From Candidatus Bathyarchaeia archaeon (GTDB taxonomy: Archaea > Thermoproteota > Bathyarchaeia > Bathyarchaeales > Bathycorpusculaceae), in assembly GCA_041447175.1 (NCBI GenBank), contig CP166960.1, forward strand, positions 62,001-126,000: DNA of 64,000 bases. The letters run 5' to 3'. This document shows positions 1-64,000 of the stretch, piece by piece. The notes under the pieces are model-generated. The model had not been told where the DNA came from. It ran no database searches and saw only the letters and a program-made list of their open reading frames with translations. Position numbers and translations under genes: made by a program. Within the stretch, counting starts at the first letter, position 1, and every line of letters begins with the position of its first letter.

Positions 1-481
1 ACTGATTTGGGTTCTTATGGATATTACATTTACCAAAACGACTACATTTATATGATGCATGACATCGCTATCGATGTTTCACCTAACGCGGGCGACTTCA
101 ACTACTTTAAGATAACATTTGCAGATGGTGCCGTTATGATAATTACGGTCAATGTTGATGGAACAGCATCCCTGCTTCTTGATGGCTCTGATGTGACAAC
201 TGACCCCGAATATGACTTCGCGGCTGGTTCCTCTTTTGGTCCTTCACCTAACTCTGATATCCCACATCGAATGTATGAAATCCGTGTACGTTACACTTCT
301 GCACCCGTAAACCTAATTGGAGTATTTGACAAGATTGAGGACGATGGCGATGTCCTTGACTTTTTTTGAACTTCCCGAGTCGCCTTCTGGAACGTTGGCA
401 GCTTTTTCAGCGGGCATCGTAGCGCTCGCCTCGTTGAAGATTGTGTCAAAACGAAAACAAAGCAAACCCGCCAAACTGTAA
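1..481 (+). pseudogene. C-terminal end of a surface protein, frame broken in a T7 run
   Basis: The reading frame is open from the left edge, so the N-terminus lies outside the window. It closes with TGA at 367-369, directly in a run of seven T (361-367). If one T is removed, translation continues as ELPESPSGTLAAF, then a hydrophobic stretch of about 15 residues, then a basic tail (KIVSKRKQSKPAKL) ending at TAA 479-481. A Pro-Glu-rich motif, a membrane helix and a basic tail form the layout of archaeosortase-type (PEF/PGF-CTERM-like) sorting signals. The upstream part is rich in Asp, Tyr and beta-strand-like segments, as in extracellular domains. I infer one surface protein with a C-terminal anchor, split either by a sequencing indel or by a real mutation. 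The domain family is not recognised. Confidence 0.6.
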
Positions 482-489
482 CAGGCTAA

Positions 490-526
490 CAAGCAGCTAA
501 GAACTGCTTGCACGCATCCTTTTTTT
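490..526 (+). terminator. Stem-loop followed by a T-run
   Basis: A 7-bp perfect stem (CAAGCAG at 490-496, CTGCTTG at 504-510) is followed after nine bases by T7 at 520-526. It lies just after the TAA at 479-481, so it fits the end of the surface-protein transcript. Confidence 0.5.
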
Positions 527-1177
527 GTTGACGCTTTTCAAATGTAGTTGTCAGTTTCTCTAATCTCCCTGCCGTTAGCACCTGCAAATCAACTTTGTGT
601 ACTCGCTGACTTCTCTTTTCCGTTGACACGAACCGAGAACCGTGTTCATGTTGCTTTGGGGGCGTTTGGGTGTTCTGTGGGTTTTATTTGCCCTGCCCAC
701 GTTTTAGGGAGACGGCTTTAGGCATTCGGGTTTCGTTTTTCATAAGCCATCAAAAGCGTATCTGCCTCCTCATATTGCCTTGGTAGACTTTTCCGAGGCA
801 CCTTCACTTCAGTTAAATCAAACATTTATTTGGCTTTCTTTAAGCTACCTTTTCTTTGGAACCAAACCTCTTCAACGGATAATCAAGTAGCAGGAATTGA
901 GAAGACCCTTTCTATGTGCACCAAACGGTGTGTACGAAATTAGCATCAACCTGTCAATCATGTAACAACGGTTCAAGGACGGCTTATGCTATCCCTTGGC
1001 ATCACACAACTTTTCAAAATCCACAATATCCCACACGCTGCCTCCCCAAACAAAAATCAGCGGTTGAACTTTTTCCCAAAAAACTCTAATTAAACGAGCA
1101 CGTAATAACGCCATTATGAACGACTGCGATGGCAAAGGCTTCGTTTGCTGGTTGGCTCTAGATATACTTCTTCGGGG
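527..1177. other. Intergenic stretch without a recognisable gene
   Basis: No convincing ORF, tRNA or repeat was seen here. An AT-rich TATA-like segment around 1082-1092 (actctaattaaac) may be the promoter of the HExxH protein gene that follows. An open frame on the minus strand (989-1306) runs into that gene antisense and is treated as a shadow. Confidence 0.5.
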
Positions 1178-2251
1178 ATGCTTGTGACTCAAGTCTCTAA
1201 CGAATATATTGATGCCGCCATCGAAGAACTGACCGCTTTGCTTGGAGTTAAAGAAAGTATTTCTCCAAAAGCAATGCTGGAACCTTTGCATGCAGGAAAA
1301 ATCCAAGAATGCATAACCGCAATCGCGAATTACCTTGGGTTGCCGGTTTCAATAATTCTAACCGTGACTCCACAGAACTTGTACGGCGACAAAAATAGGG
1401 TGAACGGGGTTCCAACTTATTCCTCGCAGCCAACCCAAACTGTGGCTGCCCAAGTCTTCCTTCCCGACCGTCTCCCCCTTTATGGCTCGTCTGCCTTAAC
1501 TGGGCTCCCCATCAAAGTGCAAGTAAGTGAGGAATGCACAAAAAACCCTGACACCTTCGTGGCAGTTATGGCACATGAACTCTCCCATGTGGTTATGCAT
1601 TCACTTTGGCATCCTCAAAAACACAACGAAATTTACACTGACCTTGCTGCTATGCTCTTAGGTTTCTCTGAAATCGTCCAGATAGGACGCAAAACAACAG
1701 ACGCTACACAACACTACTCCACAACAACCACAACGACCACAACCTACGGCTATTTATCAGACGAATCATTCGCCTATGCCTTCCACAAGGTTCAACAATC
1801 CCTCACAGAAAAAAGAAATCTTGAAAATGACCTGCGAAACCAGATCATGCAACAGCTTAGCTCTTACCAGGAACAAATTCGTGATTTCAAAGAAAAAATC
1901 GTTGAACTGGAAAAGTTAGCTGACTACTTGGATAAACATCCAAACAAGAGACTCGCAGAAAAAGATGCCCAAACAATTGTAGAACTGCACCGAGTAGACC
2001 GAATGGACCTTTTGGAAGCAGTCAAAAATAAGAACCTATCCAAAATGGAAGAAATGACTGAAGCGTCTGTAATTTGGCTCCGCGTAACAGGGCATTACAC
2101 TGCCCAAAACGCAGACCGCTTACGTGATGCCCTTAGAAACATAGAGTACTTGATTTGGGCTTTAGACAAAGATTTGGAAAAAGTAGAAACCGAAATTGGC
2201 CTTCTGAAGAAGTATGTCGGGTTTTGGGGTAGGTTCGGGGTAAATCGGTAA
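1178..2251 (+). CDS. Putative HExxH metallopeptidase with C-terminal coiled coil
   Basis: This is an unrecognised protein with a zincin signature. Counting from an alternative upstream TTG (1145), His144-Glu145-Leu-Ser-His148 sits in a hydrophobic helix (AVMAHELSHVVMH). The segment EIYTDLAAMLLGF follows about 14-25 residues later and could provide the third metal ligand (Glu162 or Asp165), as in gluzincins. A Thr-rich patch follows, then about 180 residues of Glu/Lys/Leu-rich helix that look like a coiled coil. No signal peptide is visible, so a cytoplasmic location is likely. I chose the ATG at 1178, but the TTG at 1145 would add 11 residues. Neither start has a strong ribosome-binding site. 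The HExxH motif is seen directly; peptidase activity is inferred and the substrate is unknown. Confidence 0.7.
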   Translation: MLVTQVSNEYIDAAIEELTALLGVKESISPKAMLEPLHAGKIQECITAIANYLGLPVSIILTVTPQNLYGDKNRVNGVPTYSSQPTQTVAAQVFLPDRLPLYGSSALTGLPIKVQVSEECTKNPDTFVAVMAHELSHVVMHSLWHPQKHNEIYTDLAAMLLGFSEIVQIGRKTTDATQHYSTTTTTTTTYGYLSDESFAYAFHKVQQSLTEKRNLENDLRNQIMQQLSSYQEQIRDFKEKIVELEKLADYLDKHPNKRLAEKDAQTIVELHRVDRMDLLEAVKNKNLSKMEEMTEASVIWLRVTGHYTAQNADRLRDALRNIEYLIWALDKDLEKVETEIGLLKKYVGFWGRFGVNR

Positions 2252-2254
2252 CTG

Positions 2255-2275
2255 AAAAGCAATTAGCTTTTTTTT
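2255..2275 (+). terminator. Short hairpin with poly-T tail
   Basis: AAAAGC (2255-2260) and GCTTTT form a 6-bp stem around a 5-nt loop, and the second arm runs into a T-tract. It lies immediately after the stop of the HExxH protein gene. Confidence 0.5.
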
Positions 2276-2386
2276 GAACCATCACCCTTTTTCCACAAGT
2301 TTATACTCTTTGGCGCAATTTTTGGTCAGAGAACAATTTGTATTGACAAGCACAACCAAAAAATATATGAACCCCCGAAAAATCTA

Positions 2387-4336
2387 GTGCCCTTTATGGA
2401 TGAAAGGCAAGGGCATGCTTTAGTTCTCTTATCAATTTTAGCCCTGTCCTTTTTCGGCATTTCTTCTTTTAGCTTCCCAGTAACTGCTCAAACTCAACCC
2501 TTCACAGTTTCTGATGCTGTCTCAGCGGGGCATGTTGACTACTGGTGGATTTCAGACGTTTCCAAAGGCGATTTAGTATTGTTAACAATTGTTGGGGACG
2601 TTGAATTCCAACTTTCGTACCCAAATTTCACTGTCATTGACCTATCCGACAAAGCCGTTCAGTTCATTGCTAACACAACCTCTGACCTCCTGTTGAGAAT
2701 CACAGCAAATCCTGGAAAAAGTTACACAGTTCAGAGTACCCACCAACTTTCTAGGCAACCGATGCCATACGCGGGAAGTGGTCTTGTTAAAAATGGGGGA
2801 TTTGATTACTGGACGATTTCCAATGTTCACGCTGGCGATTTGTTTTTGTTGGTTGTTTCTGGTGAAGATTTCTGGGATTGGGAAAGTCAACTTATGTATA
2901 CAGATTTGTCAGTCATTGATACGATTGGGGGAACGACTACGGATACACCCAGAAATCCGAATCACATCTTCCAGTTTTACGCCAAAACTACAAACGATTT
3001 GTTGTTGAGAATTTCGCCCCCCTGGCATGGTGATATGACTTACACTGTTCAGTGTACTCATCCAATTCCCATGCATAATGTTGCAGTCACAGCGGTTTCC
3101 CCAGATAAAACTTCAGCCTTTCCCGGAGATGTCCTCAATATCTCCGCTGAAGTATCTAACCTTGGAGACTACGCTGAAACGTTTAATGTAACTGCCTCTT
3201 ACGGTTCAAACCTAATAGATACAATTGTTGTCAACAATCTTACCTCTCAGGAAAAAAAGAACTTGAATTTTCAATGGGACACCACAAAAATTGCTTTCGG
3301 CAAATATACCATCTCTGTAACGGCAAAAGCGGTTCCATTCGAAGCAATGACGACAGATAACAAAATGACCAGTACTGAGATAACAATTAGAGACCCCACC
3401 GCCACGCCGTCACCTACACCTACACCAACGCCTGGACCCACATCAACACCAACTCCGACGCCCACTCCCACATCAGAACCTACGCCTACACCCACCCTTC
3501 CGCCTTCAGCCGATTTCATGGTCACAGCGTCTGCGGGACCCGGAGGCACAATTGACCCGTCGGGCGCTATGTTCACAACCTTTGGTGAATCCTTCACGTT
3601 TACTATAACCCCTGACTTTGGGTACCACATCTTGGACGTTACGGTAGATGGCGTGTCACAAGGGAACCTGTCAACTTACAAGTTAACCGATATCCGAAAC
3701 AACCACGAAATATCCGTGACCTTTTCCCCAACACAAACTCCTCCACCTACGTCTACTTCCTCAGCTAGCCCAAAAGTCACCCCTACCCAGTCCGCAGTGG
3801 TTTCTCCTACGGTGCCAACGAATTCGCCTTCCCCCTCCCCTGCGCCTTCCCTCTTCAACAGCCCCTTAGTCTTGGGGGTAATAGCCTTGATAGTTCCCAT
3901 TGGTGCTGTCGCAGCAGTCGCAACGGTCCTGCAGCAGAGAAAGAAAAAACATAACGGAAGCAAAAGACAAACTGAGGAAGCGTTTGCACGCGGCGAGCGT
4001 GAAAAAGCTGAACGAGAAAGAAACGAACGCGCAAGAGCCCAACGTGAGAAGGCGGAGCAGGAAAAGGCCCAGCGTGAAAGAAGCGAAAGACAAAGAGCGG
4101 AGCGAGAAAGCCGGCAAGGTAGCGCAAATTTGAATGGTTACTTCGCAACGTTGGGAGTGCCAAAGAATGCAACAAAAGAGCAGGTTAAGAAAGCATATTA
4201 TGATCTTGTGCAGATTTGGCATCCTGACAAAGTTGCTCACGTTAAAAATCCCGAGTTTACTAAAATGGCTCATGACCGCTTCATCAAAATTCAACAGGCA
4301 TATGAGGAAATCATGAAAGCAAAAGGCTGGACTTGA
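2387..4336 (+). CDS. Membrane-anchored surface protein with cytoplasmic C-terminal J domain
   Basis: The 649-residue chimera has these parts in order: a signal peptide or N-terminal helix (about 1-35), two similar domains of about 90 residues (about 40-225, each starting with a YW(W/T)IS motif), a CARDB-like domain (about 228-335), a Pro/Thr linker, an InlB-like repeat (about 380-450), a second Pro/Ser/Thr linker, one transmembrane helix (about 492-518), a charged Arg/Glu/Lys helix (about 520-580), and a C-terminal J domain (about 583-649) with His-Pro-Asp at 612-614. The basic residues after the helix place the J domain in the cytoplasm. J domains stimulate DnaK/Hsp70 ATPase, so the protein may recruit the chaperone to the membrane. 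The start is GTG at 2387 or ATG at 2396. No dnaK or grpE lies nearby. Confidence 0.85.
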   Translation: MPFMDERQGHALVLLSILALSFFGISSFSFPVTAQTQPFTVSDAVSAGHVDYWWISDVSKGDLVLLTIVGDVEFQLSYPNFTVIDLSDKAVQFIANTTSDLLLRITANPGKSYTVQSTHQLSRQPMPYAGSGLVKNGGFDYWTISNVHAGDLFLLVVSGEDFWDWESQLMYTDLSVIDTIGGTTTDTPRNPNHIFQFYAKTTNDLLLRISPPWHGDMTYTVQCTHPIPMHNVAVTAVSPDKTSAFPGDVLNISAEVSNLGDYAETFNVTASYGSNLIDTIVVNNLTSQEKKNLNFQWDTTKIAFGKYTISVTAKAVPFEAMTTDNKMTSTEITIRDPTATPSPTPTPTPGPTSTPTPTPTPTSEPTPTPTLPPSADFMVTASAGPGGTIDPSGAMFTTFGESFTFTITPDFGYHILDVTVDGVSQGNLSTYKLTDIRNNHEISVTFSPTQTPPPTSTSSASPKVTPTQSAVVSPTVPTNSPSPSPAPSLFNSPLVLGVIALIVPIGAVAAVATVLQQRKKKHNGSKRQTEEAFARGEREKAERERNERARAQREKAEQEKAQRERSERQRAERESRQGSANLNGYFATLGVPKNATKEQVKKAYYDLVQIWHPDKVAHVKNPEFTKMAHDRFIKIQQAYEEIMKAKGWT

Positions 4337-4424
4337 ATTCTAGAATCGTAGCTTCAAGAGGGCAACTAGCCTTTTGTGCAACCTTGCTCTCGCCGTTGTT
4401 CTTTCAAGTTTTGCTATCTCTGTT

Positions 4425-5654
4425 TTAGTATCCGCAGATTTCTTTTGGCGGGTCCTTTGTGAAAAGCAAGTAAATAACGGCTGATACCGCACAGATTCCT
4501 CCAAACGCCCAGCCCACCGCTTGATACGAAAACAGCACCAGCAGTGTTCCTCCTACGGCGGCGCCTATGGCGCTTCCTATGCTTCCGCTGACGCTTTTGA
4601 GCGACAACATTGTGCCCCGTGACTGCGGGACCTGGTCTAAAACCAAACAGCTAAACGCTGTCCCGGCAAAGGAGAAAAACCATGCTTGGAACATGTTAAA
4701 CGTCAGAGCCGTTTCAAGGGTGGGCGCCAAGAAAAAGGCTATCCCAAAAACGCTCGTTAGTAGCATGCCTATGACGCTTATTTTTTTGGCTCCAATTCTG
4801 TTAACGATGTGGCCTACAAACAAGGCTGAAACTATGAATAAACCTGAAACCGCCAGCATGATAAGGACCGTGGCGTCTCTGGAAACCAAAAAATATTCTC
4901 TATAGTATGCTATGGCGAACACTCCAAAGCTTCCGTTTCCTGCTGCTGCAAAGATGAAGCCTAGTAGGCAGGCTGATGCTGAACGGTTTGAGAGTACTTG
5001 TTTGAAGCTTTTTATGTAGTCTACTGGTTGGATAGAGCCTTTGTTTTTTGTGATAAATGATGGGAGGCTTATTATTGACAAGAGGAGCCCTATCGTTGAG
5101 ATTGGGAGGACCAGAAACATGAATACTGACCTCCAGCCGCCAACGTTGGTTACGCCTACAATTAGTGGGTTGCCCACTAGTGCCGCTAAGTTTATGATTG
5201 CCATGATGTAGCTTACGGCTTTTGCTTTTCTTTGTGCAGGCATAAACTCTCCAATGAGTGTAAATGACATCACGTTCACCATCACTGTTCCGCCTCCTTC
5301 CAATGCAAACGCAAGCTGAAGGATCGTTAGTGTAGGTGCAAAAAATCCAACAATGGCGGAAACAATCACTAAAAGCGTTCCGATTAGCAAGAGTGATTTG
5401 TGTCTAAACCGTATGGTTAAGGCGCCCATCAAAAGAGCGAAAATTACTTCAGCGGCGTTGTTGACGGTGCTGAGTTGTGCAGCGACGCCGACGGGAACGT
5501 TAAAGGAGGCTGCAATGTCAACGGTTAGCAGCGACAGCATGGGTGCAGAAATGGCCACTGCAAACCCTGCCACTGCTAAGGACGGAATAACCATTCGATT
5601 ATCCTCGGCTTTTTCGGACGCGTTAGCCGAAATGCCATCGTCCTGCGTAGCCAT
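4425..5654 (-). CDS. Major facilitator superfamily transporter
   Basis: The 409-residue protein has about 12 hydrophobic segments and the internal MFS repeat signature. Motif A-like loops are visible in both halves (GALTIRFRHKS and GHIVNRIGAKK). Length and layout match drug/proton antiporter-type MFS proteins (DHA family), but the substrate cannot be read from the sequence. The start ATG at 5654 is preceded by a purine-rich GGGGAGA stretch. The gene is convergent with the J-domain protein gene and is followed on the same strand side by a small two-helix membrane protein gene upstream (5810-6112). Confidence 0.85.
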   Translation of the reverse strand: MATQDDGISANASEKAEDNRMVIPSLAVAGFAVAISAPMLSLLTVDIAASFNVPVGVAAQLSTVNNAAEVIFALLMGALTIRFRHKSLLLIGTLLVIVSAIVGFFAPTLTILQLAFALEGGGTVMVNVMSFTLIGEFMPAQRKAKAVSYIMAIINLAALVGNPLIVGVTNVGGWRSVFMFLVLPISTIGLLLSIISLPSFITKNKGSIQPVDYIKSFKQVLSNRSASACLLGFIFAAAGNGSFGVFAIAYYREYFLVSRDATVLIMLAVSGLFIVSALFVGHIVNRIGAKKISVIGMLLTSVFGIAFFLAPTLETALTFNMFQAWFFSFAGTAFSCLVLDQVPQSRGTMLSLKSVSGSIGSAIGAAVGGTLLVLFSYQAVGWAFGGICAVSAVIYLLFTKDPPKEICGY

Positions 5655-5809
5655 GTCTACTTTCTCTCCCCGGACATCATCTTGCTCTTTTAACGCGTTA
5701 ATGGAACTTGTTCTGTTAAAAACGTTTGCTAAGTACGCATCATTTTCCGCTTCTGTGGGCAGTTACATCGTTAAAATAAACTAGAAACGTGTATTGTTGG
5801 AGAAGTAGC

Positions 5810-6112
5810 TCATTCGGCGGGTGACTCAGGTTCAGGCTGTGTTGAGGGCAGCTGTTCCTCTTCATCGGTTTCGCTTCTGGCATTGCGCATAGTGACTGCT
5901 GCTACTACAAATGAGAGAACTGCAAAAAGTAAAAATGGCAACATTGAGTCCAAGACGTAAACTTGAAGGTAATCTGATGGAAGGATGGAGCGCTGAATTT
6001 CTGCTTGGATGTTGATGGCTTGGAAGTTTATGAATGCAGTGAGTGCCGCGAAGGCAACAAAGACTATTCCGAACCCCGACGCAATTTGGCTGACGATTTT
6101 CCAGTTATTCAT
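5810..6112 (-). CDS. Small membrane protein with two predicted helices
   Basis: The 100-residue protein has hydrophobic segments at about 7-30 and 52-75, separated by a 20-residue loop, and ends in an acidic Pro/Glu-rich tail. GTGAGAAA lies just before the ATG. It is transcribed in the same direction as the MFS gene with a 155-nt gap, so co-transcription is possible but unproven. I do not recognise the family. Confidence 0.6.
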   Translation of the reverse strand: MNNWKIVSQIASGFGIVFVAFAALTAFINFQAINIQAEIQRSILPSDYLQVYVLDSMLPFLLFAVLSFVVAAVTMRNARSETDEEEQLPSTQPEPESPAE

Positions 6113-6235
6113 CTTTTTCTCACAGTGACTGTTGTTATGCAGCGGTTACCTTTTAAAGCATTGCCCAAATTCTTCATTTGATGACCCGAAAAGCATTAAC
6201 GTAAAGAAACAAATGTTACAAAAGGAAGTGCTGTT

Positions 6236-6595
6236 TTGTCTACCTCTCCAAAAAACAACACCACTTGGGTTTACCGAATTTTTGACCGCCGAACTGTTTC
6301 CGTTAAAGCCAAAAACGATGGCGTCCGCAAAATTGCCGCTGTCGACCTGCAAACAAATTTTCCAATAGCCATAGACGTTCCTGAAGCCGTTTCCTTGCAG
6401 AGCATTGAGTTGGGTAACGCGTATGTTGCATCGTTAAAGGTGTACACTGCCCGAGACGTGGAGGGTGTTCCTCCAGAAAACGTGGCGTTCTTTAAGGTTT
6501 TGGACGTAGACCAATCAATCGAGGACTTCATCAAGGCATATTGGATTTACCCAAAACTGATAAAGTTTGAACTCGTGGAAGTAGAATCCATGTAG
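6236..6595 (+). CDS. Hypothetical protein, 119 aa
   Basis: This is a compact soluble protein without signal peptide, Cys pairs or a recognisable motif. The start is TTG at 6236 with a good ribosome-binding site (AAGGAAGTG, 6222-6230). The sequence alternates beta-like segments (TTWVYRIFDRR, KIAAVDL, YVASLKVYTA) with short helices. Divergent from the small membrane protein gene and convergent with the peroxiredoxin gene. Function unknown. Confidence 0.65.
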   Translation: MSTSPKNNTTWVYRIFDRRTVSVKAKNDGVRKIAAVDLQTNFPIAIDVPEAVSLQSIELGNAYVASLKVYTARDVEGVPPENVAFFKVLDVDQSIEDFIKAYWIYPKLIKFELVEVESM

Positions 6596-6618
6596 CTGAA
6601 GTATTGGGAAAAGAAGAT

Positions 6619-7116
6619 TTATTGGATTTTGGCTAGAATTTGGGCTATTTCGTCGTAGTTGGGCTCCACTGTTGGGTCTTCTGTTGTCCATTTATAACGC
6701 ACTATGCCTTCCCTGTCAAGAACAAAAATGCTGCGTTTCGCCGCGACGTAGCCTTTGAGCCCTGCGAAGTCGGGCATTTGTAGGTTGTAGGCTTGTATGG
6801 TGGCTCGGTTGTAGTCGCTTAAAATCGGAAAGGCGAGAAGGTTTTTTTCTGCAAAGCCTTTGTTTGAAAAGGGGTCATTGACGCTGATGCCTAGCACCTG
6901 TGCTTTTAGGTCAATTAAACGTGCCATGCTGTCTCGAAAAGTGCACATTTCTTTAGTGCAGACGCTGGTGAAGGCACTTACAAAAAATGCGAGAACCACT
7001 TTTTGCCCCTTAAATTCGCTTAGGCTTCGTGGTTTCATGTCTGTGTCTGGTAAGGTGAAGTCGGGGGCTTTTTCGCCCACTTGTGGCGTTTTCCCTAATT
7101 GGGCTGTGTTGGACAT
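6619..7116 (-). CDS. Peroxiredoxin (AhpC/TSA family)
   Basis: Peroxiredoxins reduce hydrogen peroxide and organic peroxides through a reactive cysteine. From ATG 7116 the protein has 165 residues. The thioredoxin-fold core shows KAPDFTLPD near the N-terminus and the peroxidatic region [14 protein letters not shown] with Cys53, plus Cys58 as a possible partner. The usual PxxxTxxC proline is Ala here (SAFTSVC), as in AhpE-like members. The start was chosen because GAGAGG lies about 7 nt upstream; a longer frame to 7218 overlaps the upstream nth gene and looks non-coding. It is the second gene of an nth-prx pair in a stretch rich in redox genes. Confidence 0.9.
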
Positions 7117-7172
7117 TAAGAAACCTCTCAGGTACATAGGGGGATGGTTGATGTATAAATCCGTTGTTATAG

Positions 7173-7832
7173 TTAGCCAAATGTGAAGGCGGAGGGGCAA
7201 ATCTTGTTGAGTACGCACCCTGTGCAGTTGGGTTTTTTGGCGTCACATACGCGTCTGCCGTGGAATATCAGCAGGTCTGTTAAGTGCATCCACTGCTCTT
7301 TGGGCAGCAACTGCATGAGGTCTTGCTCGATTTTGTCTTGGTCCTTTTTGTCGGACAGTCCTAAACGTTGGGCAAGCCTGCGTACATGGGTATCCACTGC
7401 GATTCCCGCCGTGATGTCGTAAGCGTTGAAAAGAACGATGTTGGCTGTTTTTCTTGCTACGCCTGGGAGCTCCAGCATTTCTTCCATGGTTTTAGGGATT
7501 TGGCTGTGAAATTTCTCAACTAAGAGTTGCCCAGTTTTTTGCAGGTTCTTGGCTTTGTTGTGGTAGAATCCTGTGGAGCGTATGTCTTCTTCAAGTTCCG
7601 AAAGGCGGGCGTTGGCGTAGTCTTCGGGTTTGGTGTATTTTTTGAATAAGGCTTTAGTGACGAGGTTGACCCGCACGTCGGTGGTTTGGGCTGAGAGCAT
7701 GGTTGCTACTAGCAGTTCAAGGGGGTTGGAGAAGTTTAGGGCGATTTTGGCGTCGGGGTGTTCTTTTTCGAGGAGTTGGATTATTTTTGTGGTTCGCGCT
7801 TTGGGTTCAAGGTCTTCTTCGGGTTTTTTCAA
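7173..7832 (-). CDS. nth: Endonuclease III (DNA glycosylase/AP lyase)
   Basis: The enzyme removes oxidised pyrimidines and cleaves abasic sites during base-excision repair. The 219-residue protein shows the helix-hairpin-helix and catalytic lysine in [12 protein letters not shown], the catalytic Asp in [15 protein letters not shown], and a C-terminal [4Fe-4S] loop spaced C-x6-C-x2-C-x5-C ([14 protein letters not shown]). Length is typical of Nth. It is followed after 56 nt by the peroxiredoxin gene, so a peroxide-defence and repair operon is plausible. Confidence 0.95.
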
Positions 7833-7977
7833 AATTGGTCCCTTCCGGTGGGTGCTGCTTTTGCGTGGTTGTTGTTGCGGAGTTATGGTTGTGCCACTAT
7901 TTAAGTTGTGTATGCTTGCATAGAATGGTGTTGCTGTTGTGCAGTGAATTCCTGTTTTGATGAAAACCTATCCAGTG

Positions 7978-8018
7978 TTTCATAAAAGTTATGAATAAAT
8001 CTCAAATTGGTTTATATT
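7978..8018 (+). promoter_or_regulatory. Conserved operator plus TATA box (copy A)
   Basis: The block begins TTTCATAAAAGTTATG, continues with AATAAATC and ends in TTTATATT at 8011-8018. It aligns without gaps to the blocks at 60674-60714 and 62463-62503. The palindromic half is weaker here (TCTCAA instead of TCATAA). It precedes two tiny ORFs. Confidence 0.65.
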
Positions 8019-8059
8019 ATTCCAAACATATGTGTGTGTATGGAAGCAAGGTGAAAAAA

Positions 8060-8149
8060 ATGAAAAATAACTTAAATAAACATCTCGAAGAAAACGCCGC
8101 AAGGTACCTCACAACCCCCGCTCACTTAAGCCTTAAGGCTTGCACGTAG
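8060..8149 (+). CDS. Putative small protein, 29 aa
   Basis: ATG 8060 opens a 29-codon frame (MKNNLNKHLEENAARY at its start) ending at TAG 8147-8149. A purine-rich GGAAGCAAGGTG lies upstream. An in-frame GTG at 8051 would add three residues. Support comes from its position 42 nt after the conserved operator/TATA block; the product is basic and hydrophilic. No family is recognised, and the frame is too short for codon statistics. Confidence 0.35.
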   Translation: MKNNLNKHLEENAARYLTTPAHLSLKACT

Positions 8150-8173
8150 CCAAAAACAACAATGAGGTGACAC

Positions 8174-8272
8174 ATGAAAACAAACAAACCCAAAAGCAAC
8201 GACTCAAACTTCCCCTTTTTTAGTTATAAGAACCCCCTTTTTCCACAGCCAACCACAAACATCTCAGCTTAA
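8174..8272 (+). CDS. Putative small protein, 32 aa
   Basis: ATG 8174 follows a strong GAGGTGA ribosome-binding site (8164-8170) by three bases and opens 32 codons ending at TAA 8270-8272. The peptide is Lys/Asn/Pro-rich with an aromatic centre (FPFFSYKNPLFPQP). Its end overlaps by 9 nt the end of the convergent regulator gene. It would be the second gene of the transcript driven from the block at 7978-8018. Function unknown. Confidence 0.4.
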   Translation: MKTNKPKSNDSNFPFFSYKNPLFPQPTTNISA

Positions 8273-9571
8273 TGTTTGAATGTTCGCAACCTCCCCCGTG
8301 TCAGCCCAAATTCCAACCGCAATTCGGTTAACCTGCTCTGGGTAAACCTTGTCCAGCGGCAACGTCACATACCAGTAAGGAATTAACTCCAGTGAGGCTT
8401 CGTCTCGGGGGTGGGGAACAAACTGTGCGGACGCTTCTGACTGAAGGATGGTGAAATTGGTGATTTCTGTTCCATTCACTGTCCAAGAATATTTTTCTGC
8501 GTAGTCTAAGGCAATTTGGATAGCTTGTTGCTGGTTGATGTTTATTTGGGTGCTTCCTACCGAAAGCAGAAACCAGCCGTCAGTGAACTCCGTTAAAAAG
8601 CCGTTTTGGTAGACGGCACGCAGGCTTTTAGCTGAGAAGTCAACCCCATCCTGCGAGTACATAAGCAAAACTTCTTGATTGTTAGGAAAACCCGAAATTC
8701 GCAGTTTAGTGTGGTCTAAGACTGTGCCATTGCTCTCCAACGTTGCCGACGCCATCAAGCTGCGCATATCTTGCAAGTACGCCTCGTTAGTGTAGTTCAT
8801 GTATCTTTCAAGGAGTGCTTGTGTGGCGGCTATGGGGTTGTTGGGTTGAGGCTGAGAATAAATTGGTGAGCCTTCCTCAAGGTAGAGTTGGTAGCGGGAG
8901 AAGTGGTTGTTTCGGTAACGTAAAACAATGTCGATGCGGCTTTGGCTGCTGATGAGTGAATACTTGAGAACCTCCTCTAAAACTCCCCCTAAATCCGTGC
9001 GATATTGTACTGTATCGCTCAAGAGGGTTGCTTGGTATTTGGTTATGTCAATTTGAGCCACATCTTTCATGAAAACGACGGCTTTGTCGGTGCCTGACCC
9101 CCACGAGAGCAACTGCTGATTCTCCAAGTTTACTTGGTCCAAGCTGGCTTGCAGGTTGTTTTGGGTTTTGGACATTTCAGCCAACGAGGCATACTGTATG
9201 GCTGATAAGCTTGCTAAAAGCAATACGCAGATGGCGAGAATTGTGAACAGAGATTTCCATCGAAGAGGCAACGCTGACAAGCTTTTGGGCTGAGTTGCAG
9301 GGGCTTCCTCCACTTTCCGCATTGTGTTCACGGACACTTCGCCAAAGCTGGTCAGTCGGTATTTTCCATCCTCAGTTTTGGATACGAGTTCCCCTAAACT
9401 TTCCAGATGGTAAGTCAAATGCGAGCTGGATACGTCTAAGGCTTCAAGCATTTGTGAGAATGTGAGAGGTTTCTCAGAGAGCATGCGCAGAATTTTGCGG
9501 CGGGCAGGATGCTTAAGTGAACTGAACATAGTGGAGTAGATTTCATCCTCTGAAGACATTCTGCGCCCCAA
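8264..9571 (-). CDS. Membrane-bound winged-helix regulator with extracellular sensor domain
   Basis: The 435-residue protein starts with an ArsR-like winged helix (about 10-85; HPARRKILRMLSEKPLTFSQ, then SSSHLTYHLESL as the recognition region). A single transmembrane helix (about 107-127, LFTILAICVLLLASLSAI) and a coiled segment follow. The outer domain of about 290 residues starts FMKDVAQIDITKY and ends with GIWADTGEVANI. I infer a one-component transmembrane regulator that binds DNA inside and senses a signal outside. The outer domain is clearly related to the secreted protein at 19296-20606, which ends in the matching GIWADTGEV motif. The ligand is unknown. The gene is divergent from the small Cys protein at 9849. 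Confidence 0.8.
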   Translation of the reverse strand: MGRRMSSEDEIYSTMFSSLKHPARRKILRMLSEKPLTFSQMLEALDVSSSHLTYHLESLGELVSKTEDGKYRLTSFGEVSVNTMRKVEEAPATQPKSLSALPLRWKSLFTILAICVLLLASLSAIQYASLAEMSKTQNNLQASLDQVNLENQQLLSWGSGTDKAVVFMKDVAQIDITKYQATLLSDTVQYRTDLGGVLEEVLKYSLISSQSRIDIVLRYRNNHFSRYQLYLEEGSPIYSQPQPNNPIAATQALLERYMNYTNEAYLQDMRSLMASATLESNGTVLDHTKLRISGFPNNQEVLLMYSQDGVDFSAKSLRAVYQNGFLTEFTDGWFLLSVGSTQININQQQAIQIALDYAEKYSWTVNGTEITNFTILQSEASAQFVPHPRDEASLELIPYWYVTLPLDKVYPEQVNRIAVGIWADTGEVANIQTLS

Positions 9572-9848
9572 GTGTTCTACGCTGTTTCCTTAGAAAAATC
9601 TTTGCCAAGCATTCTGTTCCAGAAACGAAACAGTTGGTCAAGAAACCTTGACTATCTTGTTCTGGTTTGTGAACAGCTTGAACGTTTTTTTTGTCAAGAA
9701 AACCTAACAAAAACCCATTTATCCAAACTTTTCCCTCCCACTTGTGGAGCATTTACGATGGGAGGACTTGACAACACTTGCCAGCTTCGCTCTAACCACG
9801 TTTCCTTGGTCATTGCTGTTGGCATTAACGCCACGGGTGGTTTTGGGC

Positions 9849-10055
9849 ATGAGTGAAAAAGGCTACGAAAACGGATACGTGAAGTGTAGCGAATGCCGCA
9901 ATTTAGAGAGTTATTGGAAAAACGGTGCACTGGTCTTTTACATGTGCCGCCTTAGACCGGTAGCGATGAAGAAACAGGATAACAGTTGGAGACGCTGCCG
10001 CTTCTTTATACACACCAACGATTCGCCGATTGAACGCCAAAACCAAATCAAATAG
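9849..10055 (+). CDS. Small four-cysteine protein, possible zinc ribbon
   Basis: From ATG 9849 the product has 68 residues with Cys13, Cys16, Cys33 and Cys50 (CSEC, MCRL, RRCRFF), consistent with a small metal-binding fold. GGTGG lies upstream. The frame stays open back to a GTG at 9744 that would add a hydrophobic N-terminal segment; a TATA-like CATTTATCC about 27 nt before that GTG makes a leaderless longer form possible. The family is not recognised. Confidence 0.55.
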   Translation: MSEKGYENGYVKCSECRNLESYWKNGALVFYMCRLRPVAMKKQDNSWRRCRFFIHTNDSPIERQNQIK

Positions 10056-10120
10056 CGCCTAAAGAGTGTCCAAAAAACTTTTACACTTAAACGGGGCTCT
10101 CATCTTTTGAGGTGAAACTG

Positions 10121-10273
10121 TTGGGTTTAAAGTTAAAGGTGGATGGCAAAGATATTCCCCTTAACGAGTTTGTTTCCCGCTTCATTCAAGGAACCGTCGT
10201 GGGCGGCGTGTCCTCACTAAAGGGCATCCGAGATAACTGGGAAAAAATCGAAATCGAAGTCACAAAAGAGTAA
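10121..10273 (+). CDS. Small conserved-looking protein, 50 aa
   Basis: A TTG start at 10121 is preceded by GAGGTGA (10109-10115). The alternative GTG at 10112 would give 53 residues but would use bases of that site. The peptide LGLKLKVDGKDIPLNEFV, then FIQGTVVGGVSSLKG and an acidic end (IEIEVTKE) looks like a real protein: a beta strand, one helix with a Gly-rich turn, then a beta strand. It resembles small archaeal proteins of unknown function that pair a short beta-hairpin with one helix. It is convergent with the FTR-rubredoxin gene, 11 nt apart. Confidence 0.6.
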   Translation: MGLKLKVDGKDIPLNEFVSRFIQGTVVGGVSSLKGIRDNWEKIEIEVTKE

Positions 10274-10284
10274 AAGCCGCCGGG

Positions 10285-10836
10285 TTATCCGGTGAACTCA
10301 ACTTTTACTTTTATCTCCGCAAACATTTCCCGTTTTGCTTTGCATATGGGGCACACGTAGGGTGGCTCTTCGCGGTAAACCACGTAGCCGCATTGTTTGC
10401 AGTACCATAGTTTGGGCATGATTTGAACGAATTCTTCAGTTTCTTCTTTGGTTTGTGTGGCTTGTGGTTGTTTGGGCATGCTGGCGGCTTGGAAGGCTTT
10501 TGCCTGTTTATCGATGGGGCGGCGTTCGGGTACACTGGGTAGTTCCTTTTTGCCTTCGTAAACTTCTTTGTTAACATAGAGGCGGCAGTAGCAGGAGCCG
10601 TATTGGGCGACGTCGGGGTCGCGGTAGTCACAGGGGCAGATGATGTCGCGGTCTAAGTCCAGGTTGCCTGAGGCGAGGCGGCAGGGGCAGCTGGGGTAGC
10701 TGTAGCGTTCCTCGTTGGTTTTAAGACCTTCCAGAAGTCCTTGCAGAAGTTGCGGGTCGTTGATTAGGTAGTACCCGAAGGTTTTGGCGTCGGATTCGGC
10801 GCGTTTGCGTGTTTGCTCCATGGTTATTGGGGTCAT
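10285..10836 (-). CDS. Ferredoxin:thioredoxin reductase catalytic subunit fused to rubredoxin
   Basis: FTR-type enzymes pass ferredoxin electrons to a disulfide through a [4Fe-4S] cluster. The CxC motifs of the catalytic chain are complete: Cys50-Pro-Cys52, Cys67-Pro-Cys69 and Cys82-x-Cys84. A linker of about 50 residues leads to a C-terminal rubredoxin-like domain with Cys146/149 and Cys162/165 (CKQC and CPIC), a one-iron site. The start ATG at 10836 overlaps the stop of the glutaredoxin-like gene (ATGA), so the two are translationally coupled. The rubredoxin domain may act as the direct electron entry or exit. The target is probably the neighbouring glutaredoxin-like protein. Confidence 0.9.
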   Translation of the reverse strand: MTPITMEQTRKRAESDAKTFGYYLINDPQLLQGLLEGLKTNEERYSYPSCPCRLASGNLDLDRDIICPCDYRDPDVAQYGSCYCRLYVNKEVYEGKKELPSVPERRPIDKQAKAFQAASMPKQPQATQTKEETEEFVQIMPKLWYCKQCGYVVYREEPPYVCPICKAKREMFAEIKVKVEFTG

Positions 10837-11117
10837 AGTTCCAGCGCCTCTTTAAGGAGGTCTTTGCGAAAGCCCGTGACGACTTTGTTGTCGTCGATGA
10901 TGGTGGTTGGGTAGCTGAGGGCTCCACCGCGGTTTTGGATGTCTTGGCGGATTTTGGCTTTGTCATCTTCAGTGCATAAGTCCACATCAACGTATTGGTA
11001 GTCAATGTTGTTGTCTTTGAGGTACTGTTTGGTCATTTTGCACCAGACGCAGGTACTCAGAGCGTAAACGAAAACCTTGTGCTTACTATTACTTCCAGTA
11101 ACTTTAACAACATCCAT
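10833..11117 (-). CDS. Glutaredoxin/thioredoxin-like protein
   Basis: The 94-residue thioredoxin-fold protein has the redox motif Cys23-Val-Trp-Cys26 after beta-1 (KVFVYALSTCVWC), the cis-Pro region (LSYPTTIIDD) and a C-terminal Gly-Phe (TGFRKD), as in glutaredoxins. It overlaps the FTR gene by four bases. It probably carries electrons from FTR to protein or peroxide targets. Confidence 0.9.
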   Translation of the reverse strand: MDVVKVTGSNSKHKVFVYALSTCVWCKMTKQYLKDNNIDYQYVDVDLCTEDDKAKIRQDIQNRGGALSYPTTIIDDNKVVTGFRKDLLKEALEL

Positions 11118-11279
11118 AATAAATCACACAACATCTAGAACTGTTGTTTGCAGGCGCATATAACTTTTTAGCTGACCCCCTATCAAGTTTGCAAGTATGC
11201 CCGACGCAAACTGTTGCTTCAGTTTTTGTCTGTTTTCCCAAAGCCAACCTTAATATTCCACGCTGAAACACAACCCAAC

Positions 11280-12629
11280 GTGGCTTTCAGAAACAAAAAA
11301 CGTCCATCCGGCTGCACTCTTGTAGTTTTTACAGTTGTCGCTTTGCTTCTTCTCTGCCCACTTTCCATCGTTGTTTACGCTGACTCTGCATCCCAAAACT
11401 GGACAATGTACCGCTTCAACGCTGCCCACACAGGATACACACCAGACCAAGCCCCAATCGCTGTCCCTTCCCAACTCTGGAACTTCACCATAAACCCTGA
11501 CTCGTCATTTGTGCCTTCACCCGTTGTACTGGTTAATGACCGATTGTTTGTTGGTTCAGCAAACGGCGTTTACTGCTTCGACGCTGCCACAGGCGCGCAA
11601 AAGTGGCGCTCACTAAGTAGCGACTTTGCTGCTTCAACCCCCGCCGTTTCCAACTGGCGCATCTTTGCAGCAGCCACAGACGGTTACCTGTACTGTTTTG
11701 GTGCTGACAGCGGCGCAGAGCTTTGGCGCTTCTCAACCACCCCCCAGAGTGCGCCTGCTTCCTCCCCGACCGTTGTGGGCGACCACGTTTACATCCAATC
11801 TGGAAACGGCATCGTTTACTGTATTGATGTGGCAGACGGCGCCGAAGTCTGGCGTTTCTCCACAGGCTCAGCGGCGTTGGATTCTTCGCCTACAGTAGAC
11901 GACGGCTTTGTCTATGTGGGCAGCGACGAGGGTATGGTCTACTGCCTGGCCGCTTCCGATGGCACCGAGGTGTGGACTTTTGCGACGGGTGGGCGGGTGC
12001 GTTCTCCCGCGGTCGAGGCGGGCTTTGTTTATGTTGGTTCCGCGGACGGCAACGCCTACTGCCTACGGGCATCAGACGGCGTGAAAGTGTGGAATTACAC
12101 CACCCCATACAACAGTGCTGGCCCAGCCCACGGCTATCACTGGGGCAACACAGTTTCAGAACCCGCCGTCGCGGAAGGCACGGTCTACGTGGGCTCCTCC
12201 AACTTCCAAATCTACTGCTTAGACGCGGCGGACGGCGCCAAAATCTGGAACTACACCACAAACGCATCCGTCTACTCGGCACCCGCAGTCGCAGGCAGCG
12301 CGGTCTTGGTGGGCTCATACGACGGCAACCTTCACTGCCTCAACGCATCGGATGGCTCAGAAATGTGGCGTTACCCCGCGGGCGTCTTCTCCCCTGTTAA
12401 CGCAGGCGGTAGCGCAGGCTCCCCCGCGGTTGCAGATGGCGTCGTTTACGTAGTCGGTAACGGTGTACTCTACGCTTTAGGCTCCCAGACGGTTCAGTCA
12501 TCTTCAGTCCCCTTTGAACTCATTGTAGCCATTTTGGTGATAGCTGCAGTTATTGTGGCTGGCGCTTTGGTTTTTCTGCGTCGACGAAAAAAAGCGCCTA
12601 ACAAAGAAAGCTGTTTAGGCGGGTTGTAG
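11280..12629 (+). CDS. PQQ-type beta-propeller surface protein, membrane anchored
   Basis: From the GTG at 11280 the product has an N-terminal signal helix (CTLVVFTVVALLLLCPLS), then repeated blades of about 40 residues with the signature AADGAEVWRFST or similar and VYVGSxDGxxYCLxA, about seven to eight copies. A C-terminal helix (FELIVAILVIAAVIVAGALVF) with RRRKK follows. Such propellers usually bind other proteins or act in outer-membrane or S-layer assembly; no enzymatic residues are evident. The GTG lies 23 nt after a TATA-like CTTAATATT, fitting a leaderless transcript. The open frame begins earlier, at TTG 11214. It overlaps the convergent oxidoreductase gene by 15 nt. Confidence 0.8.
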   Translation: MAFRNKKRPSGCTLVVFTVVALLLLCPLSIVVYADSASQNWTMYRFNAAHTGYTPDQAPIAVPSQLWNFTINPDSSFVPSPVVLVNDRLFVGSANGVYCFDAATGAQKWRSLSSDFAASTPAVSNWRIFAAATDGYLYCFGADSGAELWRFSTTPQSAPASSPTVVGDHVYIQSGNGIVYCIDVADGAEVWRFSTGSAALDSSPTVDDGFVYVGSDEGMVYCLAASDGTEVWTFATGGRVRSPAVEAGFVYVGSADGNAYCLRASDGVKVWNYTTPYNSAGPAHGYHWGNTVSEPAVAEGTVYVGSSNFQIYCLDAADGAKIWNYTTNASVYSAPAVAGSAVLVGSYDGNLHCLNASDGSEMWRYPAGVFSPVNAGGSAGSPAVADGVVYVVGNGVLYALGSQTVQSSSVPFELIVAILVIAAVIVAGALVFLRRRKKAPNKESCLGGL

Positions 12630-13994
12630 GTTTCCGAATGCGTTTTGCATTACTTCGTTCATGGCGGGGTGGATGTGCATGGACTGAATGATGGGTGCGT
12701 AGGTGCGGTCGGCGGTGTTCATGGCGTTAATGACTTCTTGAATCAGCACTGACGCTTCGGGTCCGATGATGTGGGCACCTAAGATTCTGCCCGTTTTCTG
12801 CTCCACAATTACCTTCACAAACCCATTTGGCTCACCCATCGCGGCGCCCATGGCTGTGTCCTTGTAGAGTGCGGTTCCCACCAAAATTTTGAATCCCTGC
12901 TGTTTGGCTTCGGCTTCTTTTAGCCCAACCGACGCCACTTGCGGCTCGCAGAAAACCGCATGCGGCACTGCCGAGTAATCAACTGCTGCCCTGTGACCGT
13001 GAACCGAGTTGTGCCACGCGATGCCCGCCTCGTAGTTGGCGACGTGCTTAAACATGTACTTGCCGATGGCGTCGCCTAACGCCCAAATGTTCTTCTTTCC
13101 CGTCTCAAGGTACTCGTTGACTTTGATAAAGCCCCGCTCATCCACTTTTACGCCCGTCCGTTCAGGTTTAAGCAGGTCCGAGTTGGGTGCCCTGCCAGTC
13201 GCAACCATCAACGCATCCGCCCTGAACTCTTTTTGGGAGCCGTCGGCGAGGTTCTTTGCCACCACGACCTTCTGGTCTGCTTCCTGCTTAACCTCCACAG
13301 CCTCGTGTCCTGTGTATATGTCGATGCGTTTTTGCAGTTCCAGTTTTAGCAGGTCGCTGACTTCGGGCTCCTCAGTTTTCAGCAGCGTTTGGGGGCGTTG
13401 GATGAGGGTGGTTTTGACGCCTATGCCTGAAAAGAAGTGCCCGTATTCGGCGCCGATGTAGCCTCCGCCCAGAATAATGATGCTTCTCGGGGGCTGCTTT
13501 AGCTCCAGCACGGTGTCGCTTGTGAGGTAGTCTACGGTGTCTAAGCCTTTGATGGGGGGGATTTTGACGCGGGTGCCGCTGACAATGAAGATCTTGTCGG
13601 CTCGTAGGTTTTCGCCGTTGACTTGGAACGTGTAGTCCCCTGTGAATTCGCCTGTTCCCTTGTACCATTTCATTTCGGGTGTAGCTTCCACAGCTTGGGC
13701 TTGCATGCCTGTGTCTTCTTTGACGAGTTTGTGCATGCGGCTCATGATGTTGCCAAAATCGATGCTGTTTATGGTGGCGTTTACGCCGATTTTGTTTGCT
13801 TGCCGAATTGTGGTTGCGACGTCGGCGGGGTAGATGAGCATTTTTGAGGGGACGCAGCCGCGGTTTATGCAGGTGCCTCCCATGGGACCGTTGTCGACGA
13901 CGGCGACGCGAAAACCACTTTCTACCGCCACTGACGCGATGAGCATGCCACTGCCCGTGCCAACTACAAGTACATCAAAACGTTCCAATAACAA
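12615..13994 (-). CDS. Dihydrolipoamide dehydrogenase-like pyridine nucleotide-disulfide oxidoreductase
   Basis: This is an FAD enzyme of the Lpd/mercuric reductase family. The 459-residue protein has an N-terminal dinucleotide-binding turn (VVGTGSG), the redox disulfide Cys42-x4-Cys47 (GGTCINRGCVPSK), a second Rossmann turn (IILGGGYIGAEY), the FAD-binding ALGDAIG motif, and the C-terminal dimer motif with the acid-base pair His442/Glu447 (HIHPAMNE). These residues support disulfide reductase activity. No lipoyl complex genes are nearby, so a role as thiol, mycothione-type or other disulfide reductase is as likely as Lpd. It belongs to the redox-rich stretch. Confidence 0.9.
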   Translation of the reverse strand: MLLERFDVLVVGTGSGMLIASVAVESGFRVAVVDNGPMGGTCINRGCVPSKMLIYPADVATTIRQANKIGVNATINSIDFGNIMSRMHKLVKEDTGMQAQAVEATPEMKWYKGTGEFTGDYTFQVNGENLRADKIFIVSGTRVKIPPIKGLDTVDYLTSDTVLELKQPPRSIIILGGGYIGAEYGHFFSGIGVKTTLIQRPQTLLKTEEPEVSDLLKLELQKRIDIYTGHEAVEVKQEADQKVVVAKNLADGSQKEFRADALMVATGRAPNSDLLKPERTGVKVDERGFIKVNEYLETGKKNIWALGDAIGKYMFKHVANYEAGIAWHNSVHGHRAAVDYSAVPHAVFCEPQVASVGLKEAEAKQQGFKILVGTALYKDTAMGAAMGEPNGFVKVIVEQKTGRILGAHIIGPEASVLIQEVINAMNTADRTYAPIIQSMHIHPAMNEVMQNAFGNLQPA

Positions 13995-14185
13995 CCCTCA
14001 CAATGTTAATGATGCACCTTTGGGGTCAAATAAACCTTTCAACGCCGACTCATTCTTTGGCGATTTAATGCCCGTCATGGTGCGCATCAGTTTATGGGTT
14101 GACTTTCGAGAACCCAGCACTGCGGGGTATCTGCCTTCTTGTGGTTTCAGAAACCTTTTAATCCGCAACCCCAAAATCCTATTCT

Positions 14186-14428
14186 GTGGACAAAATGAAC
14201 ACACTGCTTAAAGCCCTCAGCATCGGAGCCATAGCCGCGGTAGCAACTTTTTTCGCCTTGCTTTTGTCGGGTCTGGGCACAACGGGGCTCGCAGACTCGC
14301 AGGGCAACTGGGTAAGCCTAACCACCGTTAACCTTGGCGTGCACGAGTTTGGAGTACTCATGATTGTGGTTGTTTTCGCTGTGGTTGCCGTCGCGGGCTA
14401 CGCGTTAAATGCGGTAGACAAAAAATAA
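14186..14428 (+). CDS. Small two-helix membrane protein
   Basis: The 80-residue protein has helices at about 9-30 and 54-75, with an extracytoplasmic loop of about 24 residues. The start is GTG 14186 or ATG 14195. A TATA-like CCTTTTAAT at 14154-14162 suggests a leaderless or near-leaderless message. The family is not recognised. Confidence 0.6.
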   Translation: MDKMNTLLKALSIGAIAAVATFFALLLSGLGTTGLADSQGNWVSLTTVNLGVHEFGVLMIVVVFAVVAVAGYALNAVDKK

Positions 14429-14514
14429 CTCCCTGCAACGACCCCTTTTTCTCAGACCAATTTCTGTTTGCCGCCAAGCAGAAAGGCTTAATATGCTTCG
14501 GCTTCCAACTATGT

Positions 14515-14829
14515 GTGGTGAATTTTTTGCCGATAGATCCTGATTTTCAAACCAAACGCAAAGTTATAGGCGAACACAATGGGCATCAAGTTTGGAGCCC
14601 CAGCGAATCGGGTAAACTGGGTATCCACGGGACCAACGTGGCGGTGGATTGGGATGTCTGTGTCGGCGACGGCGTATGCGTCGATGTCTGCCCCGTATCC
14701 CTCTACGACTGGGCTCAAACTCCTGACGGACAGAAACGCTCCGACCCCGTAAGGCAACCTGACTGCATCCAATGCTTAGCCTGCGAAACCCAGTGTCCCA
14801 CGCAAGCCATCAAAATAACGCCCCCATAA
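14515..14829 (+). CDS. 4Fe-4S ferredoxin
   Basis: The 104-residue protein carries two cysteine clusters: C-x5-C-x3-C-P (VCVGDGVCVDVCP) and C-x2-C-x2-C-x3-C-P (CIQCLACETQCP). The first is atypically spaced, which can bind a 3Fe-4S or modified cluster as in Sulfolobus/zinc-type ferredoxins. A 35-residue N-terminal extension precedes it. GTG 14515 lies about 25 nt after TTAATATG, so the message is probably leaderless. It may supply electrons to the redox proteins around it. Confidence 0.85.
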   Translation: MVNFLPIDPDFQTKRKVIGEHNGHQVWSPSESGKLGIHGTNVAVDWDVCVGDGVCVDVCPVSLYDWAQTPDGQKRSDPVRQPDCIQCLACETQCPTQAIKITPP

Positions 14830-14917
14830 ACCCCTGTTTTTGCACTCCTGCTCCTTTTTTCAATAACACCATAAAAGTAGCTGTCACAAACGCAATAAAA
14901 AATGGGAAAAGTGGAAA

Positions 14918-15553
14918 TTATTTTATTAACGCGCAGATTTTGTTGGCGTAGTCCCAGTTAACAACATTCCAAAAGCCGTCAACGAATCGGGCGCGGTCGT
15001 TTTTGTAGTCCAAGTAGTAGGCGTGTTCCCAAACATCTAACGCCAACACAATACGGAACCCCGGGTACACATTGACATTGTGCTTCTCAACCTGCATAAT
15101 TAGGGGCCTAGCGACGCATTCCTGCATGGCTAAAACTGCCCAGCCTGAACCCTCCACGCCGTTGGCTGCCTTTGAAAACTCCCTTTTGAAGCGCTCAAAG
15201 CCGCCAAACTCCTTGTCAATAAGGTCCGCGATTGTGCCGTTGGGTCTGCCGCCGCCTCTCCCAGCAGGCGCCATGCAATCCCAAAACGTGCTGTGCAGCA
15301 TATGCCCGCCGATGTGGAACGAAAGCTCCTTGAGGGCGGCTTTTAAGTCAATTTCCACGTTGTCTTCTCGGGCTTCATCCAGCTTCTCAAAAAGAGCGTT
15401 GGCGCCGTTCACGTATGCTTGATGGTGTTTGCTGTGGTGAAGCTTCAGCTGCTCCTCGGACAGAAAAGGCGAGAGGGCGTTGTAGTCGTATTGCAGTTTG
15501 GGTAAACTAAACGACCTGACTCCTTCGGCTTTACTCATTAAAACGTGCTCCAT
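14918..15553 (-). CDS. sodA: Superoxide dismutase, Fe/Mn family
   Basis: The enzyme converts superoxide to peroxide and oxygen. The family motifs are present: FSLPKLQYDYNALSPF, LHHSKHHQAYVNGAN with metal ligand His39, the second ligand His87 in HMLHSTFW, and Asp173/His177 in ALDVWEHAYY. The start at ATG 15553 gives 211 residues and has AGGTGAG a few bases upstream; a frame to 15577 would add eight residues. Fe or Mn use cannot be decided. It is divergent from rubrerythrin, sharing a 160-nt control region. Confidence 0.93.
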   Translation of the reverse strand: MEHVLMSKAEGVRSFSLPKLQYDYNALSPFLSEEQLKLHHSKHHQAYVNGANALFEKLDEAREDNVEIDLKAALKELSFHIGGHMLHSTFWDCMAPAGRGGGRPNGTIADLIDKEFGGFERFKREFSKAANGVEGSGWAVLAMQECVARPLIMQVEKHNVNVYPGFRIVLALDVWEHAYYLDYKNDRARFVDGFWNVVNWDYANKICALIK

Positions 15554-15659
15554 GTTGCTCACCTGACTATTTTTCAAACGGTTTTGGGCTAATATTGCTT
15601 TGTTGTCTCACTCTGTTCAGCGTGCACCGTTTGGGAAGGTTCATTTTTGATTTTTGGGG

Positions 15660-15682
15660 GCTCAGTAGGCTTATAACTGAGC
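15660..15682 (+). promoter_or_regulatory. Inverted repeat bracketing the rubrerythrin TATA box
   Basis: GCTCAGT (15660-15666) and ACTGAGC (15676-15682) are perfect 7-bp inverted arms. The 9-bp spacer AGGCTTATA contains the TATA element, and the gene's Shine-Dalgarno site lies 19 nt further on. A repressor bound here would block TBP directly. Confidence 0.55.
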
Positions 15683-15714
15683 TTGAGGCTTACTATTTTC
15701 AGGAGACTTTTGTC

Positions 15715-16218
15715 ATGACTAAAACAAACGAAAACCTCAAGTCTGCCTTCGCAGGCGAATCACAAGCCAACCGACGGTACTTAGCGTTTGCCCAGAAAGC
15801 TGAAGAAGAAGGTTTCGCGCAGGCAGCCAAGCTTTTCCGAGCCGCAGCTGAGGCAGAAACTATTCACGCACTTAATCACCTACGCATAACAGACGAAGTG
15901 CAGTCTACGCTGGACAACCTGAACGCGGCGGTGAGCGGCGAAACATTCGAGTTTACCAAAATGTACCCACAATACATTGAGGAAGCAAAGCGGGAGGAGA
16001 ACAAGCAGGCCGCTTGGAGCTTTGACGTAGCCAACAAGGTGGAGCAGGTGCATGCTATGCTGTATCAGAAAGCAATTGATGCGTTGAAGGCGAAGCAGGA
16101 AATGCCCAAAGTCGACTACTATGTCTGTAGCGTTTGCGGAAACACTGTTGAAGGCGAAGCACCCGAAGTATGTCCTATCTGTGGGGCCCCGAAGTCAAAA
16201 TTCTTCAAGACCGCCTAA
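15715..16218 (+). CDS. Rubrerythrin
   Basis: Rubrerythrin reduces peroxide to water in anaerobes. From ATG 15715, with AGGAGA eight bases upstream, the protein has 167 residues: a four-helix ferritin-like domain with Glu-rich metal motifs (FAGESQANRRYLAF, AAEAETIHALNHL, EEAKREENKQAAW, VANKVEQVHAMLY) and a C-terminal rubredoxin-like domain with CSVC and CPIC. All expected metal-binding parts are there. It is divergent from superoxide dismutase, which produces its substrate. Confidence 0.95.
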   Translation: MTKTNENLKSAFAGESQANRRYLAFAQKAEEEGFAQAAKLFRAAAEAETIHALNHLRITDEVQSTLDNLNAAVSGETFEFTKMYPQYIEEAKREENKQAAWSFDVANKVEQVHAMLYQKAIDALKAKQEMPKVDYYVCSVCGNTVEGEAPEVCPICGAPKSKFFKTA

Positions 16219-16579
16219 ACAGCGATTTCCTTTATTATTTCTCCTTTTTCGTTAATCGACGAAACTCTACTCTATTTGCTGCCTATTTGGATGCTATTAG
16301 AAATTCATTGCAGAAACTATAGAGGGAGGTAGCCGCCAACAAATCATGCGGTAAATAGTCGGTGGCGTATAACAAGGGTTTAGCAATTGATTTTTAATGA
16401 GTGTTTTTGACACAAGCACAAAATGAAGGCAATTAGTTTAATTCAATCATTGTTAAGTATGAGTGGGAAAATTTTGTAAATGAATTGTAACTCACCTTGT
16501 TATTCGTATTTAAAGATAAATCTAATAAGTGAAACGGTTTGATATTAACATAAGTTTGTTTGCCTGTTGGTGTACCTAA
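16219..16579. other. AT-rich intergenic stretch
   Basis: No ORF or RNA gene was recognised. It is the upstream boundary of a T-rich block, and the promoter of the gene at 16580 must lie at its right end. Confidence 0.4.
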
Positions 16580-19291
16580 ATGAGGGGATTGATGGTAGTA
16601 GTGGGCGTACTACTTTTAGTTATGTTGCTTACTTCAACGTTTGTAACTTCAATTCCTGCGCAAATTGGTGATGAGGAAAAAGTATCAATAACAGGAAATA
16701 AAATCTATTTGGATAGTGCTGATGTCTACTTTTCTGCGATGCCGCACACGCTTAAGGCTGATGGTTACTTGTACTTAAATTTCACCAGTAAAACATTCAG
16801 TGGCTCTGTTGATTTCTGTTTAGGGTTTGATGGTGACTCATCTATTCCAAGTTGCATAGAGGTTTATGACCCGTATAATGTGACAACTCAGCATGAGTTG
16901 AACTTGTCTTCATACTGGGAGAATCCTGCTTACAATGTTGCGTTTAACTACACTAAAAAAGCTGCCAATACGGTATATGATGGCGTTGTGTATGTTTGCC
17001 TTAATCAAAGTGCTTTGCCTTTTATTAATCAAACTAGTAATCAAACTTCAGTTAATGGGACTCAGAATATGGTTAACCAGAATACGCTTATAGATGCCGA
17101 CAATGAGACATCAAGCAAAGTTTTGGATAGTGTTATGTTGCAACAGCATTTTGATTTTGCAGATTTAGATAGCAAGATGTTTTATTGGAACACCACTGAG
17201 ACACTATACTGGCGAAGTATTTGTGGAAACTTGAGTAACACTGAACAAAACGTTAAAGTTTTAGACATGACTGCTTGGTACTTTGAATGTCTTCCTGTTG
17301 AAGAGGGTGGACAATGCTATCTTCGGATCTGGTTAACTTTTCCTGCTTGTCAGGCTTGCGAGCTTTTGGTCGGTTTTAAGTTGCACAATGAAAGCTTAGA
17401 GCACTCAAATCATGAACGGGGCTTTTCAGTATCTAACTGTAGAGTATGATCCTGCTTGGCAGGTAGATGGTGGGCGGTCATCGTCTTCTTGGGCGCCTTA
17501 CAATTGGCTTTTTAGGAAGAGCCATGCGATATTAAACTTGACAAATGCTCAAAACGGTTATAGTACTAATTATCCTGTAAAGTTGAATGTATATTATTAT
17601 GGCGGGACGGTACTGGAGACCAGGTTTACCTAGATGGTGAATGTAGGGGGGATTTTGGGGACATACGGTTTACAGGTGACGATGGTGTGACCTTACTGAA
17701 CTATTGGGTGGATTCTGTCAGTGTTGGAAGTTTTGCTACTTTCTGGGTTAAGATTGCTGGTGACTTATCTTTGGCTAATCAAACGATATACATCTACTAT
17801 GGCAACCCAAATGCTCTAACTACTAGTAATCAGTTTACTGCAGACGTCATGCAATTGCGAGAGCAGCAAGTTAATCCTAGTTATGCTCCTGACCTTTGGT
17901 TTTATGGTGGCACCACTGCATATCTGTTTTCGACTACTGAAGGTCTTGGTTTTGGGTGGGCATTCTTTTCAGTTCCTAAGTCATGGATTAACGGCAAGTA
18001 TCTGCGTTGGTGCTGGGAGGGTTATTGGGATTATACAGATTATCAGTATGAGTGGTCGGTTAGAATTTATGATGGTGCTTACAAGAGAACTTCGTCGGCG
18101 GATTTTCCGGTTCAAGATAGTCCCGCCTTAAAGGGTGCGGGGCTTTTGCAGCATTATGACCGGACGGCTAACCGTTCTTTTGGTCCAGAGACTGCTGAGT
18201 TTTTGGTTAATGTGGACTCTGCTCAGTGTGATAGCGTTACGGTTTTCTTGTTGTTGCGAGATGGTTGGATTGCGCATTGGATGGTTGGTATGTGGGATTT
18301 TGTGGAGATTAATTCGGGGAGTGGGGGCTCTGGAAACATTGCCAGGGTAGATTTTACACAGTCTTTAGGATTGATAGAGTATTGGGGTTATGGCGATTAT
18401 GGGTTAATGAGAAAATACGTATCTCCTGAACCTATCCATGGCAGTTGGGGTGCTGAGGAGAGAATGGTTGCGGCTGCTCCTGTGTATGTTTCTACTTATG
18501 ATCAGGGCTATGAGTCGAATCTTGCTTCCGCAATAGCTGCTTCTAGCATTGCTGGTTCTTTCGGGCAGCAATCAACTGTATATGCCTATGCGCCAAACGA
18601 GTATGGAGGGAGCACCGCAAAGGCACGTGTTTATCAAAATGCCAGTTTTTATGAGGCAACTTGTGCCTATGTAACAGTATTCCATTATGGGCATTATAAC
18701 TTCACTAGTTTACCTGACGTGCCTGGGGTGCCTCAAACAAAGCACTGGGGCTACTACGATAGTCTCGGTGACTCTGTTTGGGATACTGAGTTGTTTTGTT
18801 CGACTTCTTTAGGAAAGCATTATTTTGTTTTTCTTTGGACTTGTGTGTTGGCAGAAGAGTTGGGTTATTGGGATTCAGTTAGTGGTACTGGTGCGGTTGG
18901 GCTGCCTTATGCTTGGACGCATCATGGTGAAGAATATGGGTGGACCATTGATGGCTATGCCAATGATTCACCGAATGACTATTGTTTCATAAGCTTCCTC
19001 AACCACTCAAGATGGCTAAACGGAACAATCCCGGGAACAGCCTACACCTATACTGACTTCCTCATGAAATTCTACCAAGAAGCCCTACAAGAGGGCAGTT
19101 CAATAAATGATGCGCTTAACTTGGCATCAGCATATGTTTTAGGAAACCCAACGAAGAAATTCAGCGATATGGACCTCTATACAGGGTATGAAGTTTATGA
19201 TCCTGAGCATCCACTTGAAGGTGGAGAGCTCTGGAAGTGTAAAATGCTTGTTTTAGGTAATGGAGATATGGTTTTGCCCCAAGGAGGATGA
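16580..19291 (+). pseudogene. Secreted DUF2341-like/possible caspase-like protein, broken by two compensating indels
   Basis: Three consecutive frames read as one protein: 16580 to about 17425, about 17403-17610, and about 17606-19291. The second continues the first (LTVEYDPAWQ), and the third continues the second with GDQVYLDG and FGDIRFTGDDGV, then YIYYGNPNA, the DUF2341 pattern. One extra base near G4 at 17418-17421 and one missing G near 17609 would explain both shifts, and the frame is then restored. An N-terminal signal helix (GLMVVVGVLLLVMLLTS) shows export. The C-terminal half has a hydrophobic strand ending in FHYGH (His codon 18683) and another ending in FLWTC (Cys codon 18842), about 53 residues apart, as in clan CD peptidases. 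It could be a sequencing artefact or a real broken gene. Confidence 0.6.
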
Positions 19292-19295
19292 AAAT

Positions 19296-20606
19296 ATGAA
19301 ATTTGAAACCAAAAAATTGTTTGTTTATGTACTTATGATCAGCATTGTTGCTTCTACTATTGTGATGACTCCCGAAATAAATGCTAAAGACTGGGATGCC
19401 CAACAAAATGCGTTAGTTTTCATGACGGATGTTATTGGTCTCGACTTATCAAAATATGATACAGATCTGATATCTAATCATGTTGAATACCCATCACAAT
19501 GGGGGGGTCTAGCCGAAGAACGTGTTAGGTATAGCCTAACTTGCGGGAGTTTAAGTACCCTTGATATACTATTTACCTTTGTAAACAAAACATTGTATGG
19601 TGTTAATGTTTGGGTAGATGAAGGGGAGCCTATTCTGACTGATGAACCTCCACAAAGTGTAGTTTCACTGGCTGGAAACACTCTTCAGCGAAGCCAGAAC
19701 TTCCTAACAAGTTCACTTACTCAGAGGATGCACGCCTTACTAGATGAAGCTAGTGACTCTTCATCTGTGGAGATAGTAAGTGAGGACATGAAGCTGGTAA
19801 CTTCAGTTGATGGTAATCAAACAAGATTCGATTGGATTGAATCAGTAAATGGCATTGATTTCTCTAGAAAGTTTATTAGTTTCACTTTTACCGATGGGCT
19901 TTTAGATGGTTTTGGTAATAGTTGGGGTTTGTATTCGGTTGGTTGTTCTGATGTGAATGTTTCTAGGGAGGATGCGGTTGAGATTGCTAGAAAGCAGGCT
20001 GGTGAGTATGTGTTGCGGATTTTTCAGGGTGGTGAGTATGTGGCTATGAATTTTTCGTTGCGGGAGGAGCTGGTGGGTGTTGAGTTTTTTGATTTTGTGA
20101 GGGAGCCTTTGGTGTTGTATCCGTTTTGGAAGGTGCAGCTTTATTTTGATAGGCTTTATGGCACGGCAGACGGTATTGAAGTGGGTATTTGGGCGGATAC
20201 TGGTGAGGTTAGTTTCTGTCAGGCAACGGGTTTCTCTGGAGTTCCTGATTATGAATCAAACTCTTCAAGTGCATTGACTCCACAACCATCAACTTCCGTG
20301 CACCCCTCCCAGACGCCGGCACCCGTTCCCTCTCAGACAACTCCTTCATTTTCTGCTTCGCCCTCCTTGTCTTCACAATCGCCTTTAACCGAACCGACTG
20401 CTACTGTCACACCTGAGCCTAAATCAAGCACCTCTTCCACAATTGAACCTTCTTTGTCGCCCTCTTTGCAGCCTCAAGACGAAAATTTGCCCTCTGTTGA
20501 TGTTTTTACCCTTGGCTTATTGGCTGTTTTTGCGGCGGGCATTGTGGTTACTATTTGCTTTGTACATTTTATGCGCAAGAACTCTGTTTCAAAGAAAAGC
20601 TTGTAG
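19296..20606 (+). CDS. Secreted/anchored sensor-like domain protein
   Basis: From ATG 19296 the protein has a signal peptide (KKLFVYVLMISIVASTIVM), a domain of about 270 residues starting FMTDVIGLDLSKY and ending EVGIWADTGEV, a Pro/Ser/Thr stalk (about 320-395) and a C-terminal helix with a basic end (FTLGLLAVFAAGIVVTICF). The domain matches the outer domain of the regulator at 8264-9571. AAGGAGG lies about 8 nt upstream, inside the end of the preceding gene (4-nt gap), so the two are co-transcribed. I infer a cell-surface binding protein that shares its ligand type with the regulator. Codon use is T-rich, as in its neighbour. Confidence 0.75.
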   Translation: MKFETKKLFVYVLMISIVASTIVMTPEINAKDWDAQQNALVFMTDVIGLDLSKYDTDLISNHVEYPSQWGGLAEERVRYSLTCGSLSTLDILFTFVNKTLYGVNVWVDEGEPILTDEPPQSVVSLAGNTLQRSQNFLTSSLTQRMHALLDEASDSSSVEIVSEDMKLVTSVDGNQTRFDWIESVNGIDFSRKFISFTFTDGLLDGFGNSWGLYSVGCSDVNVSREDAVEIARKQAGEYVLRIFQGGEYVAMNFSLREELVGVEFFDFVREPLVLYPFWKVQLYFDRLYGTADGIEVGIWADTGEVSFCQATGFSGVPDYESNSSSALTPQPSTSVHPSQTPAPVPSQTTPSFSASPSLSSQSPLTEPTATVTPEPKSSTSSTIEPSLSPSLQPQDENLPSVDVFTLGLLAVFAAGIVVTICFVHFMRKNSVSKKSL

Positions 20607-20892
20607 TTTGAACTCACGGTCTTGTCTCAGAAACAGAAGTTAAAGCTGCAACATTTTACGCGCTTTGGTGTTGTGCAGTTTCTATATATAGAGGGAGGGG
20701 TAGGTCAGAGGTAGTCAAGCTATAGTGAAGCAACAAACAAAAATAACCATGGCTGAGGATTGATGTGCTGGAAAGGTTTATGTTTGGGCTTGAAGTTTTT
20801 ACTTTCCGATTTGACGGACCGCAGTGTCCGTTGGGATGTGGTCCCCAAGTGGGACTGAACCGCAAACCGCAACATACCAAGGTGAAATCAGA

Positions 20893-21477
20893 ATGTCCTA
20901 CAAGTACATAGCCGAAGAATGGGCAAAACCCGAAAAAAGCTTCGTTGAAGAACTCATGCGCCAACGCCTCATCCAATGGCGCAAAGAACCCACCGTAAAC
21001 CGCGTGGAACACCCCCTTAGACTGGACCGAGCACGTAAACTCGGCTACAAAGCCAAACAAGGCTTCATAGTGGCACGCGTCAAAGTCCGCAGAGGTAACC
21101 TGCGCAAACTCCGCCCAGTCAGCGGACGCAGACCCAAACGCATGGGTGTTAAACAATTCAAACCCGCCAAAAGCCTCCGCTTAATCGCCGAGGAACGTGC
21201 AGGAAGAAAATTCCCCAACACCGAAGTTCTTAACAGTTACTGGGTTGGCGAAGACGGACGCCACAAATGGTTCGAAGTCATCCTCGTTGATGTTAGCCAC
21301 CCCGCCATCAAATCCGACAAAGACATAAAATGGATAACCGAAAACCAACACACCCGCCGCGCCTTCCGAGGTTTAACCAGCGCTGGCAAAAACGTCCGTG
21401 GACTGCACCACAAGGGCATAGGCTCTGAGAAGGCACGTCCAAGCCGCAGATACGGACACAAAGGAGTGCACCAGTAA
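20893..21477 (+). CDS. rpl15e: Large-subunit ribosomal protein eL15
   Basis: This archaeal/eukaryotic 50S protein has no bacterial homologue. The start [10 protein letters not shown] at ATG 20893 follows AAGGTGA, giving 194 residues. Family stretches are clear: [43 protein letters not shown], the basic [30 protein letters not shown], and the C-terminal [16 protein letters not shown]. It leads the cluster eL15-eL13-RNA-binding protein-Rpp30-Pop5. Confidence 0.97.
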
Positions 21478-21701
21478 TGCACCACATCAAACCTATGGTT
21501 ACCTGCCAAACAGGCAAAGAACGGCTTGGCAAAGGCTTTAGCCCCGACGAAGTGCGAGACGCAGGCTTAAACCCTGCCAGCGCACGCAAACTCGGCATAC
21601 CCATCGATTGGAAACGCAAAAGCATCCACGAAGAAAACATCACTTGTCTCAAAGCCCACGCCGACAAACTGCCCGCAAAAACGCAAAAATCTAAAAACTA
21701 G
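21477..21701 (+). CDS. rpl13e: Large-subunit ribosomal protein eL13
   Basis: The 74-residue protein contains the eL13 core: GKGFSPDEVRDAGL, ARKLGIPIDWKRKSIHEENITCLKAH. Archaeal eL13 is found in only part of the archaea, mostly Thermoproteota, which helps placement of the organism. Its ATG shares one base with the eL15 stop (TAATG), so the two are coupled. Confidence 0.85.
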   Translation: MHHIKPMVTCQTGKERLGKGFSPDEVRDAGLNPASARKLGIPIDWKRKSIHEENITCLKAHADKLPAKTQKSKN

Positions 21702-21717
21702 AAGCCGCCATTAACCA

Positions 21718-22191
21718 ATGTGCGGTGTTCCCCTTTTGTCTTCCTCTTCTTCTAAGTACCCTATCGCTTACGTGGAAATTCGAGTTTTCAGCCACGCCAC
21801 CGAAGACCTTAAAAAAGTGGAAACTGCCGTGCGCAACACCCTGCCCGAAGCGTTGGCTGAAGCGGCTGTCTTGAATAAGACTAACTGTGTTGGGCACCAT
21901 GGAAACCCCATTGTGATGGTGGAAACCAAACTTTCCAACCGGGAACTGCTCTTCTCCGCGATTCAAAAACTGGGCGCGTCGCTTTCTGCGCTGGACAAGG
22001 AACAGTTGGATGAGGAACTGAAAAGCCACATCGATAAACACAACCTTTTCTTGCGTTTAGATAAGCAAAACGCAGCTTTAGGCACCGTGAAGCTTTCCCC
22101 TAACGACCCTATTCATTTCAAGATTCACTTCAAAAACCGCACTCCAGACGAAATCACCAAAATCTGCCGCCAAGCAGGACTCCTGCCATGA
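21718..22191 (+). CDS. Archaeal RNA-binding protein, exosome-cluster type (COG1325-like)
   Basis: The 157-residue protein has beta-alpha segments (AYVEIRVFSHATEDLKKV, NPIVMVETKLSNRELL) and the C-terminal HFKIHFKNRTPDEITKIC. These match archaeal proteins annotated as exosome-associated RNA-binding proteins that sit beside eL15 and RNase P genes. The assignment rests on sequence look and on gene order. It overlaps rnp3 by four bases. Confidence 0.8.
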   Translation: MCGVPLLSSSSSKYPIAYVEIRVFSHATEDLKKVETAVRNTLPEALAEAAVLNKTNCVGHHGNPIVMVETKLSNRELLFSAIQKLGASLSALDKEQLDEELKSHIDKHNLFLRLDKQNAALGTVKLSPNDPIHFKIHFKNRTPDEITKICRQAGLLP

Positions 22192-22922
22192 GACGCGTCT
22201 TCTCTGACCTGCATCTGCGCATCAACTGCCGCGACGGCACCCAAACCCTTAAAGTTGCCCAAAAAGCCGCAGAGTTAGGATACAAACAAATCGCAACACC
22301 GCTTGCGCCTGAAACTCGACCGGAACAAATCCGCCAACTCCAAGCCACATTCGGTGAGACGGGTGTGGATTTTGTTTCACGAGTAGATTTGCGTCCACGG
22401 TCGCAAGCTGACTTGTTGAGTGCGTTGCGGAAGCTGCGGCGAAAATTCGAAGTTATCTGCGTTTTGTGCGAAAACAAGGAAGTGGCACGGCAAGCCGCCA
22501 AAGACCGCAGAGTGGACTTGCTGAATTTTCCGCTGTTAGATTTTAAGCGACGGTTCTTTGACTTTGCCGAAGCAGAACTGGCTAGCTCAGCACAGGCGGG
22601 GTTTGAGGTGGATGTGAAACCGCTGTTGGTTTTGGAAGGGCCAGCGCGCGTGCGGTTGTTGTCGTCTTTGCGCAGGGAAGTTGCAGTGGCATTAGAGTAC
22701 CACGTGCCTGTTGTGGCTTGTAGTGGAGTTTCGGAGTTGCTGCTTATGCGTCGACCCCGCGAAGTGGCCTTGCTTTTGTCGCTGTTTGGCTTGCAAGGTG
22801 AACCGGCACTGAATACTGTTTCAGTGAATCCTGCCGCGTTAGTTTGTCGAAACCGCGAAAAACTTGCCGAGGGGTTTGTGGCTCCGGGCATTCGGGTGGT
22901 TAAGCAGGGGGCTGATTGTTGA
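22188..22922 (+). CDS. rnp3: RNase P protein component 3 (Rpp30/p30)
   Basis: This protein subunit of archaeal RNase P helps the catalytic RNA mature tRNA 5' ends. The 244-residue TIM-barrel-like protein has strands such as [39 protein letters not shown] and VVACSGVSE with [12 protein letters not shown] 22188 overlaps the previous stop (ATGA). Order and spacing agree with the archaeal RNase P/exosome superoperon. Confidence 0.92.
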
Positions 22923-23236
22923 AGCGGTTTAAGCGGCGTTACCTGGCATTGAAGTTGGAGGTGGATTCGATGCCCAGCGAACGAGAGTTTATGGATGCAG
23001 TTTGGGGCGCAGTAACAAGGCTATATGGAGAGTATGGCGCGAGCCTTGCAAATTTGGTGCTGATACATCTGGATTGCGAGGACAAGTTTGTGGTTTTGCG
23101 CGCGAACTTGAGCGCATTGGATAGTGTGCGGGCAGCATTGGCTACGGTGACGTCAATTTGTGGGCAGGATGCTGCGGTTCATGTTTTGGCGGTTTCGGGC
23201 ACAATTAAGGCGCTGTGTTCAAATTTGAGGCAGTAA
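22916..23236 (+). CDS. rnp2: RNase P protein component 2 (Pop5/Rpp14)
   Basis: Partner of Rpp30 in RNase P. The 106-residue protein starts [10 protein letters not shown], typical of Pop5, and has a ferredoxin-like alpha-beta layout ([19 protein letters not shown], then [19 protein letters not shown]). The TTG start at 22916 overlaps rnp3 by seven bases; a second TTG follows at 22919. The exosome and proteasome genes that often follow in archaea are not here. Confidence 0.9.
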
Positions 23237-23293
23237 GATTTTTTGTTTTGTTGGATGCTTGTGGGTTTACGTTTGTCTTCTCTCTGCAGTTAT

Positions 23294-23411
23294 GTAAAGT
23301 TTTTATTTACTTAATGTAAACTTTGCTTCATTGTATATCCAAGTGTTCTTGGACAAATTTATAGTAAAGTTGCAGAAACATTTATCAATGATTAGAATGC
23401 AGTAAAATTGC
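23294..23411 (+). promoter_or_regulatory. Four GTAAA-type repeats upstream of the LeuA-like gene
   Basis: GTAAAGTTT (23294), GTAAACTTTGC (23316), GTAAAGTTGC (23364) and GTAAAATTGC (23402) share GTAAA with a following TT. The first also forms GTAAA/TTTAC inverted arms. The last lies about 50 nt before the gene start. They may be operator half-sites. Confidence 0.3.
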
Positions 23412-23454
23412 GATACAAAACAACAATCAAACCAAGTCTCAAAGTGGTCTACCC

Positions 23455-24693
23455 ATGAAATTGACCGATTTTTTCTTCAAAATGCCCCAACTAAAAACAG
23501 AACCCATAATCGATGATACCACCCTACGAGACGGCATCCAAATGCCTGGCCTAGCCACCTCACCCAAAGACGCCGCAAAAATAGCCCAAATGCTCTGCGA
23601 AATCGGAGTGGAACGTCTCGAAGTTTTCCACTATCAACAACCCGACAAAGAAGCAGCCAAACTCATCCACAACCTAAACCTGCCCTGCCGCGTTGCCGCA
23701 TGGTGCCGAGCAGTCCGCGAAGACATCGACAGCGCATTAGACCTTGGGTTTAGCGAAGTGGGCATTTCACATCCAGTTTCCCACATCCATTTCGCCGCAA
23801 AATGGCCCGACAAAACCGCCGACCAGCTTTTGGCAAATGTGGTGGATGTGGTGGAGTACGCAGCAAAAGACCATGGACTGCGAGTTTTCGTGCATGGAGA
23901 AGACAGTACACGTGCGGATTGGGCGTTTGAGAAAAAATGGGTTAACGCAGTTGCAGATGCTGGCGCGGAATGTTACCGAATTTGTGACACGGTGGGTATT
24001 GGGCTTTCTGACCCTGAAGCGCCCGTGATGAACGGGATTCCTGCCAAAGTGAAGGCACTCAAAAAAGAAACCCGTATCAAAGCATTGGAGATTCATGCAC
24101 ATGACGACTTTGGGAACGCAGTGGAAAACACGATGGCAGCGATTCGTGCAGCGTCAGGGGTGTGGGACAAAATCTACGCCAGCACAACCTACCTTGGCAT
24201 TGGGGAACGCGCAGGAAACGCCGAAACCGAAAAAGTTCTACTCAACCTCTACCTGCAGAACGGCATACAAAAATACGCGGGAAAAACCGGGCTGTTTAAG
24301 CAAGCAGCGGATTTCATCGGCAAAGCCACAGGGTTTGTGATTCCACCCAACAAAGCCATCGTGGGAGACTACGGGTTTGCACACGAATCCGGCATACACA
24401 TGCACGGTGTTCTGAACAACAGCTGGACCTATGAGCCTTATCCGCCTGAATTGGTCGGCAACACCCGACGCTTAACCATCGGCAAACAGTCAGGCAAAAG
24501 CGGCATAAAACACAAAATCGTCGAACTAACCGGCAATGAACCATCGGATGAGCAAGTGGCTACGGTTGTGGAGAAGGTGAAAGAGATTTACGCCAATGGC
24601 AGACGGGCATCACTCAACGAAAGCGAATTCAAGAAAATCCTCAAAGTGCAGAAGTTGATGCCCGAAAACGGAAACTGCAACCACCTCCATTAA
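23455..24693 (+). CDS. Homocitrate/isopropylmalate synthase-like enzyme
   Basis: The family condenses acetyl-CoA with a 2-oxo acid. The 412-residue TIM barrel shows DDTTLRDGIQMPG (20-32), the metal motif HAHDD (His214, His216), and GFAHESGIHMHGVL. The C-terminal LeuA regulatory domain is absent, so the length matches homocitrate- or citramalate-type members rather than full-length 2-isopropylmalate synthase. Which 2-oxo acid is used cannot be told. No leuCD genes accompany it. It ends with a short helical region (KVKEIYANGRRASLNE). Confidence 0.85.
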   Translation: MKLTDFFFKMPQLKTEPIIDDTTLRDGIQMPGLATSPKDAAKIAQMLCEIGVERLEVFHYQQPDKEAAKLIHNLNLPCRVAAWCRAVREDIDSALDLGFSEVGISHPVSHIHFAAKWPDKTADQLLANVVDVVEYAAKDHGLRVFVHGEDSTRADWAFEKKWVNAVADAGAECYRICDTVGIGLSDPEAPVMNGIPAKVKALKKETRIKALEIHAHDDFGNAVENTMAAIRAASGVWDKIYASTTYLGIGERAGNAETEKVLLNLYLQNGIQKYAGKTGLFKQAADFIGKATGFVIPPNKAIVGDYGFAHESGIHMHGVLNNSWTYEPYPPELVGNTRRLTIGKQSGKSGIKHKIVELTGNEPSDEQVATVVEKVKEIYANGRRASLNESEFKKILKVQKLMPENGNCNHLH

Positions 24694-24802
24694 CCCCATT
24701 TTTCGTTTTCCTGGAGCTTTCTTCGGTACGCCTCGTTTTTAATGCGCCTCTTTTGGCTGCTTTTGTTACTTTTGCGTTGGGTTTATGCTGCCCCTTAAGT
24801 GG

Positions 24803-25627
24803 CTAGAACAGTTGAGCTTTGTCTTTAACTGGCTTGAGAGGCTGGTTGAGCTTTAAAGGTAGGATGTGAAGGACCGTGAACGTTGCGGCGTATGCGATTG
24901 CGGTGCTTATCCATCCTGCATAAGGAAATGCGTAAGTGACTTCGAGGGGTAGCGCCACGCTTAGAATGTTGCCGACTGCATGGAACGTGAATACGCTCCA
25001 AATGTCCCCTTTAGTCCTGTAGTATAAGTAGCCCATAAACAAGCCGCCTATTAGCGCGATGAAAAATTGTCCTTCAAAAAAGTTCTCAATCCAGGGCAAC
25101 TGGAAAACGTGAATGTGTTGTAGAGCAAAAAAGACGGCTGACACGACTATACCAGCAAAAACTCCATACGTGGCTTGGATTCGAGACTGAATGTATCCTC
25201 TGTATGCAACTTCTTCGGCGAAGGCTCCGAATACGGAAAAAATAAGGTAGACGGCAAACGCAAGCGGCAAAAAGTAGTAACTGTAAAGTTCATATCCTCT
25301 CAACGAGGGAAATGTGATGAACCTTATCGATGCACCCAACGCCAGCGTGATGCTGTACCACAAAACTTGAAACAGACCCGCTAAAAATAAACTAACCAGA
25401 ATTAGCCGTGAACCCTGAAAGCGGAAAAACGCTCTAAGTGACTTTTTTAAGTCAAGTTTTATGAGCAACAGCGCCAGTATAAAAACCGCAGAATATGACA
25501 ATATTAGCATGGCAAAAATGGGTTCGATAGTCCAGCTCCAGATTGGGTATCTCACGAAGTATATTATGTAGCTTGTGAGCAGCAGAAGAGCGGCTCCTGT
25601 GAAGGTTTTGCTTGCGGATTTTGTCAT
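24803..25627 (-). CDS. CPBP-family intramembrane metalloprotease (CAAX protease/Abi)
   Basis: Eight or so hydrophobic helices are seen in 274 residues. The motifs are EEVAYRGYIQSRI (EExxxR), FALQHIHVF (second His motif) and FTFHAVGN (third His). These are the conserved residues of CPBP proteases, which cleave in the membrane; substrates vary. ATG 25627. Divergent from the NfeD operon across a 308-nt region with a large palindrome. Confidence 0.85.
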   Translation of the reverse strand: MTKSASKTFTGAALLLLTSYIIYFVRYPIWSWTIEPIFAMLILSYSAVFILALLLIKLDLKKSLRAFFRFQGSRLILVSLFLAGLFQVLWYSITLALGASIRFITFPSLRGYELYSYYFLPLAFAVYLIFSVFGAFAEEVAYRGYIQSRIQATYGVFAGIVVSAVFFALQHIHVFQLPWIENFFEGQFFIALIGGLFMGYLYYRTKGDIWSVFTFHAVGNILSVALPLEVTYAFPYAGWISTAIAYAATFTVLHILPLKLNQPLKPVKDKAQLF

Positions 25628-25770
25628 GCTCTCATCCTTGTTGCTGCTGGTTGTTGAAGTGATGTTGGAAAATTAGGTTTCTGGTACGATTGCTTTCCGT
25701 CCTGTCTGTTGAGCGGTTTGTGGTACGCGTCTTGAGTGTCTTGTTTGGCCGAACTGTTTATGTTCTGCTT

Positions 25771-25808
25771 TTACTACAGGGTCTGTAGTACTACAGCCCC
25801 TGTAGTAA
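25771..25808. promoter_or_regulatory. 38-bp near-perfect palindrome
   Basis: TTACTACAGGG at the left pairs with CCCTGTAGTAA at the right, and the centre CTGTAGTACTACAG is itself a perfect palindrome. Only one position pair (25782 T and 25797 C) fails. The unit can be read as four ACTACAG half-sites. It lies between the divergent CPBP and NfeD genes, with T7 just after it, so an operator or a bidirectional terminator-like hairpin are both possible. The rest of the intergenic region 25628-25935 holds nothing else recognisable except a TATA-like CCTTATATC near 25910. Confidence 0.65.
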
Positions 25809-25935
25809 TTTTTTTGTTTGTTGTGCGTTGATGGCTTGTGTTTTTCGTGTTTGTGTTTTCTATTTGAGGACATAAATAATTGCCAATAACGCTTGATACT
25901 AATCAATATCCTTATATCTGCATTGATGCGTATCG

Positions 25936-26400
25936 ATGATGGGTAACAACTTGAAAGTCGCCCTAACCGTAAACGCAGACGAGTTAAAACTCGCTCAACT
26001 GCTATCCAAATTCGCCGAAAAATACAACATGTCCTACAAACTAAACCGCCACAACTCAGGCTTCCTTCTAGAGGCAAACTTGGGCAGCGACGATTTAGGC
26101 GAATTCATACGACGCATGAACCACCTCAAAGGCGCTGAATTTGCAATCCAAGAAATCCGAGGCGGCGGACCGTTAGATCAACTTAACGTTGCCTTAACGC
26201 GAACCAACGCTGACTCTCTTATCGGCAAAGAAGCAATCGCGAAAAGCGACCTAGACCCTCTCGACGGCGGAGCAGTCAAAATCGGTGGTGACGTTTGGCT
26301 CGCACGCCCCGTAGATGAGACCGCTATTAAGCTGGGCTCGATAGTGAGAGTGGTCCGCATCGAAGGCGTTACCTTAATCGTGGAAGGAGTAAACGAATAA
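25936..26400 (+). CDS. NfeD-like protein without membrane helices
   Basis: The last 65 residues form an OB-fold segment typical of NfeD C-terminal domains (IGKEAIAKSDLDP, GGAVKIGGDVWLARP, GSIVRVVRIEGVTLIVE). The first 90 residues are a soluble alpha/beta part (KLAQLLSKFAEKYNMSYKL) and no transmembrane helix is present, unlike standard NfeD. NfeD proteins pair with SPFH proteins, and the next gene starts immediately after the stop. A TATA-like CTTATATC about 24 nt upstream suggests a leaderless start at ATG 25936. Confidence 0.75.
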   Translation: MMGNNLKVALTVNADELKLAQLLSKFAEKYNMSYKLNRHNSGFLLEANLGSDDLGEFIRRMNHLKGAEFAIQEIRGGGPLDQLNVALTRTNADSLIGKEAIAKSDLDPLDGGAVKIGGDVWLARPVDETAIKLGSIVRVVRIEGVTLIVEGVNE

Positions 26401-27324
26401 ATGTACGAACTTGAAATAGCAATTGCTCTCATAGCCGCCGCGATAGTTATCGCCATATCCATGTTAGCAGTCAAAAAAGTCAACCAATACGAAAAAGGCA
26501 TAGTGGAAAGATTCAACGCATACGAAAAGATGGTGGAACCAGGACTAAGACTGATTGTACCGTTCGTGGAACGCATTTTCCGCGTCAACATGCGCGAACA
26601 AGTCATCGACGTGCCACCACAAGAAATCATCACCGAAGACAACGTAGTCGTAACAATAGACGCGGTCATATACTACCAAGTTATAGACGCCAAACGTGCC
26701 CTTTATGAAATTGAAGACTTCGAACTCGGCATCGTGAAACTCGCCCAAACTACTCTGCGAAACATCGTCGGCGAAATGTCCTTAGACGTCTGCCTCACCA
26801 GCAGAGAAAAAATTAACGTGGAACTCCGCAGCGTCCTTGACCAAGCAACCGACAAATGGGGCACCAAAGTTAACCGCATCGAACTCCAACGCATAGACCC
26901 CCCACTAGACATACAGACCGCTATGCACAAGCAAAAAACTGCCGAGCAGGAACGTCGCCAACTTCGACTGTTAGCCACTGGACGCAAAGAAGCCGCAGAA
27001 CAAGAAAAAGCTGCCGCCATCCTTAAAGCACAAGGCGAAAAACAATCTGCTATCTTGCAAGCGGAAGGTGAAGCCAAATCGGTGGAGCTGGTCGCGGAAG
27101 CTCAAGCCAAAGCCATCAAGCTGGTGTCTGAATCTGCAAACCAGTACTTCAAAGAGAACGCGCAGCTAAACAAGAAACTTGATGTTGTTCGCGACACCTT
27201 TAGTCAGCAAACCAAGGTTGTGGTTCCCGCAAACTCTGATATCCTCAACGTCATCGGACTTGAAGGAGCGGTGCTGCCGGTTAAGAAGCAAACAAAACAG
27301 AGTAGTGATGGTTCAAGCAGCTAA
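26401..27324 (+). CDS. SPFH-domain protein (slipin/stomatin-like)
   Basis: A single N-terminal helix (IAIALIAAAIVIAISMLAV) anchors the 307-residue protein. The SPFH core is clear: KGIVERFNAYEKMVEPGL, VDVPPQEIITEDNVVVTIDAVIYYQV, TLRNIVGEMSLD, DKWGTKVNRIELQRIDPP. A long Glu/Ala/Lys-rich coiled coil follows (TAEQERRQLRLLATGRKEAAEQEK, with a repeated AEGEAKSVELVAEAQAKAIKL). Such proteins oligomerise on the membrane and organise lipid domains. It forms an operon with the NfeD-like gene, the usual partner. Confidence 0.93.
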   Translation: MYELEIAIALIAAAIVIAISMLAVKKVNQYEKGIVERFNAYEKMVEPGLRLIVPFVERIFRVNMREQVIDVPPQEIITEDNVVVTIDAVIYYQVIDAKRALYEIEDFELGIVKLAQTTLRNIVGEMSLDVCLTSREKINVELRSVLDQATDKWGTKVNRIELQRIDPPLDIQTAMHKQKTAEQERRQLRLLATGRKEAAEQEKAAAILKAQGEKQSAILQAEGEAKSVELVAEAQAKAIKLVSESANQYFKENAQLNKKLDVVRDTFSQQTKVVVPANSDILNVIGLEGAVLPVKKQTKQSSDGSSS

Positions 27325-27327
27325 ACT

Positions 27328-27651
27328 TTGGGGATACCCATGGATACTTTCCTCATTTTCCCCATAATCTTTCTGCTGTTTGTCGGATTCATCTTCATAG
27401 TGACGACCATAGCCACAGTTTCAAAAAATCGGTCCACAAAAAAGTCCCAATACCAAAGCAAAGAAGGTGTACATTACAACCCCGCTGGATTTAGCCCCCA
27501 AATGGAACTCGACATCCGACTGCCCTACCGCCGATTCAAGCAAATCTATCCCCACAGCAACATCAGCTACGAACAGTACAAGCAACTTCAAAAACAGCGC
27601 GCGTTTAAGCGTTCAAGAAGCAACCAAGAAAACAGTCGAATGGTCAGATAA
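27328..27651 (+). CDS. Small single-helix membrane protein
   Basis: One N-terminal helix (FLIFPIIFLLFVGFIFIVTT) and a basic cytoplasmic tail rich in Arg, Lys, Tyr and Gln. The TTG at 27328 lies 4 nt after the slipin stop; the ATG at 27340 is the likelier start. It probably belongs to the NfeD-slipin operon. The family is not recognised. Confidence 0.6.
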   Translation: MGIPMDTFLIFPIIFLLFVGFIFIVTTIATVSKNRSTKKSQYQSKEGVHYNPAGFSPQMELDIRLPYRRFKQIYPHSNISYEQYKQLQKQRAFKRSRSNQENSRMVR

Positions 27652-27765
27652 GGGCAATCAACCTTTTCCTCCTTTTTGGAGCAGTCTACTTCCTTTTGGT
27701 TCTCACATTTTTCCAACAAAAGAGACATCATTTTTACCTGTCATGAACCCATTTGCTGTCAAAAG

Positions 27766-28548
27766 CTAATTCTTCTTCTTCGCGGCAGCAATCACAGTAC
27801 CCACATGAAAAAGGAAGGCTTGCTGAGCCGTCTTCTGCTTCAATTCGCTTCGCCATCGCGTCATCTCTTCGGACGTTGCCACTTTGGCTTTTGTAGCTTC
27901 AGACGTCAACCAGTCGCTGAAAGGAGTCTCCTCGAAGTCTCGAATAATTATCGACATAACCTTAACTTGTATATCCGTAAAGCCCCCTGACTGGACTATT
28001 CCGAGCAGTTGCCTTCCAGCCAACCCGTTTGGGCGCATGTGGCTGCTAAAGAAGCTGGTTAGGCGCCGCTCCAACTCAAGGTCACTAAAGTTCACCGAGA
28101 CGCTTGTCCAGTCAGTGTCCACAAGGGAAAGGATTCCGCCCTGCTTTAGCACCCGCTTCATCTCACTAAACACCCGAGGCGCCGAAGCAGGAGGCAACAC
28201 TTGAAACAAACGCTTAGCATAAACACGGTCAAACCTGTTGTCCTCAAATGGAAGCTCATGTGCATCCCCCACCAGTTGCCCAACGTTCGAGTGCTGTTTG
28301 GACACGGCTTGAGCTTGCTCTATCATTCTGGCGTCGCAGTCAATACCCACAACCAACCCACCTGAACCCGACGCCTCAGAAAATACAGGTGCAGCGGTGC
28401 CGGGACCGCAACCCAACTCCAAAACCCGCATTCCCCGCCCAATCTGCAACATGCGATAACTTTCTTGATTAACTGCGTCTTCGTCGTGAGCCCTCTTTTT
28501 GAGGAACTCGGCAGTTACGTAGCTTTTGTTTTCTTTGGCGGGATGCAA
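27766..28548 (-). CDS. SAM-dependent methyltransferase, class I
   Basis: The 260-residue protein has the Rossmann-type SAM motif I (VLELGCGPGTAAPVF), the acidic residue at the end of beta-2 (VVGIDCDARMIEQA), motif IV-like AHELPFEDNRFDRVYAKRLFQVLP, and a further LKQGGILSLVDTDW. The C-terminal part is helical. The TTG at 28548 is the only upstream start. The substrate is unknown. Confidence 0.85.
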   Translation of the reverse strand: MHPAKENKSYVTAEFLKKRAHDEDAVNQESYRMLQIGRGMRVLELGCGPGTAAPVFSEASGSGGLVVGIDCDARMIEQAQAVSKQHSNVGQLVGDAHELPFEDNRFDRVYAKRLFQVLPPASAPRVFSEMKRVLKQGGILSLVDTDWTSVSVNFSDLELERRLTSFFSSHMRPNGLAGRQLLGIVQSGGFTDIQVKVMSIIIRDFEETPFSDWLTSEATKAKVATSEEMTRWRSELKQKTAQQAFLFHVGTVIAAAKKKN

Positions 28549-28617
28549 CCTGAAGCCTCGGCTATAGGGTTAGTGGAATGTGCAATTAAAAAACTGTGCA
28601 ACAAAAAATAAGAAGGG

Positions 28618-29781
28618 TTAGAGGAGGTGCCGTGCTATGCCTACCAGACGGGGCTTGCGCATGAGTACCTTCGCTAAAATCGAGAGTTTGGAGCCTCTTG
28701 CGAACTCTATGATGTCTTCGGGTTTTAGCACGTCGACAAGGTCGTTAAGGTCTTGGTCTGAAAGCTTCTCCAGCACTTCACGTAGCTTCTCTACGCGTTT
28801 GAGGTGGTTGCCCCGTTCTTCCCACCATGTTTCATTATATTTGCTTAGGGCGGTTTTGGAAACGTCGTTTTTCTTGATGCAGTCCATGATGACGTCGGCT
28901 GCCATTTGTCCTGAGATGACGGCTTCTTTGATGCCTCCGCCGTGAATCGGGTTTACGTGGTTGGCTGCTTCGCCGCAGAGCACGAAGCCGTTGGTGACCA
29001 TGTCTTTGACTAAGCCGCCAACAGGGACGCAGCCTGCGTTAACTTCGATTATGCTGCCTTTGCTGATTTCAGGGTGCTCTTTGAAGAACTCCTGCATGTA
29101 GGCTGTGGGTTTTTTGTCTTGAGGTACTATGCCTAAGCCGACGTTGGCGCGGTGTTCGCCTTTGGGAAACACCCACACGTAACCTCTTGGCGCGAGAACG
29201 CTGGAGAGGTAAATGTGAATGAGGTCGGGAATCATGTCAACGTTGGTCATTTCATACTGGATACAGCTGTCAATCAAGTTGATTTTGGAAAACACGCCCA
29301 GCGCCTGATTGCGGATAGCAGTTTCGGCTCCGGCGGCGCAGACGACGACGCGGGCTTTCTCTTCAAACTCATTACCCATGAATTCGCCTTTAACGCCAGT
29401 GAAGTAGCCGCGGTCATCTTTGATTAAGCTGGAAATGTATGTGTTAGCCTGAATCGCTGCGCCTGCTTTGACTGCTTCTTCAGCGAGCCATTTGTCAAAG
29501 ACCTTGCGCTCTAAAATGAAGCCGCCCTCAGTCAAAATGGCATCCAAGTACCTGCCGTCGGGGGCGTAGACTCTGGCGCCGCGCATTTTTTGGGCGATGC
29601 ATCGGTCTGGGATTTTGCCCACGACGTTTTGGCTGGCTTCGCTTAAGCCTTCCCCGCAGCGTTTGGGGGAGCCGATTTCGGCGCGTTTTTCGAAGACTTT
29701 GACGGAGAAGCCGTTTTCGGCGAGTTTTTTGGCGCAGCATGTTCCTGCTGGGCCTGCGCCTATGATTACGACGTCTATCAT
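28618..29781 (-). CDS. Geranylgeranyl reductase family oxidoreductase
   Basis: These flavoproteins saturate the isoprenoid chains of archaeal lipids. From ATG 29781 the product has 387 residues with the FAD motif IDVVIIGAGPAGTCCAKKLAENG, the PxxCGEGLS signature (GSPKRCGEGLSEAS), the YVWVFPKGEHRANVGLG loop and the second FAD motif (GFVLCGEAANHVNPIHGGGI). The start was chosen because an open frame further upstream to 29964 runs across the ferredoxin gene in another frame. It overlaps the ferredoxin stop (ATGA), so the two are coupled. Ferredoxin is a known electron donor for this family. Confidence 0.93.
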   Translation of the reverse strand: MIDVVIIGAGPAGTCCAKKLAENGFSVKVFEKRAEIGSPKRCGEGLSEASQNVVGKIPDRCIAQKMRGARVYAPDGRYLDAILTEGGFILERKVFDKWLAEEAVKAGAAIQANTYISSLIKDDRGYFTGVKGEFMGNEFEEKARVVVCAAGAETAIRNQALGVFSKINLIDSCIQYEMTNVDMIPDLIHIYLSSVLAPRGYVWVFPKGEHRANVGLGIVPQDKKPTAYMQEFFKEHPEISKGSIIEVNAGCVPVGGLVKDMVTNGFVLCGEAANHVNPIHGGGIKEAVISGQMAADVIMDCIKKNDVSKTALSKYNETWWEERGNHLKRVEKLREVLEKLSDQDLNDLVDVLKPEDIIEFARGSKLSILAKVLMRKPRLVGIARHLL

Positions 29782-29954
29782 GGTTTGGTCACCTTTATGG
29801 CTTCTACGGGGCAGGCTTTCTCGCAGACCCCGCAGAACTGGCAGAGTTTTTGGTCGTAGATTACTTTGTCTCTTAATTCTAGTGCGGCGGTTGGGCAAAC
29901 AGAGACGCAGCCTCCGCATCTGAGGCATTTGTTGTTGTCTATATTCCAGGTCAT
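29778..29954 (-). CDS. 2[4Fe-4S] ferredoxin
   Basis: A 58-residue protein with two complete C-x2-C-x2-C-x3-C-P clusters: Cys10, 13, 16, 20 (KCLRCGGCVSVCP) and Cys38, 41, 44, 48 (LCQFCGVCEKACP). It starts at ATG 29954 and its TGA overlaps the ATG of geranylgeranyl reductase. It is most likely the electron donor for that enzyme. Because the gene is short, it is easily lost in a length-filtered ORF search. Confidence 0.93.
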   Translation of the reverse strand: MTWNIDNNKCLRCGGCVSVCPTAALELRDKVIYDQKLCQFCGVCEKACPVEAIKVTKP

Positions 29955-30073
29955 GAGCTGTCACCCTCCACGTTCATGTGGTGTATTTTTTATACTATGT
30001 GGGATAAGTAAACCTTAAGGGTGTGTGTTCTTATAAATTAGCAAGTAAGCCCTTCCACACCAAGTGAGCAAAC

Positions 30074-30502
30074 ATGAGCACCAAAATCGCCCTCAGCTTC
30101 GAACTACGTCAACTCATCGAAACCCGCATGGAACAAACCCTCAAAGGCGTACAGGACACACTTGTCAAAATCATGGAAAAACAAGAACTCGACCCCCAAG
30201 CCCTACAAGACGAACTCAAAAGCTTGGAACAAACCTTCAATATGCTCTTTCAAAAATGGAACCTTGAAATCCTCTACTCACTTTTTCTCAAGACCTCCAT
30301 CGGTTTTGGCGAATTCAAAAAAGTTTTAGGCGTAAACAGCCGCACCCTCTCTGACAAGCTAAAGCTGATGGCGGAAAGTGGCTACATCAACCGTAACGTA
30401 ACCTCCGGTCCCCCACTGCGCGTTGAGTACACCTTAACGCCTAAAGGCAGAAACATCGTGCTGCTGGCAATTCCTCTGCTGTACTATTCTGCATCAATTT
30501 GA
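30074..30502 (+). CDS. Winged-helix transcription regulator, HxlR-like
   Basis: A 50-residue helical N-terminus, coiled-coil-like, precedes an HxlR-type winged helix (about 60-130): KWNLEILYSLFLKTSIGFGEFKKVLGVNSRTLSDKLKLMAESGYINRN, then the wing (PLRVEYTLTPKG). The target is unknown. It is near-convergent with the Lrp gene: the two ends overlap by 19 nt. The start ATG follows an AGTGAGC stretch. Confidence 0.85.
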   Translation: MSTKIALSFELRQLIETRMEQTLKGVQDTLVKIMEKQELDPQALQDELKSLEQTFNMLFQKWNLEILYSLFLKTSIGFGEFKKVLGVNSRTLSDKLKLMAESGYINRNVTSGPPLRVEYTLTPKGRNIVLLAIPLLYYSASI

Positions 30503-31005
30503 CCTCCCCTGTAGACTTTCTTAAACGGCAAAGCTATAGCTGTCGTCTCTTTTATGGTCTCAAAAATCATGCATGTCAAAGTCTTCTCTATTCCGCTGAT
30601 GAGGCGCAGCTTATCCACCACGAATTTGCCTACAACATCCACATTTTCTGCTCGCAGCTTCACCAGCAAATCCCAGTCACCCGTGATGATGTGCACTTCC
30701 TGCACCTCAGGGAATCGGGCGATTTCCTCCGCCACAGTTCGTTGTGAAACGGGTGAACCGTCAATTTTGGAGCGGTACGAGACCGAGGCTAAAATGAGTG
30801 CTGCGGTTCCTGAGCCCAGCTTGTCGGCTGCTACGATGGCGTGGTAGCCGCGTATGATGCCTTGTTCTTCCATGCGTTTGATTTTTGCAAAAACTGTGGT
30901 TAAGGGTGTGTCGATTTTTTTGGAGATTTGTTTGGCGGTGAGTTTGCTATCTCCTTGGATGAGTGCCAGTATGGCTAAGTCTTTTTCGTCAAGCTTAACA
31001 GACAT
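30484..31005 (-). CDS. Lrp/AsnC-family transcription regulator
   Basis: The 173-residue protein has the HTH of the family (DEKDLAILALIQGDSKLTAKQISKKIDTPLTTVFAKIKRMEEQGIIRGYHAI) and the RAM ligand-binding fold (EVQEVHIITGDWDLLVKLR). These regulators bind amino acids. The ATG lies on a near-leaderless message with a TATA-like element about 30 nt upstream, and a GTAATTATTAC palindrome lies between the two. It is divergent from the asparagine synthetase-like gene, which suggests control by asparagine or aspartate. The amino acid is inferred. Confidence 0.9.
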   Translation of the reverse strand: MSVKLDEKDLAILALIQGDSKLTAKQISKKIDTPLTTVFAKIKRMEEQGIIRGYHAIVAADKLGSGTAALILASVSYRSKIDGSPVSQRTVAEEIARFPEVQEVHIITGDWDLLVKLRAENVDVVGKFVVDKLRLISGIEKTLTCMIFETIKETTAIALPFKKVYRGGQIDAE

Positions 31006-31009
31006 ACCT

Positions 31010-31062
31010 GTAATTATTACGGTCTTTTTCCTATAAACCTTCAGTTTTTTGGAATAATTACC
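31010..31062. promoter_or_regulatory. Mirrored GTAATTATT sites between the Lrp gene and the asnA-like gene
   Basis: GTAATTATTAC at 31010-31020 and GGAATAATTACC at 31051-31062 (its reverse complement is GGTAATTATTCC) share a GTAATTATT core. They lie in opposite orientation 31 bp apart, one at each divergent promoter. The first overlaps the start region of the Lrp gene; the second abuts the TATA box (CTTTTTATATAAA, from 31064) of the plus-strand gene. Confidence 0.6.
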
Positions 31063-31134
31063 ACTTTTTATATAAAAAATTTATAATCCAGCCTGCTCTA
31101 CTTGGAGAACAGAAAAAATTCGAGATGAATAATC

Positions 31135-32115
31135 TTGACTAAAATAACAACAATACCCTGCATGCCCTTAAGCGAAATGCCAAAACCTTTAGACCAACTC
31201 TCCGAAAATGAACTAAAACGAAAAGTGTGCATAGGCAAAATCATGACCCATACCCTGCAGTCCCTAACCTCCGCCTTCATCGCCGACGGCTACCAATGGC
31301 TACTGCCCATCGCCCTCTCCCAAAGCACCGACCCCCTATGGCCCGACCCAGGCGCCTCCATCGGCAAACGCATCGAAGTTGACATCTACGGAAAAGTCGT
31401 CCGCACCACCGCCAGCATGATTGTTCACAAACTAGTCGCCACGAGCTTAGCATACCCCAAACTGTTCATAGTTTCACCCAACATCAGGATCGAAAAAGCA
31501 GAACGCGCCAAAACAGGCAAACACATCTACGAATTCACCCAAATTGACTTTGAAGCCCAAGGCGCAACCACTAAAGACATCTACGCTTTCATGGAAAAAG
31601 CCATCATTAACCTTGTCACCAGCGTCAAAAAAGACCTCCAACCCGAACTAGAAACCCTCAGGTGCGACCCCGTAAAAGTTCCCGCCGCACCCTTCAAAAT
31701 CTTAGACAAGGAAGACCTTGTCGCTGATTACGGTGCAGAATGGGAAGCATCCATTGCCGACGAAATCGAGGAGCCCGTGTGGGTAACTAACATTCCACGC
31801 GAGTTTTATGACTTCGAAGACTTCAAGACAGGCAAATGGGACAACTATGACCTTTTCATGCCCAAATTTGGGGAAGTTCTCAGCGGATCCAAACGTGAAT
31901 GGGACTACAACAAAATGATCACGAAAATGGACCGCGACCAAGTCAAGCAGGAAAACTTTGCAGTCTTGCTTAAACTGGCTAAAGAAGGTAAAATCAAGCC
32001 CTCTGCAGGTGCAGGCATCGGCATGGAACGCATCGTAGGCTGGATAACTGGTGTTAAACACATAGCTGAAACGCAGCCGTTTCCAAGAATCCCTGGAACC
32101 GTCAACGAGCTTTAA
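31135..32115 (+). CDS. Archaeal asparagine synthetase related to AsnRS
   Basis: Class II aminoacyl-tRNA-synthetase fold without an anticodon-binding domain, 326 residues. The N-terminal part (TLQSLTSAFIADGYQWLLPIALSQSTDPLWPDPGASIG) and the motif 3 region (GAGIGMERIVGWITG) are typical of the AsnRS paralogues that amidate aspartate to asparagine. The tRNA-binding part is absent. The TTG at 31135 follows GAGATGA. It is divergent from an Lrp gene and carries the mirrored site. The asparagine-synthetase role is known for the family and inferred here. Confidence 0.85.
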   Translation: MTKITTIPCMPLSEMPKPLDQLSENELKRKVCIGKIMTHTLQSLTSAFIADGYQWLLPIALSQSTDPLWPDPGASIGKRIEVDIYGKVVRTTASMIVHKLVATSLAYPKLFIVSPNIRIEKAERAKTGKHIYEFTQIDFEAQGATTKDIYAFMEKAIINLVTSVKKDLQPELETLRCDPVKVPAAPFKILDKEDLVADYGAEWEASIADEIEEPVWVTNIPREFYDFEDFKTGKWDNYDLFMPKFGEVLSGSKREWDYNKMITKMDRDQVKQENFAVLLKLAKEGKIKPSAGAGIGMERIVGWITGVKHIAETQPFPRIPGTVNEL

Positions 32116-32311
32116 CCATGTGTAAAGAACTGCCATGTTAAACGGCACAATCATCAACTTTTTCTTTTTGTGCACAAAGTTTATCATTTACCTAAGCAAC
32201 ATGAAAAGGGAGAAAGTGCAACGTGCCTATCAACTGGTTGAAGGTTGAAACCCGTTTTTCTCCTGGCCACTCGGGGGCACATTACCGTAAAAATTTAATT
32301 AGGCGATCAAC

Positions 32312-34201
32312 ATGTACCTACTTAACCCATATCTAGAGGCATTAATGCCCAAACTAAGCCAGAAAGACTACGATAAACTGGCTGCCATAGACAACCCAAA
32401 CGTCCACGAATTCATAGCCAAAGCAAGCGACCTTGGACACCCAGACCAAATCTTTGTCTGCAGTGATGCAGCTGAAGACATCGCCTATGTTAGGCGTCAA
32501 GCTGTCGCTACAGGCGAAGAACAAGCAACCTTAACACTGAAAGGGCACACTTTCCATTTCGACGGCGAATACGACCAAGGTCGAGACCGACCAAATACCA
32601 AATACTTGGTTCCCCGTGGAATCTCCCTGAGCAAAGCCCTCAACCAAATTGACAGGCAAGAGGGTCTAGCCGAAGTGAAAGGGCTACTTAAAGACTCCAT
32701 GAAAGGCAAAACCATGATTGTCCGCTTCATCTCACTGGGCCCAACAAACTCTGTTTTCACAATACTCGGCTTGCAATGCACCGACTCATGGTACGTAGCC
32801 CACTCCGAAGACCTCCTCTACCGTTCTGGTTACGGCGAATTTGTCAAAGCAGGAACAAAAAGCGACTTTCTGCGGGTGCTACACTCGGCTGGAAAACTTA
32901 GCCCCGATATGGTTAGTCTTGAGCACCAGAAAAAACGCATCTACATCGACAACATGGACAACACCATCTACAGCGTGAACACCCAGTACGCGGGAAACTC
33001 TGTAGGATTCAAAAAACTTGCCTTCCGACTGGCTATACGCAAAGCAAACTACGAAGGCTGGCTTGCTGAACACATGCTCCTTATGGGTGTGCACGGACCT
33101 AATGGTCGCAAAACCTACTTTGCAGGTGCGTTCCCCAGTGCATGCGGCAAAACCTCAACTGCCATGCTGCCCGGAGAAACCATTCTTGGCGACGACATCG
33201 CTTACCTGCGACCCATAGACTCTGTGGCGCGAGCCGTAAACGTAGAGTCAGGCATTTTTGGCATCATCAAAGATGTCAACCCAAAAGACGACCAACTCAT
33301 CTACAAAGTACTCACCACTCCTGGAGAAATAATATTCTCCAACGTACTCATCAAAGACGGCAAACCCTACTGGCTTGGCATGGGCAGTGAACTTCCTAAA
33401 GAAGGGACCAACTACACGGGTGCATGGTTTGAAGGTAAAAAAGACGAAAACGAAAACGACATTCCTGCTGCCCACAAAAACGCCCGCTACGCTGTTGCTT
33501 TGAAGGCGCTGGAGAACTGTGACCCCGAGTTGAACAACCCTGATGGTGTCGTTTTAGGCGGCATAATGTACGGTGGACGCGACGCCAAAGCTTACGTGCC
33601 CGTCCAACAAAGCTTCGATTGGGACCACGGCATCATCGCTTACGGTGCATCATTAGAAACTGAAACCACCTTTGCCACCATCGGAAAAGAGGGTGTACCC
33701 GAAATCAACATGATGAGCATCCAAGACTTCATATCTATCCCACTGGGACAAAACATCCGCAACAACTTAGAGTTTGGGAAAAAACTCAAACAAGCACCCA
33801 TAGTATTCGGAGTTAACTACTTCCTCAAAGACAAAGACAACGGTGAATACCTCAACAGCCCACAGGACAAACACATCTGGGTCAAATGGATGGAAAAACG
33901 GGTTCACGGCGAAGTGGACGCAATCGAGACCCCCACCGGCTGGATTCCAAAATACGACGACCTCGTCCCCATCTTCAAGGAAGTGCTTGGCAAAGACTAC
34001 TCCAAAGAAGACTACATCAAACAGTTCACAGTTCGGGTTCCAGAAAACTTGGCAAAAATCGAACGCGTGACCCATTTCTATCAGGAAAACGTCTCCGACA
34101 TACCCTTAGAACTCTTCGGCATATTGTACATGCAGCGGCAACGCTTACTTAAAGCGCAGGAAACCTTTGGCGATTACATCTCACCCGAAAAGTTTGCCTA
34201 A
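32312..34201 (+). CDS. pckG: Phosphoenolpyruvate carboxykinase (GTP)
   Basis: PckG converts oxaloacetate and GTP to phosphoenolpyruvate, CO2 and GDP, the entry to gluconeogenesis. The 629-residue protein has the kinase-1a loop AFPSACGKTSTAM (about 273-284), the metal/phosphate region GDDIAYL, and the NIRNNLEFGKKL and IETPTGWIPKYDD stretches of archaeal/bacterial GTP-type enzymes. Start options are ATG 32312, or ATG 32345 with AGAGGC upstream. The message may carry a 15-codon reading frame (32201-32248) in its leader. Confidence 0.93.
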   Translation: MYLLNPYLEALMPKLSQKDYDKLAAIDNPNVHEFIAKASDLGHPDQIFVCSDAAEDIAYVRRQAVATGEEQATLTLKGHTFHFDGEYDQGRDRPNTKYLVPRGISLSKALNQIDRQEGLAEVKGLLKDSMKGKTMIVRFISLGPTNSVFTILGLQCTDSWYVAHSEDLLYRSGYGEFVKAGTKSDFLRVLHSAGKLSPDMVSLEHQKKRIYIDNMDNTIYSVNTQYAGNSVGFKKLAFRLAIRKANYEGWLAEHMLLMGVHGPNGRKTYFAGAFPSACGKTSTAMLPGETILGDDIAYLRPIDSVARAVNVESGIFGIIKDVNPKDDQLIYKVLTTPGEIIFSNVLIKDGKPYWLGMGSELPKEGTNYTGAWFEGKKDENENDIPAAHKNARYAVALKALENCDPELNNPDGVVLGGIMYGGRDAKAYVPVQQSFDWDHGIIAYGASLETETTFATIGKEGVPEINMMSIQDFISIPLGQNIRNNLEFGKKLKQAPIVFGVNYFLKDKDNGEYLNSPQDKHIWVKWMEKRVHGEVDAIETPTGWIPKYDDLVPIFKEVLGKDYSKEDYIKQFTVRVPENLAKIERVTHFYQENVSDIPLELFGILYMQRQRLLKAQETFGDYISPEKFA

Positions 34202-34225
34202 AAAATTTACCCTGTTTGCTCCATC

Positions 34226-34240
34226 TTTTTTCCTTTTTTT
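34226..34240 (+). terminator. Poly-T tract after pckG
   Basis: Two T-rich runs (CTTTTTTCCTTTTTTTGG type) lie 24-39 nt after the pckG stop, without a strong hairpin. This is the usual archaeal T-tract form. Confidence 0.5.
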
Positions 34241-34343
34241 GGCTCAAAGCTTAAATGCACCTGTTGTACAGAGTTTTAATTCATAATTTACTAATACCGT
34301 AAATCCCAACACAAATTAAGCCAAACGAATTGGTGAAACGATT

Positions 34344-34601
34344 ATGAAGAAAACTGCTGCAAAGAAAGGAATGCTTCAAACATTAGATTTAGCTATACTG
34401 GATGGTGAAGGGTCATTTCCCTGCCCTACCTGTGGAACCCTCATCTCCCCCGATGACGAATCAGAAGACATTTATCAAATAGTCGACACCAAAATGGCTG
34501 GAGACGAGTTAGAGGAACTTATCATATGCTGTAACACTTGTAAGACCGATATACGCATTACAGGTTTCCAGCAAATGGCCGCTAACCTTCCCAACGAGTA
34601 A
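34344..34601 (+). CDS. Small CxxC zinc-ribbon-like protein
   Basis: The 85-residue protein has two cysteine pairs about 40 residues apart (CPTC at 27-30, CNTC at 68-71, with a further Cys beside it). A beta-hairpin type metal fold is likely. GGTGA precedes the ATG. Family not recognised. Confidence 0.65.
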   Translation: MKKTAAKKGMLQTLDLAILDGEGSFPCPTCGTLISPDDESEDIYQIVDTKMAGDELEELIICCNTCKTDIRITGFQQMAANLPNE

Positions 34602-34714
34602 ACACAATTTTTCTGCAAAACCAAATCAACGGCAAATCGCGTTTGAAGCCTCATAAAACATGCCTCAAGCGGGCACATATTCCGTAGTTTTCAAGGTAGG
34701 TGTGTTCATCTGTT

Positions 34715-34747
34715 CTGTTCTAATCTGTAGACAGCCTCTGTTCTAAT
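34715..34747 (+). promoter_or_regulatory. Direct repeat CTGTTCTAAT upstream of the winged-helix gene
   Basis: Perfect 10-bp direct copies at 34715-34724 and 34738-34747, start to start 23 bp. A possible operator of the gene that follows. Confidence 0.3.
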
Positions 34748-35400
34748 TGTTAGTTTTCCGCTGTTCCGCAAAAGGAACACTGCAGTTCCACAAGCAGAGC
34801 TATAAAGAATCTCTCCATTACCTCTCTAAGAAACCTACTACAGGTGCCTGCCGCTTGGATGTCTCCAGTTTTCCTGAAGAGGGAGCGCTCGAGGGAACAA
34901 CCCTTGCCGTCTACGTTTTCGCAGTCCGATTCAACCGACCCATAGGCACCAGAGATGTAGTGCGCGGTTTAAGCTTAAGCAGCTCAAGCGTGGCTTACAG
35001 GCACCTGCAAAAACTGGTTGCGACGGGACTGCTGACCCAAAACGAATCAGGCGAATACACGGTAAAAACAAAAAGGCGCATCCGCGGCTACCTCTGGTTA
35101 GGTCACCATCTTGTTCCCCAAGTTATTGTTTACAGTTTTCTTTTTATGGTCTTTTTAGTTGTTGAAGCAATCGTTTTCGTTATCCATTTCGGAGTCGAGA
35201 ATTACGAGTTTAAAGTGTTCTTTTTTATTTTGATGCTTATTACTGCGGCAGTTATCGTGTTGCTCTTGGTGGAAGGCTTTTTACAGCTGAAACGGTTCAA
35301 CCGAACTGAATACAAACCAAAAAAGAATAATAACAGCAATAACCAAGCCGTTTTTGGCTTTTCACTTACACCTTTAAAACAGTTTGTTGCTACATTTTGA
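34747..35400 (+). CDS. Winged-helix protein with two membrane helices
   Basis: Residues of about 55-115 form a winged helix (RPIGTRDVVRGLSLSSSSVAYRHLQKLVATGLLTQNESGEYTVKTKRR), followed by two hydrophobic helices (about 125-150 and 158-182) and a basic Asn-rich tail. It looks like a membrane-tethered DNA-binding protein. The true start is uncertain: TTG 34747 is the first codon of the open frame, and a TTG at 34855 would begin just before the globular part. Two CTGTTCTAAT direct repeats end at the first start. Confidence 0.65.
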   Translation: MLVFRCSAKGTLQFHKQSYKESLHYLSKKPTTGACRLDVSSFPEEGALEGTTLAVYVFAVRFNRPIGTRDVVRGLSLSSSSVAYRHLQKLVATGLLTQNESGEYTVKTKRRIRGYLWLGHHLVPQVIVYSFLFMVFLVVEAIVFVIHFGVENYEFKVFFFILMLITAAVIVLLLVEGFLQLKRFNRTEYKPKKNNNSNNQAVFGFSLTPLKQFVATF

Positions 35401-35467
35401 TACCCACATTGTTTTATAATCTCGCGAAACAGAAAAGTATTCACGCAATTGTAGGCAGTTGATTTTA

Positions 35468-37660
35468 ATGCAGAAAAAATTTTGCGCGTTTGCCTTTGTA
35501 TTTTTGCTAGTACTATCAGTTGTAGTTATCACCTTCCCTGCACCCATGACAAAAGCAGCCACAACCCCAGCTTGGGATTTCGAAGACCACGGTTACGGCC
35601 ACATTTCATTCACCACTTTAACTGACGCTCAAATGATTTCAGAACTTACAATGATGACTACCCTCTTTCAGCAGCACGAGCTGCCTGAACCCAAACACTT
35701 CGCTTACCCAAATGGTGAGGTCAACGCAGCCGTAATTGATGTCCTTAGCCGATATCGTTTAAGCGGCAGAACAGGCAGTGCTGGCGCAATTTTCCCCGAA
35801 ACCTACCCCGTTGCAGACTGGTTTGACATGTCCAGTTCCCTGATTGATGAAAGCACCACCTACGCTGACGTAAAAGGCTGGATTGACCAAGCAATAGCCG
35901 ACAAAGGCTTGCTGAATCTGTTTACGCATGAAGTGGTTGTTTCTGGCGACCCATCCCTTCAAGGAACAACCCAGACAATACTCGGTCAAGTCCTAGATTA
36001 CCTTGTTGAACAACAAAATGCCGACAACCTCAAAGTCATGACTATGCGGCAAGCATACGGAAGTTACGATGGACAAACAGCCGTCGTAGTTATGTCGTTT
36101 GATGACTGTTACGTTTCGGACTATTCCGTAGTATGGCCCATGTTCAAAGAACGCGGCTTGGTCGGAACCAGTTACTTGGTGGGCTCCGTAGTGGAGTCAA
36201 CTGAAGACCGCTTGACCTGGTCAATGATTTCTGAAATGGCGCCTTCATCACCACCAGCGCCTTCCCCGCCTGCTATCGCTGCGTGGGGCGTAACCGTAAA
36301 TGTGAGTCCCTCAGATGGTGGTACAACAACCTTCCCCCCAGGGTCTTTGGTAGCGCCACAATACATCCTTTCAGTTGAAGCATACCCTGCGTCTGGATAT
36401 GCTTTTAGCCACTGGACCTTTGACAACCAAAACATAACTGACAACCCCATGCTTTTACCCCAGCAACAGCTAGGAACCTATCACGCTTTGGTCGCTGTTT
36501 TTATTAACGCCACCGAACCCATGCCCTCTACAGAGTGGATCTTGACAGCAAACAGTACGATGGGCGGAAGCGTGGTGCCTTCAGGCATTTTAAACGTGAC
36601 CGATTCAATCACTTTGAATGCTACTGCGGATGTGAACTACACTTTTGGTTTTTGGCGGTTTGATGATTTGAATTTGACTTCTGCTGAGAACATGACTTTG
36701 TACAACGTGACTTCAACAAACGCAACCTCTTCAATTACTATTCCTCAACAGAACGCCAGCTCCAACCACACCTTAACAGCTTTCTTCACCAATGAAACCT
36801 CACCGCAACCCTCCCCGTGGACCTTAACCATCAACACCACAGGCAGCGGCTCCACAACTCCAACTGGGCTTGTCAATGTCACTGGAGAAATAACAGTTAA
36901 TGCCACTGCCGACACCAATTCCACTTTCAGCTACTGGCAATTCGATGACCTCAATATAACCTCTGCCGAAAACATGACCCTCTATAACGTTACCTCAACC
37001 AACACAGCCTCAACCATAACCATACCCAGCCAAAATGCATCTTCAAACCACACCCTAACCGCTTTCTTCGCCAACGAAACAATCCCCTCCCCCCAGCCAT
37101 GGGCTCTAACTGTTAACAGTTCAGAAGGCGGAACCACAACCCCCACAGGTCTTATGAACGTAACAGGGACAATACAAGTGAATGCTACTGCGGATGTGAA
37201 CTACACTTTTGGTTTTTGGCGGTTTGATGATTTGAATTTGACTTCTGCTGAGAACATGACTTTGTACAACGTGACTTCAACAAACGCAACCTCTTCAATT
37301 ACTATTCCTCAACAGAACGCCAGCTCCAACCACACCTTAACAGCTTTCTTCACAAACACAACGACTCCATCGCCTTCGCCTCAATGGTCCCTTTACATTA
37401 ACATTTCAGTGGGCGGATTTACTACACCCTCCGGTTTTCTTAATGTCACTGGACCACTGACGGTGAACGCCTCAGCCCTTGAGAACTATACGTTCGGATA
37501 CTGGCAGTTTGACAACATGAACATAACTTCTACTGCAGATTTAGCGTTATATCAAGTGACTTCTACAAATTCAACTTCAACCATTACTTTGCCCGCTCAA
37601 ACCGATGGGTTAGACCACGCTTTGAAGGCATTTTTTATCGCCACAGAGACTAACCCCTAA
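35468..37660 (+). CDS. Secreted deacetylase-like protein with permuted NodB motifs and InlB-like repeats
   Basis: After a signal peptide the mature protein starts with AWDFEDHGYGH (His41, His45), the motif that is normally the second one of NodB polysaccharide deacetylases, followed by LTDAQMISEL and FAYPNGEVN. The first NodB motif, VVVMSFDDCYVSD (Asp212, Asp213) with GTSYLVG and LTWSMISEM, comes about 170 residues later. All three metal-site residues are thus present in swapped order. Five InlB-like repeat modules of about 90 residues follow, rich in Asn-x-Thr/Ser sites. No C-terminal anchor is visible. Start ATG 35468; a TTG at 35459 is the first codon of the frame. Confidence 0.75.
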   Translation: MQKKFCAFAFVFLLVLSVVVITFPAPMTKAATTPAWDFEDHGYGHISFTTLTDAQMISELTMMTTLFQQHELPEPKHFAYPNGEVNAAVIDVLSRYRLSGRTGSAGAIFPETYPVADWFDMSSSLIDESTTYADVKGWIDQAIADKGLLNLFTHEVVVSGDPSLQGTTQTILGQVLDYLVEQQNADNLKVMTMRQAYGSYDGQTAVVVMSFDDCYVSDYSVVWPMFKERGLVGTSYLVGSVVESTEDRLTWSMISEMAPSSPPAPSPPAIAAWGVTVNVSPSDGGTTTFPPGSLVAPQYILSVEAYPASGYAFSHWTFDNQNITDNPMLLPQQQLGTYHALVAVFINATEPMPSTEWILTANSTMGGSVVPSGILNVTDSITLNATADVNYTFGFWRFDDLNLTSAENMTLYNVTSTNATSSITIPQQNASSNHTLTAFFTNETSPQPSPWTLTINTTGSGSTTPTGLVNVTGEITVNATADTNSTFSYWQFDDLNITSAENMTLYNVTSTNTASTITIPSQNASSNHTLTAFFANETIPSPQPWALTVNSSEGGTTTPTGLMNVTGTIQVNATADVNYTFGFWRFDDLNLTSAENMTLYNVTSTNATSSITIPQQNASSNHTLTAFFTNTTTPSPSPQWSLYINISVGGFTTPSGFLNVTGPLTVNASALENYTFGYWQFDNMNITSTADLALYQVTSTNSTSTITLPAQTDGLDHALKAFFIATETNP
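36615..36789 (+). repeat. 175-bp exact direct repeat, copy 1
   Basis: This block is identical over 175 nt to 37179-37353. It covers most of one repeat module of the surface protein. The module between the two copies has the same kind of protein sequence with different codons. Confidence 0.9.
37179..37353 (+). repeat. 175-bp exact direct repeat, copy 2
   Basis: Copy of 36615-36789, offset by 564 bp. It is in the same reading frame (564 = 3 x 188), so modules are exchanged without disrupting the frame. Confidence 0.9.
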
Positions 37661-37842
37661 CCTGCACCTTTTTTCTTTTTAGTATATCTATAGCTGTTTT
37701 TAGTTAGTGACTTGCTTTGGCTTTTATGGTAGCCTTTCTAGATGGCAGATTAAGTTTGTGGCTGTCACGAGACTACTACAGTTTTATATTGGTGAATTTT
37801 AATAGGTTCACATAGCACAGTTGACTAATCGAGGGTAAATGT

Positions 37843-38439
37843 TTGGTTAACGGAAGGCGGAAGATGCTTGCCGCCAGAGATGACTTGGCGGACCGGATTG
37901 GCAAAATGGCTGAAAAACGCGGATTCACGCTTTTTGGCATGGTCAATGACCTGTTGGATTTAGCCATCAAAGCCGACAACATGGGCATAAGCCTAAAAGA
38001 AGCTGTAGACTCCTTTGAACTTGCCAAGGAGGTTCGAGATGCCAGTTTTACTCTCGTTTTGGAAAGTCTACTTTACGACACAGCTGAAATAGCCTTCCGA
38101 AGCGAGAAAGAAAAAACTCTCCAAACATGGTTTGACGCTGGCGTTTGGATTGCACAACGCTATATTGCCCGCGGAGTAGAAGACCCCTTGGGCGCTTACG
38201 AGAGAGAATTGAAGGTTTTCGGTTGGAACATCCCCGGCGTCACCATGGAGCGTTCTGACAAGGAGGTTTCTTTTCGGATTTTAAGTCCCCGCTTTTCCGA
38301 AACATACACGTTGCTTTTTAATCACTACTTGCAGGGAATTATTGACGGGTCAGGATACACTGTTACTTTCAATGAGGTTGGACGGGGAAACATCCGCTTG
38401 GAAGCCGTGAAGAGGGAAGATAATGGCGGCCACAGGTAA
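37843..38439 (+). CDS. Tandem paralogue 1, putative ribbon-helix-helix regulator
   Basis: The 198-residue protein begins with an RHH-like stretch (RRKMLAARDDLADRIGKMAEKRGFTLFGMVNDLLDLAIKA). The C-terminal domain of about 120 residues has WFDAGVWIAQRYIARGVEDP, FRILSPRFSETYTLLFNHYLQGIIDGSGY, and matches the next gene's product at these points (WYESGVW, TRLLSKFIEGVVTGLGY). TTG 37843 follows GAGGGT. The promoter TATA (GTTTTATATTGG, near 37780) is preceded by a CTACTACAG. Function unknown; DNA binding is inferred. Confidence 0.65.
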   Translation: MVNGRRKMLAARDDLADRIGKMAEKRGFTLFGMVNDLLDLAIKADNMGISLKEAVDSFELAKEVRDASFTLVLESLLYDTAEIAFRSEKEKTLQTWFDAGVWIAQRYIARGVEDPLGAYERELKVFGWNIPGVTMERSDKEVSFRILSPRFSETYTLLFNHYLQGIIDGSGYTVTFNEVGRGNIRLEAVKREDNGGHR

Positions 38440-38998
38440 AGGTAAACGACTAGTTTACGTGTCTGAAGATTTGCTGGAAAAAGTGGCAAAGGTAACCCGC
38501 GATGAAGGCATTTCCTTAAGCAAGCTTGTGGAAGGTGCTTTAGCCGAAACCGTAAAAGTCAATGAGTTAGGCTACAGCTCCAGCCAGATGTCGGAGTTTT
38601 TCAACGTTTTGCAAACCAACCGCGTTTTAGGAGGGCTCTTTATCCCTTCCGGCGTCTTGGATTATATGGTGGAAAAATGCTGCCAAAAAGACACACCAAA
38701 ATTACACGCGATTTGGTATGAGAGCGGGGTGTGGAGTGGTAAATACTTAAAGGAGAAATTCTCTGACCCCGTGGAAGCTTTTGGGCATTTTTTGGAACTC
38801 ACGCGATGGGACCTAAATGAGGTGGATGTTCAGGAAAGAGCCGGCGTGATTAAGGTGCGTTGCATCTCAACAGTTATGAGCGTAGAGGGCACACGGTTGC
38901 TTTCTAAATTTATTGAAGGCGTGGTTACTGGTTTGGGTTACAAGACTCAACATGTGGATTGCCTTAAAGGTATGATAATTTTAGAATCCACAAAGTAG
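38423..38998 (+). CDS. Tandem paralogue 2, putative ribbon-helix-helix regulator
   Basis: The 191-residue product begins GKRLVYVSEDLLEKVAKVTRDEGISLSKLVEGALAETVKV, again RHH-like, and has the same C-terminal domain as paralogue 1. It overlaps that gene by 17 nt with its own site (AGAGGGAAGATA before ATG 38423). Coupled expression suggests that the two form a heterodimer. The family is not recognised. Confidence 0.65.
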   Translation: MAATGKGKRLVYVSEDLLEKVAKVTRDEGISLSKLVEGALAETVKVNELGYSSSQMSEFFNVLQTNRVLGGLFIPSGVLDYMVEKCCQKDTPKLHAIWYESGVWSGKYLKEKFSDPVEAFGHFLELTRWDLNEVDVQERAGVIKVRCISTVMSVEGTRLLSKFIEGVVTGLGYKTQHVDCLKGMIILESTK

Positions 38999-39148
38999 CT
39001 TTGCTGTTTAATATGCACATATATATGACGCTACGTGAGGGTGTATACAACTTCTTTTTTCGCAAACATTGCTGTGTACACAAGTAATAAATAGGCATCT
39101 CAGGATAGTAGGAACACCGAATATAAACTCAAAGGAGAAAAATAACAA

Positions 39149-41374
39149 ATGCAAATAAACAAAAAAATATTATCAGTAGCTGTAACTGCTCTTCTGCTTC
39201 TCTCCATGGTCGCGGTCATAGCACCAGCATTTGCACTTAGCAATCCAACTCTTTCTGTTGCAACTGGGTCTGCCGGAACCAGCGTTACAGTCACCGGAAC
39301 AGATGCTCAACCCTTCGGTTCTGTTACTGTATATTGGGATTCATTATCAGGCGCAGTTCTTGGTACTGGCGCAGTAGATGCCTCTGGCGCATATAGCGTC
39401 AAAGTGAAAATTCCCTCAGCTACTGCAACAGCTCCTGCCGCTACTCCTGCTGTTCATCACTATATCGTAGTCAACGACGGCACCGGTGCTAAAGGCACTG
39501 AATTCGTTGTTACTCCCCGTTTAGTTGCAAGTACAACTCCGGCCACAAATGACACATCATACGACGCAAAAGTTTTGCCTGGCGACGCCCTCACCTTAAC
39601 CGGCGACGGTTTTAAGGGCAGCACCGGAACTTCAACCGTATCAGTGACTGTAACACTTGACAACGGCGTCCACGCACCCTTCACTATAACCACACCACCA
39701 ATAGCCACAAATGGAACCGGTTCATTTGTAGCCACAATAACAGTTCCAAACACAATAACAGAAACTGATTACGGCGCTTTCACAGTAACAGCGACAGACG
39801 GAACTAACACTGCAACATCCGATGTTCTGGTTGGCTATTATGCTGCAGTTAACCCAGCAAGTGGTCCAGCGGGCGTCACAATCACCGTCTCAGGCAGAAT
39901 TCCCCCTTCCAAAGCATACACCGTATCAATTTCTGGTCCAGGTGTTGCATCAACACAAATAGCCTCTGGTACCTCAAGCGGAACAGGTGCATACTCTAAC
40001 GCATACACCATACCAACTCTTCTAGCATCCAACGACTACCAAATCAAAGTAGACTGGACAACTGACTTTGCAACAACCACACTCAAAGTTTTACCTGCAC
40101 CTACCTTGACCTTGAGCCCAACGCAAGGTGTAGCTGGTAAAGAAATAACTGCTTCTGGCGCTAACTTCGTTGCATCGTCAAACGTAACCCTGTACTTCGG
40201 CAGCACAGTTGTCAACAGTACAGCACTAGATAAAAGATTCAAAGCAAGCGATTCCAATGGTGTAGTAAGTAACATATTCTCTGTACCTACCCTTGAACCA
40301 GGAACCTATACTGTCAGATTAGTTGACGACTATGGTGCATCCGCAACTGCACAATTCAAGATACTTCCTGCAGCAGTCACAACAATAACCACCGCAAGCT
40401 CATACGTCCAAGGTGATACAATCAGCTTCATCATAACCAGCACGGATGGTTCCTTCACTAACCCAGTGATTGCAATTAAAGATGGTTCTGACATTTACTG
40501 GTGGAAATCTCCAGTTCTAACAGTGACTGACATGCCTGACGGCAGTCGCCAAGTACTATTCCAAGACCAAATAATTAACGGCGTACCAATGACGCTGTCA
40601 GCTAATGCCCCAACAGGCGTATGGAACTGGACAATATCTTTCTCCGACTCTCTCGGCGCACACACTACTAGCGCAACTAACTGGCAGACTGGCACATTCA
40701 CAGTTACTGCAGGCGGAATCAGCGGAATCAACACCCAACTCAACAACATGAATGCAATTCTGCTGCAAATCAACGGAACAGTCGCTACACTACAAACATC
40801 CAGCGGCGGCAACATGACCGTTGACCTGAGCTCACTTAACGCTAAACTCGACAGCATCTCAGGCAACATCGCAACACTCTCCACCAACGTTGGCGCAGTC
40901 AAAACCTCAGTCAGTTCACTTAGTGGCACCATCTCCAGCATAGACAGCGGCGTAGCAACCATCAAAACAAACTTAGGCTCAATCCAGACAAGCATCAGTA
41001 GCCTTGATGCAGTACTCGGTGCAGTTGCAGGCGACACAGCAACCCTCAAGACCAGCATCGGCGACGTAACAACCTCACTGTCTTCAATCGGCACAACAGT
41101 CACAGGCATCAACAACAACGTAGCAACCGTAAAGACTGACCTAGGCACACTATCAGGCACAGTCACCTCAATCAGCGGCAACGTAGCAACCATCCAGACC
41201 AGCATCGGTAGCATGCAAGCAGACATCAGCAACATGCAATCAGACGTCAGCAGCAGCAAGAGCTCAACTGACAGCCTTACACCTCTGATCATCGTCGCAA
41301 TCGTGCTTGCCCTCGTAGCAGCAATCGCTGCAATTGCAAGCATCGTTTTGATGCGCCGAAAGATCGCAGGTTAA
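39149..41374 (+). CDS. S-layer/cell-surface protein with C-terminal coiled-coil stalk and anchor
   Basis: A signal peptide (about 1-30) is followed by at least five immunoglobulin-like or IPT/TIG-like domains (about 30-500; SxGSAGTSVTVTG, GPAGVTITVSGRIPPS and GVAGKEITASGANF starts). A 200-residue coiled coil with a repeating TxGSIxTSISSL-type pattern (about 520-710) follows, then a membrane helix (PLIIVAIVLALVAAIAAIASIVLM) and RRK. This is the layout of archaeal S-layer or stalk proteins. AAAGGAG lies 11-12 nt before ATG 39149 and the codon use is biased (ACC, GGC, ATC), fitting a highly expressed protein. Confidence 0.8.
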   Translation: MQINKKILSVAVTALLLLSMVAVIAPAFALSNPTLSVATGSAGTSVTVTGTDAQPFGSVTVYWDSLSGAVLGTGAVDASGAYSVKVKIPSATATAPAATPAVHHYIVVNDGTGAKGTEFVVTPRLVASTTPATNDTSYDAKVLPGDALTLTGDGFKGSTGTSTVSVTVTLDNGVHAPFTITTPPIATNGTGSFVATITVPNTITETDYGAFTVTATDGTNTATSDVLVGYYAAVNPASGPAGVTITVSGRIPPSKAYTVSISGPGVASTQIASGTSSGTGAYSNAYTIPTLLASNDYQIKVDWTTDFATTTLKVLPAPTLTLSPTQGVAGKEITASGANFVASSNVTLYFGSTVVNSTALDKRFKASDSNGVVSNIFSVPTLEPGTYTVRLVDDYGASATAQFKILPAAVTTITTASSYVQGDTISFIITSTDGSFTNPVIAIKDGSDIYWWKSPVLTVTDMPDGSRQVLFQDQIINGVPMTLSANAPTGVWNWTISFSDSLGAHTTSATNWQTGTFTVTAGGISGINTQLNNMNAILLQINGTVATLQTSSGGNMTVDLSSLNAKLDSISGNIATLSTNVGAVKTSVSSLSGTISSIDSGVATIKTNLGSIQTSISSLDAVLGAVAGDTATLKTSIGDVTTSLSSIGTTVTGINNNVATVKTDLGTLSGTVTSISGNVATIQTSIGSMQADISNMQSDVSSSKSSTDSLTPLIIVAIVLALVAAIAAIASIVLMRRKIAG

Positions 41375-41390
41375 GAAACAAACCATAAAC

Positions 41391-41420
41391 GAGCCAAAAG
41401 CTCTCCCTTTCTTTTCTTTG
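41391..41420 (+). terminator. Small hairpin and pyrimidine tract
   Basis: GAGC-CAAAA-GCTC is followed by a run of C/T with several T-blocks, right after the surface-protein gene. Confidence 0.4.
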
Positions 41421-41644
41421 TATCAAAACTTCTCGATGGCTATTTTGTGTTTAACTTGTGTTCTTTATATAATGCGGTATGTGTTTTTCCCAGTTTTCTC
41501 TGCTTTAAATCCTTGCTTAAACCCGCGTGAATTCACTGAACGTTTCTATTTCCTTTCTTTAGCTATCGTAAAATTGACATAAACAAACTCAAAAAGTCCA
41601 TATACCAAAAAATCAACACCTAACCCCTCGCTTGGGGAAGTAAC

Positions 41645-42334
41645 ATGAAAAGCATCAGAATTACACTTCAAGAAGAAAGAACCGAAGACGCATGGTTTGA
41701 CCTTAGCCTAAGAGAACTGCGGGCAGGTGAAGTTCGCTTCTACAAAGCCAACGACCTTCAAACGGGGCAATGGCTTTTCAAAATCTGCTGCGACCAAGAA
41801 AACGGGCGAAGCATGGTCAAAGCCATAAAATGTCCTCCCGGAAGACTATTTAGCCAGCTAGAAGGGGCAACCATGCTTTTTCAGCAAAGCCTTGAACCTG
41901 ACCTATACTACGACATCATTTCTTTGACTAAGGTTGATGGCGACGGGAAAGTTCACCGTGAACTCGTTAAATCACTGGATGACATACCTGCTGCCATACG
42001 GGACAATTTTCAGGTGAAAAACTATGATGAAGCTACCGGTAAAAAACTCCCTGGGACTCACCTTGTCACCTTAAGCAAAAAAAACAACGAAAAAGACATG
42101 ATTACCCTTTTCATACTGGAACGTGCACGCACTTTACCCGTCGAAGAGCGAAAGAAAGCCCTTGACCTTTTGGCATTAATCAAAGAAATGCAGAAAACCA
42201 GCATAACCGAAGTCAGCAACATCACAAACGAAACCTTCAACATTGACCGAACCAACCTCGACCAGCTGTTAGCTGAACTTGAAGCGAAAGGAAAAATAAA
42301 ACGGCTAGACGAGAACTTTGTCAAGTTAGCCTAA
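41645..42334 (+). CDS. Hypothetical protein, 229 aa
   Basis: No domain is recognised with certainty. It has a beta-rich N-terminal half (KAIKCPPGRLFSQLEGA, VRFYKANDLQTGQWLF) and a helical C-terminal region with a winged-helix-like layout (ITEVSNITNETFNIDRTNLDQLLAELEAKGKIKRL). GGGGAAG precedes the ATG. It converges with the AAA+ gene with a 4-nt overlap. The gene arrangement suggests a link with the ATPase/coiled-coil pair, but it is on the opposite strand. Confidence 0.6.
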   Translation: MKSIRITLQEERTEDAWFDLSLRELRAGEVRFYKANDLQTGQWLFKICCDQENGRSMVKAIKCPPGRLFSQLEGATMLFQQSLEPDLYYDIISLTKVDGDGKVHRELVKSLDDIPAAIRDNFQVKNYDEATGKKLPGTHLVTLSKKNNEKDMITLFILERARTLPVEERKKALDLLALIKEMQKTSITEVSNITNETFNIDRTNLDQLLAELEAKGKIKRLDENFVKLA

Positions 42335-44118
42335 GCCTTTTTCTTATTTTTGCTAAACAAGTCTTTGAGAACTTCTTGAGGTTTAAATTCTTCTCTGGAC
42401 CGAACCGACGCGTCTTCAACATAAAGCCTAACCGCCCTTTCCAGTGCATCGGCGCTAACTGGAATGTAATCTAGTTTGTCGTTGAAGTAGCTGAGCACTG
42501 ACGCTGCACAGGCGAACTTGACTACGTTGTGCTCTAACCGGGCTGAGAACTTCATGCTTCCTGGGATATGTTTGAGGATTGCTTCTCGTGCGTTTCCGAT
42601 GGTGTCGTACATTTCGGGGGTAATCATCACTGGTTTTTTGGGAAACCGTCCTTTAACCAGTGGATGACCTGTTTCGATGGCGTAGACCAAAGCAAGGTGG
42701 TCGCGTATTTTTTTTGCGTCTTTGTCTACGTTAACTTCGCCTAGCGCCAGTCGCATTTGGCTTCTGGCTATTTCGACGTATCTTTCTTTGGTCATGCGAT
42801 GTAGGCGGCAAATCATGCGGTCTTCGATGGCGCTGAAGTTAGGGTCCCCTATGGTTACTGCGTAGCCTTGACCCATGACTGCAGTGTTGTAGTTCACCAT
42901 GAAGAAACCGCTGAATCTGTAAGGACCGATGATTTCTCGGTGCAGTTCATGTTTGATTTCTCCGCGTTCCATGGCAATTTTAAGTACATCCACCATGCCG
43001 CTGTAGCGGAACCAATCATTAAATTCTGGAACAATGAAGTTGAAGGTTTTGTCCACATAAATCTGGCCTATCCTGATAAATCGCGCAGGTGTGATGCCGC
43101 CACAATAGCGGTTTCTGCCTGGGACACCATGAGGTTCCATTTTTCCTCCTGAGCTCCCCAAAACGAGGTCTCGGGTGGAGAAGCTTTTGCCTGTGCCTGG
43201 TTCGCCGAAAAGTGCGTAGCTCCAACCTGTTCGTAAGCCTGTTTTGCCTTGGGGATTCACGATTTCTACGTCACATAAACCGTATTGTTGAATTATGCTA
43301 AGGAAGCTGTCAAAGTAGAGCATGTCGCCAAACATCTGCTGTAGATATTCTGCGACGTAGTTTGCGCTGAAAGTTTTGCCGAATTTGATGGTTTGTTCAA
43401 GACGGTTTTTGAGTAAGTCGTTGATATATTGGTCAAGTTCGTTTTGCATGTTCATTATTCGTCGGCGTTCGTCTTCCAGTGGGTCTGGTGGCCCTTCTTC
43501 TTGTCCGGCAGCGTTGGGGGATGTTGTTGTTTGACTGGTTGTCGTTGGGAGTTTGCGTTCTGGAACTGCTAACCCTAACTCTTCCCTGACCATGGGTATG
43601 GTTTCTTCGGGCATTCGCCATTCCTGGTATTCTTCCCCCAAATAGGAGGGCACCACAATCTTGAGTTGTTCCAGCTTCTCCAAAACCTTGTACGCATCAA
43701 CTTTCAGTTTTGAAGCTTCTTTCTGCTCTTGGGCTCCAAAGTTTCCACCTGCTTGCGCCATCAACTTCAACAGTGCATCTGCGGCTTGTCCATACTTCTT
43801 TTCGGTTTCTGCAATGCCTGTGTGGATTTTGTCTACAACGCCTTTTATGGTTAAATTGCCGTCTTCGTAGGTGTAGTATCTGCCTCGAAAAGACGTGTAG
43901 TCGCGTGCAGGGTACTTTTTGAAGGCCTCTTGAAGTTGCTTGTCGTTGAGGGCTTGGGCGATTTCCATAGCCGATTCGTCTGGGTCAGGTTCCCAAGCAT
44001 TCACGTACTGGTCAAAGAACCCAATTTTCTGGTCTTTGCCAATTTGGTAAATGTCGGTTGCTGGGTAAGCTTGTTTGATGAGAAGTTTTTTTTCCAAGGT
44101 TTTGTCGTCTTCGCTCAC
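42331..44118 (-). CDS. AAA+ ATPase, MCM-like
   Basis: The 595-residue protein has a helical N-terminal half (about 1-300, with a short Thr/Pro linker near 190-210). The ATPase core then has the Walker A GEPGTGKS (305-312), a Walker-B-like FIVPEFNDW (361-369), a sensor-1 Asn in FFMVNYN (about 410) and an Arg-finger position at SAIEDRM (Arg434). Order and spacing resemble MCM/magnesium-chelatase ATPases (LKIAMERGEIKHEL beside Walker B). The Asp of the DE pair is replaced by Pro. It starts at ATG 44118, overlapping the coiled-coil gene by 4 nt, so it is coupled to it. Confidence 0.7.
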   Translation of the reverse strand: MSEDDKTLEKKLLIKQAYPATDIYQIGKDQKIGFFDQYVNAWEPDPDESAMEIAQALNDKQLQEAFKKYPARDYTSFRGRYYTYEDGNLTIKGVVDKIHTGIAETEKKYGQAADALLKLMAQAGGNFGAQEQKEASKLKVDAYKVLEKLEQLKIVVPSYLGEEYQEWRMPEETIPMVREELGLAVPERKLPTTTSQTTTSPNAAGQEEGPPDPLEDERRRIMNMQNELDQYINDLLKNRLEQTIKFGKTFSANYVAEYLQQMFGDMLYFDSFLSIIQQYGLCDVEIVNPQGKTGLRTGWSYALFGEPGTGKSFSTRDLVLGSSGGKMEPHGVPGRNRYCGGITPARFIRIGQIYVDKTFNFIVPEFNDWFRYSGMVDVLKIAMERGEIKHELHREIIGPYRFSGFFMVNYNTAVMGQGYAVTIGDPNFSAIEDRMICRLHRMTKERYVEIARSQMRLALGEVNVDKDAKKIRDHLALVYAIETGHPLVKGRFPKKPVMITPEMYDTIGNAREAILKHIPGSMKFSARLEHNVVKFACAASVLSYFNDKLDYIPVSADALERAVRLYVEDASVRSREEFKPQEVLKDLFSKNKKKA

Positions 44119-45767
44119 GTTGTTTCCTCCAGAATGCGTTTGCAGAAAACTGCTGTTTCTTCTTTGGTCATCCAGCCTTTCTTTTCAATTTCGTCTAATC
44201 CTTCGTTAAGGATCTGTGCGTAGTCGTCAAGGTCAGCAAGGTTGCTGTCTTGACAAACCTCGTTAAGCTTGAGTTTGAAGTCTGCTTCTGTCTGTATTTT
44301 TCCTATAACCCACGTGTTTAGGGTTTCGTGGAATTTTTTGTTTGCAGGGCGTGTGAAGCTTTTTAGTTTTGGTTCGGGGTTACGGGAAAGCATGTTTTTG
44401 AGTTCCTTGATTACCCCTATGTTTCCTTCGAGTATGGCTGTGGGCGAGAGTATGTTGTATCTTTCTTGTTCATTTTTGGTGTACTTAATTAGGTACACAG
44501 GAACTTGGGCAAAAATGGGTTCGTCGAGGTCTTCCAGTTGCCATTCTGCTTCCACTTGGCTTCTGAGGGCATTACCGCTGTTTTTGAGGTCTTCGATTTT
44601 GTTTTCTAAGCTAGAAATTAATGCTGCCGATTGATTGGTGATTTCTTGAGTCTGTTTCTGTTTCTCTCTTATTTTGTTGGTGTATAAGTTGTTAAGTTGG
44701 ATAAGCTTTTTTTCTTCTTGGGCTATGGCGTTTTGGTATTCGTCGTGTTTCTGCTTGATTTTGCTTTCGCCGTCTCTTTTTGTCTGTTCAATTTCGTTGG
44801 AGATTGTTTTGATTTCTTTTTTTGCGTTTTCGACTTCGCGTTCACACTTCTTTAACGCAAAAACCACGACTGATGACTTTGAGGCTTTCTTGTCCTTTTT
44901 GGCGATATTCGCTTTCTTTTGAGCAGCCTCTTTTTTTTGCTCTGCTGCTTGGAGTTTCCGCATGTGCCTTTCATGCTTCTTTTCCAGTGCCGCCATCTTT
45001 CTTTCTAAGCTTCTTTGAAGAACAGCGGTGGCTTTTTCTTCTTTTTGGGTTAATTTTTTGACTGTTTTATCAACTGCCGGTTTGAGAGATGTGGTTTCTT
45101 GTTCCAGTTTTTCTTTGAGCTTCTCGTTTTCGTTTGCAGAGGCACTGGTTTGAAATTCCAGTTCTGCTTTCAATTGTGCGATGGCATATTTTAGCCCTTT
45201 TGCATGAGCCTGCATGGTTCTTAAGCAGTTTAGGTATGCTGTGCTGGTTTCTTTGGCTTTTTGTTCGTCTATTTCTAAGGGAATGGTTGAGTTTTCTTGC
45301 TGTTTCTGGTCACGCAGCCTGCCAATTTTGAAGTATTGGGGTAGATAGCTTATGATTTCGGGGTCGTTGATGACTGCAGGAAATGCTTGATTGTTGGGGG
45401 CGGTGAATTCTTTGCTTCCGTTGACATGTTGGTTTAGTGTTTCCAAAAGTTTTTGGGGATTGGGCGAGTTTTTTTTGAGGTCTTCAATTAGAAGTGCGGT
45501 TTTGGTTGGTTCTTGGAACGTGAATTTGTGTTCCAAAATGTTTAATCCGTTCACGAATATGCAGGTGTTGCCTGTGGGGAGAATCCAGAGTGGATAGTAA
45601 ACTTTGGCGATAAACGTGGTTTGTTCGGGGTCTCTTAACAAGTTTGGTTTTTTCCGTTCAGACTCTGCCATACAAACTACGCATGCAATCTCGGCTTGGT
45701 AGGAAACGTCCTCGTTTGGGTCTGGCGTTTGGGTGATAAATGGGAGCGCCAAGGTTTTTGTGCTCAT
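44115..45767 (-). CDS. Large coiled-coil protein, partner of the AAA+ ATPase
   Basis: The 550-residue protein has a globular N-terminal domain (about 1-190), including FIAKVYYPLWILPTGNTCIF, then about 200 residues of Glu/Lys/Gln-rich coiled coil (about 190-390), and a globular C-terminal domain (about 400-550) with FAQVPVYLIKYTKNEQERYN. No signal peptide or membrane helix. ATG 45767 follows a G-rich stretch. It precedes the ATPase gene by a 4-nt overlap. The combination suggests a complex remodelled by ATP hydrolysis. No family is recognised. Confidence 0.65.
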   Translation of the reverse strand: MSTKTLALPFITQTPDPNEDVSYQAEIACVVCMAESERKKPNLLRDPEQTTFIAKVYYPLWILPTGNTCIFVNGLNILEHKFTFQEPTKTALLIEDLKKNSPNPQKLLETLNQHVNGSKEFTAPNNQAFPAVINDPEIISYLPQYFKIGRLRDQKQQENSTIPLEIDEQKAKETSTAYLNCLRTMQAHAKGLKYAIAQLKAELEFQTSASANENEKLKEKLEQETTSLKPAVDKTVKKLTQKEEKATAVLQRSLERKMAALEKKHERHMRKLQAAEQKKEAAQKKANIAKKDKKASKSSVVVFALKKCEREVENAKKEIKTISNEIEQTKRDGESKIKQKHDEYQNAIAQEEKKLIQLNNLYTNKIREKQKQTQEITNQSAALISSLENKIEDLKNSGNALRSQVEAEWQLEDLDEPIFAQVPVYLIKYTKNEQERYNILSPTAILEGNIGVIKELKNMLSRNPEPKLKSFTRPANKKFHETLNTWVIGKIQTEADFKLKLNEVCQDSNLADLDDYAQILNEGLDEIEKKGWMTKEETAVFCKRILEETT

Positions 45768-46131
45768 GTCTTTTCCCCCGTTTTAGGCTTATAGCATTGA
45801 ATCAGGACTTCTGTTGCTTGTGGCAAGGTTTGTGTGCCCCAATTCGTATTATAGAGTGGACGTTTTGTTTTTATTTGTTCTTCTTTTACTGGGGTCGTTT
45901 TCGCGTTGGTTTAGACTTGTTGAGCTTTAGTGGCGGTTTTTGCATAGCCCCTCTCTGTTTGCGGACTCAAGTGTAGCGGTGTTTCTGTGCTGTTTTTTTG
46001 TCTATATGCCTCTTTGGGCATTCATGGTTGAGTTCAGAGGCATGCCTGCATAACTGAATTGTAGTTTCGTGATGTTTTTGGTTTAAACGCTTTTATTTTA
46101 AGGGTGTCTATTTTTAGTTGAGGAATTTGTT
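45768..46131. other. Intergenic stretch with divergent promoters
   Basis: No ORF or RNA gene was seen. A TATA-like CTTTTATTTTAAG near 46090 lies about 40 nt before the GTG of the next gene. Confidence 0.4.
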
Positions 46132-46782
46132 GTGGACTCTGATTTACTTGATAAGCTTGCCCAGAAAACAATAACTAAGCAGCAACTTTGCCAGGCGGTG
46201 GCAGAAAATTTTGAGTTACTTCCGCAGCTTGTTAAGGGGGTTTCTTCGCCGAAAGCCTCAATCAGGTACGGATGCAGCAGTGTTCTGGTGGATTTATCTG
46301 CCCAGTATCCCAAGAAACTTTACCCCTGCCTGGATATCTTCATTGGGCTTTTGGACAGCAAATACCGCATCCTCACGTGGAACGCCACCGTAGCAATTGC
46401 TAACCTCTGCTGCGTGGATGTGAACCAAAAATTCGACGCTGTTTTTTGTAAATACTTTAATCTCATTAATAGTGGATACCTCATCACTGCAGCTAATGTT
46501 GTTGCTAACGCAGGCAAAATTGCGTTAGCCAAGCCTCATTTTATGCCTCAAATCACAAACGAACTTCTAAAAATTGATGCGCTGCCGACAACGCCACATT
46601 TAACTGACGAGTGCAAGAGAGTTCTGGCGGAACACGCAATTGCCTCGTTTGACATGTTTTTTGGCGGGCTAGATGCTGCGCAAAAGCAGATGGTTCTGGG
46701 TTTTGTTGCGGGGCATCAGGATAGTTCAAGAAAAACTTTGGGCTGCAAGGCTTCTGTCTTTCTCCAACGTTGGGGTGCATAG
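46132..46782 (+). CDS. HEAT/ARM-like helical repeat protein
   Basis: The 216-residue all-helical protein has repeats of about 35-40 residues (SPKASIRYGCSSVLVDLSAQYPKKLYPCLDIFIGLLDSKYRILTWNATVAIANL) typical of HEAT repeats, which bind other proteins. GTG start at 46132. Cytoplasmic; partner unknown. Confidence 0.7.
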   Translation: MDSDLLDKLAQKTITKQQLCQAVAENFELLPQLVKGVSSPKASIRYGCSSVLVDLSAQYPKKLYPCLDIFIGLLDSKYRILTWNATVAIANLCCVDVNQKFDAVFCKYFNLINSGYLITAANVVANAGKIALAKPHFMPQITNELLKIDALPTTPHLTDECKRVLAEHAIASFDMFFGGLDAAQKQMVLGFVAGHQDSSRKTLGCKASVFLQRWGA

Positions 46783-46872
46783 TTTTGAACTTCAAACATC
46801 AGACGCCTTTTTCGGCGACTGTTTTTTGAATTTCAAAAACAGTAATATATATGAACTTAGAATTCAATTAAC

Positions 46873-47370
46873 ATGCTAATGACTCAACCTGAGGCAGATA
46901 AAACCCGCAGCATAAAAAACGCCCTCTTGGTAGCCGCAGGCACAATATGTGTGTGCCTAGGCGCCATCGGCATAGTCCTACCTATCCTGCCTACCACCCC
47001 GTTTCTCCTACTCGCCGCCGCCTGCTACCTACGCGGCTCCGAACGCATGTATCACTGGCTTCTAACCAACCGCTGGTTTGGAACCTACATCAAAAACTAC
47101 CACGAAGGCAAAGGCATGTCTGCCCGAGGCAAAATCTTCACCCTCACCCTGCTCTGGGTCACCATCCTCTACTCAGCGTTGTTTGTGGTCAATTCTTGGA
47201 TTATTCAGGTAGTCCTCTTCTGCGTATGCATCGGCGTAACAGCACACCTGCTGAAAATCCCTACATACCGAGAAACCAAAACGTTAACCGCTTCAAACAA
47301 CCACGAAATAATGAACCTTAAAAAGAAAAAGACAAAAAGGTCTAAAGAGGCTTCCAAACGCAACTTATAG
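46873..47370 (+). CDS. DUF454 (YbaN-like) inner-membrane protein
   Basis: The family pattern is visible: GTICVCLGAIGIVLPILPTTPFLLLAAACYLRGSERMYHWLLTNRWFGTYIKNY, followed by further hydrophobic segments and a basic tail. Two to three membrane helices. Function of the family is unknown. Convergent with the ferredoxin gene of the reductase operon, ends overlapping by 29 nt. Confidence 0.85.
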   Translation: MLMTQPEADKTRSIKNALLVAAGTICVCLGAIGIVLPILPTTPFLLLAAACYLRGSERMYHWLLTNRWFGTYIKNYHEGKGMSARGKIFTLTLLWVTILYSALFVVNSWIIQVVLFCVCIGVTAHLLKIPTYRETKTLTASNNHEIMNLKKKKTKRSKEASKRNL

Positions 47371-47629
47371 CACCTTGGCTGCATGCCAAAACGCACGGTG
47401 TCTGGTTATCTTGAGGTCGGCATTGGGCGCAGGTGTAGCGGATTTTTTTCCGATGCTCTTCAGAGACGGCGGCGACGGTTTTGTCCTCCAAGTCGATGAA
47501 TTCAGTGACCAATTCCAGCGCCTTTTGTGGGCATGCTTCCACGCATTTTTGGCATCCGCTGCATTTGTCAGAGTCAATGATGATGAAGTATTCGCCTGAG
47601 CCGTCAATGTAGCCATAATGCGTAATCAC
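47342..47629 (-). CDS. 4Fe-4S ferredoxin of the Bcr-type operon
   Basis: The 95-residue protein has one classical C-x2-C-x2-C-x3-C-P cluster (CSGCQKCVEACP). A second cysteine set (CAQCRPQDNQTPCVLACSQG) has an inserted loop, C-x2-C-x8-C-x3-C. Its GTG start at 47629 follows GAGGCGG, which overlaps the end of the activator gene. It most likely feeds electrons into the activator ATPases of the same operon. Confidence 0.88.
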   Translation of the reverse strand: MITHYGYIDGSGEYFIIIDSDKCSGCQKCVEACPQKALELVTEFIDLEDKTVAAVSEEHRKKIRYTCAQCRPQDNQTPCVLACSQGAISCVWKPL

Positions 47630-47639
47630 ATGTGCCGCC

Positions 47640-48545
47640 TCAGTTGCCCTGCGCCTTCACGTACAAAGCTTTGCCCAGTAACGCCGCGCCCATGGCTCCA
47701 GCCAACATCGGGTCTAACTCTCCTTCCCGCCAGTTCGGCGACGGCAACGTCTTAACCCCCAAAATGTTTTCAATCCTCGAAACAATGCCCATGTTCTTGG
47801 ATTGTCCACCTGTAACCACAAGCTCCTTCTCAAGACCCACACGGCTAATGAGGTTAGCCATACGCACCGCCATCGCCCGCGTGTATGCCGCCAGCACTTT
47901 TTCGCGGGACCAGCCCTTGCGCAACAACCCAACCGCTTCGGTTTTGGCGTATGCCACACAGGTGCAGCTAACGGGTTCGGGTTCCTCATCCAGCGACAAA
48001 GAAACCTTACCGATTTCTTCAATAGGTATCTTAAGCAGGTCTGCAAAGACCTCCATGCCCCTGCCTGTGCCTGCGGCACACTTGTCATTCATCAGAAATG
48101 AGGTAACTCTGCCTGTTTGGTCGCAGTGGATTGCTTTGATGTCTTGTCCACCTACATCAAGGATGGTTCGGACGCTTGGACCCCAAATGTAGTTAGCGCC
48201 TTTGGCGTGGCAGGCAATTTCGGTGATGGCTTTATTTGCCATTGGAACGTTGACTCGCCCGTAGCCAGTGCCGACGGTGTATTTGATGTCGTTTTGGGTT
48301 AGGTCCGTGTCCTTGAGCACCATGTTCATGACTTTTTTGGCGCTGTCGGGGCTGTTGGAGCCCGTTCGCGTGACTGCCCACGCGTAGATTTGGCCGTCAA
48401 TCATAATCGCCGCTTTAGAACCCACCGAGCCCACATCCACACCTGCTGTGATAACGTCTTTGTGGTCCCAGCTTTTGTCAGAGCAGACCCTGCGGTATTC
48501 TTCCCAACGCCAGAACTCTTTTGTGTCTTTGGTTGGTTCGGTCAT
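47640..48545 (-). CDS. BcrA/BadF/HgdC-family activator ATPase 1
   Basis: This family couples ATP hydrolysis to electron transfer into benzoyl-CoA reductases and 2-hydroxyacyl-CoA dehydratases. The 301-residue protein shows the ASKHA fold: AGVDVGSVGSKAAIM (phosphate 1), LDVGGQDIKAI (phosphate 2) and VVTGGQSKN (adenosine). The subunit-bridging [4Fe-4S] cysteines are in NDKCAAGTGRGME and SCTCVAYAKTEA. ATG 48545 overlaps the stop of the second activator gene (ATGA). Together the two form a likely heterodimer. Confidence 0.92.
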   Translation of the reverse strand: MTEPTKDTKEFWRWEEYRRVCSDKSWDHKDVITAGVDVGSVGSKAAIMIDGQIYAWAVTRTGSNSPDSAKKVMNMVLKDTDLTQNDIKYTVGTGYGRVNVPMANKAITEIACHAKGANYIWGPSVRTILDVGGQDIKAIHCDQTGRVTSFLMNDKCAAGTGRGMEVFADLLKIPIEEIGKVSLSLDEEPEPVSCTCVAYAKTEAVGLLRKGWSREKVLAAYTRAMAVRMANLISRVGLEKELVVTGGQSKNMGIVSRIENILGVKTLPSPNWREGELDPMLAGAMGAALLGKALYVKAQGN

Positions 48546-49330
48546 TTTGATGCACCCTTGGCTCGGCTTGTCGCCGTAAGCGCAGCGCCTAACGCACCCA
48601 CAAACTCGGGGTATTCAGGCACTAGAATTTCTAGTCCAAGCTTCCTTTTTAGTGATGCGATGAACCCCACATCTTTGGCTACTCCGCCAACAAGTGCAAC
48701 GTCAGGGTTAATCCCCAACCTGTGCACCATCGAGGAGATGCGGTCAGCCATCGCGTCGAAAACGGCGCGTGCAATTTCAGGTTTAGACTCCTGCCGGTGG
48801 ATGAGTGAGACCACGTCGGATTCGCCGAAGATGACGCAGCTTGCATTAATGGGGCTGGCGCGCTCCGCCTTCAAGCTTAACGGACCCATTTCCTCCATCT
48901 TAACTTCAAGTGCTCTTGCCATGGCTTCAATGAAGGTTCCTGCGCCAGCTGCACATCGCTCGTTAACTACAAAGTCCATCATGATGCCGCGTTCGTCGCA
49001 TTTGACTGCGCGTGCTTCCTCAGCGCCAACATCCACCACCGTTCTTGCGGTGGGAATCAGAAAGACTCCTGCGCGGGCGTCGGCGCCCATCATGCTTACT
49101 GTGCCGTTTGAGTATGGTGCCATGTCCATGCCTGAACCTGTTGATAGGACTAAGCTGACTTCTTCTCTGGCGACTTTCGCGGCGTCTAAGGCTTGGACAA
49201 AAACTTCCTCAGCAGCTTTGGTAGGTTCGAAACCTGAAAAGCCCTTTGCTCTCGCCACAACTTGCCTGTCTTTGAGGACAACAACCTTGACGGTCTGGAT
49301 ACCCATGTCAATTCCAACAGTTGTAACCAT
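48542..49330 (-). CDS. BcrD/HgdC-family activator ATPase 2
   Basis: A 262-residue paralogue of activator 1: VGIDMGIQTVKVVVLKD (phosphate 1), VVDVGAEEARAVKCDE (phosphate 2; the usual GGQD is GAEE here), VNERCAAGAGTFIEA and INASCVIFGESD with the cluster cysteines, VALVGGVAKD. The GGQ to GAE change at the phosphate loop sets it apart from its partner and may mean one site is not active. It lies 11 nt after the BcrB-like gene. Confidence 0.9.
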   Translation of the reverse strand: MVTTVGIDMGIQTVKVVVLKDRQVVARAKGFSGFEPTKAAEEVFVQALDAAKVAREEVSLVLSTGSGMDMAPYSNGTVSMMGADARAGVFLIPTARTVVDVGAEEARAVKCDERGIMMDFVVNERCAAGAGTFIEAMARALEVKMEEMGPLSLKAERASPINASCVIFGESDVVSLIHRQESKPEIARAVFDAMADRISSMVHRLGINPDVALVGGVAKDVGFIASLKRKLGLEILVPEYPEFVGALGAALTATSRAKGASK

Positions 49331-49341
49331 AGTCGTCGCCT

Positions 49342-50673
49342 CTAAAAGTCCACCCTTGCAGACAACATTTCAAGGAATGCTTCAACTCGTGTTTTCATTT
49401 GTCCAACATCTTCTCTGGTATATTCTGTGTCTAAATAGTAGACTGGGATGTCAACTTTGTCTAGCGCCTTTTTTACGCGAGAGTACTCCATGGCGTAGAG
49501 CATGCAGCCGCGGATGACATAGTAGATGACGCCCTGCGCTTTGGTATCTTTGACTTTGTTTAGTAGCCAGTTGACGCGGTCTTCGTTTCCGTCTTTGCTG
49601 GTAAAGCATGGGCAGGTGGAAGCCATCAGGTACCGTTCGGCTATGCCGTTAATCATGTCATCCATTGTCCATTCGTCGATGCCTACGGGGTCGTAGAGGA
49701 CGCGGTCGCTACTACATAACTCGTCACCCACAAGTATCCCCTGCGGAGTCGCCTCCTCAATCAGCGTGGGCAACTTCCAGTTATCAGGCCAAAACATCGG
49801 CGTTCCCGTCACAATAACCCGCGGGGTATCAGGCGGACAAGCCCACTCATTCTTCTCTGCACGTTTCTCCAGCTCGTCACAGAGCGCCTCAGTCTTTTTC
49901 GTCCAACGTTTAATATCGTCCCACATACTCATCTGGTTAACCAGCATTGCGTCCCTGCCCATGATGACAGGGTTGCCTTTGCGCAGGTCCTGTAGCCGAC
50001 GAAACGCTTTGGTGGCTTTCTGCATGGTTTCGATGGCTTCTTTAAGTTTTTTGGGCGTGATTTTGTTTCCCGTGAGTTTTTCAATTTGGGTTTTGATGGC
50101 TTTGATTTCTTCCTTCCATAAGTGCAGAGACTGCGCGCTGTCTTTGACGCGGGGTGGGGTCATTATCCACATTTGTTTGGCGTCGCTAAGGATTTCGCTT
50201 AGCTTGGTTTGGCCGTCACAGGTTAAGGTGCTTATGACGGCGTCGCTTAGCTCCAAGTAGGGTGAGAGGTCAATCATTTTTGCGCCGATGGTGGAGCGGA
50301 TAACAGGGCAGACCTCCACGGGCACGATGCGGTCTCCCAATTTGGAGGTGTCATACCAGCCTGAGTTCACTCGGACGGGAATGGCGTCGGCGGCTAAAAT
50401 CAGTTCGATGGGAGCAAACACACAGAGATACCCGATGACTTTTCTACCTTGAGCTTTGGCTTCTTGGATTTCTTTTTGGCGCATTCCAAAAAAGTTTGAA
50501 ACTTCATCAAAGTACTGCATGGCTGCGGGGCGGTTAGGGTCGGTTTTCTTCATCCGCTCAATGTTGTCTGCCATGATTCTCTCTGAAGCTGCTTTCACGG
50601 AGGCGTTTAGCTCCTCAACTTCTTTTTGAGGCATGTCCGGCAGGTACTTTTTTTCTGCACTTTGGCTTTTCAT
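49342..50673 (-). CDS. BcrB/HgdB-family reductase or dehydratase subunit
   Basis: The family holds 4Fe-4S or double-cubane clusters and reduces aromatic or acyl-CoA substrates or dehydrates 2-hydroxyacyl-CoA. The 443-residue protein has GYLCVFAPIELILAADAIPVRV (Cys84), VEVCPVIRST (Cys122), STLTCDGQTKL (Cys152), and later MASTCPCF and IRGCMLYA (Cys354, Cys356, Cys390). The FCY-type pattern and C-terminal layout match BcrB/HgdB. Only one such subunit is encoded; known BCR enzymes use a B/C pair. The homodimeric double-cubane cluster proteins are a possible model. Substrate unknown. Confidence 0.88.
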   Translation of the reverse strand: MKSQSAEKKYLPDMPQKEVEELNASVKAASERIMADNIERMKKTDPNRPAAMQYFDEVSNFFGMRQKEIQEAKAQGRKVIGYLCVFAPIELILAADAIPVRVNSGWYDTSKLGDRIVPVEVCPVIRSTIGAKMIDLSPYLELSDAVISTLTCDGQTKLSEILSDAKQMWIMTPPRVKDSAQSLHLWKEEIKAIKTQIEKLTGNKITPKKLKEAIETMQKATKAFRRLQDLRKGNPVIMGRDAMLVNQMSMWDDIKRWTKKTEALCDELEKRAEKNEWACPPDTPRVIVTGTPMFWPDNWKLPTLIEEATPQGILVGDELCSSDRVLYDPVGIDEWTMDDMINGIAERYLMASTCPCFTSKDGNEDRVNWLLNKVKDTKAQGVIYYVIRGCMLYAMEYSRVKKALDKVDIPVYYLDTEYTREDVGQMKTRVEAFLEMLSARVDF

Positions 50674-50699
50674 CTTTCTTTCTCCTATTAAGGGTGTGA

Positions 50700-51683
50700 C
50701 TATTCGATGTTTGAAGGTTCCAACCAGTTACGAGAGTGGAATACGGTTTTTCCACCCAGATTCACTTTGAGGCAGTCCTCGTAGGGACACATCTCCACGC
50801 AACGCATGCAGTTAAGGCACATGGAGGTTTTGATGTCGCCGCCCTTCTGCTCATACACCTCAGTGACTTGGACGGGGCAGACGCGTTTGCATATGCCGCA
50901 TTTGGTGCATTTCTCTTCGGTCTTGTTGATGTGAAGCACGGGTGCCCATTTGAAGGCTTTGAAGCGGTTTGCGGCGGCAAGGGTTATGCCGGTGGGGCAG
51001 AAGCGGCACCAGAACCGTCGATACATGAAGGTGCTCACCAAAGTTAACCCGATAAAGATGTAGATGAGCACGGATGTGACGACGGGGATGTTGATGTAGT
51101 ACACTATATCTCGGGTGTAGGGGTAACTGAAGCTCCAGTCAACAAAGCCGAGATTTGCCAAGGCACCTGTCCAAGGCACAATAAGCGGCTCAAGCGGACT
51201 CAAAAACAGGTTGAGAGAGTGGTAGGGACCCCGCAAAAACAGAAATTGGATTTGTGATGCAGGCGTGATGGTTAAAGCGCCCACCAGAAGCGGTGAAACC
51301 AAAATGGCGGCGGCGATGACGTATCGGAGCCTGTTGAGGGCGCCGTTGACTCGGTCGCTAAGCGTCCAGTAACGTATCCCCAGCTTTTTCCTAAGCATGG
51401 CAATGAGGTCCATGTAGAAACCGAAGGGGCATACCCAGCCGCAGAAAAACCTGCCACTGAAAAGGGTGACTGCAAAAATCACCAAAAAGAACGCCACCAG
51501 CCACAACGCCATGGTGAACGAGATGAATATGCCCACCAAAGAAACCACCTGAATGAACAGGCGGAGGTAGCTAAGTTTTCGGGTGCGGTCTTTTTTCCAG
51601 ATTGTTATGATTAATACGCCTGCAAGTGCTAGACCTATAGCAACTATAGCTGCGAATATGGTCCCCAGTAGTGCTTCGTACAT
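50700..51683 (-). CDS. NapH-like membrane iron-sulfur protein 1
   Basis: The 327-residue protein has several membrane helices and the NapH/MauN motifs SGRFFCGWVCPFGFYMD and RFWCRFCPTG. Two 4Fe-4S clusters follow: CTKCGICKRVCP and CLNCMRCVEMCP, then a C-terminal RNWLEP. These proteins move electrons between the quinone pool or a membrane donor and soluble carriers. It lies 26 nt before the BcrB-like gene. It is a paralogue of the product of 52489-53460. Confidence 0.9.
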   Translation of the reverse strand: MYEALLGTIFAAIVAIGLALAGVLIITIWKKDRTRKLSYLRLFIQVVSLVGIFISFTMALWLVAFFLVIFAVTLFSGRFFCGWVCPFGFYMDLIAMLRKKLGIRYWTLSDRVNGALNRLRYVIAAAILVSPLLVGALTITPASQIQFLFLRGPYHSLNLFLSPLEPLIVPWTGALANLGFVDWSFSYPYTRDIVYYINIPVVTSVLIYIFIGLTLVSTFMYRRFWCRFCPTGITLAAANRFKAFKWAPVLHINKTEEKCTKCGICKRVCPVQVTEVYEQKGGDIKTSMCLNCMRCVEMCPYEDCLKVNLGGKTVFHSRNWLEPSNIE

Positions 51684-51711
51684 CGTATCCAGCCTTTATG
51701 ATGAGTTTCTG

Positions 51712-52407
51712 TTAAATAATTATTGCGTCTAAAAGAGTTATCACGCCCAAAATTATCAAGGCAACAGCGCCCAACCTTGAAATCCACACGCGAAACAGAG
51801 GTGCCTTGTTGAGCAGCCACCCCGTAGCGCCTCCAATTAGGAGAATGGGCGAAAGAGATGTTCCTACTCCAAACAGGACAGCTAAGGCGAAACTGTCAAA
51901 GGGCGAGGCGAACGTTAGCGAGTACGCCAGAAGCGCCATTAACGGCGTGCACAGCACCAACCCTCGGGATAGCCCCAGTGTGTAGGCTCGAATGTCAAAC
52001 CTGCTCCGCAGCTTACCTGAAGTTTCGTTGGGTGTTGCCTTGGCGGTGCAGTTGCTGCATCCTTGCGGTTTTTTCCTCAATAGCAACGTCACGCCGATAC
52101 CGATTGTGATTATGCTAAATGCTGTTGAGGAGTAAGTTTGGAAGGAGGAGAGCAGCGAGTCGTTGACAAGCAGGTTTAAGGCGCCGATGGCTGCCCCGAT
52201 TATGGCGTAGGCGGTTATGCGTCCCAAATTGAACATCACGGTAACTGAGATGCCTTTGCGAAACCCTGCATTTATGCCTGCAATGTAGCTTGCCACGTAG
52301 GGTAGGCAGGTTGAAGTGCAAAAAGCTACACCGTACAGTAATCCGCCAGCTAAGGCGGCTAAGTATGGGTTGGCAACTTCAGGCAGCAACGACATGGGCA
52401 AGGTCAA
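51712..52407 (-). CDS. CcdA/DsbD-like membrane protein
   Basis: Six hydrophobic segments in 231 residues. An N-terminal CTSTCLPYVASYIAG resembles the CxxC/Pro pattern of CcdA/DsbD and SafE-type transporters; a second CSNC lies in the middle loop (about 117-120). These proteins carry reducing equivalents across the membrane. TTG 52407 or ATG 52395 is the start. Membership in the operon suggests a role in keeping the NapH-like or reductase clusters reduced or assembled. Confidence 0.75.
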   Translation of the reverse strand: MTLPMSLLPEVANPYLAALAGGLLYGVAFCTSTCLPYVASYIAGINAGFRKGISVTVMFNLGRITAYAIIGAAIGALNLLVNDSLLSSFQTYSSTAFSIITIGIGVTLLLRKKPQGCSNCTAKATPNETSGKLRSRFDIRAYTLGLSRGLVLCTPLMALLAYSLTFASPFDSFALAVLFGVGTSLSPILLIGGATGWLLNKAPLFRVWISRLGAVALIILGVITLLDAIII

Positions 52408-52488
52408 CTTGGGTTTGAAGCATTAGTCGGAAACTGCTTTTAAAGTTTGCATAAAAACCCGAAATCAGCCCAGCCACCCGAATAGATG

Positions 52489-53460
52489 TTAGTTTTTAGT
52501 TTTTTCTTCGGTCGTGGGTGGGTTTAGCCAGTTTCGGGAGGCGAACAACGTTTTGCCTGCTGCCTTAACTTTGAGGCAGTCTTCGTAGGGGCACATCTCC
52601 ACGCACCTTAAACAAAGCATGCACATAGAGGTGTCCACTCGTCCACCTTTCTGCTCATAAACGTCCGTGACCTGTACTGTACAGACCCGCTTGCATATGC
52701 CGCACTTAGTGCATATCTCTTGGTCCTTTTCCAAATGAACCAACGGCGCCCACCTAAAACCCCTCAACCTGTTGGCAACGGCAATTGAAACCCCTGTGGG
52801 GCAGAAACGGCACCAAAACCGCCTCACAAAAAACGAAGAAACCAACACAAACACCACAAAAGCAACCACGCAAATTAATGCATAGTCTGCGCTGGAGTAG
52901 TAGACAATCTGGTCAACGTAAGGAAAGTTAAGGTTAGACTCATAAAGGGTCTGCCAAGGAGCAACCACGGGCACCAGTGGACCCAGCAGAATGCGTAGTG
53001 GATTGAAGGGTCCTGAGATAAATATCAACGAAGAAGACGTGGGCAAAGACGCATAATCTATTAGAAAAAGCGGCGAAGCAGCAAGCACAACAAAAACGGC
53101 GTAACGCAGCTTGTGTAATCCTCTGTTTAGCCAGTCAGGCAGGTTGAAGTAACGCACTTTGAGAGCTTGACGAACCAAACTTACAAGGTCCATGTAAAAG
53201 CCCAACGGGCATATCCAGCCGCAGAAAAACCTGCCAAACACCAAAGTTGCAAGCAGAAGGCCCAGCACCACCAAACTGAGCCAGAGGGGGTAGGCGATTA
53301 AGTAAAACAGTGCCGCCTGTGAGGCTAATTGGATGAAAAGTCGAAGGTAGCTTGTTTTTCGGGACAGGTTCTTGGCTAAAATGTGAATGGTTAAGGCGCC
53401 TGCTATTGTCAGCCCTGCGAGTAGTGTTATTTTGAGGATTTCGATTAATAGAGCTTCCAT
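52489..53460 (-). CDS. NapH-like membrane iron-sulfur protein 2
   Basis: From ATG 53460 this 323-residue paralogue begins MEALLIEILK like the 327-residue partner (MYEALLGTIF). It has FGRFFCGWICPLGFYMD, FWCRFCPTGVSI, CTKCGICKRVCT, CMLCLRCVEMCP and the closing CLKVKAAGKTLFASRNWLNP. In the third-last cluster Pro is replaced by Thr (VCTVQV). The open frame extends to 53595, but that stretch does not look coding. It is the first gene of the operon. Confidence 0.88.
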   Translation of the reverse strand: MEALLIEILKITLLAGLTIAGALTIHILAKNLSRKTSYLRLFIQLASQAALFYLIAYPLWLSLVVLGLLLATLVFGRFFCGWICPLGFYMDLVSLVRQALKVRYFNLPDWLNRGLHKLRYAVFVVLAASPLFLIDYASLPTSSSLIFISGPFNPLRILLGPLVPVVAPWQTLYESNLNFPYVDQIVYYSSADYALICVVAFVVFVLVSSFFVRRFWCRFCPTGVSIAVANRLRGFRWAPLVHLEKDQEICTKCGICKRVCTVQVTDVYEQKGGRVDTSMCMLCLRCVEMCPYEDCLKVKAAGKTLFASRNWLNPPTTEEKTKN

Positions 53461-53572
53461 GCTGGCTTTTTCTTCCTTGACTGCCGTTGGCTGGGCTTTT
53501 GGGTGTAAATGAAAATAGGGCTGCCTTAATTTAAACGTGCACAATTTTAGAAAAAGGGTAAAGGAGCCTTGT

Positions 53573-56404
53573 TTAAGGCTCATGGGGTACCGCAATAACT
53601 TCGCGGGTGTTGTACTGCTCCAGATAGTTTATGTGGTCTGCGTCGTAGGGGTAGCTTTCGGTTTGCAGCGGATAGGGGAATCCAGTCATGTTGTGGAACG
53701 GAATGGGCGTCACTGTGAAGCCGTCGTTTCCAGGTCCGAAGCCGTAGTTTGCGTATTGCACTTTGAACCAGCAAGCGACAAAGAAGTAGTAGCTTCTTTC
53801 CATGCCTGGTTCGGGGTCGGTGAGGTTGCTTGTTGGAAACTGCAGGGCAACTGAGTCGCCTTGTCTGCCGATTACAAACATGTTATCTTCGCTGAGTAGC
53901 AGTTCGGTTACGTTGCCGTATCTTGTGAAGTTGCCTGAGGAGCCTGCTGCTATGGGTACGAATTCTTGGGAAAGGTCTGCTTGGGCGTTGATTCTTTGTA
54001 TGGTTGTGTTTTGGTCAGGCATTACATCTACTCCTACGTAGTCAAAGGTCACGTTCCAGAAGTTGCTTATCCGCAACGAGTAGTCTTCTGTGGGGAACAG
54101 CCCAGTTAGGTCCACCACGAATGTTCGGAGGATTCCATCAGGTGGAAGCGGGAACTGTCGGCTTTCTGGAACAGGTACCCAGTTTCCGTTGGCGTCTTTT
54201 ACTTCCATGAAGGGTGTTGGTGTTGGCTCCGTTAAGTCTGGTACTTGCGTAGAGTAGAACTTGTTCATCCATAAAGTGTAGCTTTCTTCTGGACCCCAAT
54301 CTACCATTGCGTTAACTACCAGCTTGATTTGTTTCTGTCCTGTCAGGTTGCCCAAGTCTAAGGTTAGTCGGTTCCAGGTTTGGTTGTCCCAGTTTTCGCT
54401 GTATTTACCGTTAAAGCCAGAGGTGGATAAGTCGTCTTTGTTTGAAATGGCTGCTAAGGCGTCTTCTTGGTTATATGACTTTACAACGGTGCCGTTGTAT
54501 GCAATGACAAATTCGTTTGTGGCAGAGACGGGGCTTAACAGGTCTTGGCTCACTGTGTAGATTTTGCCCATGTACGCTGGGTCGATGTACTGTTCCACCA
54601 TGGTCGAGTAGACATCTGTTCCAACTGGGTGGTCGATTGCAAGCAGGTACGCGGAGTCAATGAAGAAGATTTCATCCCATTTCTGGGTTAGGCTCAGCAA
54701 GTAACTGCCGTTAACAGCCTCCAGTTGGTCTTGCCCCAGCGGGAGGTAGTCCCATGGGTTGTTTCTCCAATACTCAAGGGAACCATCCGAGTTAACATAT
54801 CGAGTGTAGCCCAGCCAGCCATGGTTGGAAACTTCGCCCACATAGTTGTATTGGGTGCCATTCCACATGTACAGTGAGGGGCATGATGAACCGCCAGTGT
54901 ATGTTGCCGTAACTGACAACCTGTCCGTTAAGGTCACGGTGCGGAAAAGGCTGGTGCTTCCATCATCCCACTGTAGGAAAGTCACTCTGCCTGTTGGGTC
55001 CTGATTAGGCATCTCGATGGTGTAGGTGCCTTCGGGCAGCAGTGCCGTCCAGAAGGTGGTGTGCATTTCTCTGGCGCCGTTGGGCATGGTGATGTAGAAG
55101 TCTGCGTCACCGCGGGGTGAAATGTTTACGTTAAGCGTGTGGTAGCCGTCTTTGACAACCATGTAGCCGCCGGGTAACCCGTTCAAGTCGATGACGTAGG
55201 TTTGCGAGTCTCCGCCGGGTAGTGGTGGCGCGACTATGGTGAATTCCACGTTTTCTTCTGCGCCTGCTGGCAGGGTTATGGTTTTGGTTTCCACGGTTTC
55301 TAAGCTGTTTTGGCCGGTGCCCACTCTGAGTTTAACGGTTATGCTGCTTTGGGCTGACCCTTCATTGACGGCTTTTGCTGAAACGTGGACTGTTTCTCCA
55401 GCCCAAACTTCATAGGGCTTAACAATAAGGTTGCTAAGCTTTATTGTTGAAGGACCTTGAATGCTGAGCGTTCCAGTAGCGTCGCCTACGCTGATGGCGT
55501 AGTCGCCCTTTGCGGATTCTGTTACTGTAAACTCGACGGTTGTGGTTTCCCCTCCGGATAACTCCACGGTTTTGCTGCTTTGCACGGCACCGTTGACGGC
55601 GAAGTCAACTACGTAACTGCCACGGGTTTCGCCTACGTTTGTGACTTTGGCAGTTACGTCAACGGGTATTCCTGGCTCAGCAACCTCGGGGTCGATTATT
55701 AGGTTTGTAACTTGGAACTCGGCTGGTTTAGCAGGCGGCGCCGCAGGGTTAACCGTAAAGGTTCCCGTCAAGCCACCGATTTCAACTTGGTATGCTCCCT
55801 CAGTTTGTTCCACTACTTCAAAGAGAACACTTGTGAAGCCGTTTCCTTCTACTTCGCCTGTTCTGGTTTGGATTTCCTCGCCATTTACGAAGAGCGTGAC
55901 CGCATAGCTGGTGCTTTCTGCTGCTTTGTTGGTGACTCTGACGGTGATGCCGATGGGTTCGCCTATGTTTGCAGTGGTGCGGTTGATGGCCAAATCAGAT
56001 AACGCAACTGAACTGGTCAGCGTGAAAGAGACCTCTAAATTGCCAACGCTGACTATATGTGTTCCTTCTCCAGCGTTTGAGATTATAAATTCAATGATTT
56101 TAGTTTCGCTGGGTGCAATCTTGACTGTTTGTTCTTGGTTCTGTACGCCATCCAGCAACAAGTTTGCTGTGTAGGTTCCGCTTTCACCGCCCACGTTGGT
56201 GACGTTAACCGATACCTTTACGGTTTGCCCCACTAACCCCGTTGAGGGGGTCACTTGGAGTTCCATGAGTTGAATCTGGGAGGGTTGCAGTTCGGGTCCA
56301 GGTAACGAGGCTACATAGAAGTATCCTCCAGCTGCGGAGGCGACTATGATTAGGTCAATTATGAGGATTGCTTGAAGTTTGCTTATTGCAGTTTTGGCGC
56401 GCAT
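53573..56404 (-). CDS. Large surface protein with CARDB repeats
   Basis: The 943-residue protein has an N-terminal signal-anchor (about 9-32, QAILIIDLIIVASAAGGYFYV). At least four CARDB-like domains of about 90-100 residues follow (GLVGQTVKVSVNVTNVGGESGTY, NIGEPIGITVRVTNKAAESTSY, PGIPVDVTAKVTNVGETRGSY, AGETVHVSAKAVNEGSAQ). A second half of about 450 residues is rich in Trp, Tyr and Asn. It may bind other surface proteins or sugars. The start ATG 56404 lies about 25 nt after a TATA box that sits within an inverted repeat. Confidence 0.8.
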   Translation of the reverse strand: MRAKTAISKLQAILIIDLIIVASAAGGYFYVASLPGPELQPSQIQLMELQVTPSTGLVGQTVKVSVNVTNVGGESGTYTANLLLDGVQNQEQTVKIAPSETKIIEFIISNAGEGTHIVSVGNLEVSFTLTSSVALSDLAINRTTANIGEPIGITVRVTNKAAESTSYAVTLFVNGEEIQTRTGEVEGNGFTSVLFEVVEQTEGAYQVEIGGLTGTFTVNPAAPPAKPAEFQVTNLIIDPEVAEPGIPVDVTAKVTNVGETRGSYVVDFAVNGAVQSSKTVELSGGETTTVEFTVTESAKGDYAISVGDATGTLSIQGPSTIKLSNLIVKPYEVWAGETVHVSAKAVNEGSAQSSITVKLRVGTGQNSLETVETKTITLPAGAEENVEFTIVAPPLPGGDSQTYVIDLNGLPGGYMVVKDGYHTLNVNISPRGDADFYITMPNGAREMHTTFWTALLPEGTYTIEMPNQDPTGRVTFLQWDDGSTSLFRTVTLTDRLSVTATYTGGSSCPSLYMWNGTQYNYVGEVSNHGWLGYTRYVNSDGSLEYWRNNPWDYLPLGQDQLEAVNGSYLLSLTQKWDEIFFIDSAYLLAIDHPVGTDVYSTMVEQYIDPAYMGKIYTVSQDLLSPVSATNEFVIAYNGTVVKSYNQEDALAAISNKDDLSTSGFNGKYSENWDNQTWNRLTLDLGNLTGQKQIKLVVNAMVDWGPEESYTLWMNKFYSTQVPDLTEPTPTPFMEVKDANGNWVPVPESRQFPLPPDGILRTFVVDLTGLFPTEDYSLRISNFWNVTFDYVGVDVMPDQNTTIQRINAQADLSQEFVPIAAGSSGNFTRYGNVTELLLSEDNMFVIGRQGDSVALQFPTSNLTDPEPGMERSYYFFVACWFKVQYANYGFGPGNDGFTVTPIPFHNMTGFPYPLQTESYPYDADHINYLEQYNTREVIAVPHEP

Positions 56405-56739
56405 GCTTTCTGCATTAGTTGGTTAGGCTTAATATAGCTAATGCAGAATTCGCAGGTTGGTGTTTGGTTGCTTAAGAATCTGCGGTTTGGTTTAGAATTA
56501 TAGAATATTTCTAGGTTTTTTTGGGGGCTATTTTGCTTGTTTGCTGGTTGGGTTTGGTTTGGCGGGTTTGTTTTGCTTTGTTGTATGCTTCGTTGTTTTA
56601 AACGTATGTCGCGCATATTAGGTAATTAACTGCAAAAATGTGCACAACTATTCCATTTTTTTCCAGTAACGTTTATATTTTCCACAGTTACTTCAACAAC
56701 TGTTAAATCAGCTAAATAAACAGTGTATCGCGTGAAACT
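56405..56739. other. Intergenic region with divergent promoters
   Basis: Besides the inverted repeat at 56408-56448, a TATA-like GTTTATATTTTCC near 56671 may serve the Lrp gene on the right. No small gene was recognised. Confidence 0.4.
56408..56448 (-). promoter_or_regulatory. Inverted repeat bracketing the TATA box of the CARDB gene
   Basis: TTCTGCATTAG (56408-56418) and CTAATGCAGAA (56438-56448) are perfect 11-bp arms. The 19-bp spacer, read on the minus strand, contains CTATATTAAG, the TATA box. The gene's ATG lies just 4 nt past the inner arm, so transcription is probably leaderless and a bound repressor would cover TATA and start site. Confidence 0.7.
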
Positions 56740-57381
56740 TTGGAGGAATCTAAACTGGAAAATTTAGCCGGACCCATGGATTATGTCGATTTCCAGATAC
56801 TATGTTTACTGCAACAAGATTCAAGGCTAAGCTTCAATAAAATAGCCAACAAACTCGACATCTCGGTCGGAACAGCATTCAACCGCATCAAAAACCTGGA
56901 AAAAAGCGGCATTCTCAAAGGATACACAATCGTTCTGGACTCCGAGAAAATAGGCTACGGTTTAACTGCCCTAATCCTGATTCAAACTGAAGGGGGACAT
57001 TTAGCCGAAGTTGAAAAAGAAATCTCCAAATCCGCCAACGTCATCGCAATTTATGACATAACAGGAGACTACGACGCCGCTGTCATAACAAAATTCCAAG
57101 AAAGAGACCGCCTAAGCGTCTTCATAAAAAACCTCATGGCAGTTCCACATGTCAAAAGAACCGCAACCAGTGTCGCGCTGGAAGTAATCAAAGAGGAATT
57201 CCGAATAAACCTCCACGACGCCGACACCTCCGAAGTTCTAAATAAGAAAAAACAATGTCTACAACCTCATCGCGTAAAAAACACAGATAAAGAAAAAATC
57301 AATAAGGTCAAACTCCAAAAAAGCCGCTTAGAAACAAAAGCGTTTCAGCAAGAGATAGCTGAAGCTGCGAAAACAAGCTAA
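56740..57381 (+). CDS. Lrp/AsnC-family transcription regulator with C-terminal tail
   Basis: The HTH is clear (DYVDFQILCLLQQDSRLSFNKIANKLDISVGTAFNRIKNLEKSGILKGYTIVLD), followed by the RAM domain (NVIAIYDITGDYDAAVITKFQE). About 60 basic residues are added at the C-terminus compared with ordinary members. The start is TTG 56740 or ATG 56776, with GGAGGAATC just after the first. Ligand and targets are unknown; it is divergent from the CARDB gene. Confidence 0.85.
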   Translation: MEESKLENLAGPMDYVDFQILCLLQQDSRLSFNKIANKLDISVGTAFNRIKNLEKSGILKGYTIVLDSEKIGYGLTALILIQTEGGHLAEVEKEISKSANVIAIYDITGDYDAAVITKFQERDRLSVFIKNLMAVPHVKRTATSVALEVIKEEFRINLHDADTSEVLNKKKQCLQPHRVKNTDKEKINKVKLQKSRLETKAFQQEIAEAAKTS

Positions 57382-57571
57382 TCGCCCTCACGACTTTGGA
57401 TTGTTTCCTAAGGGTTTTTTGCCTTATAACTGTGTTTTTAGTAACCTTGTCTTCTGACTCGGCTTGATTTCTTTTAGAATTATCTACCAGGCTCGATTAA
57501 TCTGCCATTTTTAACTCTATTAGAAAGATGTCAGCAGCGCTTGTTTTTAAAAAGAAAAAAGGAAGGTGCAG

Positions 57572-60333
57572 TTATGTTGAGTTTGGTTTTCTTCGTTTGG
57601 ATGCGATGTATTTTCCGATTTCCAAAGCTGCGAACACTATTCCAGCAAAGAGAGCCGCGATAACCCAGTCGAAAGGTTCTGGAGCGTGAACACCAAAGAT
57701 TTGTTGTATGCCTGGGGTGTAGAGTATGAATAGTTGTAGGGCGAAGGAGGAGAGTATTGCGTCGCAGATGTAGTTTGTTTTGAATAAGCCGTGACTTTTA
57801 AGACTGGTATTTGTAGGAACGTGAGGAAGTGCGATGGCGAGTTGATTAGGATCATGGCGGTTAGGAGTTGGGTGCGGGCTTCTAGGAGGTTGTATTCTCT
57901 GACCCAGGGTTGATGCAATAAAGTACACTAAGAGGAGTAGTGTTGAGAGAGTGCTGGGGATGCGACTAGAAGGTTAGATGTCGCGTGTGAAATGCTTCTT
58001 TGGTTTGCCGGGTTTGCGTTCCATGATGTCGGGGTCGCCGGGGTCTACGCCTAATGACGATTGAGGTGGGGTAAGCCGTCGGTGACTAGGTTCTCCAAAG
58101 CACTGCATCTGGCAGTAAACGCTATAGCGCACCTGCTGACTGTGGCAGGTCAGAGCCTGGAGTAACGTTGCGGCCAGGTTGGAACCAGGACGACGGCGAT
58201 GAACATGACAAGTGTATATTCATGATGGTCACAGCAGCAAGTAAGTGATTATTTTTGATGTTATCATAAATTTTCCCTACTACCCTCCTTGACTGCTTTG
58301 ACGATGCTAGCAAAATTATCATCCGCCAAAACCATGTCTGAGGCTTCTTTGGTGACTTCTGTGCCAGTGATGCCCATGGCTACGCCTATGTCTGCCATTT
58401 TCAGTGCTGGTGCATCGTTGACGCCGTCGCCAGTCATGGCTACAACTTGGTCTCTTTGCTTCCATGCTTGGACGATGCGCATTTTATGTTCAGGCGCAAC
58501 TCGAGCATAGATGACTACGTTTTCTACGACTTGCTGGAGTTCTTGGTCGCTCATTTTTTCAAGTTCGGCGCCGGTGAGGACTTTGCTTTCAGTGTCGTTT
58601 TCGCCAACTAAGTTGAGTTCTTTGGCGACTGCTGTGGCGGTTAGTTTATGGTCGCCTGTTATCATGACTACTCGGATGCCTGCTTTTCTGCAGATGGCGA
58701 TGGCGTCTTTGACTTCGTTGCGGGGCGGGTCAATCATACCCATAATCCCCACGAAAACAAAGCCCTCTTCGATTTCTTCGCCAAAGTTTGTGGTGTCAGG
58801 TGGGAGTTCTTTGTAGGCGAATCCTAGGTTTCTCAGCGCTTGTAGTGCCATGGCTTCCGTGATTTTGTGTAGGTCAGCGTTTTGCTCAGGCGTGATTTTT
58901 TGAACTTTCCCGTTTACTAGTATGTGTGTGCATTTCGATAGGATGATTTCTGGTGCGCCTTTCATGTATGCCATGCGTGTGTTGCCGACTTGGTGGATGG
59001 TGGTCATGCGTTTGCGTTCGCTGCTGAAGGGAATCTCTGCGATGCGGGGTTCTTGCTGGTCAAGCTCCTGCTTTTGTAGGTCGGCTTTGGCGGCTGCAAC
59101 AATGAGGGCGCCTTCAGTGGGGTCCCCTTTCACGGTCCATTTCTGGGTTTGAGTGTCTCTCTCTAAAGCCGAATCGTTGCAGAGGGTGGCGATTTTTAGG
59201 AGTTTTTTGAGTTGTACGTCGGGGGTTACTTGTTTGTTTTCGTTTTCAAAAGTGCCCTCAGGCGCATATCCAATACCAGTAACTTTGACAGCAGTATTAT
59301 TAGTGAAAATGCGCTGAACCGTCATTTCACCCTTAGTCATGGTACCGGTCTTGTCACTACAGATGACGCTGGTGCAGCCAAGCGTTTCAACCGCAGGAAG
59401 CCGCTTCACGACAGTGCTGACTTTCGCCATGCGGTACATTCCTATGGCTAGCGCGCCTGTGACAATCGCGGGCAAAGCTTCGGGCACTGCAGCAACCGCG
59501 AGGCTGACCGCCCACAAAACCATGTCCAACACAGGGCGTTGCTCAACAAGAATTCCAACAGACGCTACACCGATGCAGACTGTTATGCAAAGGATTCCTA
59601 TCCATTTGCCTACTGATGCCATTCGTTTTTCGAGTGGTGTTGTTTCGGTTTCGGTGCTTTGGACCATTTGGGCAATTTTGCCAAACTCAGTGTTCATACC
59701 GGTTGTGGTGGCTAAGGCTTTGGCTCTACCATAAGCAACAATTGTTCCTGTATAAAGCATGTTTTTGCGGTCGTTAAGTTGGGTGTTTTCAGGGAGGGCA
59801 TCAGTTTGCTTGTTGACTGGTGCTGATTCGCCTGTTAATGCAGCTTCATCTATTTTGAGGTTATGCGCTTCCAAAAGTCTTGCGTCCGCAGAGACTTTGT
59901 CCCCCGTGTAAACAAGAAGTATGTCTCCGGGAACAATTTGGCTAGCAGGAATCTTCGTTTCTTTTCCATCACGAAGAACAATGGCGCTTGGGGCCGTCAT
60001 CTTTTTCAAGGCTTCAACGGCCTTTTCAGACCGGTATTCTTGTGTGAAGCCCAGAGTTGCGCTGGCTATGACTATGATTAAGATGATGATTGCGTCGACG
60101 GTTTCGCCGATGACTATTGAGAGCCCGGTGGCGACAAGCAGAATTATCATCAGCACATCGGTGAATTGGCCTAAGAACAGTTTGATTGGTGAAGTTTTTT
60201 TCTCTTTTGTCAACTCGTTGGGGCCGTAGGTAGCTAAACGTTTCGTTGCTTCTTCGGATGTTAAGCCGTTTTCTGTGACGTTGAGTTCTTGCATTGCCTC
60301 TTCTGTTTTTAGTGCATGCAGAGGTTTTGACAC
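57572..60333 (-). pseudogene. P-type cation-transporting ATPase, C-terminal third decayed
   Basis: Residues 1-689 (60333-58264) are an intact Ca2+/Na+-type P-ATPase: N-terminal cation_ATPase_N domain, LTGESAPV, the phosphorylation site DKTGTMTKG (Asp about 326), KGDPTEGAL, MITGDHKLTA, MTGDGVNDAPAL. It stops at VKEGSRENL, where M5-M10 should follow. Downstream, fragments in several frames match the missing part: GKIYDNIK, LVMFIAVVL, NLVTDGLP, LGVDPGDPDIMERKP, LEARTQLLTAMILIN and SSFALQLFILYTPGIQQIFG to the end at 57572. At least five frame changes lie in about 500 bp. The gene is non-functional as read, unless this stretch is badly sequenced. Confidence 0.8.
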
Positions 60334-60738
60334 AGCATTATTTCACTCCAATGTCAGCTACCACTTGCGAAGACAGTTATAGGCTTTTCTGAATGTTTTT
60401 AAGAAATATGCACAGTGGTGTTGAAGATTTGTGGTCAATCACCGCAAAAACTGTGGGTTCTGTGGACATCGTGTGGCGAGAAAATATGTGTTGTCAAGCC
60501 GAGTTTTTGCCTCTTTTTTCTTGTAGTTTGGGTGGTTAGTTTGAGTGGTTGTGGTGGGTGTTTTCTTGGCAATTCGGATTTTCTTGGCTTTGTTGGGTTT
60601 TTGTGCTGGGTTTGTGTGGCGCTTAGGTATGATTGTTTAAAATTTCGACATTATTATGTGCATTTTTTCTTTTTTTCTTAAAAGTTATGAACAAATCATA
60701 ACTAAGCTTATATTTCTCAAACACAGCATGACCGTCAA
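60334..60738. other. Intergenic stretch before the ammonium transporter
   Basis: No gene or RNA was recognised. The right end contains the conserved operator/TATA block. Confidence 0.4.
60674..60714 (+). promoter_or_regulatory. Conserved operator plus TATA box (copy B, ammonium transporter)
   Basis: The block starts TTTCTTAAAAGTTATGA. It contains the perfect inverted repeat GTTATGA-ACAAA-TCATAAC and ends in the TATA element CTTATATT. The gene's first start codon is 25 nt after the TATA box. It aligns without gaps with the blocks at 7978-8018 and 62463-62503. Confidence 0.75.
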
Positions 60739-60741
60739 TTG

Positions 60742-62277
60742 GTGAATAAGATGAATAAAGAGGGAATACTAAGAAAAGCATCTGGTATTGCAGAAAAAGT
60801 GATTTCTAATCATTCGACGCTATTCATGCAAAAGAAATGGTACTTGCTCGCAGGCATTCTCGCTACTTGCTTAGCTATGAGCGTAGGCAGAGCATTTGCG
60901 CAAACTGGTAACCCATTGGCAGACACTGGCACAGCAATAAGCATGGCTTGGACTCTTGCCATGGGCGCGTTAGTCTGGTTCATGCAGTTGGGCTTCGCGT
61001 TCCTTGGCGCTGGCTACATTAGACACAAGAACCAAGTCAACTACTGGTCAAAGAGTTACATTGACTTCAGCATCGGTGTTGTCTTATTTGCGTTGGTCGG
61101 CTTCGGTTTGATGTTCGGTGGTTCAGGGGCAGGTTTCCCAACAGGCTTTGACTCTGCTGGTGAAATAATTTTCACAACTCTTCCAGGACTAGACCACGGA
61201 AACGCCTTCATAGGTTATTCCGGGTTTGCTTTAGCAGGCGACGCATACAACGGTTTAACGTTAACCTACTTCTTCTGGCAAGCCGTGTTCGCAGCCACAT
61301 CAGTTACTATCGTCGCTGGAATGGTTGCCGGAAGAATGAAGTTCAAGGCATACCTGATCTACACCTTGTTGATTAACATCCTTATCTACCCCGTATACGG
61401 CCACTGGGTCTGGGGAGGCGGATGGTTATCACAGCTAGGCGCGTTAGACTTCGCCGGTTCAGGTGTAGTCCACGCGGTCGGTGGCTTCACAGGTTTGGCA
61501 GGCGCATTGCTCATTGGTCCAAGAATAGGCAAATACACCAAAGACGGTAAACCTCGTTCGTTCGGCTACACAAACGTCCCCTACATTGTGATAGGTACCA
61601 TGATTCTGTTCTTCGGCTGGTTTGGTTTCAACCCTGGAAGCACACTGACAACATTGGACTTTAGAACTCCCATAGTCGCTACAAACACGTACCTTGCAGG
61701 CGGTGCAGCCGCGGCATTGGCAGTCTTCATAACGTACTTTGACCGCAAGAACTTTAAGGGCGCAGACATTTCGGCCATTTGCTGTTCCGCTTTGGGCGGT
61801 CTAGTTGCAATCACGGCACCATGTGCATATGTACCTCCATGGGCAGCAATCATCATAGGCTTCATCGCAGCTCCAATCACAATCTACGGTAACTTCTTCG
61901 TAGAACGGAAACTGAAGATTGACGACCCAGTGGGCGCATTTGGTGTCCACGGACTCAACGGTATCTTTGGTCTGCTTGCAGTTGGTCTCTTTGCGGACGG
62001 AACATACGGCGTACAAGGTGTCTTGATAAACGGCGCGGCAGGTCTCGAACAGCTAACCGCACAGTTGATTTCCGCTGGTGTTTGCGCTGGTTACGCGTTC
62101 GGTATGGGTCTGCTGATATTCGGTCTGATCAAGTACACAGTTGGTCTGCGTGTTCCAGCCAAAGAAGAAATCGAGGGCTTGGATGCGACAGAACACGGAT
62201 TCGTTGCCTACCCAGAAGTGGTCATGAAGCCAGAAGACCCTGCATGGTTGGGCAAAGAAGACGGCAAAACAAAGTAG
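60742..62277 (+). CDS. amt: Ammonium transporter (Amt/Rh family)
   Basis: Amt proteins move ammonium into the cell. About 11-12 helices are visible, with family stretches such as AMSVGRAFAQ, WFMQLGFAFLGAGYIRHKNQVNY, FFWQAVFAATSVTIVAG, YPVYGHWVWGGGWL, DFAGSGVVHAVGGFTGLAGALLIGPRIGKY, GWFGFNPGSTL, and GVHGLNGIFGLLAVGLFADGTYG with the pore His. The GTG at 60742 or ATG 60751 is the start; TTG 60739 opens the frame. No glnK lies next to it. The operator/TATA block upstream suggests nitrogen control. Confidence 0.95.
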   Translation: MNKMNKEGILRKASGIAEKVISNHSTLFMQKKWYLLAGILATCLAMSVGRAFAQTGNPLADTGTAISMAWTLAMGALVWFMQLGFAFLGAGYIRHKNQVNYWSKSYIDFSIGVVLFALVGFGLMFGGSGAGFPTGFDSAGEIIFTTLPGLDHGNAFIGYSGFALAGDAYNGLTLTYFFWQAVFAATSVTIVAGMVAGRMKFKAYLIYTLLINILIYPVYGHWVWGGGWLSQLGALDFAGSGVVHAVGGFTGLAGALLIGPRIGKYTKDGKPRSFGYTNVPYIVIGTMILFFGWFGFNPGSTLTTLDFRTPIVATNTYLAGGAAAALAVFITYFDRKNFKGADISAICCSALGGLVAITAPCAYVPPWAAIIIGFIAAPITIYGNFFVERKLKIDDPVGAFGVHGLNGIFGLLAVGLFADGTYGVQGVLINGAAGLEQLTAQLISAGVCAGYAFGMGLLIFGLIKYTVGLRVPAKEEIEGLDATEHGFVAYPEVVMKPEDPAWLGKEDGKTK

Positions 62278-62462
62278 TTCCAACCCAAAAACCCCTCTTC
62301 CTTTTTTTGTCTGAATTTTTCGAATGCAAATGAGCCTCTTTCTTTGTGTTTCTGAAGGGATTTAGGGTTTTGAAGATTTTTTAAAATGATTGTCGCTACC
62401 ATGCCGCTTTTGGTGGTGCAGATATTTAGTTAAACTCTGTTTTTGTGTATGTATATCCATTT

Positions 62463-62503
62463 TTTCATAAAAGTTATGCACAAATCATAAATAGTTTTAT
62501 ATT
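62463..62503 (+). promoter_or_regulatory. Conserved operator plus TATA box (copy C, permease)
   Basis: The block starts TTTCATAAAAGTTATGC and contains GTTATGC-ACAAA-TCATAAA, ending in TTTATATT. It lies 48 nt before the permease start. It has the same spacing as copies A and B. Confidence 0.75.
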
Positions 62504-62551
62504 GCTTGCAGTGCCTCCCAGATGGAAAATGTACACGGGGATAAGTGAACT

Positions 62552-63805
62552 TTGCCTATAGATGCTCAAATCCTGATTCTGCCGGTGTTCATAGCTTGCT
62601 ATGCGCTTGCTTTAAGTCGAAAAGTAAAGCTTTCCTACGTTTCAGTAGGGGCATTGGGTATATTGATGATTCTGGGGCTCATCTCTTGGCAAGACACCCT
62701 CTTCAACGCCATACAGTGGGATGTGCTCGCGGTCATTTGGGGCTTTATGATGGTTTCCTTCATCTTCTCCGAAAGCAAAATGCCCGAACTCATCGCAAAC
62801 AAGATTCTAACTCACATCAAAACTGAAAAGTACGCTCTACTGGCAATCTGTTCCGTTGCAGCTTTCCTTTCCGCTTTCATGGCAAACGTGGCCGTGCTTT
62901 TCCTCATGGCGCCCGTCGCTATCCACATGGCTAAAAAACTGGGTTCCCCCCTCTTTCCCTACATCGTTTCTGTGGGTGTATGCTCCAACATGGTGACCAC
63001 AACCACTATGATTGCTGACCCCCCTGCACTTATCCTAGCCATCCAAACTGGGTTAAGACCCTTAGACTTCTACTGGTTCCAAGGCAACCTTGGATTAGGA
63101 GCGATAACCGTTGTCGGTGTCGTTGCTGCCCTGCTCACCCTTCTTGTGATGTTTAGAAAAATGAACAAGCGCATAGAAATTGAGCCAGAGGAAATCAAAG
63201 TTGCCAAGCTGCCCAGTGTGCTGTTCTTGGGCGGCGTCATTGTGTTGTCTTTGGCTCCTGAATTCGGACTTAGCTTAGGCGCAGTTGGGCTGGCAGTGGG
63301 CATAATTGCCCTCGTTATGGGCGGCAAGCAGGCACCCAAAATGATGAAGGAATTCGACTGGGATTCCCTCATATTCTTAGCCGCCATCTTCGGCGTAATC
63401 TATGCCGTAACCACTTCCGGGCTCTTAACCGATGCAGCCCAAGCTCTAATAACAAGCGGCGCCAATAGCCCGCCATTGTTGCTCGGCATCTTAACTTGGA
63501 TGTCCGTTGGGCTATCCACATTCATCGATCCAAACGCGTACACCGTGCTCATGATTCCCATCGGTCAACAACTGGCTGCCATGGCCGGTATGAGTGCTTG
63601 GCCTCTGCTCTTTGGTGTCCTCATTGGAACGGGAAGCGGGGCAAACATTCTGCCTATGGGTGCAGCGACCAACGTGTTTGCTTGCGGCTTACTGGAGAAG
63701 CATAACTGCTTAGTGAGCACCAAGGAATACATGAAGATTGGGCTGCCGCTGTCAGTTGTTGCGGTGGGTGTGGCGTTTGTGCTCCTATGGATACTATGGT
63801 TGTGA
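62552..63805 (+). CDS. ArsB/NhaD/SLC13-type permease
   Basis: The 417-residue protein has about 11 hydrophobic segments and family motifs of the ion transporter superfamily: SAFMANVAVLFLMAPVAIHMAKKLG, SVGVCSNMVTTTTMIADPPALI, and in the second half LSTFIDPNAYTVLMIPIGQQLAAM and GTGSGANILPMGAATNVFACG. These are substrate/cation hairpins of DASS/ArsB/NhaD permeases. The substrate is unknown. The TTG at 62552 opens the frame; no strong Shine-Dalgarno site is visible. It carries the same operator as the amt gene. Confidence 0.85.
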   Translation: MPIDAQILILPVFIACYALALSRKVKLSYVSVGALGILMILGLISWQDTLFNAIQWDVLAVIWGFMMVSFIFSESKMPELIANKILTHIKTEKYALLAICSVAAFLSAFMANVAVLFLMAPVAIHMAKKLGSPLFPYIVSVGVCSNMVTTTTMIADPPALILAIQTGLRPLDFYWFQGNLGLGAITVVGVVAALLTLLVMFRKMNKRIEIEPEEIKVAKLPSVLFLGGVIVLSLAPEFGLSLGAVGLAVGIIALVMGGKQAPKMMKEFDWDSLIFLAAIFGVIYAVTTSGLLTDAAQALITSGANSPPLLLGILTWMSVGLSTFIDPNAYTVLMIPIGQQLAAMAGMSAWPLLFGVLIGTGSGANILPMGAATNVFACGLLEKHNCLVSTKEYMKIGLPLSVVAVGVAFVLLWILWL

Positions 63806-63867
63806 TGAAAAATGAGCCAAAATCCAACTTTTTTATCAGTTCATTTTTTATGGAAGGGTGATTAAAT

Positions 63868-64000
63868 ATGTCTGAAGACCACATGTCGTCAAAGAAAGGC
63901 AAAAACTTCAAAGATATAATCGAGGAAGAAAAAACCAAAGGGGAAACACGCAAAAAGGTAATGCATTTTCTCACGCAAATCAACACTGGAGTTCTGTACT
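63868..64000 (+). CDS. Partial gene, N-terminus only
   Basis: An ATG at 63868 with GGAAGGGTGA upstream opens a frame to the right edge. The 44 readable residues are very charged (KKGKNFKDIIEEEKTKGETRKKV) and end in HFLTQINTGVLY. The product cannot be identified from this. Confidence 0.55.
   Translation, partial: MSEDHMSSKKGKNFKDIIEEEKTKGETRKKVMHFLTQINTGVLY

Follow-up and report, generated by a model that had tools for sequence, protein, structure and literature searches.

Putative operator blocks at three promoters

The window analysed here is a stretch of 64,000 nucleotides, taken from positions 62001-126000 of a Bathyarchaeia genome that consists of one contig of 2,733,033 bp. It contains an ammonium transporter gene (amt), a permease gene directly behind it and a micro-ORF locus beside nth, each preceded by a similar promoter block (7978-8018, 60674-60714 and 62463-62503). 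After re-alignment, the three blocks matched each other without gaps, as the original prediction had claimed over 41 bp. The relevant features, all on the forward strand, are as follows.

7979-7995, forward: putative operator dyad TTCATAA-N3-TTATGAA, site 1 (micro-ORF locus beside nth), from pattern match and block alignment
7996-8006, forward: conserved extension TAAATCTCAAA between dyad and TATA box, site 1, from site alignment
8011-8017, forward: TATA box TTTATAT, site 1
8060-8149, forward: 29-aa ORF MKNNLNKHLEENAARYLTTPAHLSLKACT after site 1, like the type-A micro-ORFs of relatives in position and length
56740-57381, forward: Lrp/AsnC regulator (start maybe nearer 56779), a candidate partner and not the favoured regulator
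60675-60691, forward: putative operator dyad, site 2 (amt), from pattern match
60692-60702, forward: extension CAAATCATAAC with third half-site, site 2
60707-60713, forward: TATA box CTTATAT, site 2
60751-62277, forward: amt, ammonium transporter (PF00909, 375 bits; TIGR00836 above cut-off)
62464-62480, forward: putative operator dyad, site 3 (permease), from pattern match
62481-62491, forward: extension CAAATCATAAA with third half-site, site 3
62496-62502, forward: TATA box TTTATAT, site 3
62552-63805, forward: CitMHS-family permease (PF03600, 158 bits)

Two further observations concern the genes upstream of amt. The Lrp protein carries a basic C-terminal extension of about 60 aa which is missing in its relatives, and a P-type cation ATPase on the minus strand (57572-60333) is spread over two reading frames, separated by stops, and resembles a pseudogene.

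The site is rare. Searching the window for AAAAGTTATGNANAAATCNNAA with up to three mismatches yielded four matches, compared with 0.16 expected from shuffled sequences, and the exact matches were the three named blocks, which are also the only ones in the entire genome (2.73 Mb).

Dyad symmetry and spacing to the TATA box

The inverted repeat GTTATGA-N5-TCATAAC, previously described as perfect in the amt copy, was confirmed for that copy but failed as the general symmetric core. Over 50 distinct sites from Bathyarchaeia, it showed on average only 4.9 of 7 matched pairs and was perfect in four, and we rejected it as the operator dyad. A better symmetry, TTCATAA-N3-TTATGAA, emerged once the upstream half was added (mean of 6.2 of 7 matched pairs, perfect in 18 of the 50 sites). 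The consensus of these sites reads TTCATAA-N3-TTATGAA-C-AAATC(T/A)(C/T)AAC-TANN-TTTATAT.

Because the set of 50 sites had been pre-filtered for a TATA box at a fixed offset, the spacing had to be assessed without that filter. Using a core pattern devoid of the TATA box, we found a TATA element (at least 5 of 7 positions) at position 33 in 14 of 15 exact matches and in 18 of 25 matches with one mismatch. The single exception among the exact matches has a 4/7 box at position 33, and the seven exceptions with one mismatch are apparently cases of the dyad being read from the opposite strand. The constant distance to the TATA box claimed earlier is upheld. Measured from centre to centre, the dyad lies about 27 bp upstream of the TATA box, which would place it roughly at −53 from the transcription start, assuming the usual TATA-to-start distance. 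The extension AAATC(T/A)(C/T)AAC represents a third, looser half-site abutting the TFB-recognition position, with about 10 bp from one half-site centre to the next. It is nearly as conserved as the dyad within the Bathyarchaeia, but differs in Methanothrix and in a distant family of Thermoproteota (see below).

Sites and targets in the genome

Using the TATA-inclusive pattern with up to three mismatches, we obtained nine matches in the genome, compared with one for a reversed-pattern control, and each of the nine faces a TATA-like box at the same constant offset. A random distribution of the motif, which would have refuted the original prediction, is not borne out by these roughly nine TATA-associated, gene-facing sites in 2.73 Mb. 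Apart from the three sites in the window, the following were found.

About 798 kb: precedes a TFS-like Zn-ribbon ORF
About 880 kb: precedes micro-ORFs, behind which a stand-alone Lrp ligand-binding domain is encoded
About 1855 kb: precedes micro-ORFs
About 1988 kb: precedes a 98-aa Zn-ribbon ORF
About 2247 kb: precedes a 93-aa ORF; weakest of the nine
About 2710 kb: precedes glnA

The earlier suggestion to look for the motif at glnA therefore gave a positive result in this genome. The genome contains two glnA genes (G000:C1:2709740 and 1677348), and only the first carries the site. The site is absent from glnA of the closest ortholog (G143), and glnA was rejected as a general target, since an upstream site was found only in the genome studied here. 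No site was detected upstream of a second amt gene located just past the window (G000:C1:126503-127735).

Conservation at amt in relatives and in distant archaea

All seven close Amt orthologs (in G000, G033, G099, G143, G181, G183 and G184) are preceded by the site with the TATA box in phase, so the second potential refutation, absence of the motif from amt in close relatives, is not borne out either. Six of the seven loci have a second copy of the site before the next gene, and in four of these genomes that gene, directly after amt, codes for the CitMHS permease. No site was found at a second Amt type of the same genomes in the loci examined.

Conservation of the element also extends to a distant family. 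A search of the phylum retrieved homologs (34-44% identity) of a ribbon-helix-helix (RHH) protein, introduced below as the candidate regulator, in one further, distant family of Thermoproteota. We fetched nine of its RHH loci, six of them with an adjacent amt gene. In all six, the RHH gene (35-42% identity of the protein) is divergent from amt and the dyad lies between them (1-2 mismatches); amt is accompanied in this family by PII-like and glutamate-synthase-like genes. The other three loci, from genus g135, lack an adjacent amt, and their dyad is a weak variant or absent.

We also scored 30 named amt loci using a dyad pattern with up to one mismatch and G allowed at one position, which had been widened after the Methanothrix loci were seen. 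In 12 loci, namely ten of Methanotrichaceae and two of Bathyarchaeia, the dyad occurred in the 300 bp preceding the amt match, against a background of 15 dyad matches elsewhere in 284,770 bp. The amt-glnK promoters of Methanothrix that were printed carry the dyad with a TATA box at the same offset. The stretches of about 11 kb fetched around Methanothrix amt, which do not represent whole genomes, yielded no RHH gene. Three Methanothrix loci (L022, L026 and L028) contain a dyad before amt-glnK and a second, opposite-strand amt-glnK pair with one or two upstream dyads; two of these loci have an additional dyad, with one mismatch, before another gene that follows the first glnK.

The core nitrogen genes among the targets are thus amt (7/7 orthologs), glnA (this genome) and amt-glnK (Methanothrix). 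They support the previous guess of a nitrogen-status regulator, while the nitrogen response itself is inferred.

An RHH protein as candidate regulator

The candidate is an RHH protein of about 178 aa, encoded outside of the window beside an Lrp paralog (G000:C1:1178983-1179513, 177 aa) and present in 16 of 151 Bathyarchaeia genomes. Strict motif matches (up to one mismatch, TATA box included) occurred in 13 of the 16 genomes with the RHH gene and in none of the 135 without it (Fisher test, 2.8e-16). The same pattern was observed within the family (12/14 vs. 0/19) and within genus g12 (7/7 vs. 0/8, p 1.6e-4). These p-values overstate the evidence because the genomes are related and not independent, and all genome searches draw on the same sampled genomes. 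RHH-containing genomes without a strict match include G013 and G170, the latter with a weak variant only; genome G097 has neither a listed RHH match nor a motif match. Since the switch was found in this comparison only in genomes also carrying the RHH protein, this protein is probably the regulator.

The RHH gene is also linked to the site. In many genomes, about 70-250 bp separate its end from a site directed at the gene that follows. The orders observed are Lrp-RHH-[site]-KaiC-Amt (G001, G003, G023, G025 and G043, although Lrp was not seen on every contig), Lrp-RHH-[site]-Amt1 (G033), nth|RHH-[site]-micro-ORFs (G059, G143, G183 and G184) and RHH-[site]-micro-ORFs (G150 and G159). Physical linkage alone does not explain the co-occurrence, because in the genome studied here the RHH gene is at least 290 kb away from every site.

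Co-occurrence and linkage are computed results, whereas DNA binding by the RHH protein is inferred. Its N-terminus matches the RHH_1 domain (PF01402; 31.4 and 29.2 bits, cut-off 20.5), and the putative DNA-contacting strand NPTRITVAFD is invariant in 14/14 aligned proteins. The C-terminal domain contains invariant His, Asp and Cys residues and is uncharacterised; its ligand can only be inferred. A fold model, based on a two-row alignment, was poor (pLDDT of 66) and gave no Foldseek match at E<=0.001, and sequence searches against the PDB yielded weak matches (best E 0.04-0.11). In the literature searched, we found no report of ammonium transporters being regulated by an archaeal RHH protein. 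A pull-down had been suggested for naming the regulator; as a correction, a candidate can be proposed in silico.

Micro-ORFs behind the sites

Three families of micro-ORFs recur after the sites: family A of about 29 aa and acidic, family B of about 23 aa ending in ...YFTHI, and family C of about 37 aa with one hydrophobic stretch (single-TM). They also occur in tandem as A+C and B+C. Pairwise comparisons within family A gave synonymous versus nonsynonymous differences of 0.53 vs. 0.15 and 0.73 vs. 0.27 (no significance test), whereas the window copy (8060-8149) showed no sign of purifying selection (0.39 vs. 0.43) and may be degenerate or non-coding. Families B and C were compared at the protein level only. 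The tiny ORFs proposed originally thus held in part: several belong to conserved families, but the window copy is apparently not conserved.

Proposed regulon

We consider it likely (probability of about 0.72) that an RHH_1/CopG-type factor controls a small regulon with the three blocks among its operators, although there are no binding or expression data. Its predicted targets comprise amt and the permease gene, glnA, genes for small Zn-ribbon proteins, and operons of micro-ORFs. RHH dimers would sit next to TFB/TBP, and could share one helix face given the distance of about 10 bp between half-site centres. The sign of control is inferred. The factor may be an activator recruiting TFB/TBP under nitrogen scarcity, or a repressor released under the same condition. 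We lean slightly towards the activator because the TATA spacing is fixed, without excluding the repressor; a dyad at fixed spacing upstream of the BRE position would suit an activator touching TFB/TBP. With corrections to the dyad, the route to the regulator and the tiny ORFs, the original interpretation is supported overall.

There is also a bolder reading, which we consider possible but clearly less likely than not. In this reading, TTCATAA-N3-(T/G)TATGAA would be a nitrogen operator of ancient origin in archaea, kept at a constant distance from the TATA box and read by RHH proteins with a new sensor domain across Thermoproteota and Methanothrix. It would work without NrpR and drive amt(-glnK) together with paired microproteins tuning the transporter.

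Naming a putative operator and one candidate regulator gene for the Bathyarchaeia, an abundant sediment lineage, reduces the question to a single binding assay, for a nitrogen-uptake programme previously without a known controller. The promoter-linked micro-ORF families have likely been overlooked by gene callers, and the cross-lineage match in Methanothrix points to a methanogen in which the same system could be sought.

Alternative explanations

An Lrp/AsnC protein, either from the window (56740-57381) or the paralog beside the RHH gene, might bind the dyad in a manner similar to Sa-Lrp, which is glutamine-responsive and binds glnA and gltB regions (PMC3584215). This was initially favoured by linkage: in most genomes with sites, Lrp orthologs are neighbours of amt or RHH, those of the window Lrp adjoin amt or RHH-amt clusters in six relatives, and one Lrp gene (G181) has a site upstream. 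We demoted Lrp because it is nearly universal and the motif is not: its relatives occur in 136 of 151 Bathyarchaeia genomes, nearly all motif-free, compared with 13 containing strict sites. Many genomes lacking RHH have Lrp divergent from glnA, often with a different element, approximately TGAACA-N2-TGTTCA, between them; its best match had up to three mismatches in 16/16 scored regions (several from close relatives; no shuffled control). Presence of Lrp does not track the sites, and we regard it as an unlikely regulator. A composite operator, in which RHH would bind the dyad while Lrp or some other factor occupies the AAATC(T/A)(C/T)AAC extension, is possible though not likely, and is compatible with the RHH reading. 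It would fit the conservation of the extension in Bathyarchaeia and its difference in Methanothrix and the distant family, the neighbouring Lrp and RHH genes in many genomes, and the TGAACA at the dyad end, which equals half of the Lrp-glnA element. Against it, the extension can also be read as a third half-site (TCATAA) 10 bp further on, and there are RHH-containing loci without an adjacent Lrp.

The same RHH regulator may respond to a signal other than nitrogen, such as a metal ion or membrane stress, with amt as one target among transport genes. The CitMHS permease, Na+/H+ exchanger neighbourhoods and Zn-ribbon proteins among the targets speak for this, as do the invariant His/Asp/Cys residues; NikR, an RHH protein, senses nickel. 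Such a signal nevertheless appears improbable, as amt is the most constant target, glnA is included in the genome studied here, and the distant family combines amt with PII-like and glutamate-synthase-like genes, while Methanothrix has amt-glnK. That the element is merely a lineage-specific extended core promoter, i.e. a BRE/TATA variant without operator function, would account for its fixed position relative to the TATA box, but can practically be ruled out by the dyad symmetry, the conservation beyond the class and the presence of about nine sites per genome with none in relatives lacking RHH.

Comparison with known systems

The NrpR regulon of methanogens likewise represents promoter-level control of nitrogen-assimilation genes in archaea, and a small RNA is among its reported targets. 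NrpR was rejected as the regulator because its gene is missing: PF01995 gave no matches in the genome or in any same-genus genome searched. Its operator in Methanosarcina mazei, GGTA-N6-TACC (PMC3177094), is unrelated to the sites, and no such element occurs in the 50-site consensus. Sa-Lrp of Sulfolobus acidocaldarius is comparable as a nitrogen-gene regulator of a non-euryarchaeal archaeon, and Lrp genes are neighbours here, but it belongs to the Lrp/AsnC family, whose presence does not track the motif.

The RHH repressor NikR shares the RHH N-terminal domain, a dyad operator (GTATGA-N16-TCATAC; PMC7055735) and the half-site TATGA. The R-x-T pattern in the RHH strand resembles that of NikR, which provides no more than a lead. 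In contrast to NikR, the spacer is 3 here, the half-sites are in opposite orientation and the targets are nitrogen-related; a NikR nickel-binding domain was not among the Pfam matches of the RHH C-terminus at E<=0.5. TFB-RF1 of Pyrococcus furiosus, an archaeal activator recruiting TFB at weak BREs (PMC5937170), is a different protein and serves as a mechanistic model only. The 61-aa protein sP36 of Methanosarcina mazei differs in size from the micro-ORFs observed here (23-40 aa; no sequence comparison), but it binds AmtB1 and GlnK1 (PMC10714827) and thus offers a parallel as an archaeal microprotein acting on ammonium transport.
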